Below, in pieces: positions 1-64,000 of a DNA stretch of 64,000 nucleotides (within the stretch, counting starts at the first letter, position 1; the number at the start of each line of letters is the position of its first letter). The stretch comes from Haladaptatus sp. R4 (lineage in GTDB: Archaea > Halobacteriota > Halobacteria > Halobacteriales > Haladaptataceae). The stretch lies in the NCBI RefSeq assembly GCF_001625445.1, contig NZ_LWHG01000028.1, positions 124,001 through 188,000 of the forward strand. Reading direction: 5' to 3'. The notes under the pieces are model-generated. The model saw only the letters and a program-made list of their open reading frames with translations. It was not told the origin of the DNA and did not search any database. Position numbers and translations under genes: made by a program.

Positions 1-46
1 GATTGGCGTCCGGACCGAAGGAGCAGGAACAGGAGGTGCATCTCGG

Positions 47-1401
47 GTGAGCCTGCGGCGACCCGAAAGGCTCTACGCGAACGACGCATCCACGGACGAG
101 CAGCGGGAAGCGTTCCTGTCCGGCGAGATTCCCGTGGCGGTGTACGGCCTCGGAAAGATGGGCCTCCCGCTCGCGGCGGTGTACGCCGAGACTTGCAGTA
201 ACGTCGTCGGAGCGGACATCGATCCGGACGTGGTCGAAGGAATCAACCGCGGCGAGTGTCACGTCCAGCGCGAACCCGGCCTCGCGGAACTCGTCTCGGA
301 AACGGTCGAGTCGGGTTCCCTCCGGGCAGTCGAATCGCCGACGGAGGCGGCGCGGGACGCCGCGATTCACGTCGTCATCGTTCCGACGCCGATAACCGAC
401 GACGACGAACCCGACCTCGCCATCCTCCAGTCGGTGATGGAGAGCGTCGCCGAGGGACTCGCTCCCGGCGACCTCGTCGTGGTCGAGTGCACCGTCCCGC
501 CGCGGACGACCCGCGACGTCTTGCTCCCGATGTTGGAACGCGAGAGCGACCTCACGCGTGAGGAGTTCGGGGTCGCGGTCTGCCCGGAGCGAACCTCCAG
601 CGGTCGCGCGTTGGAAGACATTCGGGGAGCCTACCCCAAAGTCGTCGGCGGCGTTGATGATGAGAGCACGCGCGTCGCGGAACTCGTCTATGGCGAACTG
701 ACCAGCAACGAGGTCATCGCGGTGCCGAGCGCGACGACCGCTGAAGCCGTGAAGGTGTTCGAGGGCGTCTACCGCGACGTCAACATCGCGCTGGCGAACG
801 AACTCGCCACGATAGCCGACGCGGCGGATATCAGCGTCAACCGGGCCATCGAGACGGCGAACACCCAGCCGTTCTGTGACATTCACCGGCCGGGACCGGG
901 CGTCGGCGGGCACTGTATCCCGTACTACCCGTACTTCCTCATCCGGCAGTTCGAGATGGACTTCCCGCTGTTGAGTACCGCACGCGAGGTGAACGACTCG
1001 ATGCCCGCGTTCACGGTCGGAAAGGTCGGGGAACTGTTGGAAGAAGTGGGCAAATCGCTCGCGGACTCGCGGGTGCTCGTCCTCGGTCTAACCTACCGAC
1101 CCGGCGTCGAGGAGACGCGGGCCGCCCCGGCGCGTCCCATCTGTGCCGACCTGACCGAGCGCGGTGCGGACGTGTTCGCGGTGGACCCGGTGCTCCCGAC
1201 CGCGGACGGATTCGAGGCGACGAAACTCCCGCTCGAAACCGTTGGAGAGTACGACTTCGATGCGGCAGTGATGGTCACGAACCACGACGATTTCGCGGAC
1301 ATCGACTGGGACGGGTTCGATCCGATGGTCGTCGTCGACGGCCGGAACTGTCTGGACCTGTCCCGGTCGACCACCGCGTCTACACCATCGGAGGTGACTG
1401 A
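47..1401 (+). CDS. wecC: UDP-N-acetyl-D-mannosamine/UDP-glucose-type nucleotide sugar dehydrogenase, frameshifted
   Basis: NAD-dependent four-electron oxidation of a UDP-sugar to the uronic acid; with the UDP-GlcNAc 2-epimerase two genes downstream the likely substrate is UDP-ManNAc. Visible: Rossmann motif GLGKMG at residues 34-39, central dimerisation domain, catalytic Cys290 in GVGGHCIPYYP, C-terminal domain with LGLTYRPGVEETRAAP. GTG start with an AGGAGGTG Shine-Dalgarno at about 32-39. The open frame runs on to 1687, but after LDLSR the residues become Arg/Ser-rich nonsense inside the next gene. Adding one G near 1364-1366 gives ...LSRVDHRVYTIGGD and a TGA at 1399-1401, directly abutting the next ATG. 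The corrected protein is about 451 aa, normal for the family. Single-base deletion, probably a sequence error. Confidence 0.88.
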
Positions 1402-2502
1402 ATGTACGAGGGCAAATCCGTCGCGGTCGTGGTCCCGGCGTACAACGAGGAAGGACTCGTCGGCGGCGTCATCGACACTGTCCCCGAGTTCGCCGACCGG
1501 GTGTACGTCATCGACGACTGCTCGACCGACGGAACGTGGGCCGAGATTCAGTCGCACGCCGAACGCGCCGAAGCGGTCGCGGACGGTACGACGATGGGCG
1601 ACGGCGGAGCGATGGACGACGGCGGTCGAACGGGCGACGGCGGAGCGATGGACGACGGCGGTCGAACGGGCGACGGCGGAGCGATGAGCGGCGGTGGCAG
1701 GATGAACGACGGTGGCAGGATGAACGACGCTCGGGCGAACTTCGACCGGCGTATCGTGCCGATCCGTCACTCCGAAAATCGGGGCGTCGGCGCGGCCATC
1801 AAAACCGGCTACTGTCGTGCGCACGAGGAGAACATCGACGTGACGGCGGTGATGGCCGGTGACGGCCAGATGCGTCCCGAGATGTTGGCTCGAATCATCC
1901 AACCCATCGTGGACGGCCGGGCCGACTACACGAAGGGAAACCGCCTCTCGACGCCGGGATTCCGCGAGGGAATGTCGGCGTGGCGGAGTTTCGGCAACTG
2001 GCTGTTGACGTTCCTCACGAAGGTCGCAAGCGGCTACTGGGGGATGGTGGACCCGCAAAACGGCTATACGGCGATTTCGAGCAGGGCGCTGTCGAAGCTC
2101 GCAATCGAGGACGTGTACGACGATTACGGCTTCGCGAACGCCCTTCTCGTTCGGCTGAACGTCCACGACATGCGCGTCGCCGACGTGACCATGCCCGCGG
2201 TGTACGGCGACGAACAGAGCACGATCCGGTACTCGACGTTCATCCCGAAGCTCTCCGCGCTGCTGCTGTGGAGTTTCCTGTGGCGGATCAAGACGAAATA
2301 TCTCGTCCGGGACTTCCACCCGCTCGCGTTCCTGTACGGACTCGGAGCACTGGGAACCGCCGCCGGGTTGCTCTCGTTGGCTCGGCGCAAGCGGGGGTCG
2401 TCGGACGGACTCACGGCGATGCTCCTCGGCGGCATCTGTTTCGTGCTGGCGATGGCGTTCGACCGGGAGGAAACCGCGGAACTGGAGGTACGCAACGAAT
2501 GA
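1402..2502 (+). CDS. Family 2 glycosyltransferase with internal Gly/Asp repeat insertion and C-terminal membrane segments
   Basis: GT2 (dolichol-phosphate-mannose-synthase-like) enzyme, probably transferring a sugar to a polyprenyl carrier on the cytoplasmic membrane face. N-terminus VAVVVPAYNEEGLVGGVI and the DDCSTDGT nucleotide-binding strand are typical; the GDGQMRPE motif is the DxD-like site; the C-terminal region after about residue 300 has two hydrophobic helices. Residues about 55-110 contain a low-complexity insertion encoded by 36-bp and 18-bp tandem repeats, located before the usual RIVPIRHSENRGVGAA strand and therefore in a surface loop. The start abuts the corrected stop of the upstream dehydrogenase, so the two are one operon. 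The exact sugar cannot be told. Confidence 0.88.
   Translation: MYEGKSVAVVVPAYNEEGLVGGVIDTVPEFADRVYVIDDCSTDGTWAEIQSHAERAEAVADGTTMGDGGAMDDGGRTGDGGAMDDGGRTGDGGAMSGGGRMNDGGRMNDARANFDRRIVPIRHSENRGVGAAIKTGYCRAHEENIDVTAVMAGDGQMRPEMLARIIQPIVDGRADYTKGNRLSTPGFREGMSAWRSFGNWLLTFLTKVASGYWGMVDPQNGYTAISSRALSKLAIEDVYDDYGFANALLVRLNVHDMRVADVTMPAVYGDEQSTIRYSTFIPKLSALLLWSFLWRIKTKYLVRDFHPLAFLYGLGALGTAAGLLSLARRKRGSSDGLTAMLLGGICFVLAMAFDREETAELEVRNE
1596..1728 (+). repeat. In-frame coding minisatellite: 36-bp units then 18-bp units
   Basis: Two perfect 36-bp copies (1596-1631, 1632-1667) and a partial third are followed by two perfect 18-bp copies (GGTGGCAGGATGAACGAC at 1693-1710 and 1711-1728). Both periods are multiples of three, so copy-number change keeps the glycosyltransferase frame. 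The encoded unit is GDGGAMDDGGRT. Confidence 0.95.
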
Positions 2503-2521
2503 AATCGGAGGAATACGATAG

Positions 2522-3583
2522 ATGAAGGTACTGACCGTCGTCGGCGCACGGCCGCAGTTCGTGAAAGCCGCCGCAGTCTCCCGGGTTCTCAGACAGGATC
2601 ACGAGGAGGTGCTCGTCCACACCGGCCAGCACTACGACGAAGGAATGTCGGACGTGTTCTTCGAGGAACTGTCCATCCCGTATCCGGACACCAACCTCGG
2701 CGTCGGTTCGGACACCCACGGTCGGCAGACCGGTGCGATGCTCTCCGGCTTGGAGGCCGAAATCGAGGCCGAGGAACCGGACGCGGTGCTCGTCTACGGC
2801 GACACCAACTCGACGCTCGCGGCGGCCATCGTCACGTCGAAGATGGACCCGCCGTTGGCGCACGTCGAGGCCGGAATGCGCAGCGGGAGCGAGATTCCCG
2901 AGGAGACGAACCGCATCCTGACCGATCACGCCGCCGACCTGTTGTTCGTCCCGTCCACCGACGCCGCGGCCAACCTCGCACGCGAGGGGATCACGGAGGG
3001 GGTCCACAACTCCGGCGACGTGGGCTACGACGCCCTGCTCTGGGCGCGCGACCGGGCGGACACGAGCGTTCTCTCGGACCTCGGCGTGGGGTCCGGGGAG
3101 TTCGTCCTCGCCACGGTCCACCGGGATACGAACGCGGACGACCCCGAAAAACTGGAGAAGATCGTGGACGCGTTGGTCGAGGACCCGCGTCCGGTCGTCC
3201 TCCCCGCCCATCCGCGGACGGTGGCCCGACTCGAAGAGTTCGGCCTCTACGGCCGGGCCGAACGCGGGTTGATACTGACCGAACCGGTCGGATACCGGCA
3301 GTTCGTCGCCCTGCTCGACGCCGCGGCGGTCGTCGCCACCGATTCGGGCGGCGTCCAGAAGGAGGCGTTCTTCCTCGACACGCCCTGTGTCACGCTCCGC
3401 GAGGAGACCGAGTGGGTCGAGACCGTCGAAAGCGGCTGGAACCGGTTGGTCGGCGCGGACGGCGGGGCGATTCGAAGCGCCCTGTCGGACGTGACGATGC
3501 CGAACGAGAAGCCCACGCCGTACGGCGATGGGACCGCGGCCGAGCGGATCGTGGAGGTGCTTTCCGATGTTACCCGGCTATGA
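2522..3583 (+). CDS. wecB: UDP-N-acetylglucosamine 2-epimerase (non-hydrolysing)
   Basis: Interconverts UDP-GlcNAc and UDP-ManNAc, supplying the dehydrogenase at 47-1401. 353 aa, the usual length. N-terminal VVGARPQFVKAAAVSRVL, HTGQHYDEGMSDVFFEEL, VYGDTNSTLAAAI, HVEAGMRS and EETNRILTDHAADLLF are signature stretches; the second Rossmann domain has THRDTNADDPE-like and DSGGVQKEAFFL motifs. The 3' end overlaps the following deacetylase by 17 nt, indicating translational coupling. Confidence 0.93.
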   Translation: MKVLTVVGARPQFVKAAAVSRVLRQDHEEVLVHTGQHYDEGMSDVFFEELSIPYPDTNLGVGSDTHGRQTGAMLSGLEAEIEAEEPDAVLVYGDTNSTLAAAIVTSKMDPPLAHVEAGMRSGSEIPEETNRILTDHAADLLFVPSTDAAANLAREGITEGVHNSGDVGYDALLWARDRADTSVLSDLGVGSGEFVLATVHRDTNADDPEKLEKIVDALVEDPRPVVLPAHPRTVARLEEFGLYGRAERGLILTEPVGYRQFVALLDAAAVVATDSGGVQKEAFFLDTPCVTLREETEWVETVESGWNRLVGADGGAIRSALSDVTMPNEKPTPYGDGTAAERIVEVLSDVTRL

Positions 3584-4460
3584 ATTCGAACTGTGTTTGA
3601 CCCACGACGTGGATAGACCCTACAAACGACTGCAAGCCCCGTACTACGCGCTCAAGGACCGAAACTTGGGCCATCTCTCGGCGCTCGCCCCCGGCGTCAA
3701 TCCGTGGTGGCAGTTCGAGGAGATCATGGAACTGGAGGATTCCTTGGGCGTTCGCTCGGCGTTCTACTTCCTGCAGGAGGAATCGGTCTTCCAGAAGCCG
3801 CCGAACGAGTGGTTCACGCCGCGCTACTGGATCGAACACCTCGGTCGCTACGACCTGTTCGACACGGCCATCCTGGACGTGCTCCACGAGTTGGACGACG
3901 GAGGGTGGGAGGTCGGACTCCACGGCTCCTACGATTCCTACGACGATCCGGATGCCCTCCGCGAGCAGAAGACCGCGCTGGAGGCCGCCCTCGGTCACCG
4001 GGTCCGCGGCGGTCGCCAACACCATCTGAACCGGGGCGATTTCACCTGGAAACACCACCGCGACATCGGACTGGAGTACGATGCGTCCCTCGGGTCGAGT
4101 TCGACGTACGGCTTCCAGCACGGCTACGGCGTGCAGCGTCCGTTCGACGACGACTTCGTCGTCTTCCCGCTCACCATGATGGACATCGCCATCCCTGACC
4201 CCGGAGACGATTTCGAGGCGGCGTGGGCGGCCTGCGAGGAACTGCTGGCCGAAGCCGCCGAGAACGACGCCGTGATGACCGTCCTCTGGCACCCCCGCCT
4301 GTTCTCCGACGAGTTCCCCGGCCACCGCCGCCTCTACCGCCGCCTCATCGAGTCGGCCCTCGACCGCGGTGCGTGGGTCGGCCCCCCGGGCGACCTCGCT
4401 GATCGGATCGGAACCGTCTCGCGGACCTCGACGAGTCGCGCGAGCATGCACAGCAAATAA
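3567..4460 (+). CDS. Polysaccharide deacetylase family protein
   Basis: Carbohydrate esterase 4/NodB-like protein, probably removing N-acetyl groups from a surface glycan or its precursor. The metal-binding strand reads LCLTHDVDRPYK, and VGLHGSYDSYDDPDAL supplies the His motif; C-terminal TVLWHPRLFSDEFPGHRRLYRRLI is typical of this group. The start was set at 3567 (MLPGYEFEL) rather than an upstream in-frame ATG at 3528 because GGAGGTG lies at 3553-3559 and the upstream codons overlap wecB without conservation. 297 aa. Last gene of the 47-4460 operon. Confidence 0.85.
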   Translation: MLPGYEFELCLTHDVDRPYKRLQAPYYALKDRNLGHLSALAPGVNPWWQFEEIMELEDSLGVRSAFYFLQEESVFQKPPNEWFTPRYWIEHLGRYDLFDTAILDVLHELDDGGWEVGLHGSYDSYDDPDALREQKTALEAALGHRVRGGRQHHLNRGDFTWKHHRDIGLEYDASLGSSSTYGFQHGYGVQRPFDDDFVVFPLTMMDIAIPDPGDDFEAAWAACEELLAEAAENDAVMTVLWHPRLFSDEFPGHRRLYRRLIESALDRGAWVGPPGDLADRIGTVSRTSTSRASMHSK

Positions 4461-4608
4461 CGCGTTCCCGGCGATTTTCGTACGCCTCGAAGCCTCTCAA
4501 TCCCGCAAACGTACACGTTCGTCGACGGCGTTCACCGGGTTCGTGAACGCATCGGATTTCCACGGGACGACCGAGAAGTCAAAACGCGCTTCACTCCGTT
4601 TTCGAATC

Positions 4609-5235
4609 TTACGACCGAGTTGCAACAAATTCAGCAATTATCCTGCTTTCCGCTCGGTGAAGCGTTTCACTCGCAGTGGTCTTATGCACGTCCATTATCG
4701 ACGCGAGATCCGTCAAAGAACAGTTTCGAGGCGTCTCATAGTAGCCGTGGGTCATCGCCTTCTCGATAAACTGACTCTGACGAGACGTGAGAAGATCGTC
4801 CGAAGTTGGAGTTTGGACGAGGGAGCGAACGACGTACTCGATTCCCGTCGAGTCGAACATGCTCGTGAGCGTCGAGACACGTTCTTGTGATACGGTCAGG
4901 GTAGCGATAACCCTCCCGTCGCGTAGCACGGTGGGATACTGTGGCGCGATTCCCGAAGCGGACATGAGCCGCGCGACTTCCGACTCCGGACCCCGGCATT
5001 CGACCAGGAGAACCTCCTCATCGGTGCCGATCTCCCGAAACGAACGTAACTGTTCGATCCCCCTCATTTCTTTCACGGTCCGCTCCTGATCCTGCGTTTT
5101 TACTTCTATAATCCATACGCTTGCCTCTCCGTCCGGGTACGACGCTAGCACTCGAAATTCGTCATCCGGGCGTGTTTCCGAGAAATCGATGAGCCATTGA
5201 GTCGGAGGGTGGACTTCGATCTGAATTCGTGGCAC
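4609..5235 (-). CDS. HTH-10 (bacterio-opsin activator type) transcriptional regulator
   Basis: Haloarchaeal Bat-like regulator. Residues 1-150 form a divergent sensory domain; the C-terminal 50 residues contain the HTH_10 domain (HGYYETPRNCSLTDLASIMDVHKTTASETLHRAESRII). GTG start at 5235 preceded on the minus strand by a TTAAAT TATA-like box about 25 nt upstream, consistent with a leaderless transcript. Divergent from the aldo/keto reductase at 5327, with a perfect palindrome between them. Target genes unknown. Confidence 0.8.
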   Translation of the reverse strand: MPRIQIEVHPPTQWLIDFSETRPDDEFRVLASYPDGEASVWIIEVKTQDQERTVKEMRGIEQLRSFREIGTDEEVLLVECRGPESEVARLMSASGIAPQYPTVLRDGRVIATLTVSQERVSTLTSMFDSTGIEYVVRSLVQTPTSDDLLTSRQSQFIEKAMTHGYYETPRNCSLTDLASIMDVHKTTASETLHRAESRIIAEFVATRS

Positions 5236-5277
5236 GGGCGTTCTAACGGCGGGTTCGATTTAACGATGCCGAGAGAA

Positions 5278-5291
5278 CCCTACATGTAGGG
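5278..5291. promoter_or_regulatory. Perfect 14-bp palindrome CCCTACATGTAGGG, candidate operator
   Basis: CCCTACATGTAGGG lies in the 91-bp divergent promoter region, 43 bp from the HTH-10 start and 36 bp from the aldo/keto reductase start, upstream of the regulator's TATA-like element. Operator function is inferred from position and symmetry. Confidence 0.6.
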
Positions 5292-5326
5292 GCAAATCTC
5301 ACCCGTGTTGTACGCGATGTAATCGT

Positions 5327-6301
5327 GTGGAGTATACAACACTCGGCGACACCGGAACGACCGTGAGCAAGATCTGTCTCGGCTGCATGGGCTTCGGCGG
5401 CTTGGGCGGAGGCGAGATGTTCGATTGGACAGTGGGGGAGGAGCAGGCCACCGACGTCATCGACCGCGCCATCGACCTCGGAATCAACTTCTTCGACACT
5501 GCGAACTTCTACTCGGCGGGAGAGAGCGAGGAGATCCTCGGCAGTGCACTCTCCGAGTACGACCGCGACGAGATGGTCGTAGCCTCGAAGGTTTTCCTCC
5601 CGATGCGCGAGGACGACCCGAACTCGGGCGGTCTCTCGCGGAAGACCGTCGAACAGGAGCTGGAGAACTCACTCGATAGATTGGGCATGGATACCCTCGA
5701 CCTCTATCAGATCCATCGTTGGGACCCTCAGACCCCAATCGAGCAGACTCTGCGGGCACTCGACGACGCGGTGCGACGCGGCAAGGTTAGATACATCGGC
5801 GCGAGTTCGATGTGGGCGTACCAGTTCGCGAAAGCGTTGTACACCAGCGACTCGCTGGACCTCGAACGCTTCGTGACGATGCAGAACCATTACAACCTCG
5901 TGTATCGCGAGGAAGAACGAGAAATGAACCCGCTCGCGAGGACGGAGGGGGTGGGCCTCATTCCGTGGAGTCCCCTCGCCGGGGGCTACGTCGCCCGTCC
6001 GCACGAGGAGCAGGATCAATTGCGGCCTTCCCCCGGGGAGGGTTCACTCTACGACTCCGAAGCGAGCCGCGAGATCAACGAGCGCGTGCAGGAACTCGCG
6101 GACGAAAAGGGAGTCTCGATGGCCCAGATCGGCCTCGCGTGGCAGCTTTCGAAGGAAGGAGTCACGGCTCCGATCTACGGCACCACGAGCGTCGAACACC
6201 TCGAAGACGCTGTCGAAGCCGTCGAACTCGATCTCTCCGACAGCGACGTCGAATACCTCGAAGAACCTTACGAACCGGTCGAGGTCGCAGGACACGAGTA
6301 G
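5327..6301 (+). CDS. Aldo/keto reductase
   Basis: NAD(P)H-dependent (beta/alpha)8 oxidoreductase reducing aldehydes or ketones. GTG start (MEYTTLGDTGTTVSKICLGCMGFGG). The catalytic tetrad is visible: Asp in FFDTANFYS, Tyr in the same motif, Lys in VVASKVFLPM and His in DLYQIHRWDPQT. The 324-aa length is normal for the YajO/Gfo group of cytosolic AKRs. Divergent from the HTH-10 regulator, sharing the palindrome at 5278-5291, so regulation by that neighbour is plausible. Physiological substrate unknown. Confidence 0.9.
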   Translation: MEYTTLGDTGTTVSKICLGCMGFGGLGGGEMFDWTVGEEQATDVIDRAIDLGINFFDTANFYSAGESEEILGSALSEYDRDEMVVASKVFLPMREDDPNSGGLSRKTVEQELENSLDRLGMDTLDLYQIHRWDPQTPIEQTLRALDDAVRRGKVRYIGASSMWAYQFAKALYTSDSLDLERFVTMQNHYNLVYREEEREMNPLARTEGVGLIPWSPLAGGYVARPHEEQDQLRPSPGEGSLYDSEASREINERVQELADEKGVSMAQIGLAWQLSKEGVTAPIYGTTSVEHLEDAVEAVELDLSDSDVEYLEEPYEPVEVAGHE

Positions 6302-6362
6302 ACGCCGGAGTAGACACCACCTGAACCCCTTTCGGACGATCATTCGTCGCGGCAGGCGGGGG

Positions 6363-6371
6363 ATAACAAAG
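6363..6371 (+). promoter_or_regulatory. ATAACAAAG promoter-like motif, copy 1
   Basis: ATAACAAAG 35 nt upstream of the preferred ATG at 6407. One of six identical copies in the first 20.5 kb, all oriented toward the downstream gene. Confidence 0.55.
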
Positions 6372-6406
6372 TGAAAACCGCCGTTATCGTCGGACGAGAC
6401 GAACGA

Positions 6407-7480
6407 ATGAGAGTCGAACGTTTATCTATCGAAGAGTGGGCTGACGCGCTCCCCAACGACGGGTTCGAGGTGTTTCACCGTCCGGCGGCGCTCGCGGCGA
6501 TTGAGCGGCACGCACCGGGCGAACTCCGATTGTACGGGGGCTTCAAGGGACAACAGGCTATCGCCCTGCTTCCCGTCGTCGTACGGAACGGGCCGCTCGG
6601 AACCGCCGCGTTCTCGCCACCGCCAGGGATGGGGATTCCGCGGCTGGGACCGATTCTGATGCCGACGAGTCCGAAACGACGGAAGCAGGAGAAGGTCAAC
6701 CGCGAGTTCACCGAGACGGTGCTCGACCGGATCCGAACCGACTACACGGCGCGACTCGCCGAGGTCGGCTTCGATTCGCCGGTCGCACAGCGCGTGGGTG
6801 AACAGATGGAGTCCGGACTGACCCTGTTCCGCATGCTCTGTGGCACCGACTACGGCGACCCGCGACCGTATTCCTGGGGAGACCTGAGCGTCGAACCGTA
6901 CTTCACCTACGAACTTGACCTCGCATCGACCACGGCCGACGCCGTGAAGAAATCCTTCAGCAAGAGCCTCCGCCGGGAGATTCGTGACGCGGAGGACCTC
7001 GACGTCACCGTCACCCGCGAGGGAATCGACGGGGCGCGCGACGTGTTCGAGCACACCGTCGAACGGTACGACGAACAGGACGAGACGCTCGGCCTCTCGT
7101 GGGAGTACGTTCGGGACCTCTGGGAGGGACTCGACGACGCCGCCCAGACCTACGTCGCTCGGGACGACGAGGGGAACTACCTGACCGGAATCACCGCGCT
7201 CTACTCGAACGACGCGGCGTACTTCTGGCAGGGCGGTGCCCGCTCGGTGTACGAGGGGACGAGCGTGAACAGCCTCGTCCACTGGAACATCATTCAGGAC
7301 ATCGTCGAGGAACCGCCGGTCGATTCGGTGACGAGGTACGACCTGATGGGGGCCAACACGGAGCGGCTCTGCCGATACAAGGCGAAGTTCGGGGCCGACT
7401 TGGTCCCGTACTACCTGGTCGAATCGAACGGGACGACGATGAGTGCCGCGAAACGGGCCTACCAGTTCGTGAGGGGATGA
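6407..7480 (+). CDS. FemAB/GNAT-like (Acetyltransf_6) transferase
   Basis: 357-aa member of the BioF2/FemAB-like acyl- or aminoacyl-transferase group found in haloarchaeal polysaccharide clusters. It has tandem GNAT-type halves: residues 1-120 with GGFKGQQAIALLPVVVR, and the second half with SFSKSLRREIRDAEDLDVTV, ITALYSNDAAYFWQGGA and YDLMGANTERLCRYKAKFGA. The last stretch is the typical end of FemAB-like proteins. An in-frame GTG at 6371 is possible but sits inside the ATAACAAAG motif; the ATG at 6407 keeps the motif-to-start spacing seen elsewhere (27-35 nt). The stop overlaps the next gene (ATGA). The modified glycan or lipid is unknown. Confidence 0.75.
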   Translation: MRVERLSIEEWADALPNDGFEVFHRPAALAAIERHAPGELRLYGGFKGQQAIALLPVVVRNGPLGTAAFSPPPGMGIPRLGPILMPTSPKRRKQEKVNREFTETVLDRIRTDYTARLAEVGFDSPVAQRVGEQMESGLTLFRMLCGTDYGDPRPYSWGDLSVEPYFTYELDLASTTADAVKKSFSKSLRREIRDAEDLDVTVTREGIDGARDVFEHTVERYDEQDETLGLSWEYVRDLWEGLDDAAQTYVARDDEGNYLTGITALYSNDAAYFWQGGARSVYEGTSVNSLVHWNIIQDIVEEPPVDSVTRYDLMGANTERLCRYKAKFGADLVPYYLVESNGTTMSAAKRAYQFVRG

Positions 7481-8556
7481 GAATGCGATACCTCTTCTTC
7501 ACCAACACGCCCGCCCACGTCCACCTCTATCGCCACGCGATAGAGCGACTGCAAGCGGAAGGCCACGACGTGCTCGTCCTCGGTCGGGATTACGGTTGTA
7601 CCCATGCACTGTTGGACTATCACGACCTGCCGTATCGAATCTACGGCAAGTGCGAGACGACGATGTTTTCGCTCTTCCGCGAACTGCCGGGGCAGTACCT
7701 CGAAATCTTCCGGCAGACGCGCCGCTACGATCCGGATCTCATCTTCGGCGTCGGCTCCTACGCGGCCCACGCCGGGGCGATGTCGCGCACGCCGGTCGTC
7801 GTCGTCGCCGACTCGGAACCGACGACGTTCGACCACGTCGCGTCCCGGCCGTTCGTGGACACGTTCCTCACGCCGCACACCTTCGGCAAGGACCTCGGCG
7901 CGAACCACTACGAGTTCCGCGGGTTCAAGGAACTCGCCTATCTCCACCCGGACGTGTACGAACCCGACCCGACGATTCGGGACCGACTCGGCGTCGAGCA
8001 GGACGAGGAGTACGCCATCGTCCGGTTCAACGCGTTCGGCTCGCACCACGACGTGGGCCACTCGGGTTTCTCGCCGGAAAAGCGTCGGAAACTCATCGCC
8101 GCGCTCTCCGAGCACGTCACTGTGTTCGTCTCCGACGAGGGCGGCAACCCGGCCCCCGGAGACTCCTACGAGTTCGACCTCCATCCAGCCCTACTCCACG
8201 ACGCGCTGGCCGAGGCGTCCCTGCTCGTCGCCGACACCCAGACGATGGTGACGGAGGCGGCACTCTTGGGCACGCCCGCGATCCGGTCGAACTCCTTCGT
8301 CGGCGAGTCGGACATGGGCAACTTCATCGAACTCGAACGCGAGGGGCTCATCTACAACTTCCGGGAGTTCGACGACGTGCTCTCACAGGCGCTCACCACC
8401 ATCTCGGACGACTCGGCGAAACGCCGTCTCCGCGAGCGACGGGACGAGTATCTCGCCGACAAGGTGAACCTCACCGACGTCATCGTGGACGTGGCGAGAA
8501 CGGCCGTGGTCCCACAGCAGCGTATCGAACGAACGGTCGCGGTATCGCACCGATAG
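7477..8556 (+). CDS. DUF354 family protein (glycosyltransferase-like fold)
   Basis: 359 aa, starting MRMRYLFFTNTPAHVHLYRHAIERL, with an ATGA overlap with the transferase before it. The DUF354 family is typically found in archaeal sugar/lipid-carrier clusters and resembles GT-B enzymes. Visible: N-terminal Rossmann strand, FGVGSYAAHAGAMSRTPVVVVADSEPTT, and C-terminal LLVADTQTMVTEAALLGTPAIRSNSFVGESDMGNFIELE, which resembles the UDP-binding end of MurG-like proteins. The longer upstream frame from 7099 is a shadow of the preceding gene. Exact reaction unknown. Confidence 0.8.
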   Translation: MRMRYLFFTNTPAHVHLYRHAIERLQAEGHDVLVLGRDYGCTHALLDYHDLPYRIYGKCETTMFSLFRELPGQYLEIFRQTRRYDPDLIFGVGSYAAHAGAMSRTPVVVVADSEPTTFDHVASRPFVDTFLTPHTFGKDLGANHYEFRGFKELAYLHPDVYEPDPTIRDRLGVEQDEEYAIVRFNAFGSHHDVGHSGFSPEKRRKLIAALSEHVTVFVSDEGGNPAPGDSYEFDLHPALLHDALAEASLLVADTQTMVTEAALLGTPAIRSNSFVGESDMGNFIELEREGLIYNFREFDDVLSQALTTISDDSAKRRLRERRDEYLADKVNLTDVIVDVARTAVVPQQRIERTVAVSHR

Positions 8557-8589
8557 CGGATCTCGAACGGTCACGGTATCGCACCGATA
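8530..8589. repeat. 26-bp tandem duplication spanning the DUF354 stop codon
   Basis: A 26-bp sequence at 8530-8555, which includes the last codons and most of the stop, recurs with one mismatch at 8564-8589 (offset 34 bp). The second copy is non-coding. Confidence 0.85.
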
Positions 8590-8781
8590 TCGAATTCGGT
8601 TTTTCGTACTTTTTCTCGTTCCGGTCGCTTCGAATCCGTCGCCGACCGACTCACGACGCTCGTCGCGCGAATCATCAGGGACGATATATTTTCTCGGCCG
8701 ACCCGTGGGACGAATCGCAACGTTCGGGGGCGAAATTGGGCGATTTTCGGTACGCCGAACCTGCCCCCGGGAAAGCCACGG

Positions 8782-8790
8782 ATAACAAAG
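8782..8790 (+). promoter_or_regulatory. ATAACAAAG promoter-like motif, copy 2
   Basis: ATAACAAAG ends 27 nt upstream of the GTG start at 8818, in an otherwise gene-free 261-bp gap (8557-8817). Confidence 0.55.
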
Positions 8791-8817
8791 GCCGACACTA
8801 CCATCGGGTTCAGCAAC

Positions 8818-9792
8818 GTGTCGAGAGGAACCTCACAGCCGAGCGCCAGCGTCCAGCAGCGACCGCTGCGGGTGCTGAACCTCGTGACGAACGTCGAAGC
8901 CCGATTTTACAACGAACAACTACGGGTTCTCGAAGCGCGCGGCGTCCACGAAGAGACACTCGCGCCGCCCGGAACCCATCGTACCCACGAATCGGTCACC
9001 GAACGACGGCCGACCGACTACCTCCGCTTTTTCCCGACAGTCCTCAAAAATTCCTTAGACGGCTACGACCTGGTTCACGCGAACTACGGACTCACAGCAC
9101 CGATGGCGCTGGCACAGGTTCGCTTGCCGGTCGTCCTTTCGCTATGGGGGTCAGACCTCCTCGGCGAGTACGGCTGGTTGAGCAAATTCTGTGCCCGCCA
9201 CTGCGATGCCGTCATCGTCATGTCCGACGGGATGGCGGCGGAACTCGACTCTCCGTGCCACGTCATCCCGCACGGAATCGACCTCGAACGGTTTTCCCCG
9301 CAACCGACGGGTGAAGCCCGCGACGCGGTCGGGTGGTCCCGAAACGCCAAACACGTCCTCTTTCCCTATCCGCCGATGCGGGAGGTAAAGGACTTCCCGC
9401 GAGCGGAGCGGGTGGTCACGGCCGCCGCGAAGCAGGTCGATGGGCCGGTGGAACTCCAGAGCGTCTACGGGGTACCACACGACGAGATGGCCTCCTACTA
9501 CAACGCGGCGGACGTACTCCTGTTGCCCTCGAAGAGCGAGGGGTCGCCGAACTCCGTCAAGGAGGCGATGGCGTGTAACCTGCCGGTCGTGACGACCGAC
9601 GTCGGCGACGTCGAGGACCGTTTGGCGGACGTCTCCCCGTCGCACGTCTGTCGGTCCGACGACGAACTCGTGGACGGGTTGGTGGACGTGCTTTCGTCCC
9701 CCCGTCCGTCGAACGGACGCGAGAACGTCCGCGATGTCGGACTCGAACGAATGGGTGATCGGATCCGTGCCGTCTACGAGTCCGTCCTCTGA
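8818..9792 (+). CDS. GT4-family glycosyltransferase
   Basis: Retaining GT-B glycosyltransferase of the GT1/GT4 superfamily, 324 aa. N-terminal domain: RVLNLVTNVEARFYNEQLRVLEARG and LVHANYGLTAPMALAQVRLPVVLSLWGSDLLG. C-terminal nucleotide-sugar domain: VIPHGIDLERFSP, YYNAADVLLLPSKSEGSPNSVKEAMACNLPVVTTDVGDVEDRL, which includes the E-x7-E motif. GTG start; upstream ATAACAAAG motif. Likely adds a sugar to the surface glycan; acceptor unknown. Confidence 0.88.
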   Translation: MSRGTSQPSASVQQRPLRVLNLVTNVEARFYNEQLRVLEARGVHEETLAPPGTHRTHESVTERRPTDYLRFFPTVLKNSLDGYDLVHANYGLTAPMALAQVRLPVVLSLWGSDLLGEYGWLSKFCARHCDAVIVMSDGMAAELDSPCHVIPHGIDLERFSPQPTGEARDAVGWSRNAKHVLFPYPPMREVKDFPRAERVVTAAAKQVDGPVELQSVYGVPHDEMASYYNAADVLLLPSKSEGSPNSVKEAMACNLPVVTTDVGDVEDRLADVSPSHVCRSDDELVDGLVDVLSSPRPSNGRENVRDVGLERMGDRIRAVYESVL

Positions 9793-9866
9793 TGTGCCCT
9801 CACACATCGAATCAGGTTCGGCCGCCGTCACCCGGTTCGTCACGACATCGACGAATCAGGTGGTCT

Positions 9867-9875
9867 ATAACAAAG
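9867..9875 (+). promoter_or_regulatory. ATAACAAAG promoter-like motif, copy 3
   Basis: TATAACAAAG ends 30 nt upstream of the ATG at 9906. Confidence 0.55.
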
Positions 9876-9905
9876 GGCCGTTCCGGCGACGAGGGTGACG
9901 ATTAA

Positions 9906-11699
9906 ATGGCACGGACCTACGCACACCGACTGGAGAAGCTAACGCTGGTCGCCGGGTTCTGTGCGCTCGCAGCGGGGGTTTTCATCGCACACAGATCGCC
10001 AGCGCACGGTTACGAACTCTCGATCTACCGATCGACGCCGCTCCTCTTCTGGGTCGGGGCGGGCCTCGCGCTCCTCCTCGGCACCGCGGTTGCGGTGTCC
10101 GCACCCGACTGGTATCGCACGCTCGGTCTCGTACTCGGCGGGGGGACGGTGCTGACCATCGCATCGCTCCCCCTCGTCAGGGGGTATTACTTCTACGGGC
10201 CGGGCGACTCGCTGACACATCTCGGATGGGCGAAGGACATCATCTCGGGGAACATGCCCGCCTACGATCTGTTGTACCCCGGTACGCATACCATCGCCAT
10301 CGTGGTTCACGAAGCGACCGGCATGGCGCTCACGCAGGCGATGCTCGTCATGGTCTCCGCGTTCGTCCTCGTCTATCTGCTGTTCGTTCCGCTCACCGTC
10401 GGTGCCGTGGTGGACGACGACAGGGCGGTGACGTACGCGGCGATTTCGGGATTCCTGCTCCTGCCGATAAACACGATCAGCGTCTTCGTCATGCCCCACC
10501 CGACATCGCAAGCCATCCTGTTCCTCCCGCTCATACTCTACCTCGTGGCGAAGTACGTCACCCTATCGAACCCTCGACGGGTGCCGATTCTGGGAACCGG
10601 GGCGGGGGCGCTACTCGCCCTCGCGTCGATCGCCGTCGTGTTCGTTCATCCCCAACAAGCAGCCAACGTCATCCTGTTGTTCGGTGGCGTCATCGTCGTC
10701 CAGTTCATCTATCGCCTGTTCCGCAAGGAACACGCCATCGCACACCACCGGGCGCTGTACTCACAGACGTTCTTCCTCGGGGCGATGTTTCTCGCGTGGT
10801 CACCGTTTCATCAACGGTCGGGCGGGGCGGTGCACGCGCTCATCAACAGCCTGCTCTCCGATCCGACTGCGGGCGCGGATTCCGCACACGCGGCCGCGAG
10901 CCTCTCCCAACTCGGCGGCAGCATCCGTCTGCTCTTTTTGAAACTGTTTCTCGTCAGTTTCGTCTTCCTCCTCCTGGCGGGCATCCTGATGCTCGGCGGC
11001 CTCCTCGGCCGCGTTCGTGGAACGGACGCGAACGCGTTCAGCAAGTATCTCGCCATCGGCACCGTTCCGTTGTTCGTCCTCTTCGTCGCCTTCTTCATCG
11101 CCAGTTACGCTCAGTTTCACTTTCGGATACTGGGATTCCTCATGGTCCCCGTTACGATGCTTGGCGCCATCGCGCTCGCCCGTGGGGTGGACGCGGCGGG
11201 AAGAAGACTACCGAACGACGGCCCGGTGTCCGGGTTCATCGTGATACTCTTCGCCATCATGCTCGTCCTCTCGCTGGTGACAATCTTCCACTCCCCCTAT
11301 ATGTACCAGACGTCCGGACAGGTTTCGGACGGCGAGATGACGGGATTCTCGACTGCGCTCGCACATCGAGGTGACGTGAAATTCACCGGACTTCGAGCGT
11401 CCGGCAAGCGGTACTCGGACGGAATTCTCGGCTACGAGGCGAGCAGGCGCGCCGATTTCCGTGGCGAAGGGATTTACGGCAACTACAACGCTACCGAGAA
11501 GAACTTCACCGCCGGACGGTTGGAGCACGTCTTCGATGGGCCGCGATACCTCCCGATAACCGACGCCGCCAGAGCGCGGGAACTCTCCGTGTATCGCGGG
11601 CTTCGATTCCCGGAGCGCGGATTCAGAACGCTCGAAAGTCAGCCCGGCGTGGACAGGGTACAATCGGGTGGCGGCTTCGACCTCTACTACATCAAATGA
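9906..11699 (+). CDS. Polytopic membrane protein of a polysaccharide cluster
   Basis: 597 aa with roughly 12-14 hydrophobic helices through residue about 460, then a soluble tail of about 130 residues (VKFTGLRASGKRYSDGILGYEASRRADFRGEGIYG...). The first extracytoplasmic loop contains YYFYGPGDSLTHLGWAKDI, whose acidic residue resembles the catalytic loop of GT-C membrane glycosyltransferases. That resemblance is weak, so polymerase or GT-C function is only suggested. Between a GT4 enzyme and the flippase. I do not recognise a named family. Confidence 0.75.
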   Translation: MARTYAHRLEKLTLVAGFCALAAGVFIAHRSPAHGYELSIYRSTPLLFWVGAGLALLLGTAVAVSAPDWYRTLGLVLGGGTVLTIASLPLVRGYYFYGPGDSLTHLGWAKDIISGNMPAYDLLYPGTHTIAIVVHEATGMALTQAMLVMVSAFVLVYLLFVPLTVGAVVDDDRAVTYAAISGFLLLPINTISVFVMPHPTSQAILFLPLILYLVAKYVTLSNPRRVPILGTGAGALLALASIAVVFVHPQQAANVILLFGGVIVVQFIYRLFRKEHAIAHHRALYSQTFFLGAMFLAWSPFHQRSGGAVHALINSLLSDPTAGADSAHAAASLSQLGGSIRLLFLKLFLVSFVFLLLAGILMLGGLLGRVRGTDANAFSKYLAIGTVPLFVLFVAFFIASYAQFHFRILGFLMVPVTMLGAIALARGVDAAGRRLPNDGPVSGFIVILFAIMLVLSLVTIFHSPYMYQTSGQVSDGEMTGFSTALAHRGDVKFTGLRASGKRYSDGILGYEASRRADFRGEGIYGNYNATEKNFTAGRLEHVFDGPRYLPITDAARARELSVYRGLRFPERGFRTLESQPGVDRVQSGGGFDLYYIK

Positions 11700-11730
11700 C
11701 GGGATTCAGATCGCAGAATTTCATCCGATA

Positions 11731-13200
11731 ATGGACACGAAAACCTTCGCACGCGGGTTCAAGGCATCGTTGGGTGCTCGTGCGGTTCACATGGTTGCGA
11801 GCGGGTTGTTAGTCCTCGTCCTCACCCGATTTTTGCTCACACCTGCCCAGTACGGACTCCTCGGGAGCGCGCTCGCCGTGTTCGGCGTCGCCGGACTGTT
11901 CGCCGACCTCGGCACTTCGAAATCGGCGGCCAGATACGTCACCGAATATCGGGAACGCGATCCGGGACAGGTCCCCTACGTTCTCCGTGCGGCGCTTCGC
12001 TATCGGGTCATCGCTATCGTCGTCGTGTCCGGGGCGTTTACCCTGTTTTCGGGGACTATCGCCCGTCTCATCCACCAACCCGAACTCGCTCCGCTGATGG
12101 TGTTCGGCGGGGCGTACATCGCATGCTACTCGCTCTCCACGTTCGCAGTCGTCGTGTTTCAAGGATTCAATCGGGTGACGTGGAGCGCCGTGACGAGGGC
12201 GACGGGAAGCGTAAGTCTACTGGTGTTCGTCGTCATCGGCGTCGTCGTCCTCGGCGGTGCTGGCGGCGCGCTCCTCGGCTACGTGGTTAGCTATGCGGTG
12301 GCGACGGTCGTCGGGTTCGCCGTCCTCTACTGGAAGTTCTACTCGACCATCGACGACGCGGACGAACCCGAGGACGGACTCTCTCGGCGCGTCCTCAGGT
12401 ACAGCATTCCGCTCACGGCGACGCAGGGTGCGAACGTCCTCGACAAGCGCATCGACACCATCCTCGTCGGGGCCATCGTCGGTCCGGTCGCGGTGAGTTC
12501 CTACTACCTCGCCAAGAACATCGCCACGTTCCTTCAGGCCCCCGCGGCCTCCCTCGGATTCACCATCTCGCCGACCTACGGCGAGCAGAAGGCCGACGAC
12601 GCACGCGACGCGGCCGCGAGTCTCTACGGGACGACGTTACGACACACGCTCCTGCTCTACGTTCCCGCCGCCGCCGGATTGGCACTCCTCGCCGGTCCCG
12701 CCGTGAGGCAGGTGTTCGGCGCGAAATACGCCGGGGCCATCCCCGTCGTGCAGGTGTTCTCGGGGTACGTCGTCCTCAGCGCCGTATCGTTGATCACCAG
12801 CGACGCGCTCGACTACCTCGGCAGAGCGCGGGAACGGGCGTGGGCCAAGGGCGCGACCTCCGCCGCGAACTTCGTCCTCAACCTCGTTCTCATCCCGTCG
12901 TTCGGTGCCGTCGGCGCGGCCTGGGCCACCGTCGCGACCTTTTCCGTCTACGTCGCCGTCAACGTGCTCGTCGTCCACCACGAATTGGAACTCCCTGTTT
13001 CGCGCCTGTTCCGACACGCCGCCTTCGTCCTCGCCATCACGTTCGCCATGTCCGCCGTCGTGTACCTCGCCCTCCCGTTCGTCTCGGGACCGATATCGCT
13101 CGCCGGGGTGGTGCTGCTCGGCGGCGCTGTCTGGGCCGGTCTGGCGACGATGAGCGGCCTGCTCGACATCGGTCGCGTCGCGAACGTGCTGGAGTCCTAA
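11731..13200 (+). CDS. Polysaccharide/oligosaccharide flippase (Wzx/RfbX-like, MOP superfamily)
   Basis: 489 aa, about 14 transmembrane helices, beginning MDTKTFARGFKASLGARAVHMVASGLLVLVLTRFLLTPAQYGLLG, the standard start of polysaccharide_synt family flippases. DKRIDTILVGAIVGPVAVSSYYLAKNI at mid-protein is also characteristic. It would flip lipid-linked glycan to the cell exterior. An in-frame start at 11668 overlaps the upstream gene by 32 nt and adds non-conserved residues, so 11731 is preferred. Translationally close to the membrane protein before it. Confidence 0.85.
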   Translation: MDTKTFARGFKASLGARAVHMVASGLLVLVLTRFLLTPAQYGLLGSALAVFGVAGLFADLGTSKSAARYVTEYRERDPGQVPYVLRAALRYRVIAIVVVSGAFTLFSGTIARLIHQPELAPLMVFGGAYIACYSLSTFAVVVFQGFNRVTWSAVTRATGSVSLLVFVVIGVVVLGGAGGALLGYVVSYAVATVVGFAVLYWKFYSTIDDADEPEDGLSRRVLRYSIPLTATQGANVLDKRIDTILVGAIVGPVAVSSYYLAKNIATFLQAPAASLGFTISPTYGEQKADDARDAAASLYGTTLRHTLLLYVPAAAGLALLAGPAVRQVFGAKYAGAIPVVQVFSGYVVLSAVSLITSDALDYLGRARERAWAKGATSAANFVLNLVLIPSFGAVGAAWATVATFSVYVAVNVLVVHHELELPVSRLFRHAAFVLAITFAMSAVVYLALPFVSGPISLAGVVLLGGAVWAGLATMSGLLDIGRVANVLES

Positions 13201-13220
13201 CGGAGTCGGTCGGCACGACC

Positions 13221-13290
13221 GGACTCCGACTCGACCGACCGAATTACGACTCGACCGACTGGACTCCGACTCGACCGACCAGATTACGAC
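13221..13290. repeat. 40-bp imperfect tandem repeat after the flippase gene
   Basis: GGACTCCGACTCGACCGACC starts at 13221 and again at 13261; the 30 bases after each start differ at two positions. The segment 13201-13228 can also fold (CGGAGTC pairs with GACTCCG), so it may act in transcription termination. Confidence 0.8.
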
Positions 13291-13391
13291 TGCGTGATGG
13301 TGGGGAGCGGACTTCGATCGCTTGACGGTGATTTCGAATTCCACACCCCTAGAACCAAAGGTCCGTACGGCGCATCTCTAATCGATCAATC

Positions 13392-14395
13392 GTGTCCACA
13401 GTAGCGACGACGCTCACGGGGACGCTCTCGGCCTCGACGTCCCCATCGTTCAAGCGCCCATCGGAAGCGCGACCTGTCCCGAACTGGCGGCCGCCGTCGC
13501 GGACGCCGGTGCGCTCGGAATGTTGGCCATCACGTGGCGGGACGCGGCGACGACCCGTCGGCTATTGGCCGAAACCGACCAGCGAACCGACGGCGTGTTC
13601 GGCGTGAACATCGTCGAGGATCCGAGCGCGAAGGACGTTCCGACGGAAACACATCTCGAAGCCTGTCTCGACGCCGGTGTCGAGGTGTTCTCGTTCTCGT
13701 TCGGGACCGCCGCACCGTACGTCGAACGGATTCACGACCGCGACGGTACCGTTCTCCAATCCGTCGGCAGCGCCGAGGAGGCGGAGAATGCCGTCGATGC
13801 GGGCGTGGACGTCCTCGTCGCACAGGGATGGGAAGCGGGCGGTCACGTACAGAGCGAGGTCGCTACCCTGCCGTTAGTCCCGCGTATCGTCGATACCGTT
13901 CCCGACACGCCCGTTATCGCGGCCGGTGGAATCGCGGACGGTCGCGGAATCGCCGCCGTCCTTACCCTCGGCGCAGCAGGTGCGTGGCTCGGGACGCGAT
14001 TCCTTGCAACCGAGGAAGCCAACGTTCACCGTCGCTATCGACGGCGAGTGATCGAAGCGAACGAGACCGAGACGGTCTACTCGAACCTCTTCGACGAGGG
14101 ATGGCCGGAGGTGCCACATCGAGTGATCGAAAACGCGACTGTCTCGGACTGGAACGCTGCGGGACGACCCGAAAGCCATCGACCGGGGGAGGGGGAGGTC
14201 GTCGCGGAAACTGACGCTGGGGACCCCGTTCACAGATACGAAGATTCGCTCGCCGTTCCCGGGATGAACGGGGACGTGGAGGAACTGCCGCTGTACGCCG
14301 GGCAGAGCGCGGGATTGACCGACACGATACGACCGGCGGGATGTGTCGTCGAAACGCTCACCGAGGAGACGCTCGAAGCGTTGCAAAAGAGATGA
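13392..14395 (+). CDS. Nitronate monooxygenase (NPD/2-nitropropane dioxygenase family), frameshifted near 5' end
   Basis: FMN-dependent TIM-barrel enzyme oxidising alkyl nitronates. The intact frame from 13520 (MLAITWRDAATTRRLLAETDQRTDGVFGVNI...) lacks the conserved N-terminus. The correct residues, LGLDVPIVQAPIGSATCPELAAAVADAGALG, are encoded just upstream in the same frame, but that frame has no start codon before an in-frame stop at 13379. A GTG at 13392 in another frame joins it if one G is added to the GGGG run at 13418-13421, giving VSTVATTLTGDALGLDVPIVQ. Core motifs: VLVAQGWEAGGHVQ, PVIAAGGIADGRGIAAVLTLGAAGAWLGTRFLATEE. Corrected length about 334 aa. Confidence 0.82.
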
Positions 14396-14458
14396 CTGAC
14401 GAGTATAGAACGATCGGTGATCCTTCGTTTCCACTCCTCACGTTCGTTCGTCGGAAAA

Positions 14459-14543
14459 CGGAAGGGGCGGGATTCGAACCACGCGAAGCCTATCAAGCTC
14501 CCACCAACAAGTTGGTGGTGCTCTACCACTGAGCCACCCTTCC
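14459..14543 (-). tRNA. tRNA-like gene, class II size (85 nt), isotype not assignable
   Basis: Minus strand. A perfect 7-bp acceptor stem (GGAAGGG with CCCTTCC, discriminator G), a good D arm (GCTC/GAGC around AGTGGTA) and a TTCGAAT T-loop are present. The anticodon stem CCACC/GGTGG closes an 8-nt loop, AACTTGTT, without U at the usual position 33. A long variable arm (GAGC...GCTT) follows, and the T-stem 5' strand has an extra T (GCGTGG against CCCGC). No CCA is encoded. It may be a functional unusual tRNA or a decaying pseudo-tRNA. Confidence 0.55.
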
Positions 14544-14569
14544 TCGTTTTCCCCTTGGGGCGGGACTAC

Positions 14570-14578
14570 CTTTGTTAT
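14570..14578 (-). promoter_or_regulatory. ATAACAAAG promoter-like motif, copy 4 (minus strand)
   Basis: CTTTGTTAT on the plus strand, i.e. ATAACAAAG reading toward the tRNA-like gene, ending 26 nt before its 5' end. This is the spacing expected of a core promoter. Confidence 0.5.
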
Positions 14579-14606
14579 GGTGGCCCTGAAGGGGGGAAGA
14601 ATTCGA

Positions 14607-15557
14607 TCAGACCGTGAGTTCGCCGACGAGCGAATCGAGGCCTTCGGAGAGCGAGACGGTCGGTTCGTAACCGAGTCCCTCCCTCGCCCGCGTGATGTCC
14701 GCCCTGCTGTCGTCGATGTCGCCCGGGCGCGGGTCGACGTGAACGACCTCCGAATCGGAGTCGGCCACGCGGCGGATCGCTTCTGCGAGGCCGCGAACCG
14801 TGACGCTCGAACCGGTGCCGATGTTGAACGCTTCTCCGACCTTGTCGGTCGTGGCGGCGCGGCAGTTGGCCTGCACCACGTCGTCGACGTGGACGAAATC
14901 GCGGGTCTGGGTTCCGTCACCTTCGATGGCGATGTCCTCGCCCTCGTTCGCACGGTCGAAGAAGGTACGGACGACGGCGCTGTACTCTGGGTTCTGCCGC
15001 GGTCCATAGATGTTGAAATACCGAAGGACGACCGTTTCGAGCCCGTAGAGGTCGGAAAATCGGCGAGCGTACAGATCGGCGGTCAGTTTGTCGATGCCGT
15101 AGGGGGAGGTCGGTTGCTTTCCCGCCGATTCGTGAATCGGCACGGATTCGGGATGGCCGTACACCGCGGCGCTGGAGGCGAGGACGACCCGCGCGTCCTC
15201 CCGCCGAGCGCAGTCGAGGACGAGCAGGCTCCCGTCGCCGGTGACGGCGTGGCTCCGGAGCGGTCGTTCGACCGACTTCGAGACGCTGACCATCGCGGCC
15301 TCGTGAAAGACGAGATCGACGCCGGACATGGCCTCATCGACGACCGCCGGGTCGCGTACGTCGCCCTCGATGACGGTGACGTCCGACGGGAGATTACCGC
15401 GCTTTCCGGCGGAGAAATCGTCGAGGATTCGAACGTCGTTGTGATCCACGAGCGCTTCGGCGAGGTGGCTACCGACGAACCCCGCACCACCCGTGATGAG
15501 AACCGTTTGTCCGCGTGGAACGACCGAGTCGTCGACCGATCGTCGTCCACCGGTCAT
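14607..15557 (-). CDS. NAD-dependent sugar epimerase/dehydratase (UDP-glucose 4-epimerase-like)
   Basis: Extended short-chain dehydrogenase, 316 aa. NAD-binding TVLITGGAGFVGSHLAEALV, active-site SSAAVYG and YGIDK (Tyr-x3-Lys), RYFNIYGPRQNPEYSAVVRTF and DGTQTRDFVHVDDVVQA are all present. It interconverts or modifies UDP-hexoses for the surface glycan. The start overlaps the stop of the phosphodiesterase gene upstream by 4 nt (ATGA), so the two are co-translated. A more conserved start near PRGQTVLITGG is possible because the first 15 residues are unremarkable. Confidence 0.88.
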   Translation of the reverse strand: MTGGRRSVDDSVVPRGQTVLITGGAGFVGSHLAEALVDHNDVRILDDFSAGKRGNLPSDVTVIEGDVRDPAVVDEAMSGVDLVFHEAAMVSVSKSVERPLRSHAVTGDGSLLVLDCARREDARVVLASSAAVYGHPESVPIHESAGKQPTSPYGIDKLTADLYARRFSDLYGLETVVLRYFNIYGPRQNPEYSAVVRTFFDRANEGEDIAIEGDGTQTRDFVHVDDVVQANCRAATTDKVGEAFNIGTGSSVTVRGLAEAIRRVADSDSEVVHVDPRPGDIDDSRADITRAREGLGYEPTVSLSEGLDSLVGELTV

Positions 15558-17140
15558 TCCATGTACCCCAGACCGCGGAGCCGATCTTCCACGCCGTCGA
15601 AGTCAGCTTCGACGGCTTCGGTCTCCCCGGATTTACCGTAATCACGCTGTGAGACGGCCCGACGTCCCGGTTTGGAGTGGGGATGGAAAATCTCCTTCAA
15701 CACGCGACCGTCGGCGTCGGAGGGGACCGCCTCGTCCAACGCGTGAAGCAGGGTCGGGGCGACGTCCGTGACGGTCGCTTCGTTCGCCGTCGATTCCGCT
15801 TCGATACTGGCCCCCCACGCGAAGAAGATTCCCTCGGGGCGATGACTGGCGACCTTGCTCCCGCTGTCCCTGAACACCGAACGGGTGAGCGACACGGCCG
15901 TTTCGTACCCCTCGATGCCCTTGACCACGAGGTCGGGTGAATAGGGGTCCGTCGGAAACACCTCGTCCCCGTCGTGGACGTTCAGTGGGGCGTCGTCCGT
16001 TTCCGGGTCGGTCACCCCTTCGAACAGCGTTCGGAGTTCTTCCTTGAGCGCGGGTACGTCGGCGGGCGCGACGACGCCGGGGTCGAAGCGCATGGTGTCG
16101 TTGATGTAGACGTTACCCGACCCGTGGGCGAAGGCGACTGTTTCCTCGAAATTCACGTCGTAGAGGCTGTGGTTCCCGGGAACGTGCGTGGCGACGGAAT
16201 CGACCAATCCCCGTGGAAGATGCTCGATGAGCGACTTTTCGTTGATGCCGAGGCGGGCCATTACTCCCTCGACCCGGTCCTTCGTTAGCCCCATCTTGGC
16301 GAGCGTCCCCCGCGTGCCGTTGCCGCTCTTTCGCGTCAGGAGGTTCTCGCGTTCGAGCAGCGTGTTGAGGAAGGCGAACCGAGAAATCGGACCGAAACCG
16401 TGGTCGGAGACGACGAACAGTACCGCATCACGGGATTCGATGTACTCCATCACCTCCCCCAGAATCTCGTCCAGTTGCTGGTAGTGTTCGAGAAGCACGT
16501 CGTCCTCCCAGATGAGGTGCTGAAGGCGGTCGGGGGCGGTGTAGACGAAAAAGAACAGCCGCCACTGTTCCTCCATCAACCGTTGCATCAGGGTTCGACG
16601 CGTCGAGAGGAGCTTCGCCAGTTCCTCGCGGAACTCCTCGGGTCGGTCCCGGTACTCGTCCCACGACAGGCCTATCTGGTAGTCCGGAATCTCGTCCGCG
16701 ATTTCGTCGGCCAGTTCCGGCGGTTGGGTGAACCCGTCGTCCATCTCCGGGGTCATCATCCCGGTGACGAGCGACCCGTCGATGTCGCTCGCCGGGTACG
16801 TCATCGGAACGTTGCCGACGACGGCGGGCGAGATGATGTCCCACAGTTCCGGACGGCGAACGTCCGCGCTGGTGTTCATCCGGTGGGTGTACCCCCGCTC
16901 CAGGTGTTGGAAGCCGTACAGTCCGTGCTTATCGGGCCAGACGCCGGTCGCGATCGTCGGCCATGCTAGCGGTGTCGAATCCGGTGTCGTACTCGTTAGC
17001 GGGCCGGACGCACCCTCCTCCAGCAACCGAGAGAAGTTCGGTAGCTGTCCTTCCCCTGTCCATCGCCGAATCAAATCCCATGGGACGCCGTCCAATCCGA
17101 GGACGAACGCCCGTTCCGGGCTCTCAGTTTCCATCGACAT
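15554..17140 (-). CDS. Alkaline-phosphatase-superfamily phosphodiesterase/nucleotide pyrophosphatase
   Basis: 528-aa type I phosphodiesterase/nucleotide pyrophosphatase-like protein. N-terminal metal-site strand AFVLGLDGVPWDLIRRW, nucleophile region DSTPLAWPTIATGVWPDKHGLYGF, then VVSDHGFGPISRFAFLN and TNEATVTDVAPTLLHAL metal ligands. No signal peptide, so probably cytosolic. Operon with the epimerase downstream; the ATAACAAAG motif lies 64 nt before the start. The role in glycan metabolism is by context only; substrate unknown. Confidence 0.82.
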   Translation of the reverse strand: MSMETESPERAFVLGLDGVPWDLIRRWTGEGQLPNFSRLLEEGASGPLTSTTPDSTPLAWPTIATGVWPDKHGLYGFQHLERGYTHRMNTSADVRRPELWDIISPAVVGNVPMTYPASDIDGSLVTGMMTPEMDDGFTQPPELADEIADEIPDYQIGLSWDEYRDRPEEFREELAKLLSTRRTLMQRLMEEQWRLFFFVYTAPDRLQHLIWEDDVLLEHYQQLDEILGEVMEYIESRDAVLFVVSDHGFGPISRFAFLNTLLERENLLTRKSGNGTRGTLAKMGLTKDRVEGVMARLGINEKSLIEHLPRGLVDSVATHVPGNHSLYDVNFEETVAFAHGSGNVYINDTMRFDPGVVAPADVPALKEELRTLFEGVTDPETDDAPLNVHDGDEVFPTDPYSPDLVVKGIEGYETAVSLTRSVFRDSGSKVASHRPEGIFFAWGASIEAESTANEATVTDVAPTLLHALDEAVPSDADGRVLKEIFHPHSKPGRRAVSQRDYGKSGETEAVEADFDGVEDRLRGLGYME

Positions 17141-17203
17141 AAGTTATCGTTGCCGGGGCAGTCCACCTGCCCGTGGCTCTATCGGTTTCACCATCGGGGT
17201 TCG

Positions 17204-17212
17204 CTTTGTTAT
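17204..17212 (-). promoter_or_regulatory. ATAACAAAG promoter-like motif, copy 5 (minus strand)
   Basis: Minus-strand CCCATAACAAAGC, 64 nt upstream of the phosphodiesterase start at 17140. It would leave a short leader of a few tens of bases. The gap 17141-17420 holds nothing else that I recognise. Confidence 0.5.
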
Positions 17213-17420
17213 GGGCTTGTTTCGAGGGGTCTGGGTGTGTCTACTCGGCGTATTTGGGACTGTTTCCGACGGTTCCACTCGAATACCGGCTGGAACACGA
17301 AAAATCGTCCCGTGGCACTCCGACCGGTCGGGAATGTATCCCGATGGGGGGACCAGCAACAGCCTACTCTATCGAAACGCCGAGCGACGACGAGAAAAAT
17401 CGATTCGAGAGAACCGCCCG

Positions 17421-18380
17421 CTACCGCGGACCGATGGGCGTTCGGGTCGTCGCGGGATCGGTTCCCCGAATCGCGCCCGCGATTTCGCCCATCGTCCGGA
17501 CCTGAAGCCTCGCCTCGTCGCGGCGGGTTGCGAGATGTTCGAGGATCGTTCGCAATCGCTCGAAATCCCGTTCCTCCGTGAAGTTGTTCGGGTGCATCCA
17601 GAGATGAAATACCCCCTCGTCGGCGTCCGCGGCGCGGTCGATGCCGCGCTTCGCCGAGCGAATGAGCGGGTCTCCCCAAAGCCGTTCGGTGACGGTTCGC
17701 GCCCGTCCCTCGTAACCGAACAGGAACATCGATGCCGGGATGTTCACCAGTCCGTACTCGTCGACTTCGGGTGTGACGAGCGGCGGACTCGTCCTGCTCA
17801 CGAGCAAATCGATGAGCTTTCCGAGCGACTGGAAGCGCGACCCGTCGTACCAGAGTTCCGGCCGTTGGCCGCGATAGCAGGTGAGTCCGTAGGCGGCGAG
17901 CACGTCCCGATGCCCGATCTTGTTTCGTGGGAAGACGAACGATTCGAGGGTGTACCCCGCGTCGTCCGCGGTTTCGATACTTCGTCGTGTCTCCGCGACT
18001 GCGACCTCCCGATCCGTCGCCTCGTCGCCGAGTTCGACGTGTGAAAACGTATGGCAGCCGAGTTCGTGCCGTGCGTCGGCGTCGATGATGGCATCGATCA
18101 GGCCGTCACCGAACCAGAACGGGTTCTCCGACGCACTGCCACCGGGGTCGCGGTCGAACCAGTCGTCCGTCGGTGTCGGATGGTTCGCATGCGTCCCGTC
18201 ACACGATTCGAGAAAGAGATGACCGACGACTGCCCACGTCGCCGGGATGTTGAACTCGTCGAACAGAGCGAGAAGCCGAGACCACGATGTTCGTGCGGTC
18301 TCGACGTTCTCCTTGACCTCCGAGAGGTCGTGATAGCCCCATGCGAGTTCGGCGTCGAGCGAGAGGACGACGGCGTTCAT
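17421..18380 (-). CDS. Polysaccharide deacetylase family protein (NodB homology)
   Basis: 319 aa. NodB-like barrel starting VVLSLDAELAWGYHD (metal-binding Asp); ELGCHTFSHVEL gives the His-x3-His type motif; FVFPRNKIGHRDVLAAYGLTCYRG and GVFHLWMHPNNFTEE are the late barrel motifs. It would deacetylate N-acetylated sugars of the surface polymer. It is only distantly similar to the deacetylase at 3567-4460, so the two probably act on different residues. Confidence 0.85.
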   Translation of the reverse strand: MNAVVLSLDAELAWGYHDLSEVKENVETARTSWSRLLALFDEFNIPATWAVVGHLFLESCDGTHANHPTPTDDWFDRDPGGSASENPFWFGDGLIDAIIDADARHELGCHTFSHVELGDEATDREVAVAETRRSIETADDAGYTLESFVFPRNKIGHRDVLAAYGLTCYRGQRPELWYDGSRFQSLGKLIDLLVSRTSPPLVTPEVDEYGLVNIPASMFLFGYEGRARTVTERLWGDPLIRSAKRGIDRAADADEGVFHLWMHPNNFTEERDFERLRTILEHLATRRDEARLQVRTMGEIAGAIRGTDPATTRTPIGPR

Positions 18381-18468
18381 GTCTGTCGAAAACCCGGTCG
18401 GAACGCGATTAAACCGCGCCGACCGTTCAGTTTCGTTCGGGTGGGTAAGCGAGGATTACCCGGGCGAT

Positions 18469-20289
18469 TCATTCGACAGTCACGCTCTTCGCCAGATTAC
18501 GTGGCTTGTCGATGGGTCGGTCGAGGAGGGCGGCGGCGTGATACGAGAGCAGTTGCAACTGGACGTTGGCGAGGATTCCCGCCGCATCGGGGTGCGTGTC
18601 GGGAATCGTCAACACGTCGTCCGCGTGCTGGAAGATCGCCTCGTTCGAATCGCTCGCCACCGCGACGACCGGCGCACCGCGAGCGTCGACTTCCTTGACG
18701 TTGTTCAGGGTCTTCTCGTCGTGACGGCCGTCGAACACGGCGAACACCGGGGTTGCCGGCGTCACCAGCGCGAGCGGTCCGTGTTTCAGTTCGCCCGCCG
18801 CGAAGCCTTCCGCGTGCTCGTACGAAATCTCCTTGAACTTGAGTGCCCCTTCCAGCGCGACCGGGAACATCGTTCCCCGCCCGATGAAGAAGTAGGACTC
18901 GCTGTCGTGGTAGCGTTTTGCGACGCGGTGAGCTTTCGTGTAATCGAGGATCTGTTGGATGTGGTCGGGCAGGTCGCCAAAGGCGGACAGCACTTCCTCG
19001 ATGCCGTCGCTTCGCGTGCCGACCGTATCCCGGACGATTCGCTCGCCGAGGAGGGACAGCGAGGCGACTTGTGAGGAGAACGTCTTCGTGGCGGCCACAC
19101 CGATTTCCGGACCGGCCCGGATGAACAGCGCGTCGTCACACTCGCGTGCGGCGGTGGATCCGACGACGTTCGTCACCGCGAGCGTCCGTGCACCGCTCGC
19201 GTTCGCCCGTCGCAAGGCCGAGAGGGTGTCCGCCGTTTCGCCGCTCTGGGTGACACCGACGACGAGCGTCTCCTCGTCCACCGGTGGCGGGGAGACGGCG
19301 TACTCGCTTGCGAGGAACGTCTGGGCAGGGACGCCGCGACGTTCCACGAAGCTGTTTCCGGCGAGACCCGCGTGGTACGACGTCCCGCAGGCGACGAACT
19401 GAACGCGTCGAACGTCCTCGAACGTCCCCGCCGGGAAATCCTCCAGCGAGATATCGCCGGTCGTTTGGTCGACACGCCCACGGAGCGTTTGACGGAGCGA
19501 CGTTGGTTGTTCGTGAATCTCCTTCAGCATGTAGTGGTCGTAGCCACCCTTCCCGGCATCCTGTGGGTCCCAATCGAACGTCTGACTGGTGCGCTCGACC
19601 GGCGTTCCATCGAGTTTCGTTATCTCGTGCTGGCCGGGTTCGATGACGACGACATCACCATCGTCGAGGAAGATCACCTCGTCGGTGAAATCCAAGAAGG
19701 CGGGGACGTCGCTGGCGAGGAAGTGGGTTCCTTCCCTGACACCGAGGACGAGCGGCGACCCCGACCGAGTCGCGTACACGGCATCGCTTCCTTCGACCAA
19801 CATCGCGACGGCATAACTCCCCGAGAGCTGTCGGATCGTCCGCCGGAACGCCTCTTCCGGCGTCGCACCGCGTTCGAGATGATCCTCGACCAGATGCGGG
19901 ATCACCTCGGTATCGGTGTCGCTTTCGAACGTGTGACCACGTTCGGTGAGCTCCGTTCGGAGCGCTTCGTAGTTCTCGATGATGCCGTTGTGAACGACGG
20001 CGACCTTTTCGTCACACCCGGTGTGCGGATGGGCGTTTTCGTCGGTCGGTGGTCCGTGCGTACTCCATCGGGTGTGTCCGATGCCGAGGCCGCCGGACGG
20101 GACTTCGTCTATCAACATCTCCTTCAGGTGAGATATCTGGCCTTCACGTTTGAAGACCGCTGGGCCTCCCCCGTTTTTGACGGCGAGTCCGGCCGAATCG
20201 TAGCCTCGATATTCGAGGTTTTCGAGACCGACGAGCAACTCGTCTACCGCGTCTTGCGTTTCGCCAACTCGGGCGATGATACCACACAT
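18469..20289 (-). CDS. glmS: Glutamine-fructose-6-phosphate aminotransferase (isomerising)
   Basis: Makes glucosamine-6-phosphate from fructose-6-phosphate and glutamine, the entry step to UDP-GlcNAc used by the epimerase and dehydrogenase genes nearby. 606 aa. N-terminal Ntn-hydrolase domain with catalytic Cys2 (MCGIIARVGE) and HTRWSTHGPPTDENAHPH; two SIS domains with CGTSYHAGLAGNSF, VGVTQSGETADTLSALR and GRGTMFPVALEGALKFKEISYEHAEG; C-terminal DKPRNLAKSVTVE. The putative promoter motif lies 187 nt upstream, implying a long leader. Confidence 0.95.
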   Translation of the reverse strand: MCGIIARVGETQDAVDELLVGLENLEYRGYDSAGLAVKNGGGPAVFKREGQISHLKEMLIDEVPSGGLGIGHTRWSTHGPPTDENAHPHTGCDEKVAVVHNGIIENYEALRTELTERGHTFESDTDTEVIPHLVEDHLERGATPEEAFRRTIRQLSGSYAVAMLVEGSDAVYATRSGSPLVLGVREGTHFLASDVPAFLDFTDEVIFLDDGDVVVIEPGQHEITKLDGTPVERTSQTFDWDPQDAGKGGYDHYMLKEIHEQPTSLRQTLRGRVDQTTGDISLEDFPAGTFEDVRRVQFVACGTSYHAGLAGNSFVERRGVPAQTFLASEYAVSPPPVDEETLVVGVTQSGETADTLSALRRANASGARTLAVTNVVGSTAARECDDALFIRAGPEIGVAATKTFSSQVASLSLLGERIVRDTVGTRSDGIEEVLSAFGDLPDHIQQILDYTKAHRVAKRYHDSESYFFIGRGTMFPVALEGALKFKEISYEHAEGFAAGELKHGPLALVTPATPVFAVFDGRHDEKTLNNVKEVDARGAPVVAVASDSNEAIFQHADDVLTIPDTHPDAAGILANVQLQLLSYHAAALLDRPIDKPRNLAKSVTVE

Positions 20290-20475
20290 TAGTCGAATAC
20301 CTCCCTGTTGTCACTCATTGCCGACGAAGCGTTCGCAGGTGGTTCCATTGGACGGTACGACTTCCGATATCTGTTCGTCTATCGTTCGGGAATCTCATAG
20401 GCAACTCCGCTATGTCCAGTACCCCGATGTCTCCAATTCGGGGGTGAACGGTAATTACGAATACCCGGATTACCT

Positions 20476-20484
20476 CTTTGTTAT
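20476..20484 (-). promoter_or_regulatory. ATAACAAAG promoter-like motif, copy 6 (minus strand)
   Basis: Minus-strand TATAACAAAG, 187 nt upstream of glmS. If it is the core promoter, the glmS mRNA has a leader of about 150 nt, long for a haloarchaeon. Confidence 0.5.
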
Positions 20485-20710
20485 ACGCCCTCTGACCGGT
20501 CCGAAGGCCGGTCTTAGGTCCTTCCAATGGTGTCGTACTCGTCTCCGCTAGATGGGTGCCGAGAAGGCATTTTGCAGGCAGTACGCTCGGTACCACTCGG
20601 TACGGACCGGCTACTTTCGTTCCGTTACTGACGGAAGCGAACGGATGTCGAACTGGACCTGACAACACAGGATACAGACGTCCTACGGGGACCCTCATCG
20701 GCGTGAACGA

Positions 20711-20766
20711 GTTCGATGGACGGCCGTTACAAGAAAAAGTTCGATGGACGACCGTGACAAGAAAAT
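20711..20766. repeat. 28-bp tandem repeat downstream of cheW
   Basis: Two adjacent 28-bp copies (20711-20738 and 20739-20766) starting GTTCGATGGACG and differing at three positions. Just beyond the 3' end of the minus-strand cheW paralogue. Confidence 0.85.
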
Positions 20767-20799
20767 ATGAGAGCTGAATTTTCGCCGTGTCCTGTGGGC

Positions 20800-21210
20800 T
20801 CAGATGTTGATGGCGGATGGCTTGACCCAAATGACGAACTCATCGTCTTGTCGAACGACGCCGTGGACGGACTTGCTCTCGACCGACTCGTCCACGTCGG
20901 CATCGTCGAGGCTGACGACTTGATTCACCTCGTCGATTACCCACCCGATGCTTCGCTCGTCTTCCGTCTCGAAAACGATCACCCGGTCACCTGCCCCGGA
21001 TCCGGTCTGCCCGAGGACGGTTTTCGGGTTGACGATGGTCGTCGTCGTCCCCCGAAGGTCCATGACCCCTTCGACGTGGGGTTTCGAATCGGGTAGTTTC
21101 GTCAACTCGTGACGGTCCACGATCTCGTCGATGTGCGCGATATCGATGCAGTACTGTTTGTCTTCGAGACGAAAAACTAACACCTGTAATTCAGAAACGC
21201 TTTTTGACAT
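20800..21210 (-). CDS. cheW: CheW-like chemotaxis coupling protein (paralogue 1)
   Basis: 136-aa single CheW domain linking transducers to CheA. QVLVFRLEDKQYCIDIAHIDEIVDRHELTKLP, VEGVMDLRGTTTTIVNPKTVLG and GWVIDEVNQVV are standard CheW strands. Start set at the ATG at 21208-21210 (MSKSVSELQ) with GGAGA just upstream; a frame extension to 21279 has no support. Separate from the second cheW at 42473. It faces the HTH gene at 21380 divergently. Confidence 0.88.
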   Translation of the reverse strand: MSKSVSELQVLVFRLEDKQYCIDIAHIDEIVDRHELTKLPDSKPHVEGVMDLRGTTTTIVNPKTVLGQTGSGAGDRVIVFETEDERSIGWVIDEVNQVVSLDDADVDESVESKSVHGVVRQDDEFVIWVKPSAINI

Positions 21211-21379
21211 GAGTGGTTCTCCTTTGGGGATCCACTTTACTGTTCCGCTGAAGGCCATCTCACGAAAATTCCGTTTCACTTCGGCGCGACCTCTCTACAA
21301 TTCTAATACTTTCAAATTAAGTTTCTGTGACGAGAGTGACGGTATCTTTTTATGCTCTTGTTATCAAAGTCGATAACCG

Positions 21380-21721
21380 ATGGGGTCTGTGGAACTGCTG
21401 CGGGTGCTCGGTAACAAATACAACGCCGAAATACTCGACGCAACACACGAACCGAAATCCGCACAGGAGCTAAGCGAGGAGCTTGGTATCCCGATAGCGA
21501 CCAGCTATCGCCGAATAGAAGAACTCACCGAGGCGAACCTGCTCGAACTGATCGGGCGCGAGTTCTCGAACGAAGGCCGCCGAACGAAAGTGTATCGGCG
21601 TGACATCGATAGCGTGTCGATCTCGTTTCAGAGTGATGGTATCGACGTGTCCGTCGGTGACCGTCCCGAAGTCGAGAACGCATTGGTAGACGTGTGGCGC
21701 GACCTGAAGGAGCAACGGTAA
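21380..21721 (+). CDS. Winged-helix (ArsR/HTH-20-like) transcriptional regulator
   Basis: 113 aa. Residues 1-65 form a winged helix: VELLRVLGNKYNAEILDATHEPKSAQELSEELGIPIATSYRRIEELTEANLLEL. The remainder is short with no ligand-binding domain. Starts ATGGGGTCTGTG just after an AT-rich stretch (TTTTTATGCTCTTGTTATC at 21349-21367) that probably contains its TATA box. Its position between cheW and the archaellins suggests a motility regulator, but that is inference. Confidence 0.8.
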   Translation: MGSVELLRVLGNKYNAEILDATHEPKSAQELSEELGIPIATSYRRIEELTEANLLELIGREFSNEGRRTKVYRRDIDSVSISFQSDGIDVSVGDRPEVENALVDVWRDLKEQR

Positions 21722-22097
21722 CCGTACCGCCAATAAGCACGTGTTCTTCGGCGTCATACCTGCCATCTCGGAGTTCTCGATGGTTACGTTCGCCGTCAGT
21801 GGTATTCCCGGGCCGAACGATGAACGCTGTTCTAGCTCTTCATCGGCTTTCCCTTCGTCGTTCTTACGGCCATCGCGATGACCGTCAGTGCGTTCATGTA
21901 CGGGTTCGAAGGTGATCTCCTCTCCTCAGATTAGACGAAAACTTGCCATTGATGAATATATGACTGCTTAGGCAGTGTTAATTATATACGGATAAGCGAC
22001 CAGAACGAATTTTCTCCGTTGATGGCCTCATTTTGGATTATATTGCCATTATTGGCCGTCTAAGAACGATATCACACCTGATAATTGGATACGTAGA

Positions 22098-22104
22098 TTT
22101 AATA
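22098..22104 (+). promoter_or_regulatory. TATA box of the archaellin operon
   Basis: GATTTAATAC with TTTAATA at 22098-22104. A start site about 27 nt downstream (about 22128) would place the GTCCGAACCG hairpin at the very 5' end of the mRNA. Confidence 0.6.
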
Positions 22105-22130
22105 CAATCCTTTGATTCGTTCCGCATAGA

Positions 22131-22160
22131 GTCCGAACCGTGATACATTTCGGTTCGGAC
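22131..22160 (+). promoter_or_regulatory. 5'-leader hairpin before the archaellin genes
   Basis: Perfect 10-bp inverted repeat GTCCGAACCG (22131-22140) / CGGTTCGGAC (22151-22160) with a 10-nt loop. It is followed by ATGAAGTGA, a two-codon start-stop, before the archaellin ATG at 22176. Confidence 0.75.
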
Positions 22161-22175
22161 ATGAAGTGAGAAATC

Positions 22176-22799
22176 ATGAAAGACGCAATTCAACAGCGCC
22201 TCAATAACAGAGGTCAGGTCGGTATCGGAACGCTCATCGTGTTCATCGCGATGGTGCTGGTCGCGGCAATCGCGGCCGGTGTGCTCATCAACACGGCGGG
22301 TTTCCTCCAGTCGAAGTCCCAGCAGACGGGCCAAGACAGCACGGCACAGGTCTCCAACCGCGTCGAAGTCGTCTCCGGCTTCGGTAACGTGACGTCGAGT
22401 GAACAGGTTGACTACATCAACCTGACCGTCATGCGCGGGTCGGGTTCCGATGACATCAACCTCTCGACGGCCACCATCGAGTGGATCGGTCCGAACAAGG
22501 CAAAGACGCTCGTGGCAGGAAACCTGTCCGCGACGAATGCGAAATCCGCAGGCATGACGCCCGGTGACAGCCACTACTTCAACGTCTCGGACATAAAGGA
22601 CGAGGACGACTCCGCACCGGTCCTCAACAGTCAGGACGACCGCTTCACGATCTCGATGAACGCGACGGCAATCGGCGCGAAAGCGCTCGGCGAGGGCCAG
22701 ACGGTCGACCTCAAACTCACTACGCAGTACGGTGCAGTCACGCTCTACCGCGCGAACATCCCACAGTCGCTCTCCCAGGAGAGCGCGGTGACGGTCTAA
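22176..22799 (+). CDS. arlA1: Archaellin (major archaellum filament protein) 1
   Basis: 207 aa. Class III (type IV pilin-like) signal: basic [13 protein letters not shown] followed by [31 protein letters not shown]; cleavage expected after Gly13 by the prepilin peptidase. The C-terminal globular domain carries several N-x-S/T sequons (NVT, NLT, NLS, NVS, NAT) available for N-glycosylation. The C-terminus [23 protein letters not shown] is the haloarchaeal archaellin signature. Followed 5 nt later by a near-identical paralogue. Confidence 0.95.
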
Positions 22800-22804
22800 T
22801 AAAA

Positions 22805-23434
22805 ATGAAAGACGCAATTCAACAGCGCCTCAATAACAGAGGTCAGGTCGGTATCGGAACGCTCATCGTGTTCATCGCAATGGTGCTGGTCGCGGCGATC
22901 GCGGCCGGTGTGCTCATCAACACGGCGGGCTTCCTCCAGTCGAAATCCGAGCAGACGGGCCAAGACAGCACGGCACAGGTCTCCAACCGCGTTCAGGTCG
23001 TCTCCGGCTTCGGTAACGTGACGACGCTGGACGGCACCGGTACTTACGATCCGAACGGAAAGGAGTACGTCGATACGGTCAATTTGACGGTCATGCGCGG
23101 ATCGGGGTCGGACGACATCAATCTCTCCACGGCCACCATCGAGTGGATCGGCCCGAACAAGGCAGTGACGCTCGTGAACGGCAGCAACGCGAACGGTACC
23201 CAATTCACCGTCTCGGCGATCAAGGACGGCGACAAATCGGTTCCCGTTCTCAACAGCCAGGACGACCGCTTCACGATCTCCCTGAACGCGTCGGGAATCG
23301 CTGGTAGCAACGTCTACGGACTCTCCGAGGGTCAGACGGCCGAACTTCGACTCACCACGCAGTACGGTGCAGTCACGCTCTACCGTGTGAACGTCCCGCA
23401 ATCGCTCTCCCAGGAGAGCGCGGTGACGGTCTAA
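22805..23434 (+). CDS. arlA2: Archaellin 2
   Basis: 209 aa. The first 50 residues match archaellin 1 except one position, and the DNA of the first about 180 bp is nearly identical; the middle differs ([17 protein letters not shown] insertion and NGSNANGTQ) and the C-terminus is again conserved. Same class III signal and sequons. No separate promoter (5-nt gap), so co-transcribed. A T-rich run (CTTTTT at 23450-23455) shortly after the stop is a plausible terminator. Confidence 0.95.
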
Positions 23435-23534
23435 CCAGGTACTCTCTTCCTTTTTAGTGCAACCTTCCCCAATCATGAGTCACCACGTTTCTTTGAAAAG
23501 GTAGATTTTTCATCCCCTACAATAATTCCAATCC

Positions 23535-24755
23535 GTGACATCGCTGTTTACCCTCGAAAAAGAGGCCGACGCTGAACGCCTCGTCACGGTGCTCGGCGAA
23601 AGCAACAACGACACCATTCGACAGCGAGCCGCAGAAATCCTCGGCGACCTCGACGTCCCGGACGACGAGGTCGTGGACTCACTGACGACGGCCGCACAGG
23701 ACGATCCGAACGCTGCGGTTCGAGCAGCCGCCATCGACGCCCTCGACCAACGGGAAGCGGTCGAACAGCTCATCGCTGCCATCGTTGGCGAGGAGATCAG
23801 CGGAAGTAGAGCTGAGTGGGCGCGAGCGGAGGAACTCACGGACGCGCTCACGTCCGATCAACCGGAGCTTCGAATGGCGGCCGCGAACGTTCTCGGACGG
23901 ATCGGGAGCCGCTCCGCGACCGAGGATCTGATTCGCCAGTTGTCGGACCCGGATCCCCGAGTTCGCTCGCGTATCGCGCGTGCACTGGGACGGCTTGAGG
24001 ACAAACGAGCAGTGTCCCACCTCGCCGAGCGACGAACCGACGAGGAAGTCGAAGTCCGTCGGGAGACGGCTGAAGCGCTCGGTCGGATGCAAGGGGACGA
24101 GGCGCTTTCCGCTCTGCTCGGTATGCTCAACGACCCTGCCGAAGCGGTGCGACGAATCGCCGCTGGATCGCTCGGGACCTTCGGTAGTGAGAGACCTCTC
24201 GACGCCCTCATCGAACTGCTAGGGGATAAATCGGATGCGGTTCGAAAGGCGGCCGTGTTCTCCCTCATCGAGTTGCTCTCGAACGTACCACCGGAGAAGA
24301 GCCACGAGCTCCGGGAGACGATGGTCGAAAAGCTCAGTACGAGCGAGCATCGCGTCGTCGTCACGTCGCTCGTCGAGATCATCGAAGAGGGATCACAGGC
24401 ACACCAGCGCCGCAACGCGACTTGGTTGCTTGGTCGGGTGACAGGTACCCAAAACCGGTGGGAAGCGATCGAGACACTCGTGGGAGTGCTGGACGCCGAC
24501 GACGGTATGACGGCACAGTTCGCCGTCACTAGTCTCGCAGAGATCGGCGGTAAATCGGTCGAAACCGCGCTCCTGGAGGTGCTCTCCGACTCCGAAGCGA
24601 CGACGGATGCACAAGCGATGGCCGCGTTCGGTCTCGGGAAGGTCGGGGGTGAACGCTCACGGGAACGACTCGATGATCTCGTAGATACGACCGACGACGA
24701 GGAGGTCCGAAAGCGTGCCTTCTCCGCACTTTCGAAACTCGGTGGGAGGGCGTAG
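23535..24755 (+). CDS. HEAT-repeat protein of the chemotaxis cluster
   Basis: 406-aa alpha-helical repeat protein; successive about 31-residue units such as AAANVLGRIGSRSATEDLIRQLSDPDPRVRSRIARALGRLEDKRAVSHL are HEAT/PBS-lyase-type repeats. GTG start. From memory, Halobacterium salinarum has a HEAT protein (OE2401F) next to cheF that binds Che proteins; this gene has the same position, so a CheF/CheD/CheC adaptor role is likely. No enzymatic motif. Confidence 0.85.
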   Translation: MTSLFTLEKEADAERLVTVLGESNNDTIRQRAAEILGDLDVPDDEVVDSLTTAAQDDPNAAVRAAAIDALDQREAVEQLIAAIVGEEISGSRAEWARAEELTDALTSDQPELRMAAANVLGRIGSRSATEDLIRQLSDPDPRVRSRIARALGRLEDKRAVSHLAERRTDEEVEVRRETAEALGRMQGDEALSALLGMLNDPAEAVRRIAAGSLGTFGSERPLDALIELLGDKSDAVRKAAVFSLIELLSNVPPEKSHELRETMVEKLSTSEHRVVVTSLVEIIEEGSQAHQRRNATWLLGRVTGTQNRWEAIETLVGVLDADDGMTAQFAVTSLAEIGGKSVETALLEVLSDSEATTDAQAMAAFGLGKVGGERSRERLDDLVDTTDDEEVRKRAFSALSKLGGRA

Positions 24756-24849
24756 TGTAAGAAATAGTATCTACATATTGACGGCATCATTATCTATTCT
24801 GAGATTTTACTAAAGTTTTATATTCGGCTAGTGTCTTGATTCGCCAACA

Positions 24850-26801
24850 ATGGTTACGGACTCGCTCATCCGGGTTTTAAAGGACGTTCTCCGGGATACG
24901 GATACCTCTGGAGAGTCCCAAAAACGCATCAAGTTCGATGGAGGGGCACAAACTAGTAAGGTTACTGTCTCAAGGAATGACAATATTTCGACAAATTCTG
25001 TAGCGGACGTATACAGTGGGACGGGTGCCAGCGACGAACTGCAACAGGCACAAGCCCACCATCTGAACGGACTGTTTTCGAACAGTGAGGCGACTATTGC
25101 GGAAGCGCCTCGTCTCGGACGTGAACACGCGGAGGCGGGTGTTCCGGGGGCGACGTTCGCCGCGACGTACGGTGCCGCGTTCGAAACGATGGTAGAAGCG
25201 ACCTTCGACCGGCTCGATCACCGACTCGGCGACGGAAACGAAGCGGTTTCCGACGAACTCACACGAGCGGAGTCCGAACTCATAGACGCGATATGGGCAG
25301 GCGTTTCCGGCATGCAATCCGGACTGGAGGCACACGAGTCCCTGCTCCCGGCCGAGGAAGACGAGGATGAGGACGAACTCAACGTCGACGACGAAGCGCT
25401 TCTCGACGGGATCGGTCTTCCGGTGTTCATGCTCAACGCGGACCACGAAGTCGTGGCGTGGAACAGTTCCCTCGAAGAACTGACCGGCACGCCGCGCCAG
25501 GAAGCCATCGGGTCGACACGGGCGAGTACCGCGTTCTATCCCGACGGCCGCCGGAGTAAGACGCTCGCGGACAAAATCCTCGACGCTCCGGAGAACACAC
25601 ATCTCGAATTCGATGTCGACCGGGACGCCGACGATAATCAACTCTACCGCGACGAGAGTCAGATGATGGCACAGGGCGGAGAAGAGCGGCAGATCGCCTT
25701 CGCAGCCAAACCGCTCTATCAGGACGGAAAACTGATCGCTGTGGTTGAGACTGTGCACGACCGTACCGAGGACGTCCGTCGCCACGATAGCGTGAGGGGA
25801 TTGGTCGAGGAACTCGGGAGCACCCTGTCCGCCATGCGAGATGGTGACCTCTCGGCTCGCGCCAACTACACCGACGAGTACGACGTGATCGACGATCGGC
25901 TCATCTCGGTGGTCGATCAAGTGAACGACATGGGTGAGCGGTTCGAACTGCTCACGACCGAGTGGACGAGCAGGCGTCCGAACTCGCCGAATCGGTCGAT
26001 AAAGCCTCGGGTTCAGCTCACACCATCGAGGAGCGTGTGGAGGAACAGACGTCACTCCTTACCATCGTCGCCAACGAGATGGAGAATTTCAGCGCGAGCA
26101 TGCAAGAGGTCGCCGCGAGCTCCGACCAAGTGGCTTCCGCCGCGGAGCAGGCGCAAGCGGCGGCCGACACAGGTCTCGATTCCAGCGAGGGTGCGCGCGA
26201 GGCGACGGACGACGTCATCGAGATGAGCGACGACCTCGTGGAGACCGTCACCGAACTCGAATCACAGATGGCCGAGATCGAAGGCGTCATCGAGGTAATC
26301 GCCGAAGTAGCGGACCAGACGAACCTCCTCGCACTGAACGCCAACATCGAGGCTGCCCGTGCCGGAGACGCCGGGAGCGGGTTCGAAGTCGTCGCGGACG
26401 AGGTCAAGGAACTGGCGAATCAGACGCGCGAACACACCGAGGAAATCGCCGGTCGGATCGAGGATATCCAGTCCCAAGCCAACGAGACCGTCGTCGCCGT
26501 CGAGGAATCGAACCAACAGGTTCGGTACGCGGGCGAGGAAATCGAGGACGCCCTCATCGCCCTCGAAGAGATCGCGGACGCCGTGGACGAGGCCGCGGTC
26601 GGCGTGACCGAAGTCGCGGAGGCGAACGATGAACAGGCCGCTAACGTCGAACAAGTGATGGCGACCGTCGAGGACGTGCGCGATACGACCGAACAGGTCG
26701 AAGCCGCCACCGAGGACATCGTCGGGGCCAGCATGGAACAGACGACAGCGATCAGCGAACTCGCGGACCGCGTCGGCGACCTCACTGCGGGATCGAACTA
26801 A
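24850..26801 (+). CDS. Soluble methyl-accepting transducer with PAS domain, frameshifted
   Basis: No transmembrane segments, so a cytosolic chemoreceptor. Residues about 60-170 are helical and resemble the end of a globin-coupled/HemAT-like sensor ([24 protein letters not shown]). A PAS domain follows at about 190-315, then a HAMP-like stretch ([24 protein letters not shown]). The signalling domain has the tip [31 protein letters not shown]. One G is missing near 25960-25963: the first frame degenerates after ELLTTE, and [16 protein letters not shown] continues in another. Corrected length about 650 aa. TATA box AGTTTTATATTCGG about 35 nt upstream. Confidence 0.88.
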
Positions 26802-26828
26802 CGACGACGATTTCCATCTCTCTCACTC

Positions 26829-27695
26829 ATGAGTGAAGGCGAATACAAGATTACAGATACGCGAGGAAAGTTCCTCCAAGCGATGAAAGGCGGCCAAAAG
26901 CTGAAGGACGCCGCTTGGACGAGCGGACGCATTCTGCTCTCCAATCGACGGCTCGTTCTCGCCGGAAACGGGGGGAAACGATCGATTCCGCTTTCGAAAG
27001 TCAGCGGCATGAGCGGCCGGTACGACGTGAACCAGTCGGTCGCCAGTGTGTCCGACTACATCAGCTTGGAGTTCGACGGCGACGTGTTTCTCGTCTCTTC
27101 ACAGCTCGAAATCGACGAGTTCGAGGCGAAACTGTACGGCGCGATGTTGAACCAGTCGATGATCCTCGTCAAGCACCCGGCGGTCAAAGGGGGCGTGGTG
27201 CAGAACACGGACTGGGAGCGTGCACGGGTAAAAATCGAAGTCGGCGAGGTCGGAATCGCGGTGGCCAGCGGCATCTTCGTCCAACTCGAACTCGACGATA
27301 TCGGGCAGGTCGATACCGCAAAGCGAACCGTCGAAGGACAGACCAGAACCGTCCTCGAAGTCGAACATTCGGAGGGAAGCACGAGCGTTCAGACGTACAT
27401 CTCCGGGCAGTCACGTCGCTGTTCGCTCCTCGGATCGCTCTTCCAGAAGGGCGAACAACAGAGCAAATCGGGAGCCGAGCTATCGGAGACCGAAAAAGAA
27501 GTTCTGATGGCGCTGTACACCGGCGTCTCATCGTTCGAGATTCCCGATTTCCTCGGCATGGACGTGGACAAAGTCGAGGAAATCTTCGAGCGACTCATCG
27601 AACTCGAAGTACTGGACGAGGTCAGAAAGCGCCGTGAAGTAAGCTTGAAGACACGCGGGCGGAACATTGCCAGCGAGTCCATCAGCGAGAAATAA
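26829..27695 (+). CDS. cheF1: Archaeal chemotaxis adaptor CheF (DUF439), paralogue 1
   Basis: 288 aa. CheF bridges CheY to the archaellum motor and is unique to archaea. The N-terminal two-thirds is beta-rich, with RGKFLQAMKGGQKLKDAAWTSGRILLSNRRLVLAGNGGKRSIPLSKVSGMSGRYD. The C-terminal 80 residues form a winged helix (SETEKEVLMALYTGVSSFEIPDFLGMDVDKVEEIFERLIELEVLDE). It follows the transducer gene by 27 nt, so probably the same transcript as the HEAT protein or the transducer. Confidence 0.9.
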   Translation: MSEGEYKITDTRGKFLQAMKGGQKLKDAAWTSGRILLSNRRLVLAGNGGKRSIPLSKVSGMSGRYDVNQSVASVSDYISLEFDGDVFLVSSQLEIDEFEAKLYGAMLNQSMILVKHPAVKGGVVQNTDWERARVKIEVGEVGIAVASGIFVQLELDDIGQVDTAKRTVEGQTRTVLEVEHSEGSTSVQTYISGQSRRCSLLGSLFQKGEQQSKSGAELSETEKEVLMALYTGVSSFEIPDFLGMDVDKVEEIFERLIELEVLDEVRKRREVSLKTRGRNIASESISEK

Positions 27696-27725
27696 CGGCC
27701 GTCCGAGCCTGCTGTTTATGCTTTT

Positions 27726-28262
27726 TTATGCCTCGTGTAGCGTGACGTCGAGGTCTCCGTCGGTGACTTCGACGGTCATCATCGTCGCGTCGATGTCCGG
27801 CCCGACACCGGTCGCGGACCCCGGGTTCAACAGGCGAATCCCGTCGTGAACCGTGTCCTCGACCTCGTGGGTGTGGCCACCGATGCCGACCGTGGGTTCG
27901 TCGGCCCGCGCTCGCGTCGTGTCGGCGATAGCGTCCAGCCAATCGTCGCGGTTCATGACGACACCCTCCGAACTGGACACCGCTCGCTCGACGGGGTTGA
28001 TAATGCCGTGGAGCACGACGAACGTCAGGCCATCGACTTCGACGGATGCGACCGGAGGGAGGTCGATGTCGTTCGGGTCGGCGTTGCCGTAGACGGCCGT
28101 CAGATCGGACGTCAGCGACCGTACGTCGGCGAGTGCCTCCTCGGAGCCGAAGTCGCCAGCGTGGATGACGTGGTCCGCTACCTCGATGTGCTCGCGGAAC
28201 GCGTCGGGAATCCGCTCTTTTTGGCCGGGGATGTGCATGTCCGAGAGGATTGCGACTTCCAT
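27726..28262 (-). CDS. MJ0936/YfcE-type metallophosphodiesterase
   Basis: 178 aa. Calcineurin-like phosphoesterase with metal ligands LSDMHIPG (Asp-x-His), HAGDFGSEEAL, YGNADPND, VLHGIIN and GIGGHTHEVE. Members hydrolyse phosphodiesters with Mn2+/Ni2+. The start at 28260-28262 (MEVAILSDMHIPGQKERIP) is chosen because the frame extension to 28343 is unconserved. It sits between the two cheF genes, an unusual location; it is convergent with cheF1 and downstream of cheF2. Confidence 0.85.
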   Translation of the reverse strand: MEVAILSDMHIPGQKERIPDAFREHIEVADHVIHAGDFGSEEALADVRSLTSDLTAVYGNADPNDIDLPPVASVEVDGLTFVVLHGIINPVERAVSSSEGVVMNRDDWLDAIADTTRARADEPTVGIGGHTHEVEDTVHDGIRLLNPGSATGVGPDIDATMMTVEVTDGDLDVTLHEA

Positions 28263-28339
28263 ACGGCCACAGACGAATCGATCTATTACTACTCTGTGGG
28301 ATGGAGGGAGAAATAAGGATCCAGTGTCCGCCACTGCTC

Positions 28340-29209
28340 TCACGTGTTCACTTTCTCGATACGGTCGCTGACGATCATCTTCGCCGGGGGGGTCAGCGAG
28401 AGGCCGTCGTTGGCCGGGTTCACCAGCCCTTTCTTCTCGATTTCGGTGAGCACCATCGATGCGCTTCCGGCGTCGATGCCGAGCGCGCCAGCGAGGTTGC
28501 CGCTGTTCGCGCCGGAGTAGATGGCGACGAGGGCTTCCATCTCCTGTTCGGTAACGTCGATCCGCTCCGCTTGTTGGGAGATCTCGGCGTATTCGAGACG
28601 CAGATATCGTCCGAGCAGGTTGAGTTTGCGGTCGGCGGCGACGACGAATTCCGAGGTGACTGTCTGCCCGTTGTCGGCGTGGCGGATCGCGACGACGGTT
28701 CGTGTGGTTCCGCCCACGTCGCGGTCCTGTTTCTGGAAGTAACTCACGCCCGAGAGGTCGACCGCGAACGGGTCGGGGATTCCGATAAATTCTACCGTTC
28801 CGGACTGGATTCGAAGCTTTCCGGTCTCGAACCGCTGGTCGGTGACGCGCCCACCGACGCGTGCCGGGTGTTTCACCGTGACGGGCGTGCCGCTCAGGAT
28901 GGCCTTGAAAAGGAAGACCTTGAACTTCCCGACGTTGTCGTTTTTGGCTTCGATGACGGCCGTGTGGCGACCATCGTCCGCTTCGTATGCGACGGTGACG
29001 GTATCCTGAAAGAACCCTTCGAGGTCGGACGGGACGTGACCGACAGAGATGTCGAAGATCGAACGTAACGGTATCGTCGTCTTCGATCCGCTCTCGGCCA
29101 ACACGAGTCGTTTCTGGCTGAGGACAATTCGTCCACGAACCGGTTCCAGCGACTCCCGCGTGTCGAGGCTGAATCTTGCGACGAAATCGGCGATAACTGT
29201 TTCAGACAT
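28340..29209 (-). CDS. cheF2: Archaeal chemotaxis adaptor CheF (DUF439), paralogue 2
   Basis: 289 aa, same architecture as CheF1: RGRIVLSQKRLVLAESGSKTTIPLRSIFDISVGHVP at the N-terminus and a C-terminal winged helix (VTEQEMEALVAIYSGANSGNLAGALGIDAGSASMVLTEIEKKGLVNP). Encoded downstream of arlJ (62-nt gap) on the same strand, so it probably belongs to the archaellum operon, while cheF1 is transcribed from the opposite side. Confidence 0.9.
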   Translation of the reverse strand: MSETVIADFVARFSLDTRESLEPVRGRIVLSQKRLVLAESGSKTTIPLRSIFDISVGHVPSDLEGFFQDTVTVAYEADDGRHTAVIEAKNDNVGKFKVFLFKAILSGTPVTVKHPARVGGRVTDQRFETGKLRIQSGTVEFIGIPDPFAVDLSGVSYFQKQDRDVGGTTRTVVAIRHADNGQTVTSEFVVAADRKLNLLGRYLRLEYAEISQQAERIDVTEQEMEALVAIYSGANSGNLAGALGIDAGSASMVLTEIEKKGLVNPANDGLSLTPPAKMIVSDRIEKVNT

Positions 29210-29271
29210 GGCTTTGCTCCACGATTCGCTTTCTCTTTCGTTTTCTGTGTGCTGGACTCATAAGTAATTTC

Positions 29272-31002
29272 TCATACATTTAAGAACGTTTGCACGACGA
29301 CGCGAGTCACCCACGCGATGAGCGCACTCACCCACGTGAGCAACACGAAGTGCATGTACGCGTTCACTTTGTGCCCCCCATCGACGATACGAATCATGAG
29401 CGAGGAGAGCACCGAATTAAGCAGGATGATGATGACGAGCAGGTACTCTATCATCGGAATGTTGTACACTCCGGTGTGAATTATGGTCCCGATATTGAGT
29501 TGCGAGGTGTTCAGGTCGACGGACATCCCGGAGAGGATGGTGACGATTTCGAGACCGATGAAGAAGGCGAACGTCGACGCGGCGGTAATCCCGTAGAGGA
29601 CACCGATGAGCGTCATCGTGGACTGTTGGCGCTGTTCGCGCAACTGCATCACTTCGTTCATGTTGCCGCTGATGAGTTCCCCGAGGTGCTTCGGTTCACC
29701 ACCCATCTGTCTGCCGATGAGATACATCTCGCTGAACTTCTGGATGAGATACGAACGGGCATCGGCGGTGAAATGCCGCCACGCGAGTTCCGACTCGATT
29801 CGCATGCTCAATCGTATGTACAGGTCGTTGATATCGGGCGTAAGTGCGCCGAAATCCTTCTTTCGGAGCGTTTCGAGCACGTTGGTGGTGGTGCTCTGTT
29901 TCGCCGTCTCGCTCGCACCCAACGCGCGGATGAAGTTCGTGAACTCGTCGTCGCGTTCCTTGACCTTGCCCTCCTCACGCCGGACGACCAAGCCGGGCAG
30001 TATGAGCGGCGTCGTCGGCAGCGCCGCGAAGATGGGGAGTGGAATCGAACTGGGATCGACGGACGTGCGTCCGAGGAGGATGAGTAGGCAAATAGCGATG
30101 GAGATGACGGTCAGAACGATTCCGGCGATGACGCTGAGACGAACCTTCCGCTCGGACGCCGTCCGATCCTTCTGTTCCGGATGGTACCAGACGGGGTCGT
30201 ACGGTGCGGTCGTTTGGATCATGAACAGAAATCCCATCTGTACGAACGCGAACATGACGACGACCGCGCTGACCGTCATCGTCGGGTTCGTCCCCGACAG
30301 GATGGGAAGCACCGTCGCGAACACGAGTGCGAAGGTGACGGAGAGGATCATCGAGAGGTAGAGGTCCTTCATCACTTCGAGGTTCTGCAACGCGCCTTCG
30401 TAGATGGTGACGTAGTTCTGAATGACCACGTCCTGTTCGGAGGCCAGGAAATCCTGAATCGTCCCGCCCGCACCGATGGTGTAGGCGAGACGGTCGAAGA
30501 AGTCCGACAGCGGCTTGCTCGGGACTTTTCTTGCCCGGATTCGGAGCGCATCGTCCAAACTCTGGTTCCACGTGTCGACCAATTGGACGATCCGTTGCAT
30601 CTCCAATGCAAGCTCCTTGTACTCCTTTTCCTCCGAGAGGACGCGAAACACCTGCACCCGGTCCATGTTCGCCGTCGAGAGGACGGTCATGTGGGTGATG
30701 AATAGGTGTAGTCTGTCCTCGATCTGTTTTTTCCGTCGGTCCCGCAGTAGCTTCGGGTAGATGACTGCCGTCGTCAACCCGAGGATTCCAAGCAACGGGA
30801 TCGGCAGAGCGACGAGAACCGGCAGGTGAACGGTGAAGACGATGGTGAGGCTGATGACGAAAAACACCGCTGCCGGAACGATGACGAGACCGATGTATCG
30901 GAACATCGGCATCTCCATCTGCTGGTAGGCCTCGATGGTCGAGGAAGCCGCGGAGCTGAGGAGTTGCTTCGCGTCCGTAGGCTGTACTTCTGCCTCCGCC
31001 AT
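29272..31002 (-). CDS. arlJ: Archaellum assembly membrane platform protein ArlJ (FlaJ)
   Basis: 576 aa, T2SF-like integral membrane protein on which the ATPase ArlI acts. Seven or more hydrophobic helices: two near residues 45-95, a group at about 220-300, a third group at the C-terminus. Cytoplasmic segments include DRVQVFRVLSEEKEYKELALEMQRIV and IGRQMGGEPKHLGELISGNMNEVM. The start codon ATG lies at 31000-31002, one base after the arlI TGA, preferred over an in-frame start at 31038 that overlaps arlI. Confidence 0.93.
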   Translation of the reverse strand: MAEAEVQPTDAKQLLSSAASSTIEAYQQMEMPMFRYIGLVIVPAAVFFVISLTIVFTVHLPVLVALPIPLLGILGLTTAVIYPKLLRDRRKKQIEDRLHLFITHMTVLSTANMDRVQVFRVLSEEKEYKELALEMQRIVQLVDTWNQSLDDALRIRARKVPSKPLSDFFDRLAYTIGAGGTIQDFLASEQDVVIQNYVTIYEGALQNLEVMKDLYLSMILSVTFALVFATVLPILSGTNPTMTVSAVVVMFAFVQMGFLFMIQTTAPYDPVWYHPEQKDRTASERKVRLSVIAGIVLTVISIAICLLILLGRTSVDPSSIPLPIFAALPTTPLILPGLVVRREEGKVKERDDEFTNFIRALGASETAKQSTTTNVLETLRKKDFGALTPDINDLYIRLSMRIESELAWRHFTADARSYLIQKFSEMYLIGRQMGGEPKHLGELISGNMNEVMQLREQRQQSTMTLIGVLYGITAASTFAFFIGLEIVTILSGMSVDLNTSQLNIGTIIHTGVYNIPMIEYLLVIIILLNSVLSSLMIRIVDGGHKVNAYMHFVLLTWVSALIAWVTRVVVQTFLNV

Positions 31003-31003
31003 G

Positions 31004-32818
31004 TCAAATCGACCGATGGACGTCGAACGGAAGGCCATCGACGCCGTCGCGATGGAAGGCTTCGATGACTTCGTTCACCTCGTGGTAGCCGAGGACGTTT
31101 TCTTCTATCATTCGTTCCATGATTCGTGCGCGAAAGTCCAGTTCCTCGTAGATGTCTCGCGTGTTCTCGTAGCCCAGCAGCGTCGCGATCTGTTCTTCCA
31201 ACACGTAGGAGTTGTTCATCCCCTGAAAGACGATTTCGTCCTCGACGGGATCCCAGTAGAACGCTTGGCGCGTCACCACGCCGCCCATGTCCTTCGAGTA
31301 CCCCTCGATTTCCTGGACGCTCGTCACGCGACGGAGGACTTTGTCGCCCTGCTTGACCCGATTCTGGAACAGCGCCACGTCGGCGTTGTCCATGAACGTC
31401 TCGGGGACGTTGATCGGGTCGCCGGTAAACCGCTGAATCATCGAAACGATATCGCTCGCGTGGAAGGTGAGCATCACGGGGTGGCCGGTCTGGGCCGCCT
31501 GAAACGCCATCCGACCCTCCGCACCACGAACCTCACCCACGATGATGTAATCGGGGCGGGAACGCAGTGCCGCTGCGACGAGGTCGAACATGTCCACATC
31601 GGCGCTGGCTTCGCTCTTCCCTTCTCGGGTGAGCAGTTGCTGCCACGTGTTGTGTGGCGGCAGCACCTCGGCGGTGTCCTCCGCGGTGTAAATCTTGTTG
31701 TCCCGGGGGATGAACGACAGGATGCAGTTGAGCGTCGTCGTCTTCCCGGACGCCGTCTCTCCCACGACGAACACCGTCTGTTCGTTCTCCAGACAGAGCC
31801 ACAGGTAGGCCGCCAGTTGCGGCGACAGCGTTCCCCAATTCGTAATCTGGGCAACCGACAGTGGCGTACCTTCGTTCTGACGGATTGTGAGGCTCGGTCC
31901 CTTGATGCTCACGTCGTCGCTGTAGATGATGTTGATACGCGACCCGTCCGGAAGCGTCGAGTCCACGATGGGGTCCGAATCGGAAACCGGGTCCCCGATT
32001 CGTTCGCCCATGTTACGAAGCCAATTGTCGAAGTGGCCGTTCGTCCCGAAATCGACAGTCGTCCCGAGCATGCCGTAGGTTCCGTGATCGACGTACGTCT
32101 CGTGGGGACCGATGACGTGAATGTCCTCGTTCGACGGGTCACGCATGATGGGTTCCAGTGGACCGAACCCGACGATATCCCGGTTTAGTCGATAGCGAAT
32201 ATTCTCGTAGGTTTGACCGGAAACCTGGTACTTACCGATCCCGGAGAAATTTCGCAACTCATCGACCACGTTGTTTTCACGGAGCCCCTGAATTCCGGCC
32301 TTCACGTCGTCGTAGGAGATACTGCTGACGCGTCGTGCGAGGTCCTGGGGCGAGACGTTCTGAATCCGCTTTTGAATGTCCCGTGCGGAAACGCCGCTGA
32401 TTCGTGTTCCGATGGTGTCGTTCGCTTCGCCGATTCGAACCGTCTCTTGGAGGAGTTCCTCGATCCTGTCGTCGTACTCCGATTCGCTCTCGGGCGCTGG
32501 TTTCGTGACGCTCTTTTCGAGAATCTTGTTCCGGACGTTCCAGAACAGGTCCTGTTCGGTGTCGCTCAAATCCGGTTCGATGGCGTAGTACTTCGTATCC
32601 CGACCGATATCCCCGTAGATGTGACAGTAGATGGGACCGCCCGCCGGATAGATGACGTTCGGTTTGTCCGCTTCCCATTCGCCCGACGGTTCTTCGATGA
32701 GTTTCGGGAATTCACCCGTGAACTGCTTGAAACGTTTCAAGTAGTCACGGAGGTGCGGACGGCGCATCGCGACCTCACGGAGGTTGTCTTCGATTTGGGT
32801 GGACCCATGCTCGGTCAT
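31004..32818 (-). CDS. arlI: Archaellum ATPase ArlI (FlaI)
   Basis: 604 aa, type II/IV secretion superfamily ATPase powering archaellum assembly and rotation. Walker A VVGETASGKTTTLN, Walker B-region YIIVGEVRGAEGRMAFQAAQTGHPVMLTFHASD, and FGPLEPIMRDPSNEDIHVIGPHE in the N-terminal domain. Longer than non-halophile homologues by an acidic N-terminal region, as in other haloarchaea. Gaps of 3 nt to arlH and 1 nt to arlJ. Confidence 0.95.
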   Translation of the reverse strand: MTEHGSTQIEDNLREVAMRRPHLRDYLKRFKQFTGEFPKLIEEPSGEWEADKPNVIYPAGGPIYCHIYGDIGRDTKYYAIEPDLSDTEQDLFWNVRNKILEKSVTKPAPESESEYDDRIEELLQETVRIGEANDTIGTRISGVSARDIQKRIQNVSPQDLARRVSSISYDDVKAGIQGLRENNVVDELRNFSGIGKYQVSGQTYENIRYRLNRDIVGFGPLEPIMRDPSNEDIHVIGPHETYVDHGTYGMLGTTVDFGTNGHFDNWLRNMGERIGDPVSDSDPIVDSTLPDGSRINIIYSDDVSIKGPSLTIRQNEGTPLSVAQITNWGTLSPQLAAYLWLCLENEQTVFVVGETASGKTTTLNCILSFIPRDNKIYTAEDTAEVLPPHNTWQQLLTREGKSEASADVDMFDLVAAALRSRPDYIIVGEVRGAEGRMAFQAAQTGHPVMLTFHASDIVSMIQRFTGDPINVPETFMDNADVALFQNRVKQGDKVLRRVTSVQEIEGYSKDMGGVVTRQAFYWDPVEDEIVFQGMNNSYVLEEQIATLLGYENTRDIYEELDFRARIMERMIEENVLGYHEVNEVIEAFHRDGVDGLPFDVHRSI

Positions 32819-32821
32819 TTT

Positions 32822-33589
32822 TTATGCGACGCTACGACTCTCGATGACGATACCAGCATCGGCGCGAACCGAGTATCCGATACTATCACCGACCTGTTCT
32901 CCCATCCCGGCGAACCGCTTGACCGAGATGTTTCGACGCACGTCGTTTCCGACTTCGACCATCTGGAGTTCCATGAACACGTCCGCGATGGCCCGGAACG
33001 GTCCGATTGCATCCTCGTCAACCGTCGAAGGGTCGACGGTCAGAACGACGACCTTGCCCTGACTGACGAGGTCACGAAAGAACGAGATGATTTCGAGTGC
33101 GGCCTGTCGTTCCTCGTTCTGTCGGACCAACGCCTCGAACGTCGGATCGTTGCGGAGAATCGCGTCGAATGTGTCGATGATGACCACGTCCGCGTCCCAC
33201 ATGGCCTCCGCTTTCATCAACCGGTTTAGCAACTCCTTTCGCTGTCCGTCGTCCGTGTTCTCGCTCGGTGCTGTTATCTGGCGCGTTCCGGTATCCACGT
33301 CGGCGTGCAGGAACAGCAGTCGCTCGTTCAAGAGATGCTCCTCGATGCCGTAGGATAGCGAGTGCATCTGATCGATGAACCCACGCACCGTCAGTTCCGT
33401 CGAGAGCAACGTCACGCTGTGGTCGGTCTCACAGAGACCGTAACTGAACCGCTGGCTCAGTGCGCTCTTACCTGCGCCGTAGTCCCCTTCCATGAGGACG
33501 ATGGACCCTCGCGGGATGCCACCTCCGAGTTCGTTGTTCAGGCGGTCGTGATCTTGCAAGCCGAGCGAGTAGAGATTGTTCGAACTCAT
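32822..33589 (-). CDS. arlH: Archaellum motor ATP-binding protein ArlH (FlaH)
   Basis: 255 aa, KaiC/RecA-like ATP-binding protein that forms a ring with ArlI. Walker [15 protein letters not shown] at about residues 35-48; Walker [14 protein letters not shown]. Starts with an ATGA overlap with the arlG stop and abuts arlI by 3 nt. Confidence 0.93.
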
Positions 33590-34044
33590 GATCTAAACTC
33601 CAGCACCTCCGAGTCGCCGTTGACGATGAGCTTCACGCGATGATCGTTTCCGGGCGGCAATTGAGTGCTTGGTGTGATTATAACGCGTGCTACATTTCCG
33701 ACGTCCCAGTAGGTGCCGTCGACGACTTCTACCGAGACATTCGATTGATACTTTCCGTCTAGTAGTACATCAATCTGGTCGCTTGACCCCTTTAAATTCT
33801 CTGACCCAGTGTTCTTTATCAGCAGGGTAATATTTTCGTTGCCGCTTGCGTTATAAACGGCCCCACTGGCAGGGTCACTGATGATCTCGATATCCGTCCT
33901 GACGTTGTGACTGATGTCGATACTCCTGTCACCTAACGCACCGGACAGTCGTTGGATGCCCGTGCTGAACGTCCCGGCGACGCTCGCCGCGATGATGAGA
34001 CTCGCGATGAACAGGATGAGGTGGGACGTGGAGACGCTCGCCAC
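33586..34044 (-). CDS. arlG: Archaellum stator protein ArlG (FlaG)
   Basis: 152 aa. N-terminal transmembrane anchor [24 protein letters not shown], then a beta-sandwich exposed outside, with N-x-S/T sites. ArlG with ArlF forms the stator complex binding the S-layer. Overlaps arlH by 4 nt and abuts arlF exactly. Confidence 0.9.
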
Positions 34045-34476
34045 TCAGACCACCACCGTATCCGCCGGTCCGGGACCGGTCACGACTTTCACACGCTTCG
34101 GACCGGTCGAGACGTTGATCCTGTAATGGAGGGACTCACCGGGGAGCCACAGTTCGGTGCCGTTGTTGCCGTCAACGTCACGTGCGGCGACTGATTTTTC
34201 GGAGATGTATACACCATCGACCAACAAGTCGGTATCACTTACATCGAGCGTGGTCGTTCCGGTGTTGTTCACGGTTACGTTCAGGTATCCTGCGGAATAG
34301 TTCACTGTTGTTATATTTAGTCCGGTGTTTTGCTGTTCGAGGACGTGCTCAGACTGGGACGTTTGGGCGTCGTTGACCCGCTCGAAACCGTTGTAGGCCG
34401 ACGAGTAGAACATTCCAAAGCTGAGGAACATCGCCAGGAAGATGATGGCAGTGGAACCACTAACGCTGAAGCCCAT
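34045..34476 (-). CDS. arlF: Archaellum stator protein ArlF (FlaF)
   Basis: 143 aa. N-terminal membrane anchor STAIIFLAMFLSFGMFYSSAYNGF followed by an extracytoplasmic beta-sandwich that binds S-layer protein in other archaea. The start at 34474-34476 (MGFSVSGSTAI) overlaps the end of arlCE by 17 nt; an upstream in-frame ATG at 34509 lies deeper in arlCE and is less likely. Confidence 0.9.
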   Translation of the reverse strand: MGFSVSGSTAIIFLAMFLSFGMFYSSAYNGFERVNDAQTSQSEHVLEQQNTGLNITTVNYSAGYLNVTVNNTGTTTLDVSDTDLLVDGVYISEKSVAARDVDGNNGTELWLPGESLHYRINVSTGPKRVKVVTGPGPADTVVV

Positions 34477-35701
34477 TGCCCTCTCCCCGTATCCCTGCAC
34501 AGTGGTCAACGACTTTTTGCTCGATTGCGTCTCCGGTGAGTTGGCTCATGAACGAGAGACTCCGAATGTGGTCGTCCACACTGAGGGTGGCCGGTGTCGC
34601 GTCGGCGTCCACGTCCGTCACGTCGGCGATCCCGCGAGCGAACCCGAGTAGTTGCTCCTCGACGGGTTCGCTGATCCAATCGATGTCTTCGTAGTATCCG
34701 ATGGTCCGAACGGCGTCCTCGGAGCCGAACTCCTCGACGAGGAATTCCAACCACTCCATCACGACGAGGTCCACGATGTAGCCCGCGGGGAGGGTGGCGA
34801 GATACGGCTTTTGCATGCCGTTTCGCATCGCCATCGTCGTCTCCGCCGCTTGGGATTCGTCCGTTTGAGCCGGTTCCTCGAATTCGAACTCGCCCGTATC
34901 GAGCGCTTCCGATGTTCCTGGTTCATGATCGGGTTCCGTCTCCGGCACCTCCTCGGGTTCGACGTCGAACTCGATTTCCGACTCCGCTTCGTCGGAATCT
35001 CCCTCTTCGGCCCACTCGGCTTCCCCGGATTCGTACTCGTCTTTGAGTTCTTGGAATGTCGAACCGCCCGCCTGTCCGTCGCTTTCGTCGTCTTCCATCC
35101 CTTCGTCCGCTTCCATCTCGTCCATATCGTCCATCCCGAGGTCGTCCATGTCGTCGTCCTCGATGTCGTCGAACGTATCATCGAAGAAGCTCTCGGCGTC
35201 GGCATCGGCGACATCGTCGTCGAGGTCATCATCGTCGTCCTCTTCCTCTTCGTCGAAGAGGCCAAACCCGTCGTTACCGCCGCCACCGAACGCGTCGCCG
35301 CCGAGGCCGCCGTTGGGGACGTCGTCAACGAACGGATTGACGCCGCGCGTGACCATCTCGTAGATTTCGAGCAGTTTACGGACGTTCTCCTCGACGTCGT
35401 CCACTTTCTCGCTTATCTGCTCGTTTTCACTCCGAACGGTGCTGACCGTCGAGGCGATGTCTCCGACCTCGTTTTCGAGGTCTTGGAGGCGATTTTCGAG
35501 TTCCTGTGTCGAACCGCCACCCATGTCGCCGAACCCGTCACCGCCCCCGTCGCCCCAGTCGTCCATACCGCCGTCCATGCTGTCGTCCAAATCACCGAAG
35601 TCGTCACCACCGAGGTCATCATCGAACAGGTCGTCGCCGTTCGACTCCCCCTCGGCACTCTCGTCATCCTCCATGAAGTCCATGATTCCCATGGCACCCA
35701 T
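34460..35701 (-). CDS. arlCE: Archaellum cytosolic component ArlCE (FlaC-FlaE fusion)
   Basis: About 413 aa from the ATG at 35699-35701 (MGAMGIMDFM; 35692 is an alternative). The N-terminal 60 residues are extremely acidic and Gly-rich, followed by a coiled coil (ELENRLQDLENEVGDIASTVSTVRSENEQISEKVDDVEENVRKLLEIYEMVTRGVNPF) typical of FlaC. A roughly 150-residue Asp/Glu-rich linker leads to a C-terminal FlaE/D domain (KPYLATLPAGYIVDLVVMEWLEFLVEEFGSEDAVRTIGYYEDIDWIS). It links the motor to CheF/CheY. A separate arlD is not in the window. Confidence 0.92.
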   Translation of the reverse strand: MGAMGIMDFMEDDESAEGESNGDDLFDDDLGGDDFGDLDDSMDGGMDDWGDGGGDGFGDMGGGSTQELENRLQDLENEVGDIASTVSTVRSENEQISEKVDDVEENVRKLLEIYEMVTRGVNPFVDDVPNGGLGGDAFGGGGNDGFGLFDEEEEDDDDDLDDDVADADAESFFDDTFDDIEDDDMDDLGMDDMDEMEADEGMEDDESDGQAGGSTFQELKDEYESGEAEWAEEGDSDEAESEIEFDVEPEEVPETEPDHEPGTSEALDTGEFEFEEPAQTDESQAAETTMAMRNGMQKPYLATLPAGYIVDLVVMEWLEFLVEEFGSEDAVRTIGYYEDIDWISEPVEEQLLGFARGIADVTDVDADATPATLSVDDHIRSLSFMSQLTGDAIEQKVVDHCAGIRGEGNGLQR

Positions 35702-35745
35702 GGCTACCGACCCACTCAGGAGCGGAGCGAGGTTGGGAGCAAGAG

Positions 35746-35751
35746 TTATAA
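35746..35751 (-). promoter_or_regulatory. TATA box of the arlCE-F-G-H-I-J operon
   Basis: Minus-strand GACTTATAACTC, 45 nt upstream of the ATG at 35701, predicting a leader of about 20 nt. The remainder of the gap 35702-35904 is AT-rich. Confidence 0.6.
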
Positions 35752-35904
35752 GTCTCATTATGCACACCACCGAACGCCAGCACATTAATCTTCTGCCTGA
35801 GTTATCAAAATTGATACCATGATGGATAGAACACATTTCGGGGATGGAGGGACGAGGTATGGCGCAGAATAATCGTTAAATGCCCTATAAATGAGGTTTA
35901 GAGA

Positions 35905-36711
35905 TCACTCTACTTCTATTGTTTTCTTATATATACGGAGACGTTTGTCTATCGAGTCATATCCTTCCTTCAGAACATCGGGTAGCGTTTCCGTTTTCCC
36001 GATAACGAGATACCCGCCCGTTCGAAGCGAGTCGGTGATCGTTTGGAGCATCGGCAGTTTGTGCTCGGCGTTGATGTAGATGAACAGGTTTCTGCACGAA
36101 ACGAAATCGAAATCCGACTTCGAACGACCGTGAATCAGGTCGTGCCGCTCGAACTCGACCAACCGTTTCACCCGATCCGGCACCCGAAACTCGGTATCGT
36201 CCCGCTGCACGAACCGCTCGTAACCGTCGAGCGGTTCGAGTTGCTCCGCGATGTCCGTCGTTCGAGTGCTCCGGTACACTCCGTGGCGTGCCTTCGCCAG
36301 CACTTCGCGGTCGATATCGGTCGCCGTTATCCGTATCTTCGTCTCGTCGATCTCCGAATCCGCGAACGCGAGCAGCGCCAGCGAGTACGGTTCCCGTCCG
36401 TCCGAACACGCCGCACTCCAGAGTTTTACGTGACGCCCGGACTCGGTCAGCGATCGCAGGACACGTCGAACTTCCGCCCACACGTCCGGGTTTCGGAAGA
36501 AACTCGTCACGTTGACGGATAGCGCATCGAGGAGTGCGGTTCGTTCGTCCGCGTCCGTTTCGAGTCGCTGTCGATAGCGATCGTAGGTTTCGATTCCCGT
36601 CCGACGCATACGCGAGGATATCCGCCGATCGAGATACGAGGAATCGTAGTGGCTCGTCGCGAAGCCGAGTTCCGACTCGATGAACGAGAGCAGGGTGTCG
36701 AACGAGTTCAA
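35905..36711 (-). CDS. cheR: Chemotaxis methyltransferase CheR
   Basis: 268 aa. Transfers methyl from S-adenosylmethionine to transducer glutamates. VNVTSFFRNPDVW, LWSAACSDGREPYSLALLAF (SAM site) and FDFVSCRNLFIYINAEHKLPMLQ are diagnostic. The start codon is TTG (MNSFDTLLSFIES), overlapping the cheD stop as TTGA, so it is translated by coupling. Last gene of the che operon cheBACCDR. Confidence 0.93.
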   Translation of the reverse strand: MNSFDTLLSFIESELGFATSHYDSSYLDRRISSRMRRTGIETYDRYRQRLETDADERTALLDALSVNVTSFFRNPDVWAEVRRVLRSLTESGRHVKLWSAACSDGREPYSLALLAFADSEIDETKIRITATDIDREVLAKARHGVYRSTRTTDIAEQLEPLDGYERFVQRDDTEFRVPDRVKRLVEFERHDLIHGRSKSDFDFVSCRNLFIYINAEHKLPMLQTITDSLRTGGYLVIGKTETLPDVLKEGYDSIDKRLRIYKKTIEVE

Positions 36712-37211
36712 ATTCGGTTCACCCCTCGGTGGGTACTCTTGACCACGAGGACGGCCGTCCCCGTGTGCAGTTCGAGCGAGCGTCCGTGGTTTCCTCCCGT
36801 GTCCTCGCCGACGATGGGTATCTCCCGGTCGGCGAGCAGTTCCTTGCTCGCCTCGACGTTTCGCGCTCCGACGTCCCGTCCGATTCCGGACAGATCGAGC
36901 ATGTTGCTCCCGCCCGCGATCTTCGCCTCGATGGAGTCGGCGTTCGCTCCTTCATCGATCATCTCCGTGAGCATCCTCTCGATGGCCGTATCCACGAACT
37001 TCGCGTCGTCCCCGCCGGATTCGGGTGCGGAAGGGAGCATGACGTGTGCGAGACCGGCGACGCCGCTGGACCGTTCGGACAGCGCGATGCCGAGACAGGA
37101 TCCGAGTCCGGTCGTCGTGAGTCGTGTTTCGTGGGGTGTGACGGCGTAATCCGCGACACCGACCTTTATCGGACCACCCCCCCGATGCGACTCGCTGCGA
37201 TACACCTTCAT
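36708..37211 (-). CDS. cheD: Chemoreceptor glutamine deamidase CheD
   Basis: 167 aa. Catalytic Cys in LTTTGLGSCLGIAL and His in LAHVMLPS; AKIAGGSNML follows. The start at 37209-37211 (MKVYRSESHRGGG) overlaps the cheC2 stop as ATGA; the frame continues upstream through cheC2 without relevance. It deamidates transducers and works with CheC. Confidence 0.92.
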   Translation of the reverse strand: MKVYRSESHRGGGPIKVGVADYAVTPHETRLTTTGLGSCLGIALSERSSGVAGLAHVMLPSAPESGGDDAKFVDTAIERMLTEMIDEGANADSIEAKIAGGSNMLDLSGIGRDVGARNVEASKELLADREIPIVGEDTGGNHGRSLELHTGTAVLVVKSTHRGVNRI

Positions 37212-38368
37212 AATCGTCCTGCGCTGGTTTTTCGCTCCGCAGTCGCGTCGGAATCGAGCGACATGAGTACGTCCTGGAGTTCCGATTCGTCCGGAAGCAC
37301 GTACAGCGAACAGTCGAACGGCTGGTCCGCCGCACGAATGGTCGCATCGGAAACGAACGCGAACTCCTGATTCTGCCCGAGGTGGGCGACCAACGGGTCC
37401 GCGATTGCACTGCCCATGTCGTAGGCGAACGTCGGCGGCGAGATGTCGATGGTCGTTTCGAGCGCGTTCGCCCACCCATCGATGAAACTGCTCGCCATGA
37501 TGTTGCCGAGTTCCTGAATTGCGTTTTGCTCCGCCTCGCTCAACTCACCATCCTCCCCGTCGCCGGGAACCAACGCGCTAGCGACGCCGTGTGCGGACGA
37601 TTCGTCGAACAGCATCAGGACGAACCCACCGGGGGCGTTTTCGAGTTGGATGACGACACCGACGTACGTCCTATCTCCCAGTGACTCCGGCACTTCCTGG
37701 ACGGGAACGAAGCTGACGTGTGTGATATCGACCGTCGTTTCGATACCCGTCATCGCCGTGATGTTCTCCGCGACGGTCGTCGCACCGCTTCGCGTCATCT
37801 CGTCGAAGTGCGAGAGGTTCTCCACGGAAACGGGTTCGCCTTCGGCGGCGAGCAGGGTATCGTACTCCCCCACTCCCGGCGAGAGGTGAACGCGGAACGA
37901 AATCGATTCGTCCACCGCACAGATCGAACTCGCAAAGACGAACGTTTCGTCGTCGTCGAGGAGCAGCGTCGGGTCGCCGTCCACGTACGTCGGCGGCGAG
38001 ATGTCGATGGTCGTTCCGAGGTAGTCGGCCCATCCATCCACGAACCCGCCAGCCATCACGTTTCCGAGTTCCCGAAGGATGCTCTCGTCCATGTCCTCCA
38101 TTCCGGGTGCGAGCGCGTCACGCATCCGCTCGACGCTTTTCGCAGGGAACGTGAACGCCGTCCGTCCACACAGTCCGCCGTCCAGTTCGATGACGACGCC
38201 GACACATCCGCCACCCTCGTTCGTCTCGGTGTCCGAGCGAACGTACGTCCGCGTAACGTCCACGAACGTCTCTATTTCGGCCATCGCCGACAGGTGTGCG
38301 GCCGCCCGCTCTGCCCCCTCGTGTGCCATTCTGTTTACCGCTTCGAGCTTTCTGATATCGACTTCCAT
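37208..38368 (-). CDS. cheC2: CheC family phosphatase, tandem double-domain
   Basis: 386 aa containing two complete CheC/CheX-like domains: the first with ILRELGNVMAGGFVDGWADYLGTTIDISPP, the second with NAIQELGNIMASSFIDGWANALETTIDISPP. Each has the E-x2-N phosphatase signature and the downstream Pro. The two halves are alignable, so it arose by internal duplication. It would dephosphorylate CheY-P and bind CheD. Immediately downstream of cheC1. Confidence 0.9.
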   Translation of the reverse strand: MEVDIRKLEAVNRMAHEGAERAAAHLSAMAEIETFVDVTRTYVRSDTETNEGGGCVGVVIELDGGLCGRTAFTFPAKSVERMRDALAPGMEDMDESILRELGNVMAGGFVDGWADYLGTTIDISPPTYVDGDPTLLLDDDETFVFASSICAVDESISFRVHLSPGVGEYDTLLAAEGEPVSVENLSHFDEMTRSGATTVAENITAMTGIETTVDITHVSFVPVQEVPESLGDRTYVGVVIQLENAPGGFVLMLFDESSAHGVASALVPGDGEDGELSEAEQNAIQELGNIMASSFIDGWANALETTIDISPPTFAYDMGSAIADPLVAHLGQNQEFAFVSDATIRAADQPFDCSLYVLPDESELQDVLMSLDSDATAERKTSAGRL

Positions 38369-38369
38369 C

Positions 38370-38966
38370 TCAAACCTCTATCTTGCGCATCATCCGAACC
38401 AGTTGTTCGAGTTCGGGGAACGTGTACACCTTCACTTCCACGTTCGAATCCGGTACCCGTACCCGCGAGTCGAGCACCATCGCCACGTCGTCGTCTCGAT
38501 GGCCGACCAGCGACTCGACGGTTCGACTCGCCGGGCCGTACGTGAACGTCGGCGTCGAAAAGTCGATGGTCGTCCGGAGAACGTTCGCCCAGCCATCGAT
38601 GAATCCGCTGGTCATGATGTTGCCGATCTCCTGAACGGCGGACTTTTCCATGTCGCTGAACCCCTTCTCCGCGGGGTCACCCATGCCACCCATCATGCCG
38701 TGTGCGAGCTTTTTTGCGCTCCCGACCGAAAACAGAAACAGGATGTATCCGTAGGGCTGCTCGACGAGTTCGATGTGAATCCCGACTTGCTTCTCGTGGC
38801 CCATGTGGTTGCGGATATCGCGGATATCGATGAAGTTCGTCTTGGTTATCTCCATCTCCGTCTGCATTCCCGTCATCTGATTCAGGTGGTTTGCCACCGT
38901 GTTCGCACCCTGCTTTGCCATCCTGTTGAACAGGCTCAATTTCCGAATGTCTATCTGCAAACTCAT
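38370..38966 (-). CDS. cheC1: CheC family protein, single domain
   Basis: 198 aa. One CheC domain with SAVQEIGNIMTSGFIDGWANVLRTTIDFSTP. The start overlaps the cheA stop (TAATG) and the stop lies 1 nt before cheC2. Confidence 0.9.
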   Translation of the reverse strand: MSLQIDIRKLSLFNRMAKQGANTVANHLNQMTGMQTEMEITKTNFIDIRDIRNHMGHEKQVGIHIELVEQPYGYILFLFSVGSAKKLAHGMMGGMGDPAEKGFSDMEKSAVQEIGNIMTSGFIDGWANVLRTTIDFSTPTFTYGPASRTVESLVGHRDDDVAMVLDSRVRVPDSNVEVKVYTFPELEQLVRMMRKIEV

Positions 38967-40984
38967 TATAAACTCTCCACGTCGAGGATGGTCACCACGT
39001 CGCCTTCACCGAGCACCGCCGCCCCGGAGAGACCCGGAATTCCGGACAGGATTCCTTCGAACGGCTTGACGACGACCTCTTCCTGTCTGCTCACGGCATC
39101 GCAGTGAATCGCGACCTGTCGTTCAGACTCGTTGACCCGGACGAGCATCCCGTCCCCGTTTTTGGTTTCGCCGGGAACGTCGAGCGCTTGTCCGAGGCGG
39201 ATGAGCGGATACACCGTGTCGTCGTGCGTAACGACCTCCTCGCCTTCGATGTGTTTTACTGCACCCATCCGTCGAATCTCGTCCACGTTCTTGATGGGGA
39301 TTCCGTACTCCTCCTCACCCGACTCCACGAACAGCACTTTGACGATGGCGACCGTGACGGGAAGCGAGAGGCTGATGGTCGTGCCGCCACCGAGTTCACT
39401 CTCGACGCTGAGGTCACCGTCGAGGCGCTTGATGGTGTTTTTGACGACGTCCATACCGACGCCGCGACCGCTCACGTCGGTAATCTCCTCGTTCGTCGAG
39501 AAGCCCGCGTGGAAGATGAGTTCGTAGGCCTCCTCGTCCGAAAGCGCGTCCGCCTCACCCCGCGTCAGGATGTTCTTGCTCACCGCCTTCGACCGAATGG
39601 TGTCGGCGTCGATACCGGCACCGTCGTCCGCCACTTCGATAGTGACGCGGTCGCGTTCGCGCATGCCGCGCAGGTGAATCGTCCCGGTGCGCGATTTCCC
39701 GTTCGCCTCACGCTCCTCCGGGGGTTCGATGCCGTGGTCGACGGCGTTCCGGAGGAGGTGCATGAGCGGGTCGCTGATCTCGTTCAGGATGGTGCGGTCG
39801 AGTTCGATGCTCTTCCCTTCCATCACGAAGTCGATCTCCTTCTCCTGGGTGCGCGAGAGGTCGCGCACCAGTCGCGGGAACTTGTCCACGATCTTCTTGA
39901 GCGGCACGAGCCGCATGTCCATGACCGTGTCCTGCAGGCTGGTCGTTATCTTGTCGAGTTCGTCCAGGTTGTCCGATGCGCTACCTAGTTCTCCCTGTTC
40001 GATCGACCGTCGAAGTTTGATACGGCTGGTGACGAGTTGTTCGACGAGCCCGTGCAGGTCGTCCAACTGGTCCACGTTGACGCGAATCGACTGGATTTCG
40101 TCCACCGGTGTGGCGGTATCCGACTCGTCGGCTCCGGTTGCGGGTTCCGTCCCCGTCGGTTCACCCGCCGATTCGGATACCCCGGCCGGTTCGGACTCGG
40201 ACGCCGAATCGACCGACTTCCCCACCGCTCCGGCAGGGTCGGGCACCGCGTGGGTCACGTCGGTGACCGTAGTGGATTCGACCTTCGACGCACCGTCGAT
40301 GACCTCCGAGACGTGTTCCTCCTCGCCGTCCGTAACGAACAGGTCGAAACCGTCGTCGTACTCGCCTTCGTCGATGGCTTCGACGGGCGGGACCGCACCG
40401 AGCAGATCGAGTTTCTCGGTCACCTCGCCGAGAACGAACATCGCATCGACGCCTTTCATCTGCGAGTCACCCATTTCCACTCGGGCGTGGAACACCGGGT
40501 CGACTCCGGCCAGCACCGACGGGTCGTCGAGTCGTTCGAGGATCGTTTCGGCACCGGTTTCTGCTGCCTCGTCGGTCGACTCAGGTTTTTCCTCGTCGGA
40601 GACGGTACTCGCCCCCTCCAACGTCGTGCGAATGTCTTGGATGGTCGCGCTCGGATCGGTTTTCGATTCGCCGTGTGCCTCGATTTCGGCGAGAATGACC
40701 TCGATTTTGTCCACGCCTGCGAAGACGTGGTCCATGATTTCCGGCGTGACTTCCATCCTCCCCTGTCGAATTTCGTCCAGCAGGTCCTCGATGGCGTGAG
40801 CCAGGTCGCTTCCACTCTGGAATCCCATCGCCGCGAAGTTTCCTTTCAGCGTGTGTGCTGTCCGGAAGATGGAATCCATCGCCTCCTCGTCGTTCGGGTC
40901 GTTCTCCAGTTCGAGCAGCGAGTTGTTCAGTTCCGTTATGTTCTCTTCGCTTTCACGAATGAAATCCTGTATGTATTCATCCAT
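38966..40984 (-). CDS. cheA: Chemotaxis histidine kinase CheA
   Basis: 672 aa. P1 HPt domain with His44 in TAHTLKGNFAAMGF; P2 CheY-binding region at about 150-240; acidic/Pro-Ser linker; P3 dimerisation helices (LVEQLVTSRIKLRRSIE); P4 kinase with HLLRNAVDHGIEPPEER, EVADDGAGIDADTIR and GRGVGMDVVKNTI; P5 CheW-like domain at the C-terminus. Six nucleotides after cheB. Confidence 0.96.
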   Translation of the reverse strand: MDEYIQDFIRESEENITELNNSLLELENDPNDEEAMDSIFRTAHTLKGNFAAMGFQSGSDLAHAIEDLLDEIRQGRMEVTPEIMDHVFAGVDKIEVILAEIEAHGESKTDPSATIQDIRTTLEGASTVSDEEKPESTDEAAETGAETILERLDDPSVLAGVDPVFHARVEMGDSQMKGVDAMFVLGEVTEKLDLLGAVPPVEAIDEGEYDDGFDLFVTDGEEEHVSEVIDGASKVESTTVTDVTHAVPDPAGAVGKSVDSASESEPAGVSESAGEPTGTEPATGADESDTATPVDEIQSIRVNVDQLDDLHGLVEQLVTSRIKLRRSIEQGELGSASDNLDELDKITTSLQDTVMDMRLVPLKKIVDKFPRLVRDLSRTQEKEIDFVMEGKSIELDRTILNEISDPLMHLLRNAVDHGIEPPEEREANGKSRTGTIHLRGMRERDRVTIEVADDGAGIDADTIRSKAVSKNILTRGEADALSDEEAYELIFHAGFSTNEEITDVSGRGVGMDVVKNTIKRLDGDLSVESELGGGTTISLSLPVTVAIVKVLFVESGEEEYGIPIKNVDEIRRMGAVKHIEGEEVVTHDDTVYPLIRLGQALDVPGETKNGDGMLVRVNESERQVAIHCDAVSRQEEVVVKPFEGILSGIPGLSGAAVLGEGDVVTILDVESL

Positions 40985-40990
40985 ATCGAA

Positions 40991-42028
40991 TCACGTCGGT
41001 TTGCGTACGGTCGAAAGTATTCCACGGGCGACTTCGTCGGCCGGAAGCACCGTATCGACACACCCGGTTTCGATCGCCCGTGCGGGGATGCCGAACACGG
41101 AACAGGTCGCTTCGTCCTGTGCGATGGTCCGTCCACCGGCCGCTTTGATGGCTTCCACGCCGACCGCACCGTCCGCACCCATGCCGGTGAGGACGACGGC
41201 GGTCAGCGGGTCGGTAATCGTCGCGGCGGCGGACTCCATCGTCACGTCGATTGCCGGACGGACGCCGTGTCGCACCTCGTCCTGCGTGAGTCGAACGCGG
41301 AGCCTCCCTTTCGCGTAGTTCGAGACCTCCATGTGGTAGTCCCCCCGCGCGACGAGTGCCTGTCCGGCGCCGATTCGGTCGCCGTCGGTCGCCTCCTTCA
41401 CGTCGTACTCGGTTCGGTTGTCGAGTCGCTTTGCGAATCGGGTGGTAAAGCTGTCCGGCATGTGCTGGACGATGAGGACCCGGAGTTGTGCCGAGCGGGG
41501 AAGTCCGGCGAGAACGCTTTCGACGACTCGTGGTCCTCCCGTCGATGCGCCGATGATGACCGTCGCGTTCTCGACGTACGAATCGTCCATATTCGCCGGG
41601 GAGGCCATCGTGTTGTCCGGTACGCTGACGGAGACATCCGCCTTAACGACGGACCGGACCTTCGCGACGAGGGCGTCCTTGTGTGCGGAGATTCCGGTGG
41701 ACACTTCTCCACCGGGTTTCGCCAACACGTCGATCGCCCCTCGATCGAGGGCTTCGAACGTCGCTTCCGCCCCCTCCTCGGTATGTGCCGAAAGCATGAG
41801 AATCGGGGTCGGCGTCCGTTCCATGATCTTCTCGGCGGCCTCGATACCGTTCATCTTCGGCATCTCGACGTCCATCGTCACCACGTCGGGTTCGTGTTCG
41901 GCGACGACCGAGACGGCCTCCTCGCCGTTCGACGCCTGTGCGACGACGTCGATGCCGTCCGATTCGAGAACGTCGGTGATAACCGTCCGCATGAAATGGG
42001 AGTCGTCGACGACGACCGCCTGCGTCAT
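40991..42028 (-). CDS. cheB: Chemotaxis response regulator methylesterase CheB
   Basis: 345 aa. Receiver domain with phosphoacceptor in VVTMDVEMPKMNGIEAA; catalytic methylesterase domain with Ser in IIGASTGGPRVVE, His in VQHMPDSFTTRFA and Asp in GMGADGAVGVEA. Start ATG at 42026-42028 overlapping the cheY stop (ATGA). Confidence 0.95.
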   Translation of the reverse strand: MTQAVVVDDSHFMRTVITDVLESDGIDVVAQASNGEEAVSVVAEHEPDVVTMDVEMPKMNGIEAAEKIMERTPTPILMLSAHTEEGAEATFEALDRGAIDVLAKPGGEVSTGISAHKDALVAKVRSVVKADVSVSVPDNTMASPANMDDSYVENATVIIGASTGGPRVVESVLAGLPRSAQLRVLIVQHMPDSFTTRFAKRLDNRTEYDVKEATDGDRIGAGQALVARGDYHMEVSNYAKGRLRVRLTQDEVRHGVRPAIDVTMESAAATITDPLTAVVLTGMGADGAVGVEAIKAAGGRTIAQDEATCSVFGIPARAIETGCVDTVLPADEVARGILSTVRKPT

Positions 42029-42387
42029 GCTGAGATTACGTCGTCGATTGCTTCCATCACGCTGGGCTTCTGAAACGGTTTCGTGATGTAGCCATCCGCG
42101 CCCGCCTTGATCGCCTTCTTCATCTTCTCTTCCTGCCCGATACTCGTACACATGATGACGTTCGCGCCCGAATCGTACTGCTTGATTTCGGTCGTCGCCT
42201 CGATGCCGTCTCGAATCGGCATCACGATGTCCATCATCACGAAGTCCGGCTGTTTTTCCTTGTACAGTTCGACCGCTTCGACGCCGTTTTCGGCTTCGTC
42301 CGCGATCTCGAAATTCTCTTCCAGAATCTCACGCAGGAGGTTCCGCATGAATTCTGAATCGTCGACAATTAGTACGTCATTCACCAT
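42025..42387 (-). CDS. cheY: Chemotaxis response regulator CheY
   Basis: 120 aa single receiver domain. Acid pocket VLIVDDSEF, phospho-Asp in DFVMMDIVMPIRDG, Thr in IMCTSIG and Lys in GYITKPF. It heads the cheYBACCDR operon; its 85-bp upstream gap contains a TATA-like ATTTATTTT and a palindrome. Confidence 0.96.
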   Translation of the reverse strand: MVNDVLIVDDSEFMRNLLREILEENFEIADEAENGVEAVELYKEKQPDFVMMDIVMPIRDGIEATTEIKQYDSGANVIMCTSIGQEEKMKKAIKAGADGYITKPFQKPSVMEAIDDVISA

Positions 42388-42417
42388 TCAATTTTCACTA
42401 TCGAGAGTTTTTGAAAG

Positions 42418-42451
42418 GGGGCAAAATAAATGCTCCCCTGTGATTATCACA
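42418..42451. promoter_or_regulatory. cheY promoter region: palindrome TGTGATTATCACA plus adjacent stem
   Basis: TGTGATTATCACA (42439-42451) is a perfect palindrome around a central T and lies immediately upstream of the minus-strand TATA-like ATTTATTTT at about 42423-42431. GGGGGCA (about 42417-42423) and TGCTCCCC (42431-42438) can also pair around the TATA element. Confidence 0.6.
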
Positions 42452-42472
42452 GTTGAGGATTTCTTCAGAAAG

Positions 42473-42961
42473 TTAATTTAGGCTGTTAATCATTTTGTCA
42501 ACATCCACCCATATCACGAGATCCAGCGCGTCATCGTCGTCGCCGTTCGGCTTTTTGATGATCCCACGTGAGATCTGATCACGGATTCCACGCGTGTCGA
42601 GATTCTCCAATTCGTCGTTGGCGTCTATCCTTTCCGGCGCGTGTGTGGTCACGTCGAGCACCTCGTCCACTCGAATTCCGATTTTCTGTTTGTCGTCGGG
42701 GCGGTCCAGGACGAGAACGTCGTCACCTCGCTCGCCGGTTTCGACGCTGAGAAACTCCTTCGGGTCGATGATGGCCGTCGTCTCGCCGCGGAGGTCCATG
42801 ACGCCCTCGATGGAGTTCGGCGTTCGTGGAATCCGCGTCACCTTCTTCACTTCGACGATGCTGTCTACCTGTTCGATATCGATAGCGCAAACGTCCTCGC
42901 CGAGTCGAAATTCGACGACTTGGGTCTCCTCGTCCGATGGTTCCTGTTCCTGAACGCTCAT
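42473..42961 (-). CDS. cheW: CheW chemotaxis coupling protein (paralogue 2)
   Basis: 162 aa, first che gene of the minus-strand cluster. TQVVEFRLGEDVCAIDIEQVDSIVEVKKVTRIPRTP, IEGVMDLRGETTAIIDPKEFL and GIRVDEVLDVT define the domain. It has a longer loop (DANDELENLDTRGIRDQISRGIIKKPNGDDDDA) than the paralogue at 20800. Its own promoter (GGGTTTTATGTTG on the minus strand) lies in the gap 42962-43029. Confidence 0.93.
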   Translation of the reverse strand: MSVQEQEPSDEETQVVEFRLGEDVCAIDIEQVDSIVEVKKVTRIPRTPNSIEGVMDLRGETTAIIDPKEFLSVETGERGDDVLVLDRPDDKQKIGIRVDEVLDVTTHAPERIDANDELENLDTRGIRDQISRGIIKKPNGDDDDALDLVIWVDVDKMINSLN

Positions 42962-43029
42962 AGTCAGTTATTGGATACATCGGACGATACAACATAAAAC
43001 CCACTCCTCGCTATCACGGCGGAGAATGA

Positions 43030-43725
43030 CTACTCGACGTCCGGTGGAAAGACGACGCCGTTCGCGTCCTGAATCGCCTGAAAGAGGTCCGCGATACTGT
43101 CGTCCGGCGAGAGGTCGTGTGTATCGAGCAGACCACGAAGACAGCGTGGCGAGTAGCGAACCCGGATGTTCGACTCCATCAGGAGGATTCCGAGGACGTC
43201 CTCGACGGCTGTCCCCTTATCGACCTGTTGAGCGTACCACAGGAGGAGGCTGTCGAAGACGGTCCCAACGTCGTCCGAAAACATCTGTTGGTGGCTGATG
43301 GAATCTTCCGATTTCGCGCTGATGTGAAACCCGTATCGGGACGTCACGTCCGACAGATCAGCTTCCAGCCATCGACGAACGTCGCGCGAGTCGATTTCCG
43401 GAGTCGTGGTCGATGACGAGGGGTCCGCGTTCGATGCCGTCGACCCATCCTCGACGTCCGGTTCGGGTTCGAGGGCGGGCGGGGCATCCGTGGAGGGCGA
43501 TGATTCGGCCGACGGTGACGGATCGACTGTTGGAGTCGTATCGCTATTCGCGTTTCCGGTCGTCGCTTCCGTCGGTTCGTCGGGGACCGATGGGCGTCCG
43601 GATGCACCGATGACGAACCGTCCATCGTCCAGCGTAACGACGTTCTCGCTCCCCTCGATGTCGAGTTCCTCCGGCGAGATGACCTTCCTCGACTCGCGGT
43701 TGGATTCGTCTCGCGCTGGATTCAT
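43030..43725 (-). CDS. Conserved haloarchaeal che-cluster protein of unknown function
   Basis: 231 aa. Residues 1-45 contain a short motif region (VISPEELDIEGSENVVTLDDGRFVIGA). Residues 50-110 are a low-complexity Pro/Ser/Thr/acidic linker. Residues 115-231 are a helical domain (SRDVRRWLEADLSDVTSRYGFHISAKSEDSISHQQMFSDDVGTVFDSLLLWYAQQVDKGTAVEDVLGILLMESN). No transmembrane segment or catalytic motif recognised. Its location beside cheW suggests a role in chemotaxis or archaellum control. Palindrome CCGGGAATTCCCGG lies upstream of its TATA-like box. Confidence 0.75.
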   Translation of the reverse strand: MNPARDESNRESRKVISPEELDIEGSENVVTLDDGRFVIGASGRPSVPDEPTEATTGNANSDTTPTVDPSPSAESSPSTDAPPALEPEPDVEDGSTASNADPSSSTTTPEIDSRDVRRWLEADLSDVTSRYGFHISAKSEDSISHQQMFSDDVGTVFDSLLLWYAQQVDKGTAVEDVLGILLMESNIRVRYSPRCLRGLLDTHDLSPDDSIADLFQAIQDANGVVFPPDVE

Positions 43726-43760
43726 TGGTCAAGACTACCACCGCTCTTCACATAAAATCA

Positions 43761-43774
43761 CCGGGAATTCCCGG
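43761..43774. promoter_or_regulatory. Perfect 14-bp palindrome CCGGGAATTCCCGG
   Basis: Lies in the divergent gap 43726-43874 directly upstream of the minus-strand TATA-like GATTTTATGTG for the 43030-43725 gene; candidate activator or repressor site. Confidence 0.55.
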
Positions 43775-43874
43775 CAGTGAGAACACATCTCTTCAAACGG
43801 ACTCCTCCAACGGGTTTCGACAATCGTCGTGAGGTAATTTTATTATCGTCGAATGTTTCGAACCGGATACTACC

Positions 43875-44096
43875 ATGAGCATCGAAACGACACCGCTCTC
43901 ACCGTTGCCCGACGAACTCGACTCACCGCGTTCAAAGCTCGTTTACCTCTCGCTTGCGACGACGGGTGGCGCGACCCTGGACGAACTACAGAACGGCCTC
44001 GACCTGCCGAAAATCACGCTGTACACGGTCATCCGGTCGCTCCGCGAACGTGGCCTCGTGAACCAAGACGGCGAGTCGCTGACGCTCGCCTCCTGA
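43875..44096 (+). CDS. Small winged-helix regulator (MarR/TrmB-like HTH only)
   Basis: 73 aa, almost entirely a winged helix: SPRSKLVYLSLATTGGATLDELQNGLDLPKITLYTVIRSLRERGLVNQDGESLTLA. No effector domain. Upstream TATA-like TAATTTTATTATCG at 43836-43849. Divergent from the che-cluster protein, so a motility regulator is possible but unproven. Confidence 0.8.
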   Translation: MSIETTPLSPLPDELDSPRSKLVYLSLATTGGATLDELQNGLDLPKITLYTVIRSLRERGLVNQDGESLTLAS

Positions 44097-44102
44097 ACGG
44101 TC

Positions 44103-44201
44103 GTTCGAACGGTCTTCGCATCGACCCCGAACTGACTTTAGACGACCTTCGAACTGCCTTCAAACTGTCTTCGAACCAACTTCGAACCGACTTCGAACCG
44201 T
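44103..44201. repeat. Nine degenerate 11-bp units, consensus CTTCGAACYGA
   Basis: Contiguous 11-bp units at 44103, 44114, 44125, 44136, 44147, 44158, 44169, 44180 and 44191; five of the nine contain the palindrome TTCGAA and the last five differ by one to three bases. The region follows the winged-helix stop. Non-coding, since 11 is not a multiple of three. Confidence 0.8.
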
Positions 44202-44280
44202 CGTCTTCCGGTTTTCCCGACTACTTTCACTTTCGCTCCGCTAGGCGGTCTTTCATTATCCGATCGGACATGGTGAGCAT

Positions 44281-44451
44281 ATGAACATCGAAGTCGGAAC
44301 GGAAGAGTCGGCGGAACGACCGTGGAATTCGGCGGACGTATCCGGACTGTCCGCCAGCGAAGTCGAGGAGTACGTTCAAACTGCAACCGAGGACGATGCC
44401 GTTCATTTCGAGCGAAAGGGCGGTCGAACGTTCGTCGTCATCGGCGAGTAG
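44281..44451 (+). CDS. Small acidic hypothetical protein (56 aa)
   Basis: ATG at 44281, TAG at 44449-44451. Starts MNIEVGTEESAERPWNSADV; the C-terminal half, DVSGLSASEVEEYVQTATEDDAVHFERKGGRTFVVIGE, looks like a small folded domain. Haloarchaeal codon and acidic composition support it as real. Function unknown. Confidence 0.55.
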   Translation: MNIEVGTEESAERPWNSADVSGLSASEVEEYVQTATEDDAVHFERKGGRTFVVIGE

Positions 44452-44492
44452 TTCCACAACGCAGTTGCTCGTTCGCTTCGAACTCGACCCAT

Positions 44493-44941
44493 ATGCTCGA
44501 ATCCGGCCAAACAGCACCATCGTTCGAACTGCCGAATCAGGACGGAGATCAGGTCTCGCTTGCGGATTTCGATACCACCGTCGTCGTGTATTTTTACCCC
44601 CGCGCGACACGCCGGGATGCACCACCGAGGCCTGTGGCTTCCGCGATTCGTGGGAGGAGTTCGAAGCGCGCGACGTGCCGGTTCTCGGTATCAGCGACGA
44701 CCCCGTCTCGGACCTCGCGAAGTTCCGGGAGAAGTACGACCTGCCGTTCGACCTCCTGAGCGACGAGTCCGGCGACGTCGCCTCGGCGTACGATTCGTAC
44801 GGCGAGAAGCGGATGTTCGGGAACACGTTCGATGGCGTCTTCCGCAACACGTTCGTCGTCGGTTCCGACGGCACCGTCGAGGCCGTTTTCGAGGACGTTT
44901 CGCCCGACGGACACGCCGACGAGATACTTGCCGCCCTATGA
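44493..44941 (+). CDS. bcp: Thiol peroxidase of the Bcp (PrxQ) family, frameshifted
   Basis: Reduces hydroperoxides with a peroxidatic Cys. N-terminus MLESGQTAPSFELPNQDGDQVSLADFDTTVVVYFYPRA; after one missing base near 44603-44606 the other frame continues DTPGCTTEACGFRDSWEEFEARDVPVLGISDDPVSDLAKFREKYDLPFDLLSD and ends VEAVFEDVSPDGHADEILAAL. Restoring a base gives YPRADTPGCTTEACGF, the canonical Bcp active site (peroxidatic and resolving Cys 5 apart). About 149 aa, normal for the family. Stop overlaps the next ATG (ATGA). Confidence 0.88.
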
Positions 44942-45237
44942 CCTACGTATCCCATCCCGTCCGTGGCATGCGCGACGACCCGTTCCCCGACGAATCGGCG
45001 ACGCTCCTGCTTCGACTCGCCGAGGGAGCAGATTCCGAGTCGGTCGCCGCTCGCGTCACGGACCTCGGTGGCGAGGTCGATGCGGAACTGGAATTCGAAA
45101 CGCTTCGTGTCGTCGTTCCGGAACCGATCGTGGCGGACATCTGTGAACTCGACGGCCTCGATGCGGTCGAAACGGACGCAACAATTCAAATCGGGGGAGG
45201 GGACGCTGGTGAAGACGTAGAGTTAAACGATTCCTAA
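44938..45237 (+). CDS. Conserved hypothetical protein (99 aa)
   Basis: MTYVSHPVRGMRDDPFPDESATLLLRLAEGADSESVAARVTDLGGEVDAELEFETLRVVVPEPIVADICELDGLDAVETD... The alternating pattern resembles a small alpha/beta domain of the subtilisin-propeptide (inhibitor I9) type, but only loosely. Translationally coupled to bcp (ATGA). Function unknown. Confidence 0.7.
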   Translation: MTYVSHPVRGMRDDPFPDESATLLLRLAEGADSESVAARVTDLGGEVDAELEFETLRVVVPEPIVADICELDGLDAVETDATIQIGGGDAGEDVELNDS

Positions 45238-45423
45238 GCGTCTGAATAGACGACCGCCGTTCGATGACCCTTGTCATCTTCCGGAGGACTTTCGGGAAGC
45301 GTCTCGAAGTTCCCCTTCGATTTCTTCGCTGTGAGGGCGAGTGCGACCCAGTATTTCGACGCCCAATCGACGCCGACGTATGTCGTCATACCTCGACAAC
45401 CGAACCGGCCGTTACAATATTTG

Positions 45424-45774
45424 TCAGTCGAGCGAAACGGCGGTTCCGAACGCTTTGATCTTTATCATGCCGCCCTGTCCGCCGAGCGCTTCGTCGGTGA
45501 CGTCGAGCGCGACGACCGCATCCGCACCGACCGATTTCGCTTCTTCGACCAACTCGTCGAGGGCGGTTTCCTGATTTGCTTCGAGCGTCTTCTCCCACGA
45601 ACCGGAGCGCCCGCCGACGATGTCGCGGAGGCCACCCGCGATGTCCTTTCCGATGTTTCGCCCCGGCGTCACGTCCGCGACGACCACGCCGTGATGGGCC
45701 GTGATTTCACGTCCCGGCACCTCGTGACTCGTCGTGAGCAATACCTCGTCGTCGCTGTAACTGAACGCTGTCAT
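45424..45774 (-). CDS. YbjQ/UPF0145 family protein
   Basis: 116 aa. LLTTSHEVPGREITAHHGVVVADVTPGRNIGKDIAGGLRDIVGGRSGSWEKTLEANQETALDELVEEAKSVGADAVVALDV is the YbjQ (heavy-metal-binding domain-like, pentameric) signature. Biochemical role not established. The gap 45238-45423 upstream on the other side holds only a small GATGAC/GTCATC stem at about 45262-45277. Confidence 0.88.
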   Translation of the reverse strand: MTAFSYSDDEVLLTTSHEVPGREITAHHGVVVADVTPGRNIGKDIAGGLRDIVGGRSGSWEKTLEANQETALDELVEEAKSVGADAVVALDVTDEALGGQGGMIKIKAFGTAVSLD

Positions 45775-45811
45775 CGACGGTGATTTTCAGCCGCTATTCA
45801 TAACTTTTCTG

Positions 45812-46321
45812 CTATGTATCCGACGCTTCGGCCGCCACCTCTCGGAGGGTTTCGTACTCCTCGTCGCTGTAGGCGATGAGACGAACGTCTTCGAGGGAGT
45901 TCGGGTCGAATCGCCGGATTTCCTCGCAGATGATCGCACCGCCCTCCTCCAAGCTAAATCCCGCGATGCCACATCCGAGGGCCGGAAGTACCATCGATTT
46001 GGCTCCCCGCTCGTCGGCTTCACGGAGCGCGTTCCGCGTCGCATCACGGATGCTCTCCCGTGTGGCCTCACCGTCTCCATAGTGGGGCATGGCCGCGGCG
46101 TGGACGACGAACTCCGCGTCGAGTTCGTACGCGTCGGTGACCGCGACGGCACCGAGTTCGACCGGACCTTTCCGCATCGCTTCGTCGTTTATCGGCCCGT
46201 CGGCACCGCGCCGGAGCGCTCCGGCGACGCCGCTCCCCATTCGAAGGCTGGTTCCGGCGGCGTTGACGAGTGCATCCGCTCGCTGTGCTGCGATGTCTCC
46301 TCGAATGACGGTGAACTCCAT
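45812..46321 (-). CDS. Macro domain protein (ADP-ribose binding/hydrolysing)
   Basis: 169 aa, stand-alone macro domain: MEFTVIRGDIAAQRADALVNAAGTSLRMGSGVAGALRRGAD (ligand loop 1) and VLPALGCGIAGFSLEEGGAIICEEIRRF (loop 2). Probably deacetylates O-acetyl-ADP-ribose or removes ADP-ribose. Monocistronic by position, 36 nt after the start of the next minus-strand gene's stop. Confidence 0.9.
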   Translation of the reverse strand: MEFTVIRGDIAAQRADALVNAAGTSLRMGSGVAGALRRGADGPINDEAMRKGPVELGAVAVTDAYELDAEFVVHAAAMPHYGDGEATRESIRDATRNALREADERGAKSMVLPALGCGIAGFSLEEGGAIICEEIRRFDPNSLEDVRLIAYSDEEYETLREVAAEASDT

Positions 46322-46357
46322 ACCCCCGGTAGGACGGGGACGAACAAAATTATCGGG

Positions 46358-46747
46358 TCAGTCGTCCTGCTCTTCGAGATACGTCACTTCGACCATCAGA
46401 TCCGGATGGTCAGCGTTCGGGTAGCGAAACGACCACGCTCGGTCGAACTCGATACCTCGTCGGTAACCTTTCAGCAGCAGATCGCCGAGCACGTCGCGGA
46501 AATCCTTGAGCACGGCTTGCTCCGGTGGTTTCGTCGGCTCGGGTGGATTCATAACCTCCTCGGTCCCCCCCTTTTCGAGATGTGTGATTTCGGCCATCAG
46601 ATTCGGCGTCTCGTCGGGGTATCGGAACGTCCACGCTCGGTCGAATCGGCGGTCGTTTTTGTACGCCGTACTGAGCACCATCTTGAGCGTGCTCCTGAAC
46701 TCCTCGGGTTCGGCCATCCAGAGGGGGACACTCTGGGTGCGGCTCAT
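46358..46747 (-). CDS. Hypothetical protein with internal duplication (129 aa)
   Basis: Two alignable 43-residue units: FRSTLKMVLSTAYKNDRRFDRAWTFRYPDETPNLMAEITHLE and FRDVLGDLLLKGYRRGIEFDRAWSFRYPNADHPDLMVEVTYLE, joined by a Pro-rich linker. The FDRAW-FRYP core is conserved. Unit fold alpha then beta hairpin. TATA box GGTTTTATACTGG on the minus strand about 30 nt upstream. Function unknown. Confidence 0.75.
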   Translation of the reverse strand: MSRTQSVPLWMAEPEEFRSTLKMVLSTAYKNDRRFDRAWTFRYPDETPNLMAEITHLEKGGTEEVMNPPEPTKPPEQAVLKDFRDVLGDLLLKGYRRGIEFDRAWSFRYPNADHPDLMVEVTYLEEQDD

Positions 46748-46981
46748 GAAAGGGAATCAAGCGTGCTGCCAGTATAAAACCGTCCGATAATTATTCTGGT
46801 AGAAACGGCGAGCAACAGTTCACAATGCGGAATACGGCGTTAAGCGATAGCTAATCCTGTCCGCGGACATTCGTATCACCGAAGCAGTCAGACCGAAGCG
46901 GGATTACCCCGTGAAACCGACTGCCCCGTTTCCCGCCGTTCCGCCACCGTTCGACCCACGTGATACGATGTGCCCGAGCGC

Positions 46982-48484
46982 TCAGGCGTCCACGAGCGCT
47001 CTCACTAGGTCGTCCTGATAGTCCCGGGCGTCGCCGAGGCCCACGGTCACGTTGGACATGAGAATCGAGAACAACACGTCGGGTTTGCCCGTTCGGCGAA
47101 TCGCACCGGACAGCGACCGCGTCCCCCGAACCGTTCCGGTTTTCGCTTGGACGGGTACGTCCACGTCCCGTAATCGGTAGGCGAGCGTACCGTGTCCCGG
47201 CGTCGGGAGCGACCCGAACAGCGTTTCGGACCACGGTTTCCGGCCAATCCATTCGAGCATGAAAACCATGTCGGCGGCCGAAATCAGATCGAACTGCGAG
47301 AGTCCGGACCCGTCGCGGAAAACCGTCGCAGGCGCTCCCAAACTCTCGAAGTAGGCCCCGGTTAGGTCCGTCCACGCGTCGAACGACCCCTCCCCCGTCG
47401 CACGGCGGGCGGTCATCAGGGCCAGTTGATCGGCGTCGACGTTGTTCGAGTACAGCAACATCGGCCCGATGGTCTCGTGGAGTGGCTCCGACCGGATGCT
47501 CGTCCGGAACGCCGCCGTTCGGTCTTTCTCCTCCGTCTGCAATGTCACGTCGCCGTTCACCGTCACGCCTGCGTCTTCGAGGAACCCCGCGAACACGGCG
47601 GCGGCGTGCTCGTCGGGGCGCATCACGGGTGACAAGTCGGTCTCCTCGTACCCCGGCGGGAGTTCGCCGATGGCGTAGATGGTCCCGTTCACCCGGTCGA
47701 GGTAGGTGTAGAAGTAGCCGTCCGACCCGGCGGGCGCTTCCGAGAGGTGGGACTCGACGGGGACGAACTCCGAATTCGGTTCGACCGAGAGGTCGATTCC
47801 GTCGTCGGTTCGCTTGGCCGTGACGGCGACCTTGTTCCAGTACAGCGCGAGCGTCGAACTCGGCGCGCCGTAGGAGTACTGCGGGTCCTCCCACGTCCAT
47901 CCCTCCGGATAACCGGGACCGCGAACCGAAAAGACGGGGCCGTACCCGGACGTGTCGAACGCGGTGATGTCCGCGACGACGTCGCCGTGAACCGCCTCGA
48001 TTCCCTCGTCGGCGACTTGCCCCGCCAACGTCTTCAGGTTGTCCTGCGACAGCACGTCCCCGTTTCCGCGAATCACGAGGTCCCCGTGGAACTGCGTCCC
48101 CGACTTCGAACCGTCGCCGATCACGCTGGTTTCGAACCGCTCGTCGGGTCCGAGATGTTCGAGGGCGAGCGCCGTCGTGAGCAGTTTCGTGTTCGACGCG
48201 GGTTTGACGACCTTTTCCGACTCGTGGGTCGCCAACACCTCACCGTGCGGTCCGGCCTCCTTGGCGTACACCGAGACGATTCCGCCGGGGAACTTCTCCG
48301 GCGCCTGTGCCAGCAGTTTTTCGACGGCCGAGTCGCCCGACCGACACGATTCGTCCCGTCCGTCGTGTTTTTTGTGCGATTCCTTTGCGAGCGCACCCTC
48401 GCTGAACAGCGTTCCGGCACCGACCATGCCGGTCGCTCCGAGCATCGTTCTCCTGTTTATCTTCAAGCTTTTATCTTTCGCCAC
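46982..48484 (-). CDS. dacB: D-alanyl-D-alanine carboxypeptidase/endopeptidase, PBP4 (S13) family
   Basis: 500 aa with a Tat signal (RR at 11-12, NRRTMLGATGMVGAGTLF) and so exported folded. All three penicillin-binding motifs are present: SNTK at 97-100, SNN at 346-348 and KTG at 448-450, with the family's inserted domain between the first two. In bacteria this class trims peptidoglycan cross-links; haloarchaea lack murein, so the substrate must differ (other D-amino-acid or peptide amides). The gap 46748-46981 beyond its 3' end holds only the next gene's promoter. Confidence 0.9.
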   Translation of the reverse strand: MAKDKSLKINRRTMLGATGMVGAGTLFSEGALAKESHKKHDGRDESCRSGDSAVEKLLAQAPEKFPGGIVSVYAKEAGPHGEVLATHESEKVVKPASNTKLLTTALALEHLGPDERFETSVIGDGSKSGTQFHGDLVIRGNGDVLSQDNLKTLAGQVADEGIEAVHGDVVADITAFDTSGYGPVFSVRGPGYPEGWTWEDPQYSYGAPSSTLALYWNKVAVTAKRTDDGIDLSVEPNSEFVPVESHLSEAPAGSDGYFYTYLDRVNGTIYAIGELPPGYEETDLSPVMRPDEHAAAVFAGFLEDAGVTVNGDVTLQTEEKDRTAAFRTSIRSEPLHETIGPMLLYSNNVDADQLALMTARRATGEGSFDAWTDLTGAYFESLGAPATVFRDGSGLSQFDLISAADMVFMLEWIGRKPWSETLFGSLPTPGHGTLAYRLRDVDVPVQAKTGTVRGTRSLSGAIRRTGKPDVLFSILMSNVTVGLGDARDYQDDLVRALVDA

Positions 48485-48771
48485 AACGTTGTATTTTCAC
48501 GAACCGGTCAAGTACACATCCCCTTTCGTGCTAGGGTATCTCTCCCACCATGACGTGTCGGATCGAACGCCGTCGTGAAGTAACGGGAATTACCGTCGGC
48601 GAGGAGGGGGTTAACGGACGGTTTCCAATGGTATTGTGAACGCCCTGTCAAACGCTGTAGCTCCCAATCGAAACTCCCGATTCCGAGCAATACCAGTGTG
48701 GTACTCCGTGCAAAAACCTCGGGTTCTTTCGACCCGCTACACCTATCGGTGCCAGAACGAACCACGAAGGA

Positions 48772-48845
48772 AGCCAAGGGTGGGATTTGAACCCACGTAG
48801 TCTCGATTACAAATCGAGTGCTTGAACCACCCAAGCTCCCTTGGC
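48772..48845 (-). tRNA. tRNA-Thr (anticodon TGT)
   Basis: 74 nt on the minus strand. Acceptor stem GCCAAGG/CCTTGGC, discriminator T, anticodon stem CTCGA/TCGAG with loop TTTGTAA (anticodon TGT), T arm GTGGGTTCAAATCCCAC. No CCA encoded, no intron. The gap 48485-48771 between it and dacB holds dacB's promoter and nothing else recognised. Confidence 0.93.
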
Positions 48846-48862
48846 GCATCTGCCAGTTATCA

Positions 48863-49339
48863 CTACTCCTTTGAGTGGTTATCGCTTTCGTCCGATTTTT
48901 CCATCTCGATTCGATGCGGTTCGTAGCCCCGGTTTTCGTACAGTCTGCGGGCATTTTCGTTCCTCGCCATCACGTCGAGGGAGAACACCTCGGCACCCCG
49001 CTCCGCGAGCAGGGCTTCGGCCTCGTCCAGCAACGCGGATCCGACACCCTCGTTCCTGTGCGACGGTGCGACGTAGACGTTCTGGATGAGCCCCCGGGTG
49101 GTCGTCTGCTGATAGAGTCCCGTCTGTAGCTCGAACATGACGAACCCGACGATGCCCGAATCGCGAGCGACGAGCAAGCCGTCTTCGATGATGTGTCGGG
49201 CGATCGAATCCCGAACTGCCCCCCGATTCTCGTCGGCGAGGATGTGGGAATCGTACGTGCGCTGGTCCTGTGCAAGTTCCACCCATCGCTCCACGACCGG
49301 GTTGATGTCGGCGCTCGTCGCCGCCTCGATGACCACCAT
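48863..49339 (-). CDS. GNAT family N-acetyltransferase
   Basis: 158 aa. Acetyl-CoA-binding motif VYVAPSHRNEGVGSALLDEAEALL, then EVFSLDVMARNENARRLYENRGYEPHRIEMEK, the usual motif B. Resembles the RimI/ArgA-like group, but substrate unknown. Starts immediately after the pgk stop, so it is co-transcribed. Confidence 0.85.
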   Translation of the reverse strand: MVVIEAATSADINPVVERWVELAQDQRTYDSHILADENRGAVRDSIARHIIEDGLLVARDSGIVGFVMFELQTGLYQQTTTRGLIQNVYVAPSHRNEGVGSALLDEAEALLAERGAEVFSLDVMARNENARRLYENRGYEPHRIEMEKSDESDNHSKE

Positions 49340-50539
49340 CTATTGGGAGAGTGCCTGTAACGCCGGAAGGGGTTCGCCGGTGAGCATTCGGAGACACGCT
49401 CCGCCGCCGGTGCTGACGTGGTCGAACCCGTCGAGGTCGAACTTCCGAATCGCGGCGGCGGTGTCACCACCGCCGACGATACTGAACTCGGCGTTCCCGG
49501 CCTCGATGTATAGCTCCCGAGTGCCGTCCGCGAACGTCTCGTCCTCGAACACGCCCGCCGGTCCGTTGAGGATGACCGTCCCCGAGTTTTGGAGGATGTT
49601 CGAATAGGAGCATATCGTCTCCTCGCCGATGTCCATCGCGGCCTCGCCTTCCTTCGGTGGGAACTCCTCCCGGGTGAGTTCGACGCGTTCGCCGTCCCGT
49701 TCGACGGCGGCGTCCTCGGGGAGGTGAATCCTGTCGCCGTAGGTTTCGAGCAGGTCGGCGGCGTCGTCGATGTAATCGATGTACCCCTGGTCGTGGATGA
49801 ACTCCTTGCTGGCCTCGCCGAGGTCCGCGCCGTCGGCGAACAGGAAGACGTTCCCGACGACTCCGGCCGTCAGGATGTGATCCGCGAGGTCGCGTTCCAG
49901 TACGTTTCTGGCCACGGCGATGGAATCAGAGACCTTCGCGCCGCCGACCACGTACGTACGCGGGCGTGGCGTTCCTTCGATATCGCCAAGCACGTCCACT
50001 TCACGCTCCATAACTCGACCGGCGTATCCCGGTAACCGGGTCGGAAAACCAACGAGTGAGGGCTGTGAGCGGTGTGCCGCCGCGAACGCGTCGTTGACGT
50101 AGACGTCGAGTTCGGGGGAGAGTCGGTCGACGAGATGGGTTTCGGCGGCCTTCTCCGCCGGGAACTCCATGTACTCCTCGCTGTAAAAACGGGTGTTTTC
50201 GAGAACCACCGCTTCGCCCTCGCGGAGGTTCGACACGGCTCGACGTGCCTCCGCGGAGAACGTTCCGTCACAATAGGAAACCGGATAGGAGAGCAACTCG
50301 TCCAACCGCTCTGCGTGTGCCGAGAGACCCGCGAAATCGTCGCTCCCGGGTCTCCCTTGGTGGGCGAGAATGGCGACCTTCCCACCGCGCTCCAACAGTT
50401 CCGAGAGCGTATCGACGTGTGCCACGAGCCGCGCATCGTCGGCGAGGCTGCCGGATTCGGTCAACGGACTGTTGATGTCGATACGCACGCCGAGCGTCGT
50501 CCCTTGAACCGCGAGGTCATCAAGGGTCAGTATGGACAT
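49340..50539 (-). CDS. pgk: Phosphoglycerate kinase
   Basis: Interconverts 1,3-bisphosphoglycerate and 3-phosphoglycerate. 399 aa from the ATG at 50537-50539 (MSILTLDDLAVQGTTLGVRIDINSPLTESG); an upstream extension to 50638 is unconserved. ILAHQGRPGSDDF, NTRFYSEEYMEF, NDAFAAAHRSQPSLVGFP, GGAKVSDS, NGPAGVFEDETF and GGGDTAAAIRKF are all present. Confidence 0.93.
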   Translation of the reverse strand: MSILTLDDLAVQGTTLGVRIDINSPLTESGSLADDARLVAHVDTLSELLERGGKVAILAHQGRPGSDDFAGLSAHAERLDELLSYPVSYCDGTFSAEARRAVSNLREGEAVVLENTRFYSEEYMEFPAEKAAETHLVDRLSPELDVYVNDAFAAAHRSQPSLVGFPTRLPGYAGRVMEREVDVLGDIEGTPRPRTYVVGGAKVSDSIAVARNVLERDLADHILTAGVVGNVFLFADGADLGEASKEFIHDQGYIDYIDDAADLLETYGDRIHLPEDAAVERDGERVELTREEFPPKEGEAAMDIGEETICSYSNILQNSGTVILNGPAGVFEDETFADGTRELYIEAGNAEFSIVGGGDTAAAIRKFDLDGFDHVSTGGGACLRMLTGEPLPALQALSQ

Positions 50540-50705
50540 ACGTGTGCCTGCAACACCGCTCGGCATATGTGTGTCGGTAGTTGGGCCTCGAAATAAACAC
50601 GGTTTCGAGTAAATAGTCGGGTTATTTGCTTTCTGCACATTCCTCTTCGGACCTTGTCAGTATGCCGCCGTTACCGGAATCCGATGGGAGGCTCTGTCGG
50701 AAAGG

Positions 50706-50712
50706 TTTAATA
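50706..50712 (+). promoter_or_regulatory. TATA box of the livHMGF operon
   Basis: GAAAGGTTTAATAGCC: a BRE-like GAAA followed by TTTAATA at 50706-50712, predicting transcription about 25 nt later and a leader of about 15 nt before the ATG at 50750. Confidence 0.6.
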
Positions 50713-50749
50713 GCCTGACTGGAACCGGTTATCATGTGGAGAGTTATCA

Positions 50750-51865
50750 ATGGACGATGCAACTGAGACCTATTCACGTGGACGCCGCCTCATCGTCGAA
50801 CGACCACTGCTCGTGGTCGTCGGCGTATTCGCGGTGCTCCTCGTCTTCGATTTCATCCAACGCTTGGTAACCGGCAACCTTCGTGTCTCCTACGTCGGGT
50901 CACTCATCTGGACTGGCCTCATGCGGGGACTCATAATCGGCCTCGCCGGAATCGGGCTTTCGATGACGTACAGTATTCTGAACTTCGCTAATTTCTCGCA
51001 CGGGGACTACATCACGAGCGGCGCGTTCTCGGGATGGGCAGTCACGTACCTCATCGCGGGACTCGGAAGCAACAACATCGCGGGATTGTTGCTCGTCGGC
51101 GCGGGCGGAACCGTATACGCGAGCAGTCTCGGTATCACGATTGCGACGACGCCGGTAGCCGTCATCCTCGGAATGCTGTTCGCCGGAGCGTTCACCGTCG
51201 TGTTGGCGCTTCTTATCGACCGGATCGTGTATCGGCCGATGCGTGATGCGGAGGGTATCTCCCTGCTCATCACGAGCATCGGCGTCGCGTTCGTGCTTCG
51301 CTACCTCGTCGTCTTCGTCTTCTCGGCCGAAAGCCGCGGGACGACGGCGATTCAGGACATTCCGTCGTGGAACCTCCTGCTGTGGGACGGGACGGTACGG
51401 GTCACGGCACACGACCTGACGATACTCGTCTGTACGGTGGGATTGATGCTCGGCGTGCACGTGCTGCTCCAGCGGACGAAGCTCGGGAAGGCGATGCGCG
51501 CGATGGCCGACAACGAGGACCTCGCTCGCGTTACCGGGATTCCGACCGAACAAGTCATCCGCTGGACGTGGATAATCGGCGGCGCCCTGACCGGCATCTC
51601 GGGCTTCCTGCTGGTGCTGTGGCGCGGAACCATCGTCTTCCAGTTCGGATGGCTCCTCCTGTTGCCCATCTTCGCCGCGGTCATCCTCGGCGGCATCGGG
51701 TCGATTTACGGCGCGATCCTCGGCGGATTGGTCATCGGTCTGACGTGGAACCTCGCCATCATCTGGATTCCCAGTGACTTCGGCCGTGCCGCCGCGTTCG
51801 GCATGATGATCCTCATCCTGCTGTTCAAGCCACAGGGACTGTTCGCAGGGAGGACGACGGCATGA
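50750..51865 (+). CDS. livH: Branched-chain amino-acid-type ABC transporter permease LivH
   Basis: 371 aa, about 8-9 transmembrane helices. GLSMTYSILNFANFSHGDYITSGAF is the LivH hallmark; MADNEDLARVTGIPTEQVIRWTWIIGGAL is the EAA-like coupling loop. First gene of livHMGF; ATGA overlap with livM. Confidence 0.9.
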   Translation: MDDATETYSRGRRLIVERPLLVVVGVFAVLLVFDFIQRLVTGNLRVSYVGSLIWTGLMRGLIIGLAGIGLSMTYSILNFANFSHGDYITSGAFSGWAVTYLIAGLGSNNIAGLLLVGAGGTVYASSLGITIATTPVAVILGMLFAGAFTVVLALLIDRIVYRPMRDAEGISLLITSIGVAFVLRYLVVFVFSAESRGTTAIQDIPSWNLLLWDGTVRVTAHDLTILVCTVGLMLGVHVLLQRTKLGKAMRAMADNEDLARVTGIPTEQVIRWTWIIGGALTGISGFLLVLWRGTIVFQFGWLLLLPIFAAVILGGIGSIYGAILGGLVIGLTWNLAIIWIPSDFGRAAAFGMMILILLFKPQGLFAGRTTA

Positions 51866-53220
51866 GTTCGAGCGTCCGCGATTTCGAGATCAACGACACG
51901 ATGCTCATCCTGGGCGCTCTGTTGGCCATCTACGTGCTGTATCTCGTGGGAGGCACACTGCTCGGCTACTCGCTTCGCGGCCAGTTGAACTCCCTCGCAC
52001 GGCTCACGTTCCTCATCGGCGTGTACGGGATGTTGGCGCTCGCGTTGAACCTCCACTGGGGGTACACCGGGCTGTTCAACATCGGTATCGCGGGGTTCAT
52101 GGCCGTCGGATTGTACACGATGGCGATGATCTCGAAACCGCCAGCGAGTGCGAGTGCCGGTGCCGCGACCGTTTCCGGTCTCGGCCTCCCGCTGTGGGTC
52201 GGTATCCTCGGTGGAATGCTCGCCGCGGCGATTCTCGGCCTGTTGGTGGCGCTTCCGGCGCTTCGGTTGCGCGCCGACTATCTCGCGATCGTTACCATCG
52301 CGACGTCCGAAATCATCCGCTTCATCGTGACGTCGAACCAGTTCCAGACGTTTACGATTCCAGGGAAGCTTCACTACCTGGGAATAACGATTCCCCTGCC
52401 GTGGAACGCGGTTCAGCTCGGAACCGGCGGCGGTCGCGGACTGTTGTTGAATTTCACCGACCCTCTCGACCCGCTGTTCAACAGCGGCCCGTACAAGGCG
52501 ATAGAACACGCACTCGATCCGCTCGTCGGCGGTTCGTCCGGTCCGGTTCTGGACTCGCTGACGTACGCGATCATCCTGTTGCTGTTCGTCGTGGCCTACT
52601 ACTGGCTGATGAAGCGAACCGGCGAATCGCCGTTCGGGCGCGTGCTCAAGGCCATCCGTGAGGACGAACAGGTCGCGAACTCCCTCGGGAAGGACACCAA
52701 CCAGTTCAAGATCAAGTCGTTCATGCTCGGATGTGCGCTGATGGGGCTCGCGGGTATCCTCTGGCAGATGCGCCAAGGTGCCATCACGCCTACCTCGTTC
52801 AAGCCGCAGGTGACGTTCTTCGTGTGGTTGGCTCTCATCATCGGCGGTGCCGGGTCGAACACCGGGAGCGTCCTCGGCGCGGCGATATTCGCCGGGTTGC
52901 TGTATCAGGGACCGCTTTACCTGAAGAACATCATCAGGGGATCGATTCAGGTTCCCACCGCTCCGAACTCCTTTGCCGGTGCGGTCGGCCCGATATTCCA
53001 CGGCAACATCATGCCGTTCATCTCCTACATGATGGGTAACATCAACGCGCTCCAGTTGGTCCTCATGGGTTGTGTCCTCATCTGGATCATGCACCACCGG
53101 CCGGAGGGCGTCCTCGGCCACCGCAAGGAGGAAGCGGCGAGCATTCCGCTCCTGCGCCCCGGTGGTGGCTCCGGCGGTCCGAAACCGGATGCAGCGACGG
53201 ACGGAGGTGAGGAGCAATGA
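51862..53220 (+). CDS. livM: Branched-chain amino-acid-type ABC transporter permease LivM
   Basis: 452 aa. ALNLHWGYTGLFNIGIAGFMAVGLYT, LRLRADYLAIVTIATSEIIRF and GRVLKAIREDEQVANSLGKDTNQFKIKSFMLG are typical. Longer than bacterial LivM, mainly through a loop at about 185-225 (LLLNFTDPLDPLFNSGPYKAIEHALDPLVGG) and a charged C-terminal tail. ATGA overlaps on both sides. Confidence 0.9.
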   Translation: MSSSVRDFEINDTMLILGALLAIYVLYLVGGTLLGYSLRGQLNSLARLTFLIGVYGMLALALNLHWGYTGLFNIGIAGFMAVGLYTMAMISKPPASASAGAATVSGLGLPLWVGILGGMLAAAILGLLVALPALRLRADYLAIVTIATSEIIRFIVTSNQFQTFTIPGKLHYLGITIPLPWNAVQLGTGGGRGLLLNFTDPLDPLFNSGPYKAIEHALDPLVGGSSGPVLDSLTYAIILLLFVVAYYWLMKRTGESPFGRVLKAIREDEQVANSLGKDTNQFKIKSFMLGCALMGLAGILWQMRQGAITPTSFKPQVTFFVWLALIIGGAGSNTGSVLGAAIFAGLLYQGPLYLKNIIRGSIQVPTAPNSFAGAVGPIFHGNIMPFISYMMGNINALQLVLMGCVLIWIMHHRPEGVLGHRKEEAASIPLLRPGGGSGGPKPDAATDGGEEQ

Positions 53221-54059
53221 CCGCGAGCGAAACCGAAGACACCGACGATGCGAACTCGCTCGACATCGGAAACGAGGTCGCCGACCTGAGCGAGACGCCG
53301 CTCAGGGTCGAGAACCTCCGGAAAACGTTCGGCGGCATCACCGCCGTCGATGGAGCGACGTTCTCGGTCGAACAGGGCTCGTTCACCGGCCTCATCGGCC
53401 CGAACGGGGCCGGGAAGTCCACGACGTTCAACCTCATCACAGGGGTCTATCAGCCGGATAGCGGTTCGGTGTACTTCAACGACCGCGACATCACGGGAAT
53501 GCAACCGTACCAAATCGCGGACCGTGGCATGGTCAGAACGTTCCAGATCGCCCGCGAACTCTCCGAGATGACCGTCTTGGAGAACATGATGCTCGCGCCG
53601 AAGGGACAGGAGGGCGAAGCGCTCTGGCGGTCCGTGACGCCGGGGATGCGAAGCGACGTCCGCAAACAGGAAGAAGACGTGCTCGAACGAGCGTGGCAGA
53701 TGCTGGAGTTCTTCGAGATCGACCACCTCGCGGGCGAGTACGCGGGCAACCTCTCCGGCGGCCAGCGGAAACTGCTGGAGATGGCGCGGGCGCTCATGAC
53801 CGACCCGCAGATGGTTCTGTTGGACGAACCGCTCGCGGGTGTCAACCCGTCGCTGGAGAAGAAACTGCTCAAACACGTTCACGAACTCCGTGAACGCGGC
53901 TACACGTTCCTGCTCGTCGAACACGACATGGACGTCATCATGAACAACTGCGAACACGTCATCGTCATGCACCAAGGAAAAGTACTCGCCGAGGGTGAAC
54001 CCGCGGCGATCCGTTCGAACGATCAAGTCATCGACGCCTACCTCGGGGAGGAGATCTGA
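53217..54059 (+). CDS. livG: ABC transporter ATP-binding protein LivG
   Basis: 280 aa. Walker A IGPNGAGKSTTFNLI, signature LSGGQRKLLEMARAL, Walker B PQMVLLDEPLAG, His switch LLVEHDMDVIM. An acidic 25-residue N-terminal extension precedes the ABC domain. The stop overlaps the livF start by one base. Confidence 0.92.
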   Translation: MTASETEDTDDANSLDIGNEVADLSETPLRVENLRKTFGGITAVDGATFSVEQGSFTGLIGPNGAGKSTTFNLITGVYQPDSGSVYFNDRDITGMQPYQIADRGMVRTFQIARELSEMTVLENMMLAPKGQEGEALWRSVTPGMRSDVRKQEEDVLERAWQMLEFFEIDHLAGEYAGNLSGGQRKLLEMARALMTDPQMVLLDEPLAGVNPSLEKKLLKHVHELRERGYTFLLVEHDMDVIMNNCEHVIVMHQGKVLAEGEPAAIRSNDQVIDAYLGEEI

Positions 54060-54766
54060 TGGCGCTGCTCGACATCGACGGACTGGACGCGGGGTACGGC
54101 GAGGACTTACAGATCCTCTCTGACGTCGATATGCGCGTCGAGGACGGCGAATACGTCACCATCGTCGGCCCGAACGGTGCGGGGAAATCGACCGTGATGA
54201 AATCCGTCTTCGGGTTGACGACGTACATGGGCGGCAGCATCACGTTCGCCGGTACGGAGATTCACGGCGACGCACCCGAGGACATCATCCACCTCGGACT
54301 GGGGTACGTGCCCCAGAACGACAACGTGTTCTCGTCGCTCACCGTGGAAGAGAACCTGGAGATGGGGGCGTACATCCTGGACGAAGTCCCGGAGGACGCC
54401 ATGCAGGAGGTGTTCGACCGCTTCCCGATACTGGACGAGCGCCGGGAGCAGAAAGCGGGAACGATGTCCGGCGGCCAACAGCAGATGTTGGCGATGGGTC
54501 GGGCGCTCATGCTCGACCCCGACCTGCTGATGCTGGACGAACCGAGTGCAGGGTTGGCTCCCGACCTCGTCGCCGAGATGTTCGACAAGGTGGACGAGAT
54601 CAACGACCACGGGACTGCCATCCTGATGGTCGAACAGAACGCGAAGGAGGCGCTCCGACGCTGTGACCGCGGCTACGTGCTCGTGCAGGGTCAAAACCGC
54701 TTCATGGATTCCGGCGACGCGCTGCTGGCGGACGACGAGGTCCGACAGGAGTTCCTCGGCGGATAA
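54059..54766 (+). CDS. livF: ABC transporter ATP-binding protein LivF
   Basis: 235 aa. Walker A VGPNGAGKSTVMKSVFG, signature MSGGQQQMLAMGRAL, Walker B PDLLMLDEPSAGLAPDL, switch LMVEQNAKEALR. Last gene of the operon. Confidence 0.92.
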   Translation: MALLDIDGLDAGYGEDLQILSDVDMRVEDGEYVTIVGPNGAGKSTVMKSVFGLTTYMGGSITFAGTEIHGDAPEDIIHLGLGYVPQNDNVFSSLTVEENLEMGAYILDEVPEDAMQEVFDRFPILDERREQKAGTMSGGQQQMLAMGRALMLDPDLLMLDEPSAGLAPDLVAEMFDKVDEINDHGTAILMVEQNAKEALRRCDRGYVLVQGQNRFMDSGDALLADDEVRQEFLGG

Positions 54767-54865
54767 TCTCGTCGGGAAGTCCGGGCGTTTTCCCCGCGGA
54801 TACTCCCACACCTTCTCGTTTCACCGTGCCACAATTGCCAAGGACCAGCACCGCGTGTCATCGTC

Positions 54866-55771
54866 ATGATTCGCTCACGGCGGAGCGGTTCGGCCGTCGC
54901 ACTCGTGGCCGTCCTCGTGCTCGCTCCCGTTCTCGTTTCCGGCGCACCCGTGCCGACGACATCGGCTTCCGCGTCCCAATCCGCCGAGACCGCGTCCCAG
55001 TCCGCCGACGCTGCTCCGACGTCCCTCGATTCCTGTACGCGAATAACTCGCTCCGGCCACTACGTCCTCTCCGACGACATCGAAACCCGTCAGCGGGCGT
55101 GTCTTCGGATCGAGGCCGACGACGTGACCCTCGACGGAGCGGGGCACGTCGTGGACGGACGGGTGTTTCGGGATGGAACTGCGGGCATCGCCGTGACGGG
55201 TCGGAACGTCACGGTTCGAAACGTCACGGCCATCAACTGGACGTTCGGCATCGAATACGAGAACGCCAGCGCCGGAACGGTAGCGAACGTGACGACGTGG
55301 CGAACCGCGGACGGGGTCTCGGTGTTACGCTCCCCGGAGACGTGTCTCCGGCGGGTGACAGCGACGAACGGGTTCACGGGAATCGCGATGAGCGACTCGA
55401 ACGGGAGCCGAATTTCGGACAGCGATGTCCGCGATACGAGTTCGTCGGGCGTGTTCGTCTCCGACTCCGAAGACGTGTCGCTGGCGAACGTCTCGGTCGT
55501 GCGAAGTAAGATCGGCGTGGCGCTGGCCGGGGTCCGAAACGGAAGCGTGACGGACGTGGTCGTTCGCTCGACCGAGGACGGTATTCTGCTGGTCGATTCA
55601 CACGACAACACGATACGGAACGCGACGCTGACGAACCCGGACGGCAGCGCAGTCGTGACGCGTTCGAACGCGAACGCGAACGACAATCCGATCGTCGGTA
55701 GCCGTGGGAACTGGACGACACGCGACGCGTCGAGGACGCACGCGAAAAACGGGCGAGACCGTGGCGCTTAG
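54866..55771 (+). CDS. Secreted right-handed beta-helix (NosD-like) protein
   Basis: 301 aa. Sec-type signal peptide (RRSGSAVALVAVLVLAPVLVSGAP), Ser/Ala-rich spacer, then parallel beta-helix repeats typical of NosD/pectate-lyase folds: TRITRSGHYVLSDDIETRQRACLRIEADDVTLDGAGHVVDG and about six coils with N-V-T spacing (GRNVTVRNVTAINWTFGIEYENASAGTVANVTTW). Many N-x-T sequons. It may bind carbohydrate or metal outside the cell. Sits between the permease operon and a convergent binding-protein gene; the two stops overlap. Confidence 0.8.
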   Translation: MIRSRRSGSAVALVAVLVLAPVLVSGAPVPTTSASASQSAETASQSADAAPTSLDSCTRITRSGHYVLSDDIETRQRACLRIEADDVTLDGAGHVVDGRVFRDGTAGIAVTGRNVTVRNVTAINWTFGIEYENASAGTVANVTTWRTADGVSVLRSPETCLRRVTATNGFTGIAMSDSNGSRISDSDVRDTSSSGVFVSDSEDVSLANVSVVRSKIGVALAGVRNGSVTDVVVRSTEDGILLVDSHDNTIRNATLTNPDGSAVVTRSNANANDNPIVGSRGNWTTRDASRTHAKNGRDRGA

Positions 55772-57039
55772 CTCAGCGCTTGCTGGATGACGGCCGTGTA
55801 CGACGATTCGCCCTTGTTGAACGCGACCTGTTTGCTCACCGAACCGCCTTGGCTCGACGTGAATTTCTTCGTGAACTGATTCGATAGCTGCTGGCCGTAA
55901 TCGTTGTTCACGTACAGCGTCGCGGCGGTTTTCGCCCCGAGTCGTTCCGCCGCAATCTGCGCCATTATCGCACCCTGAAGCAAGTCACTCGGTGCGGTTC
56001 GGAAGATGAAGTCGTTATCCTTCAGGTTCGTGACGGTGACCGCCGTGCTCGACGGCGAACAGCCCACGATCTGATTCGGGACGAACACCTCGGTCGCGAC
56101 CGGGATGTAGTTCCCCGAGGACGCCGGGCCGGAGATGGCCGGGAAACCGGCGTTGACGAGCGCGTTCGCGCCGCTGAGCGACGCCTGTCGGTCGGTCTGT
56201 GTGTCCTCGACCTGCGTTTGAACTTCGAGGTCGACGTTCCCGTCGTTCACCTGCTTGATCGGAATTTGCGACGCCTGCACCATCGGTCCACCGACCGACG
56301 CGAGGTCCCCGGTCTGCGGGAGCAGGATTCCGACTTTGATCGTTCGGCCCATTCCACCCGGGGCGCTGTTCGCCTCGGGTCCACCCGGTTTGCTCGTGAA
56401 CTCCCGCGTGTTGACGACTTTGATGCCGTCCGGCGTCTGCGGTGCGAACTTCCAGACGTCGTAGGCGGCGGACGCCGGACCGCCGTGTACGTCGAAGTTC
56501 GTCGAACTCGATGCGCCTTGGTAGTTGATATCGTCCCCGTTCGCTGCGGCTTTGACGGCGTCCACGAAGTTCGCTGGACCGAACTCCTTTCCGGGTGGGT
56601 TGGCGACCCGACGCATCTGGTCGCGGATTTTGGTCCCGTCATTCGCCCCCGCCGCCGCGTTGGCGAGGACGAGGATGGCGACGGAGTCGTACGATTGGGC
56701 CGTGAAGACGCTCGGTGGTGCGTTGTACTGCTCTTGAAAGAGCTTCGTGAACGCCTGCTGGTTCGGCCCGGCGGCGGCGGGTGCCGTCCCGGTGACGTTT
56801 TTCATGTCGTTGCCGACTTCCTTCGGTAGACTGGCGCTCTGTAACCCGTCCGGAACGAGGACGGGCACGGATTGTCCGGTCCCGTAGAAGTCGCGGAATA
56901 GCTGAATCCCGCTTTCCGGATAGCCGATGACGGTGAGCATGTCCGGCCCACCCCCCTGTTGCAGGGTTCCCATCAACCCGACGGTACTCGTTGCACCTAC
57001 CGCTCGGAGGTAGGTGCGGCGGTCGATTTTGTGACTCAT
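55768..57039 (-). CDS. Circularly permuted type I solute-binding protein, non-lipidated paralogue
   Basis: 423 aa from the ATG at 57037-57039 (MSHKIDRRTYLRAVGATS; an upstream ATG adds 6 residues). Tat signal with RR in DRRTYLRAVG, but no lipobox Cys (VGLMGTLQQ). The mature part begins with the canonical C-terminal half of LivJ-like proteins (MLTVIGYPESGIQLFRDFYG...SYDSVAILVLANAAAGANDG...GASSSTNFDVHGGPASAAYDVWKF). A linker of about 30 aa leads to the canonical N-terminal half (IKVGILLPQTGDLASVGG...GPASSGNYIPV...FRTAPSDLLQG...LYVNNDYGQQL...GESSYTAVIQQALS). Same permutation as the next gene. Expected partner of LivHMGF. Confidence 0.88.
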   Translation of the reverse strand: MSHKIDRRTYLRAVGATSTVGLMGTLQQGGGPDMLTVIGYPESGIQLFRDFYGTGQSVPVLVPDGLQSASLPKEVGNDMKNVTGTAPAAAGPNQQAFTKLFQEQYNAPPSVFTAQSYDSVAILVLANAAAGANDGTKIRDQMRRVANPPGKEFGPANFVDAVKAAANGDDINYQGASSSTNFDVHGGPASAAYDVWKFAPQTPDGIKVVNTREFTSKPGGPEANSAPGGMGRTIKVGILLPQTGDLASVGGPMVQASQIPIKQVNDGNVDLEVQTQVEDTQTDRQASLSGANALVNAGFPAISGPASSGNYIPVATEVFVPNQIVGCSPSSTAVTVTNLKDNDFIFRTAPSDLLQGAIMAQIAAERLGAKTAATLYVNNDYGQQLSNQFTKKFTSSQGGSVSKQVAFNKGESSYTAVIQQALS

Positions 57040-57176
57040 ACCCGGTGGGAGTCTCAACGTTCCGAGGCAAAAATGTATCTTAAACTATCATTATAGATGT
57101 CGCTCGATTCATCGGATGCCGACCGATACAGTAGGGGCGACGGTTTCCATCGAAAACGGTCGAACGAGAGGGGAGC

Positions 57177-58529
57177 TTAGCTCGAACCGGTCGCCTTTTT
57201 GATGACGGACGTGTAGGAAGATTCACCCTTGTTGAACGACACCTTCTGTAGCACCTCCCCGTCGTACTTGTCGGTGAACGTTTTGGAGAACTTGTCCGAC
57301 AGTTGTTGGCCGTAACTGTTGTTCACGAACAGCGTCGAGGCGGTCTTGCCACTGAGCTTCTTGGATGCGACTTGCGCCATCACCTTGCCTTGCAGCAGGT
57401 CGCTCGGTGCGGTCCGGAAGACGAAGTCGTTGTCGTCCAAGTTCGTCACGGTCAGCGCCGTACTGGACGGCGAACAACCGACGACGCCCTGTTTGATGTA
57501 CACCTGCTGGCTCACCGGGATGTTGTTCCCTGAGGATGCCGGGCCACAGATGGCCGGGAAACCGGCGCTAACGAGCGCGTTCGCGCCGCTGAGCGATGCC
57601 TGTTTCTTGGTCTGTGAGTCCTCGACCTGGGATTTGACCTTGATGCTGATGCCCGCGTCGTTCACTTGCTTTACCGGCATCTTCGCGGCTTTGATCATCA
57701 GGCTCCCGGTCGAACCGAGGTCACCTGTTTGTGGAAGCAGGATACCGACCTTGGCGGTTCGGTTCTTCCCACCGGGTGAGCTATCGGCCATCTTGCCGCT
57801 CGGTTCTCCCTCGAAGGTGATGGTGTCCTCCGTCTTGATCCCGCCGTCGGCGCTCGAATCGAACTTCCAGACGTCGTAGGCCGCGGACGCCGGGTCGCCC
57901 TTCTTATCGAAGTCTACGACGCTGGACGCGCCTTGGTAGTTGATGTCTTCGCCGCGTGCGGCAGCTTTGACGGCGTCCACGAAGTTCTCCGGTCCGTACT
58001 TCTGTCCGCCGGGATTGGCGACCCGTCGCATCTGGTCGCGGATCTTGCCCCCGTCGTTCGCCCCCGCCGCCACGTTGGCGAGGATGAGGACGGCGACCGC
58101 GTCGTAGGAGTGGGAGTTGAACACGCCCGGTTCGCGGTTGTACTCGTCCTTGTACATCTGATTGAACGCCTTCTGATTCGGCCCGGACGCCGCAGGGGCC
58201 GTTCCAGTGAGGTTCGCCATATCGTTGCCGACGTTTTTGGGCAGCGTCGAATCCCGCAACCCGTCGGGGACGATTATCTTTTGGTTTCCGTCGGTGCTCT
58301 GGTAGTAGTCGCGGAACAGTTGAATTCCGCTTTCAGGGTAGCCGATGACGTTGAGAACGTCGGGACCACCGCTGTTGTCGCCGCCTCCGCCGCCGTTTCC
58401 GTCACTACTGCTCTTGCTGGTACTGCTGTCGTCGCCGGCACCGCCACCGCCGATACAGCCTGCGAGACCGGCAATTCCGGTTGCACCCAGTCCCTTCAGC
58501 ACGTCACGTCGATCGATATCATATCGCAT
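57177..58529 (-). CDS. Circularly permuted type I solute-binding lipoprotein
   Basis: 450 aa. Tat-type signal (DRRDVLKGLGATGIAGLAG) with lipobox Cys25, then a Gly/Ser linker to about residue 55. Residues 56-225 match the second half of canonical LivJ (PDVLNVIGYPESGIQLFRDYY...SYDAVAVLILANVAAGANDG...FDKKGDPASAAYDVWKF); residues 226-259 are a linker; residues 260-445 match the first half (KVGILLPQTGDLGSTG...GPASSGNNIPVS...FRTAPSDLLQG...FVNNSYGQQL...GESSYTSVIKKA). In E. coli LivJ the order is reversed. About 60% identical by eye to the neighbour, so a duplication after the permutation. Confidence 0.9.
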   Translation of the reverse strand: MRYDIDRRDVLKGLGATGIAGLAGCIGGGGAGDDSSTSKSSSDGNGGGGGDNSGGPDVLNVIGYPESGIQLFRDYYQSTDGNQKIIVPDGLRDSTLPKNVGNDMANLTGTAPAASGPNQKAFNQMYKDEYNREPGVFNSHSYDAVAVLILANVAAGANDGGKIRDQMRRVANPGGQKYGPENFVDAVKAAARGEDINYQGASSVVDFDKKGDPASAAYDVWKFDSSADGGIKTEDTITFEGEPSGKMADSSPGGKNRTAKVGILLPQTGDLGSTGSLMIKAAKMPVKQVNDAGISIKVKSQVEDSQTKKQASLSGANALVSAGFPAICGPASSGNNIPVSQQVYIKQGVVGCSPSSTALTVTNLDDNDFVFRTAPSDLLQGKVMAQVASKKLSGKTASTLFVNNSYGQQLSDKFSKTFTDKYDGEVLQKVSFNKGESSYTSVIKKATGSS

Positions 58530-58551
58530 GGACAGCCATGGGTCTCGACTC

Positions 58552-58562
58552 AGGCGATATAA
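58552..58562 (-). promoter_or_regulatory. TATA box of the binding-protein gene
   Basis: Minus-strand GATTTATATCG about 25-30 nt before the ATG at 58529. Farther upstream the gap (58565-58640) is very AT-rich with TTAATAATTAATAATT-like runs; nothing else is seen up to the CBS gene. Confidence 0.55.
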
Positions 58563-58669
58563 ATCTACCTTTCCAGATTATTAACACTCGCAGATATTGA
58601 CTATAAATATTAATAATTAATAATTTTAATAGGTCCCGGAGTGATTCGGGTTTCGGAAAACTCGAATCG

Positions 58670-59230
58670 CTAAAATTCGCGACAGTCGGCACAGACCAAC
58701 TGGCCGTTGACGTTCGTCAGATCGTGCGTCAGCGCGCCACAGACCTCACAGATGCTTTGACCCTCGTATTCGGTCCCGCCGTTCGTTCCCATCCGGTTTC
58801 CGAGGTCCCCTTGGTCGATTTCCCGTTCCTGTGTTCGCGAGATGCTCGACGGGGACGTCGAAGCCGAAATCACGTCCCGTTCGGTGAGCACCCCGAGCAG
58901 TTCGTCGTCGACGGTGACGATGATCCGGCGAATCCCCTGTTGAGCCATCATCCCCGCGGCGTCGGCTACACTCCGGTCGGGTTGCACAGAGAGCACGGGT
59001 TTCGACATCGCTTCCGAAACCGTCGTTTCCATCGGGTCGTCTTCGTTCGCGACGAGGGCGATCACGTCCGATTCGGTCATGATACCGACCGGTTCGTGAC
59101 CCCTGAGAACGACGACGCTCCCGACTCCTTCGTCGTGCATGAGACGAACCGCTCCGAGAACCGAATCTGATTCACTGACGCCGACGTATTCCCGCGTCAT
59201 CACGTCCCGCACGATAACTTCCGCATCCAT
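58670..59230 (-). CDS. CBS-domain pair protein with C-terminal zinc ribbon
   Basis: 186 aa. Two CBS motifs (VRDVMTREYVGVSESDSVLGAVRLMHDEGVGSVVVLRGHEPVGIMTESDVI and VSEAMSKPVLSVQPDRSVADAAGMMAQQGIRRIIVTVDDELLGVLTERDVI) form an adenosyl-nucleotide-binding Bateman module. A zinc ribbon CEVCGAL...CADCREF ends the protein. Likely an energy sensor. Upstream TATA-like ACTTTTTAGA suggests a leaderless transcript. Confidence 0.88.
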   Translation of the reverse strand: MDAEVIVRDVMTREYVGVSESDSVLGAVRLMHDEGVGSVVVLRGHEPVGIMTESDVIALVANEDDPMETTVSEAMSKPVLSVQPDRSVADAAGMMAQQGIRRIIVTVDDELLGVLTERDVISASTSPSSISRTQEREIDQGDLGNRMGTNGGTEYEGQSICEVCGALTHDLTNVNGQLVCADCREF

Positions 59231-59368
59231 GTGTGAACAGTTGACATGGTCGTTCTAAAAAGTATCCCCGGCACCTTTATTCCCACGTCCAGCGAAAGGT
59301 ACTAGCCGATTTTTCGCCGACGAACGATGCGATTCGAATCCGATTCGAATCGATTTATCAGAGTCCGA

Positions 59369-60127
59369 CTACTCGAATTCGATCCTGCTTCCGGTCGCTC
59401 GACACGTCTCCAAGGCGTGCTTCGCGTCCATTCCGGCGGTTTGCGGGACTCGCCCCGTGCCGACGCCGACTTTCAGTTCGACTTCGACCGTCTCCTCGAC
59501 GTGCTCGATGACGTCCTCGTAGTCCGATTCGTCCATGTTCGGGCAGACCGCGATGACGTTGTCGCCGCCGACGAAGAACGACAGGGCGTCGTGTGCCTCG
59601 CGCATGTATCGCATCAGTTCCGCGTAGCCCTGTTCGATGTGGATGAAGGAGTCGAAGGCGTTCACCTCGTCGGTGTAGTTGCCCGTCATGTCGTTGACGT
59701 CGAAGTGAGCGAGCTGCACGTCGTCGTCGGTTCTGAACTCCTCGTCGATCGTCCGCCCGTCGAGGATTTCGCGGCGCGAATGATCCTGCGCGCTCCCGGC
59801 GTCCTGCAGCAGTTCCGTCGCATCTTCGAGCGCCTGAATCGGACTCGTTCCGGTGGCGACGCTCAAACTGACGGTTACGGGGTAGCGATTTCCGACCGAT
59901 TCCTGCACGAGCGCGTGATCGGACAACGAGAGACCGTTCGTCACGGCCACCATGTTGTCGAAACGGGTGAAGAAGACGTACCCGTCCCGGTTACCGATGA
60001 GTTGGGAGAGGTCGGCGTACAATCGCGATTGAAGCGTTTGGAGGTCGACTTCCCGACGCGGTTCCGGCGTCACGGTCCACGGCCCGTAGTTGTCGATTTG
60101 TATCAACGTGAGTTGGGCGTTCGTCAC
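59369..60127 (-). CDS. gch3: GTP cyclohydrolase III
   Basis: Converts GTP to a formylaminopyrimidine ribonucleotide, the archaeal entry to riboflavin and deazaflavin (F420) synthesis. 252 aa from GTG 60125-60127 (VTNAQLTLIQIDNYGPWTVTPEPRREVDLQTLQSRLYADL), the conserved family start; the longer 60148 start also fits the frame. TTATAATA at about 60152-60159 lies 27 nt upstream, matching a leaderless start at 60127. FVGGDNVIAVCPNMDE is the second GGDN-type active-site repeat. Confidence 0.9.
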   Translation of the reverse strand: MTNAQLTLIQIDNYGPWTVTPEPRREVDLQTLQSRLYADLSQLIGNRDGYVFFTRFDNMVAVTNGLSLSDHALVQESVGNRYPVTVSLSVATGTSPIQALEDATELLQDAGSAQDHSRREILDGRTIDEEFRTDDDVQLAHFDVNDMTGNYTDEVNAFDSFIHIEQGYAELMRYMREAHDALSFFVGGDNVIAVCPNMDESDYEDVIEHVEETVEVELKVGVGTGRVPQTAGMDAKHALETCRATGSRIEFE

Positions 60128-60272
60128 TGTTGGTCGGGAGTTGGGCACACGGTATTATAAGCGAACCTAATCGTGATTTGCGTCTCAAAAATGAGACTCG
60201 ACCGAACCGATCAGATTCCACACTAATCCCGAAGTCGGGGGATTCAAATCGTCGTTTCCCCTGCACCCCACA

Positions 60273-61076
60273 ATGAGTATTCCGTCGTTCGTCATCGGTA
60301 TCGCCGGGGGTACCGGCGCGGGGAAGACGACAGTCGCCCGTGAAGTCACGGAATCCCGGAGCGATTCGGTTACCCGGATTCCGTTGGACAACTACTACAA
60401 GGACCTCTCGCACCTCGATTTCGAGGAACGCGCCGAGGTGAACTACGATCATCCGTCGGCGTTCGAGTGGGAACTGCTGCGTGAACACCTCGATTCGCTC
60501 CTTTCCGGACAGGCCATCGAGATGCCCCAATACGATTTCAGCGTTCACAACCGGAAGGACGAACGCGTCACCGTCGAACCGACGGACGTGGTCGTGCTCG
60601 AAGGAATCCTCGCGCTGTACGACACCGACGTCAACGAGATGCTCGATTTGCAGGTATACGTCGAAACCGACGCCGACGTTCGAATTCTCCGCCGAATCGA
60701 GCGGGACGTGGTGGACCGCGGCCGCGACCTCGAAGGCGTCATGGACCAGTATCTTTCCACGGTAAAACCGATGCACGAGCAGTTCGTCGAACCGACGAAA
60801 AAACACGCCGACCTCATCATTCCCGAGGGGGCAAACCGGGTCGCGGTCAACCTCCTCGAAGAGAAGGTCCGTGCGGAGACGCGTTCGGAACGCGCGTGGG
60901 AAGTCGAGGAGGAACTCCGTCTGCCGGACCGTGACGTGGAACGAATCGATCAGACCGACCGACCCGAGCGAGATAGCCGTCCGGAACGAAGCGGCCGAAG
61001 TGACGCGAACGAGCCACCCGCTGCGACACCCAACGGTGGCGGCGAACGATGGCGCTCGTCGAAAGAATCGAAGTGA
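60273..61076 (+). CDS. udk: Uridine kinase
   Basis: Phosphorylates uridine/cytidine. 267 aa. Walker A GIAGGTGAGKTTVAREV, PLDNYYKDLSHLDFEERAEVNYDHPSAFEWELL, VVVLEGILALYD and RRIERDVVDRGRDLE are standard. After about residue 210 a low-complexity Arg/Asp/Pro tail of roughly 50 residues (DVERIDQTDRPERDSRPERSGRSDANEPP...) extends beyond the usual length. Confidence 0.92.
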   Translation: MSIPSFVIGIAGGTGAGKTTVAREVTESRSDSVTRIPLDNYYKDLSHLDFEERAEVNYDHPSAFEWELLREHLDSLLSGQAIEMPQYDFSVHNRKDERVTVEPTDVVVLEGILALYDTDVNEMLDLQVYVETDADVRILRRIERDVVDRGRDLEGVMDQYLSTVKPMHEQFVEPTKKHADLIIPEGANRVAVNLLEEKVRAETRSERAWEVEEELRLPDRDVERIDQTDRPERDSRPERSGRSDANEPPAATPNGGGERWRSSKESK

Positions 61077-61084
61077 GTTACGCG

Positions 61085-61405
61085 TTACGCTCGTTTCTTT
61101 TCGGGGTTCTCTCCGACCGGGTGGTAGTCCCAGAACCCGCCGGATCGCATTCCTTTGCCGACTGCTTTGTGGAAATCTGTGATCGTCTCGTACTCGTCTT
61201 CCTCGACGTGGTCGAAGATGTCGGCGACGCTGACGACCTTCTCGTAGTTGATTCGGATCGGTTCGTCGGCGTGTGCTTCGACGAACTCCTCGCGTTCGAG
61301 CGGGAAATCCTCGTCTTCGTCTACTTTCTTCGCGAGGATAGCCATACCGTACTTCCGTCCTCCCTCGCTCCCTTCTTCACCGTCAGGGTCGTGGGGCCAG
61401 TCCAT
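61085..61405 (-). CDS. Conserved haloarchaeal protein (possibly DUF5785)
   Basis: 106 aa, starting MDWPHDPDGEEGSEGGRKYGMAILAKKVDEDEDFPL; continues with EPIRINYEKVVSVADIFDHVEEDEYETITDFHKAVGKGMRSGGFWDYHPVG. Acidic, single domain, no membrane segments. The family name is from memory. Convergent with udk (8-nt gap). Confidence 0.82.
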   Translation of the reverse strand: MDWPHDPDGEEGSEGGRKYGMAILAKKVDEDEDFPLEREEFVEAHADEPIRINYEKVVSVADIFDHVEEDEYETITDFHKAVGKGMRSGGFWDYHPVGENPEKKRA

Positions 61406-61449
61406 GCTCGCACGTTTCGTTGAGGGGGCAAAAAGGATTGCTTTCTGTC

Positions 61450-62100
61450 CTACTCGCTCGGCGCGGTAAGCCCCGTCTCGACCAAACTACGATGTCCGCG
61501 GCGCAGTCGTTCGGACACGGCTTGGTGTGAAACACCCAACTCCTCGGCGAGGTCCTTCGTCGTCGCGTTTCGCGGTATCTCGTAGTACCCCCTGTCCATC
61601 GCGCTTCGCAACGTTTCGTACTGCTGTTCGGTAAGCTTGTGTGACTCGTCCAGCAGCGTCGTTCGCTTGTGAACGTTCTGTACTTCGATCGGTATGCCGG
61701 TGTCTTGGCAGGATTCGTACACTGTCGAAAGCGTGTCGCGGTCCACAAACTGGATACGGAAACTCCACCGATTGTTCGCGGCACGTGCGGTAAGGACGGT
61801 CGTATCGCCCATCGAAATCACGGAAAGCGTTTCGGCAACGTCGGCACCCCACCGCATGGAAAACAACCCCCTACCGTTCAACTTCGTCAATAGTTTGGCG
61901 TCGGTGACGGTTCCATCGTCGTCGAACGCCGTCTCCACGGTCGAAATATCGGTCGCGGTCGCGCGCAACTGTGGCATCACGTATTCCGCTTGGTGTGCGA
62001 CGACTCCCACGACTTCGAACCTCGCACCGGGCACCTGCGAAAACGTTTCGCGGAGTGCAAACTCGCTGGTCGGGAGTGCAATCTCTGCAATCGTACTCAC
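61450..62100 (-). CDS. HTH-10 (bacterio-opsin activator type) regulator 2
   Basis: 216 aa from GTG at 62098-62100 (VSTIAEIALPTSEFALRETFSQVPGARFEV), the start conserved in this family; an ATG at 62115 adds five residues. The N-terminal sensory domain is followed by the C-terminal HTH_10 (LTEQQYETLRSAMDRGYYEIPRNATTKDLAEELGVSHQAVSERLRRGHRSLV). A CTCAC/GTGAG inverted repeat overlaps the start region (62096-62109). Divergent from the malectin-domain gene, which it may regulate. Confidence 0.85.
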   Translation of the reverse strand: MSTIAEIALPTSEFALRETFSQVPGARFEVVGVVAHQAEYVMPQLRATATDISTVETAFDDDGTVTDAKLLTKLNGRGLFSMRWGADVAETLSVISMGDTTVLTARAANNRWSFRIQFVDRDTLSTVYESCQDTGIPIEVQNVHKRTTLLDESHKLTEQQYETLRSAMDRGYYEIPRNATTKDLAEELGVSHQAVSERLRRGHRSLVETGLTAPSE

Positions 62101-62284
62101 CCGAGTGAGAAGCAACAGTATCCAGTTCGCTGTTCTGCTTGCTAATTCATGCTGCTTTAAGAAACGCGGGATACGTCACATAACTAATTTCGTGTGGATT
62201 TCACTTTAGCTGGTGTATAATTAACTGGATAGGGTCCTGACCTTCTGGATATATGGTGCGGCACATACGGGGGAGATGAGAATC

Positions 62285-63235
62285 ATGTCAGGCTCTTCAT
62301 CCGGCGGTTTTATCCAGGGAATACTCATCGGCGGCGGCGTCGTTTTCTTCGTTGCTGGTCTCATCATCGTCGCGGGGATTCCCGGCGGAATCCTCGGACC
62401 AGCAGGTAGTACGAACGGTGGCGCGAACGCTTCACCGGGAACCTCGCCAGCCACGACCAGCGTGGAGGCGACGTCCACCGCGGCGACGACCACCCAAACG
62501 ACGAAATCAGCCACCACTACGCCGAAAACCACGGCGACACCGACGAGTACGACGAGTACAACGACGTCGACCACTTCGACCACCCAGACGACACAACTGC
62601 AGAAGACGGTCCGCTATCGTGTCAACGTCGGTGGCCCACAGCTCAAATCCTCCGACGGCGGTCGGTATTGGCTCGCGGACACCGAGGATAGCCCGTCGCG
62701 ATTCAACAACGCGCGTATCAGTGGTAGCCACACGAACAGCACGAACGATTACATCTCGATGACGTCCGCCGTCCCGTCCGGAACGCCCAAAGCCATGTTC
62801 CAGAGTCGGCGGTACGACGCCGACGTCGATGGAAAGCCGAGCGACGACACCGAGATGCAGTATCGGTTCCCGGTGCAGAACGGCCGGTACGAGGTCCGGT
62901 TGTACTTCGTCGAGAGCTACTTCGACAAACAGAGCTACAAGAAGAAAGGCCCGCGTAAGTTCGACGTCGAAATCGAGGGCAAGCGCGTCCTCAAAAACTA
63001 CGACATGTTCAAGGAACTCGGTCACAACCGCGGCACGATGAAGTCGTACACGGTGACCGTCCGCGACGGCGTGGCCAACGTGAAGTTCATCCACGAGAAG
63101 GAGGACCCGATGCTCTCGGGCATCGAAATCGTCCGCGTTCAGGGCGGCAAGCAGAAAGGTGGCAAACAAAACGACCGTCAGTCGAACGACGTGAATTCGG
63201 CCCAGAAACTCGCCCCCGCTTCCAAGTCGAACTGA
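62285..63235 (+). CDS. Membrane-anchored malectin-domain protein with Thr-rich stalk
   Basis: About 316 aa. Residues 10-35 form a transmembrane anchor (FIQGILIGGGVVFFVAGLIIVAGIPGGIL). A roughly 75-residue Thr/Ser/Ala stalk (TTTQTTKSATTTPKTT...) leads to a malectin-like carbohydrate-binding domain: YRVNVGGPQLKSSDGGRYWLAD, MQYRFPVQNGRYEVRLYFVESYFDKQSYKKKGPRKFDVEIEGKRVLKNYD, TVTVRDGVANVKFIHEKEDPMLSGIEIVRV. A basic tail ends the protein. The ATG at 62285 is preferred because GGAG at 62272-62275 is 9 nt away; 62276 is an alternative. It probably binds surface glycan. Confidence 0.85.
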   Translation: MSGSSSGGFIQGILIGGGVVFFVAGLIIVAGIPGGILGPAGSTNGGANASPGTSPATTSVEATSTAATTTQTTKSATTTPKTTATPTSTTSTTTSTTSTTQTTQLQKTVRYRVNVGGPQLKSSDGGRYWLADTEDSPSRFNNARISGSHTNSTNDYISMTSAVPSGTPKAMFQSRRYDADVDGKPSDDTEMQYRFPVQNGRYEVRLYFVESYFDKQSYKKKGPRKFDVEIEGKRVLKNYDMFKELGHNRGTMKSYTVTVRDGVANVKFIHEKEDPMLSGIEIVRVQGGKQKGGKQNDRQSNDVNSAQKLAPASKSN

Positions 63236-63407
63236 CCCGCCGGTTTCCCCTGATTTTCCCGTACGCCGACCGTTTCAGAACTGTTGTAAACTCCCGTCCG
63301 ACCCGTTCATCGACCTGTGTTCCGCACGTCGTGCGAAATCTCCGGTCCATTCCGAACATGACTCCTGTTCCGTGTCTCCACTAATCGTGCGAGATACCGT
63401 GAGACCA

Positions 63408-63439
63408 ATAGTTGAACAGATGAACAACTGTTCAACTAT
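63408..63439. promoter_or_regulatory. 12-bp perfect inverted repeat with TGAACA/TGTTCA half-sites
   Basis: ATAGTTGAACAG (63408-63419) and CTGTTCAACTAT (63428-63439) flank an 8-nt spacer. The TGAACA...TGTTCA core resembles binding sites of ArsR/SmtB-type repressors. No adjacent matching gene is visible. Confidence 0.5.
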
Positions 63440-63575
63440 CCGCTCGATCCCGGTGAGACGTTTCGTGTCGCCGTCGGTCCGTGACGGCTCCCGAATTACG
63501 GATTTGGATGCCGCTTTCCCGCTCTGCCGAGACGAGCACCGGGATGCGGCGCTCGTCGGGTAATCGCGTAAAAAG

Positions 63576-63632
63576 CGGTGGGAACCCGATTCGAACAACG
63601 TCCGAGAACCTGTGCAGTGCGCAGGTTCTCGG
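63576..63632 (-). pseudogene. Possible tRNA-Ser 3'-end fragment with hairpin
   Basis: On the minus strand an 11-bp stem (CCGAGAACCTG/CAGGTTCTCGG) is followed by TTCGAATC and then TTCCCACCG, the last 9 nt being identical to the end of tRNA-Ser at 63691. It may be an old integration scar or tRNA remnant. T-stem pairing is lost. Confidence 0.35.
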
Positions 63633-63690
63633 TCTAATTCAAAATCCCATTCGTCGTACTCAACGCTCACGGATTTGTTCGCGTTGAGAA

Positions 63691-63773
63691 CGGTGGGAAT
63701 GGGATTTGAACCCATGAGGCATGACGCCACCTGCTTTCAAGGCAGGCGCAATAGGCCGCTCTGCCATCCCACC
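63691..63773 (-). tRNA. tRNA-Ser (anticodon TGA)
   Basis: 83 nt, class II. Acceptor GGTGGGA/TCCCACC with discriminator G (serine identity), anticodon stem CCTGC/GCAGG with loop CTTGAAA (anticodon TGA), long variable arm and T arm ATGGGTTCAAATCCCAT. No CCA encoded. The sequence beyond 63774 to the window end contains no gene I can support. Confidence 0.93.
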
Positions 63774-64000
63774 GCGAGAGTGTCGATTTACCCCAATGCC
63801 CTGCTGCGATTTTACGCCTTCAGGACGTGAAGCGAGAGATAACGGTTCGCAGTACCGAAGCCCGACTGAACGAACTCGGAAACCACGAAACCGCCGTTCG
63901 TGGGGTGTATCACCAAGTGTGAGGTGGAGAAAGTTGAAGGTATCGTTCTCATTCCCGAACCAACCCGACGACAGCACGATGACCGGAGGCTAATCGCGGA

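Follow-up and report, generated by a model that had tools for sequence, protein, structure and literature searches.

Stem-loops of the ompA type, at the 5′ ends of transcripts, are stabilizers of mRNA in bacteria. The archaellin leader of Haladaptatus sp. R4 resembles this type in that the mRNA of a very abundant surface protein has a stem-loop a few nucleotides from its (predicted) 5′ end, with the ribosome site downstream of the hairpin. It differs in being archaeal, with no RNase E system implied, and in having a sequence that changes from clade to clade; stabilization would here be a proposed role. A second parallel is the flagellin 5′ untranslated region (UTR) controlled by FlbT in Caulobacter and Brucella, where the available text likewise places post-transcriptional control in the 5′ UTR of a filament-protein mRNA (PMC4347634), although archaella are unrelated to flagella. 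The nearest haloarchaeal leaders are the gvp 5′ UTRs, which modulate translation of gas-vesicle genes; in these, translation increases when three of the 5′ UTRs are deleted, and the accessible part of the report describes no covarying 5′-terminal hairpin (PMC8241225).

According to the accessible part of a Haloferax study, 72 % of transcripts are leaderless, highly expressed genes are typically leaderless, and control by structured leaders is 'not typical in haloarchaea' (PMC4983044). The initial annotation, in calling this leader unusual, was therefore apt. Searches of the open-access literature listed no description of such an element, judged by title and start of abstract, subscription papers being mostly outside this scope.

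A predicted 5′-terminal hairpin before the archaellin gene

The window (the whole 64,000 nt stretch of DNA analysed) contains a TATA box, TTTAATA, at 22098–22104 of the forward strand, exactly where the initial annotation had placed it. The perfect 10 bp inverted repeat that it reported from 22131 is likewise confirmed, with arms GTCCGAACCG (22131–22140) and CGGTTCGGAC (22151–22160) around a 10 nt loop (22141–22150), forming a predicted 5′-terminal RNA hairpin on the forward strand at 22131–22160. The first base of the TATA box is 33 nt before the stem, as in 19 of 19 family leaders, and the stem is thus placed a few nucleotides from the predicted 5′ end. The predicted transcription start region, TAGA (22127–22130, forward strand), is based on a distance of +29 from the TATA box and on a positional peak over archaellin leaders, and would leave about 1–4 unpaired nucleotides ahead of the stem.

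The RNA at 22126–22185 folds at −19.6 kcal/mol (z = −3.84), and none of 200 shuffled sequences folded as well. The window has a single copy of the exact repeat and, in all, eight perfect repeats (arms of at least 10, loops of 3–20), where 12 shuffles gave 2.4 on average. By itself the inverted repeat is weak evidence, being only moderately unusual, and the significance of the hairpin comes from its conservation in relatives, not from the single sequence. The excess of such repeats is what might be expected were this a chance or GC-driven repeat without function; that reading is extremely unlikely, being contradicted by the covariation, half-swap and positional results described below. At 63603–63635, the short-looped CGAGAACCTG..CAGGTTCTCG forms another perfect repeat. 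In Rfam 15 the leader had no match at E-values up to 5, there being one unrelated chance hit upstream, and it thus matches no described family of riboswitch or RNA thermometer.

The hairpin is followed by archaellin 1 (22176–22799, forward strand; ATG at 22176, 207 aa, Pfam PF01917) and a tandem copy, archaellin 2 (22805–23434, forward strand; 209 aa), which has no leader hairpin of this kind. Upstream of the leader is a gene for a winged-helix–turn–helix (HTH) protein (HTH_20; 21380–21721, forward strand), the order at the locus being cheW, winged HTH, leader, archaellin(s) and HEAT protein. This winged-HTH gene was upstream of the leader in all 21 leader loci tested and was absent at all three tested archaellin loci without the hairpin leader.

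Conservation and compensatory change in the Haladaptatus family

In 23 of the 28 genomes of the family, the hairpin element immediately precedes the start of the orthologous archaellin. A covariance model of the family element, R1, has matches in 24 of the 28, 23 of them genuine when judged by context, and when 392 genomes of the order were searched the true element was confined to the Haladaptatus family; a single universal hairpin sequence is therefore rejected. The weak R1 matches L070 and L071, and that at L067 in genome G004, are due to chance, judged by context, and at L069 a true hairpin was matched on its antisense strand. In the five family genomes without the leader, the best protein matches belong to other classes of archaellin or are distant proteins resembling pilins. 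In one Haladaptatus archaellin class (L004, L010, L011, L015 and L016), the leader lacks a hairpin of this kind. The element is present twice in G010, on two contigs. In G007 (L064, 1425–1700) there is a natural deletion, in which the promoter, the hairpin, and about 14 codons remain and the archaellin body has been lost.

Letter-by-letter reading of 22 family leaders, six of them from Haladaptatus, showed that each has TA and two more bases followed by GTCCG, and that the hairpin ends in CGGAC. The spacing from GTCCG to CGGAC is 20 nt in Haladaptatus, 19 nt in one sister genus, and 21–22 nt in the other. Across all 21 distinct rows of a model-based alignment, the stem's outer part, GTCCG/CGGAC (5 bp), is invariant; as these five pairs never vary, they are uninformative for or against structure. 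The inner helix has two-sided changes at five of seven pairs. Its covariation score was 0.201, compared to 0.113 when shuffled (reached by 0 of 500 shuffles) and 0.007–0.117 in slid registers, with a second computation giving similar results, and 14 cells were changed on both sides, compared to 4.8 when shuffled (0 of 500). Measures based on the counts of pairs and of types did not go beyond the shuffles, being reached by 69 and 58 of 500, respectively.

Because the alignment leans to the model, an alignment-free half-swap test was added, in which 5′ halves were folded with the 3′ halves of other species over 5000 permutations. The 17 natural hairpins had a mean of −13.99 kcal/mol and the swapped ones −10.35 kcal/mol, a loss of about 3.6, and no permutation was as stable (0 of 5000). 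The result was the same with one hairpin for each inner-stem type (n=11; 0 of 5000), which controls for relatedness only in part; the inner part alone gave 1 of 5000 and Haladaptatus alone (n=6) 92 of 5000. By this comparison the RNA fold is shown to be under selection in the Haladaptatus family, as judged from compensatory change. Since the two sides of the hairpin have changed together in relatives, it is the folded RNA itself that seems to matter. The earlier proposal that the leader opens with a stem-loop is thus supported, by compensatory change and by the fixed distance from the TATA box, for a start that is predicted rather than mapped.

Hairpins on archaellin leaders of other haloarchaea

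In total, 104 archaellin leaders were examined and thinned to 54, keeping six tandem second cistrons apart and leaving out 12 loci without a recognized archaellin start. Controls were 278 genes, with starts taken from a crude ORF caller and z-scores calculated on 80 of them. Transcription starts were set at TATA +29, an offset suggested by the window's own family. The z-score of the best hairpin had a mean of −1.23 in archaellin leaders, 31 % of which were below −2, compared to −0.04 and 1 % in the 80 controls (p = 6e-7). The difference in raw folding energy was modest (p = 0.011), and there was none in the perfect-stem score between archaellin leaders and controls (p = 0.10). The six tandem second cistrons fold equally well (mean −11.6), because this is coding DNA.

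Among leaders with a recognizable TATA box and a predicted length of at least 20 nt, a hairpin is present at the predicted 5′ end in 23 of 38, compared to 11 of 50 controls (Fisher p = 2.5e-4). TATA-bearing archaellin leaders show a hairpin peak at offset 29 (27 out of 47), other offsets giving 7–18 of 45–47, and the control genes have no peak at offset 29; the excess over controls is confined to the neighbourhood of this offset. If no TATA threshold is applied, the archaellin leaders are only weakly enriched (29 of 54, compared to 110 of 278 controls; p = 0.038). Those passing at offset 29 include 16 of 20 leaders from outside the window's family and 7 of 18 from inside it. Counted by genus, for predicted starts and with the TATA and leader-length filters, a hairpin at the 5′ start occurs in 16 of 18 genera and 8 of 9 families.

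These hairpins do not share a sequence. Genus g17 has unrelated hairpins at the same position, GGTTCGCC..GGCAGAACC and GGCTCGCC..GGTAGAGCC, the first stem of which has undergone compensatory change. In genus g7 (n=44), the 29 nt hairpin element is 95 % identical, compared to 69 % for the TATA block and 61 % for the spacer; the upstream element, with the TATA block and spacer, has 60–69 % identity. A G-to-C change in the g7 hairpin pairs with the former bulge, shifting the bulge. A model built from this genus, R2, has one match in each of 31 g7 genomes, all 31 ending at the archaellin start, plus two weak matches, and both R1 and R2 are shown to be specific to archaellin. It is tentatively proposed, at slightly below an even chance, that haloarchaea generally put a 5′-terminal hairpin on their major archaellin mRNAs, with position and fold retained and the sequence replaced from clade to clade. 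If true, archaellum control would have a general layer after transcription, in organisms believed to be sparing with structured leaders.

Mechanism and alternative explanations

The exonuclease aRNase J acts 5′ to 3′. In the mechanism proposed here, the repeat acts in cis as an RNA stem-loop that makes up the first ~30 nt of the archaellin mRNA, transcription would start a few nucleotides ahead of the stem, and the hairpin would shield the 5′ end of an abundant message from 5′-end-dependent decay, for example by aRNase J. The stretch after it, either a Shine–Dalgarno (SD)-like sequence or a CA-rich tail, would be the landing site of the ribosome. Because clades differ in hairpin sequence yet agree in its position and fold, the likeliest role is a structural one at the 5′ end, and stabilization of archaellin mRNA by the 5′-terminal stem-loop is the leading mechanism, with a function deduced from these comparisons that stands about an even chance of being correct. 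In broader terms, the hairpin probably protects or controls the abundant message for archaellin, the main protein of the swimming filament. A hairpin that covaries and keeps a fixed position, on a presumably very abundant mRNA, suggests 5′-end protection or leader-based control in haloarchaea, and archaellin leaders are short natural parts with which either may be tested in genetically tractable species.

A trans-acting factor, either an RNA-binding protein or a small RNA, may instead bind the hairpin and set archaellin translation or decay, with a logic like that of FlbT. The invariance within clades, of the outer 5 bp in all distinct rows and of the g7 hairpin despite the divergence of its promoter, would suit an added sequence-specific partner better than a purely structural shield. 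That post-transcriptional control is possible in Haloferax is indicated by the available part of a study in which loss of KsgA lowers ArlA1 protein but not its mRNA (PMC7897474). Against this, hairpin sequences are wholly different between clades, making a single conserved sequence-reading factor unlikely, and regulation by such a factor is considered a possible but doubtful explanation. The initial annotation had also raised an operator. In such a case, a regulator acting as a dimer, perhaps the HTH protein encoded next door, would bind the repeat as DNA over the transcription start. The arms are indeed symmetric and invariant and an HTH gene adjoins every leader locus tested; however, the fixed spacing of half-sites expected of an operator is absent, spacings of 19, 20, 21 or 22 nt rotating the half-sites, and the inner arms covary. 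The variable spacing and the compensated inner stem favour an RNA hairpin, and the operator is accordingly disfavoured and judged unlikely. The motif of the arms occurs 289 times in the genome, so that no regulon can be read from a pattern search. A better site is the separate palindrome TATCA-N4-TGATA (22070–22083, forward strand), upstream of the TATA box and kept in the Haladaptatus family, which is likelier than the hairpin to be bound by a regulator and is a candidate site for an activator, possibly the HTH protein encoded nearby. Some 25 bp separate it from the centre of the TATA box downstream, and it is conserved in the 13 aligned family promoters; in other haloarchaea, too, archaellin promoters are preceded by similar elements with GATAA.

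It is also conceivable that the hairpin, or a micro-ORF after it, gates ribosome access to the archaellin start as a translational switch. The two-codon micro-ORF of the initial annotation exists in the sequence as ATGAAGTGA at 22161–22169 (within ATGAAGTGAG, 22161–22170, forward strand), ahead of the archaellin ATG; either ATGAAGTGA or ATGATGTGA is present in all six Haladaptatus leaders read but in none of the 16 other family leaders. With the reading frame in 6 of 22 leaders, all of one genus, it is rejected as a conserved element. The aligned bases are mostly AGGACGTGA in the other family leaders, a sister genus having the SD-like AGGACGTGAG in most of its leaders, and AGGACGTGA is a near match to the SD complement of the 16S 3′ end, GGATCACCTCCT, of the genome analysed here. 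Predicted pairing with this 16S end is −4.9 kcal/mol in Haladaptatus; in the larger sister genus it is −9.3 kcal/mol for four of the five leaders. Being found only in Haladaptatus and aligned with an SD-like stretch, the micro-ORF is probably incidental and may more simply be accounted for as a degenerate SD sequence, the use of SD sequences in haloarchaea being itself disputed in the accessible text of PMC8241225.

A switch is favoured by the SD-like stretch adjoining the hairpin and by the micro-ORF in Haladaptatus, but the SD/start stretch lies outside the hairpin, with a mean unpaired probability of 0.49–0.71 in the five computable leaders, about half or more. No strong SD-hiding stem was found, only weak pairings of 4–5 bp near the start in three Haladaptatus leaders. 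An alternative pairing of GTCC with the GGAC of the SD, seen in the sister genus, was dropped because it is absent in Haladaptatus. No alternative pairing proved to be conserved, and the tested g7 leader is without an SD. A translational switch is thus very unlikely.

Other features were observed at this locus. The tandem archaellins start nearly identically (22176–22300 and 22805–22930) and diverge later, as after gene conversion. A methyl-accepting transducer (24850–26801) is split by an apparent frameshift near 25960 into two overlapping ORFs in different frames, which could be an assembly error. Two CheF-arch paralogues (PF04283), at 26829–27695 and 28340–29209, are on opposite strands within one archaellum and chemotaxis region.
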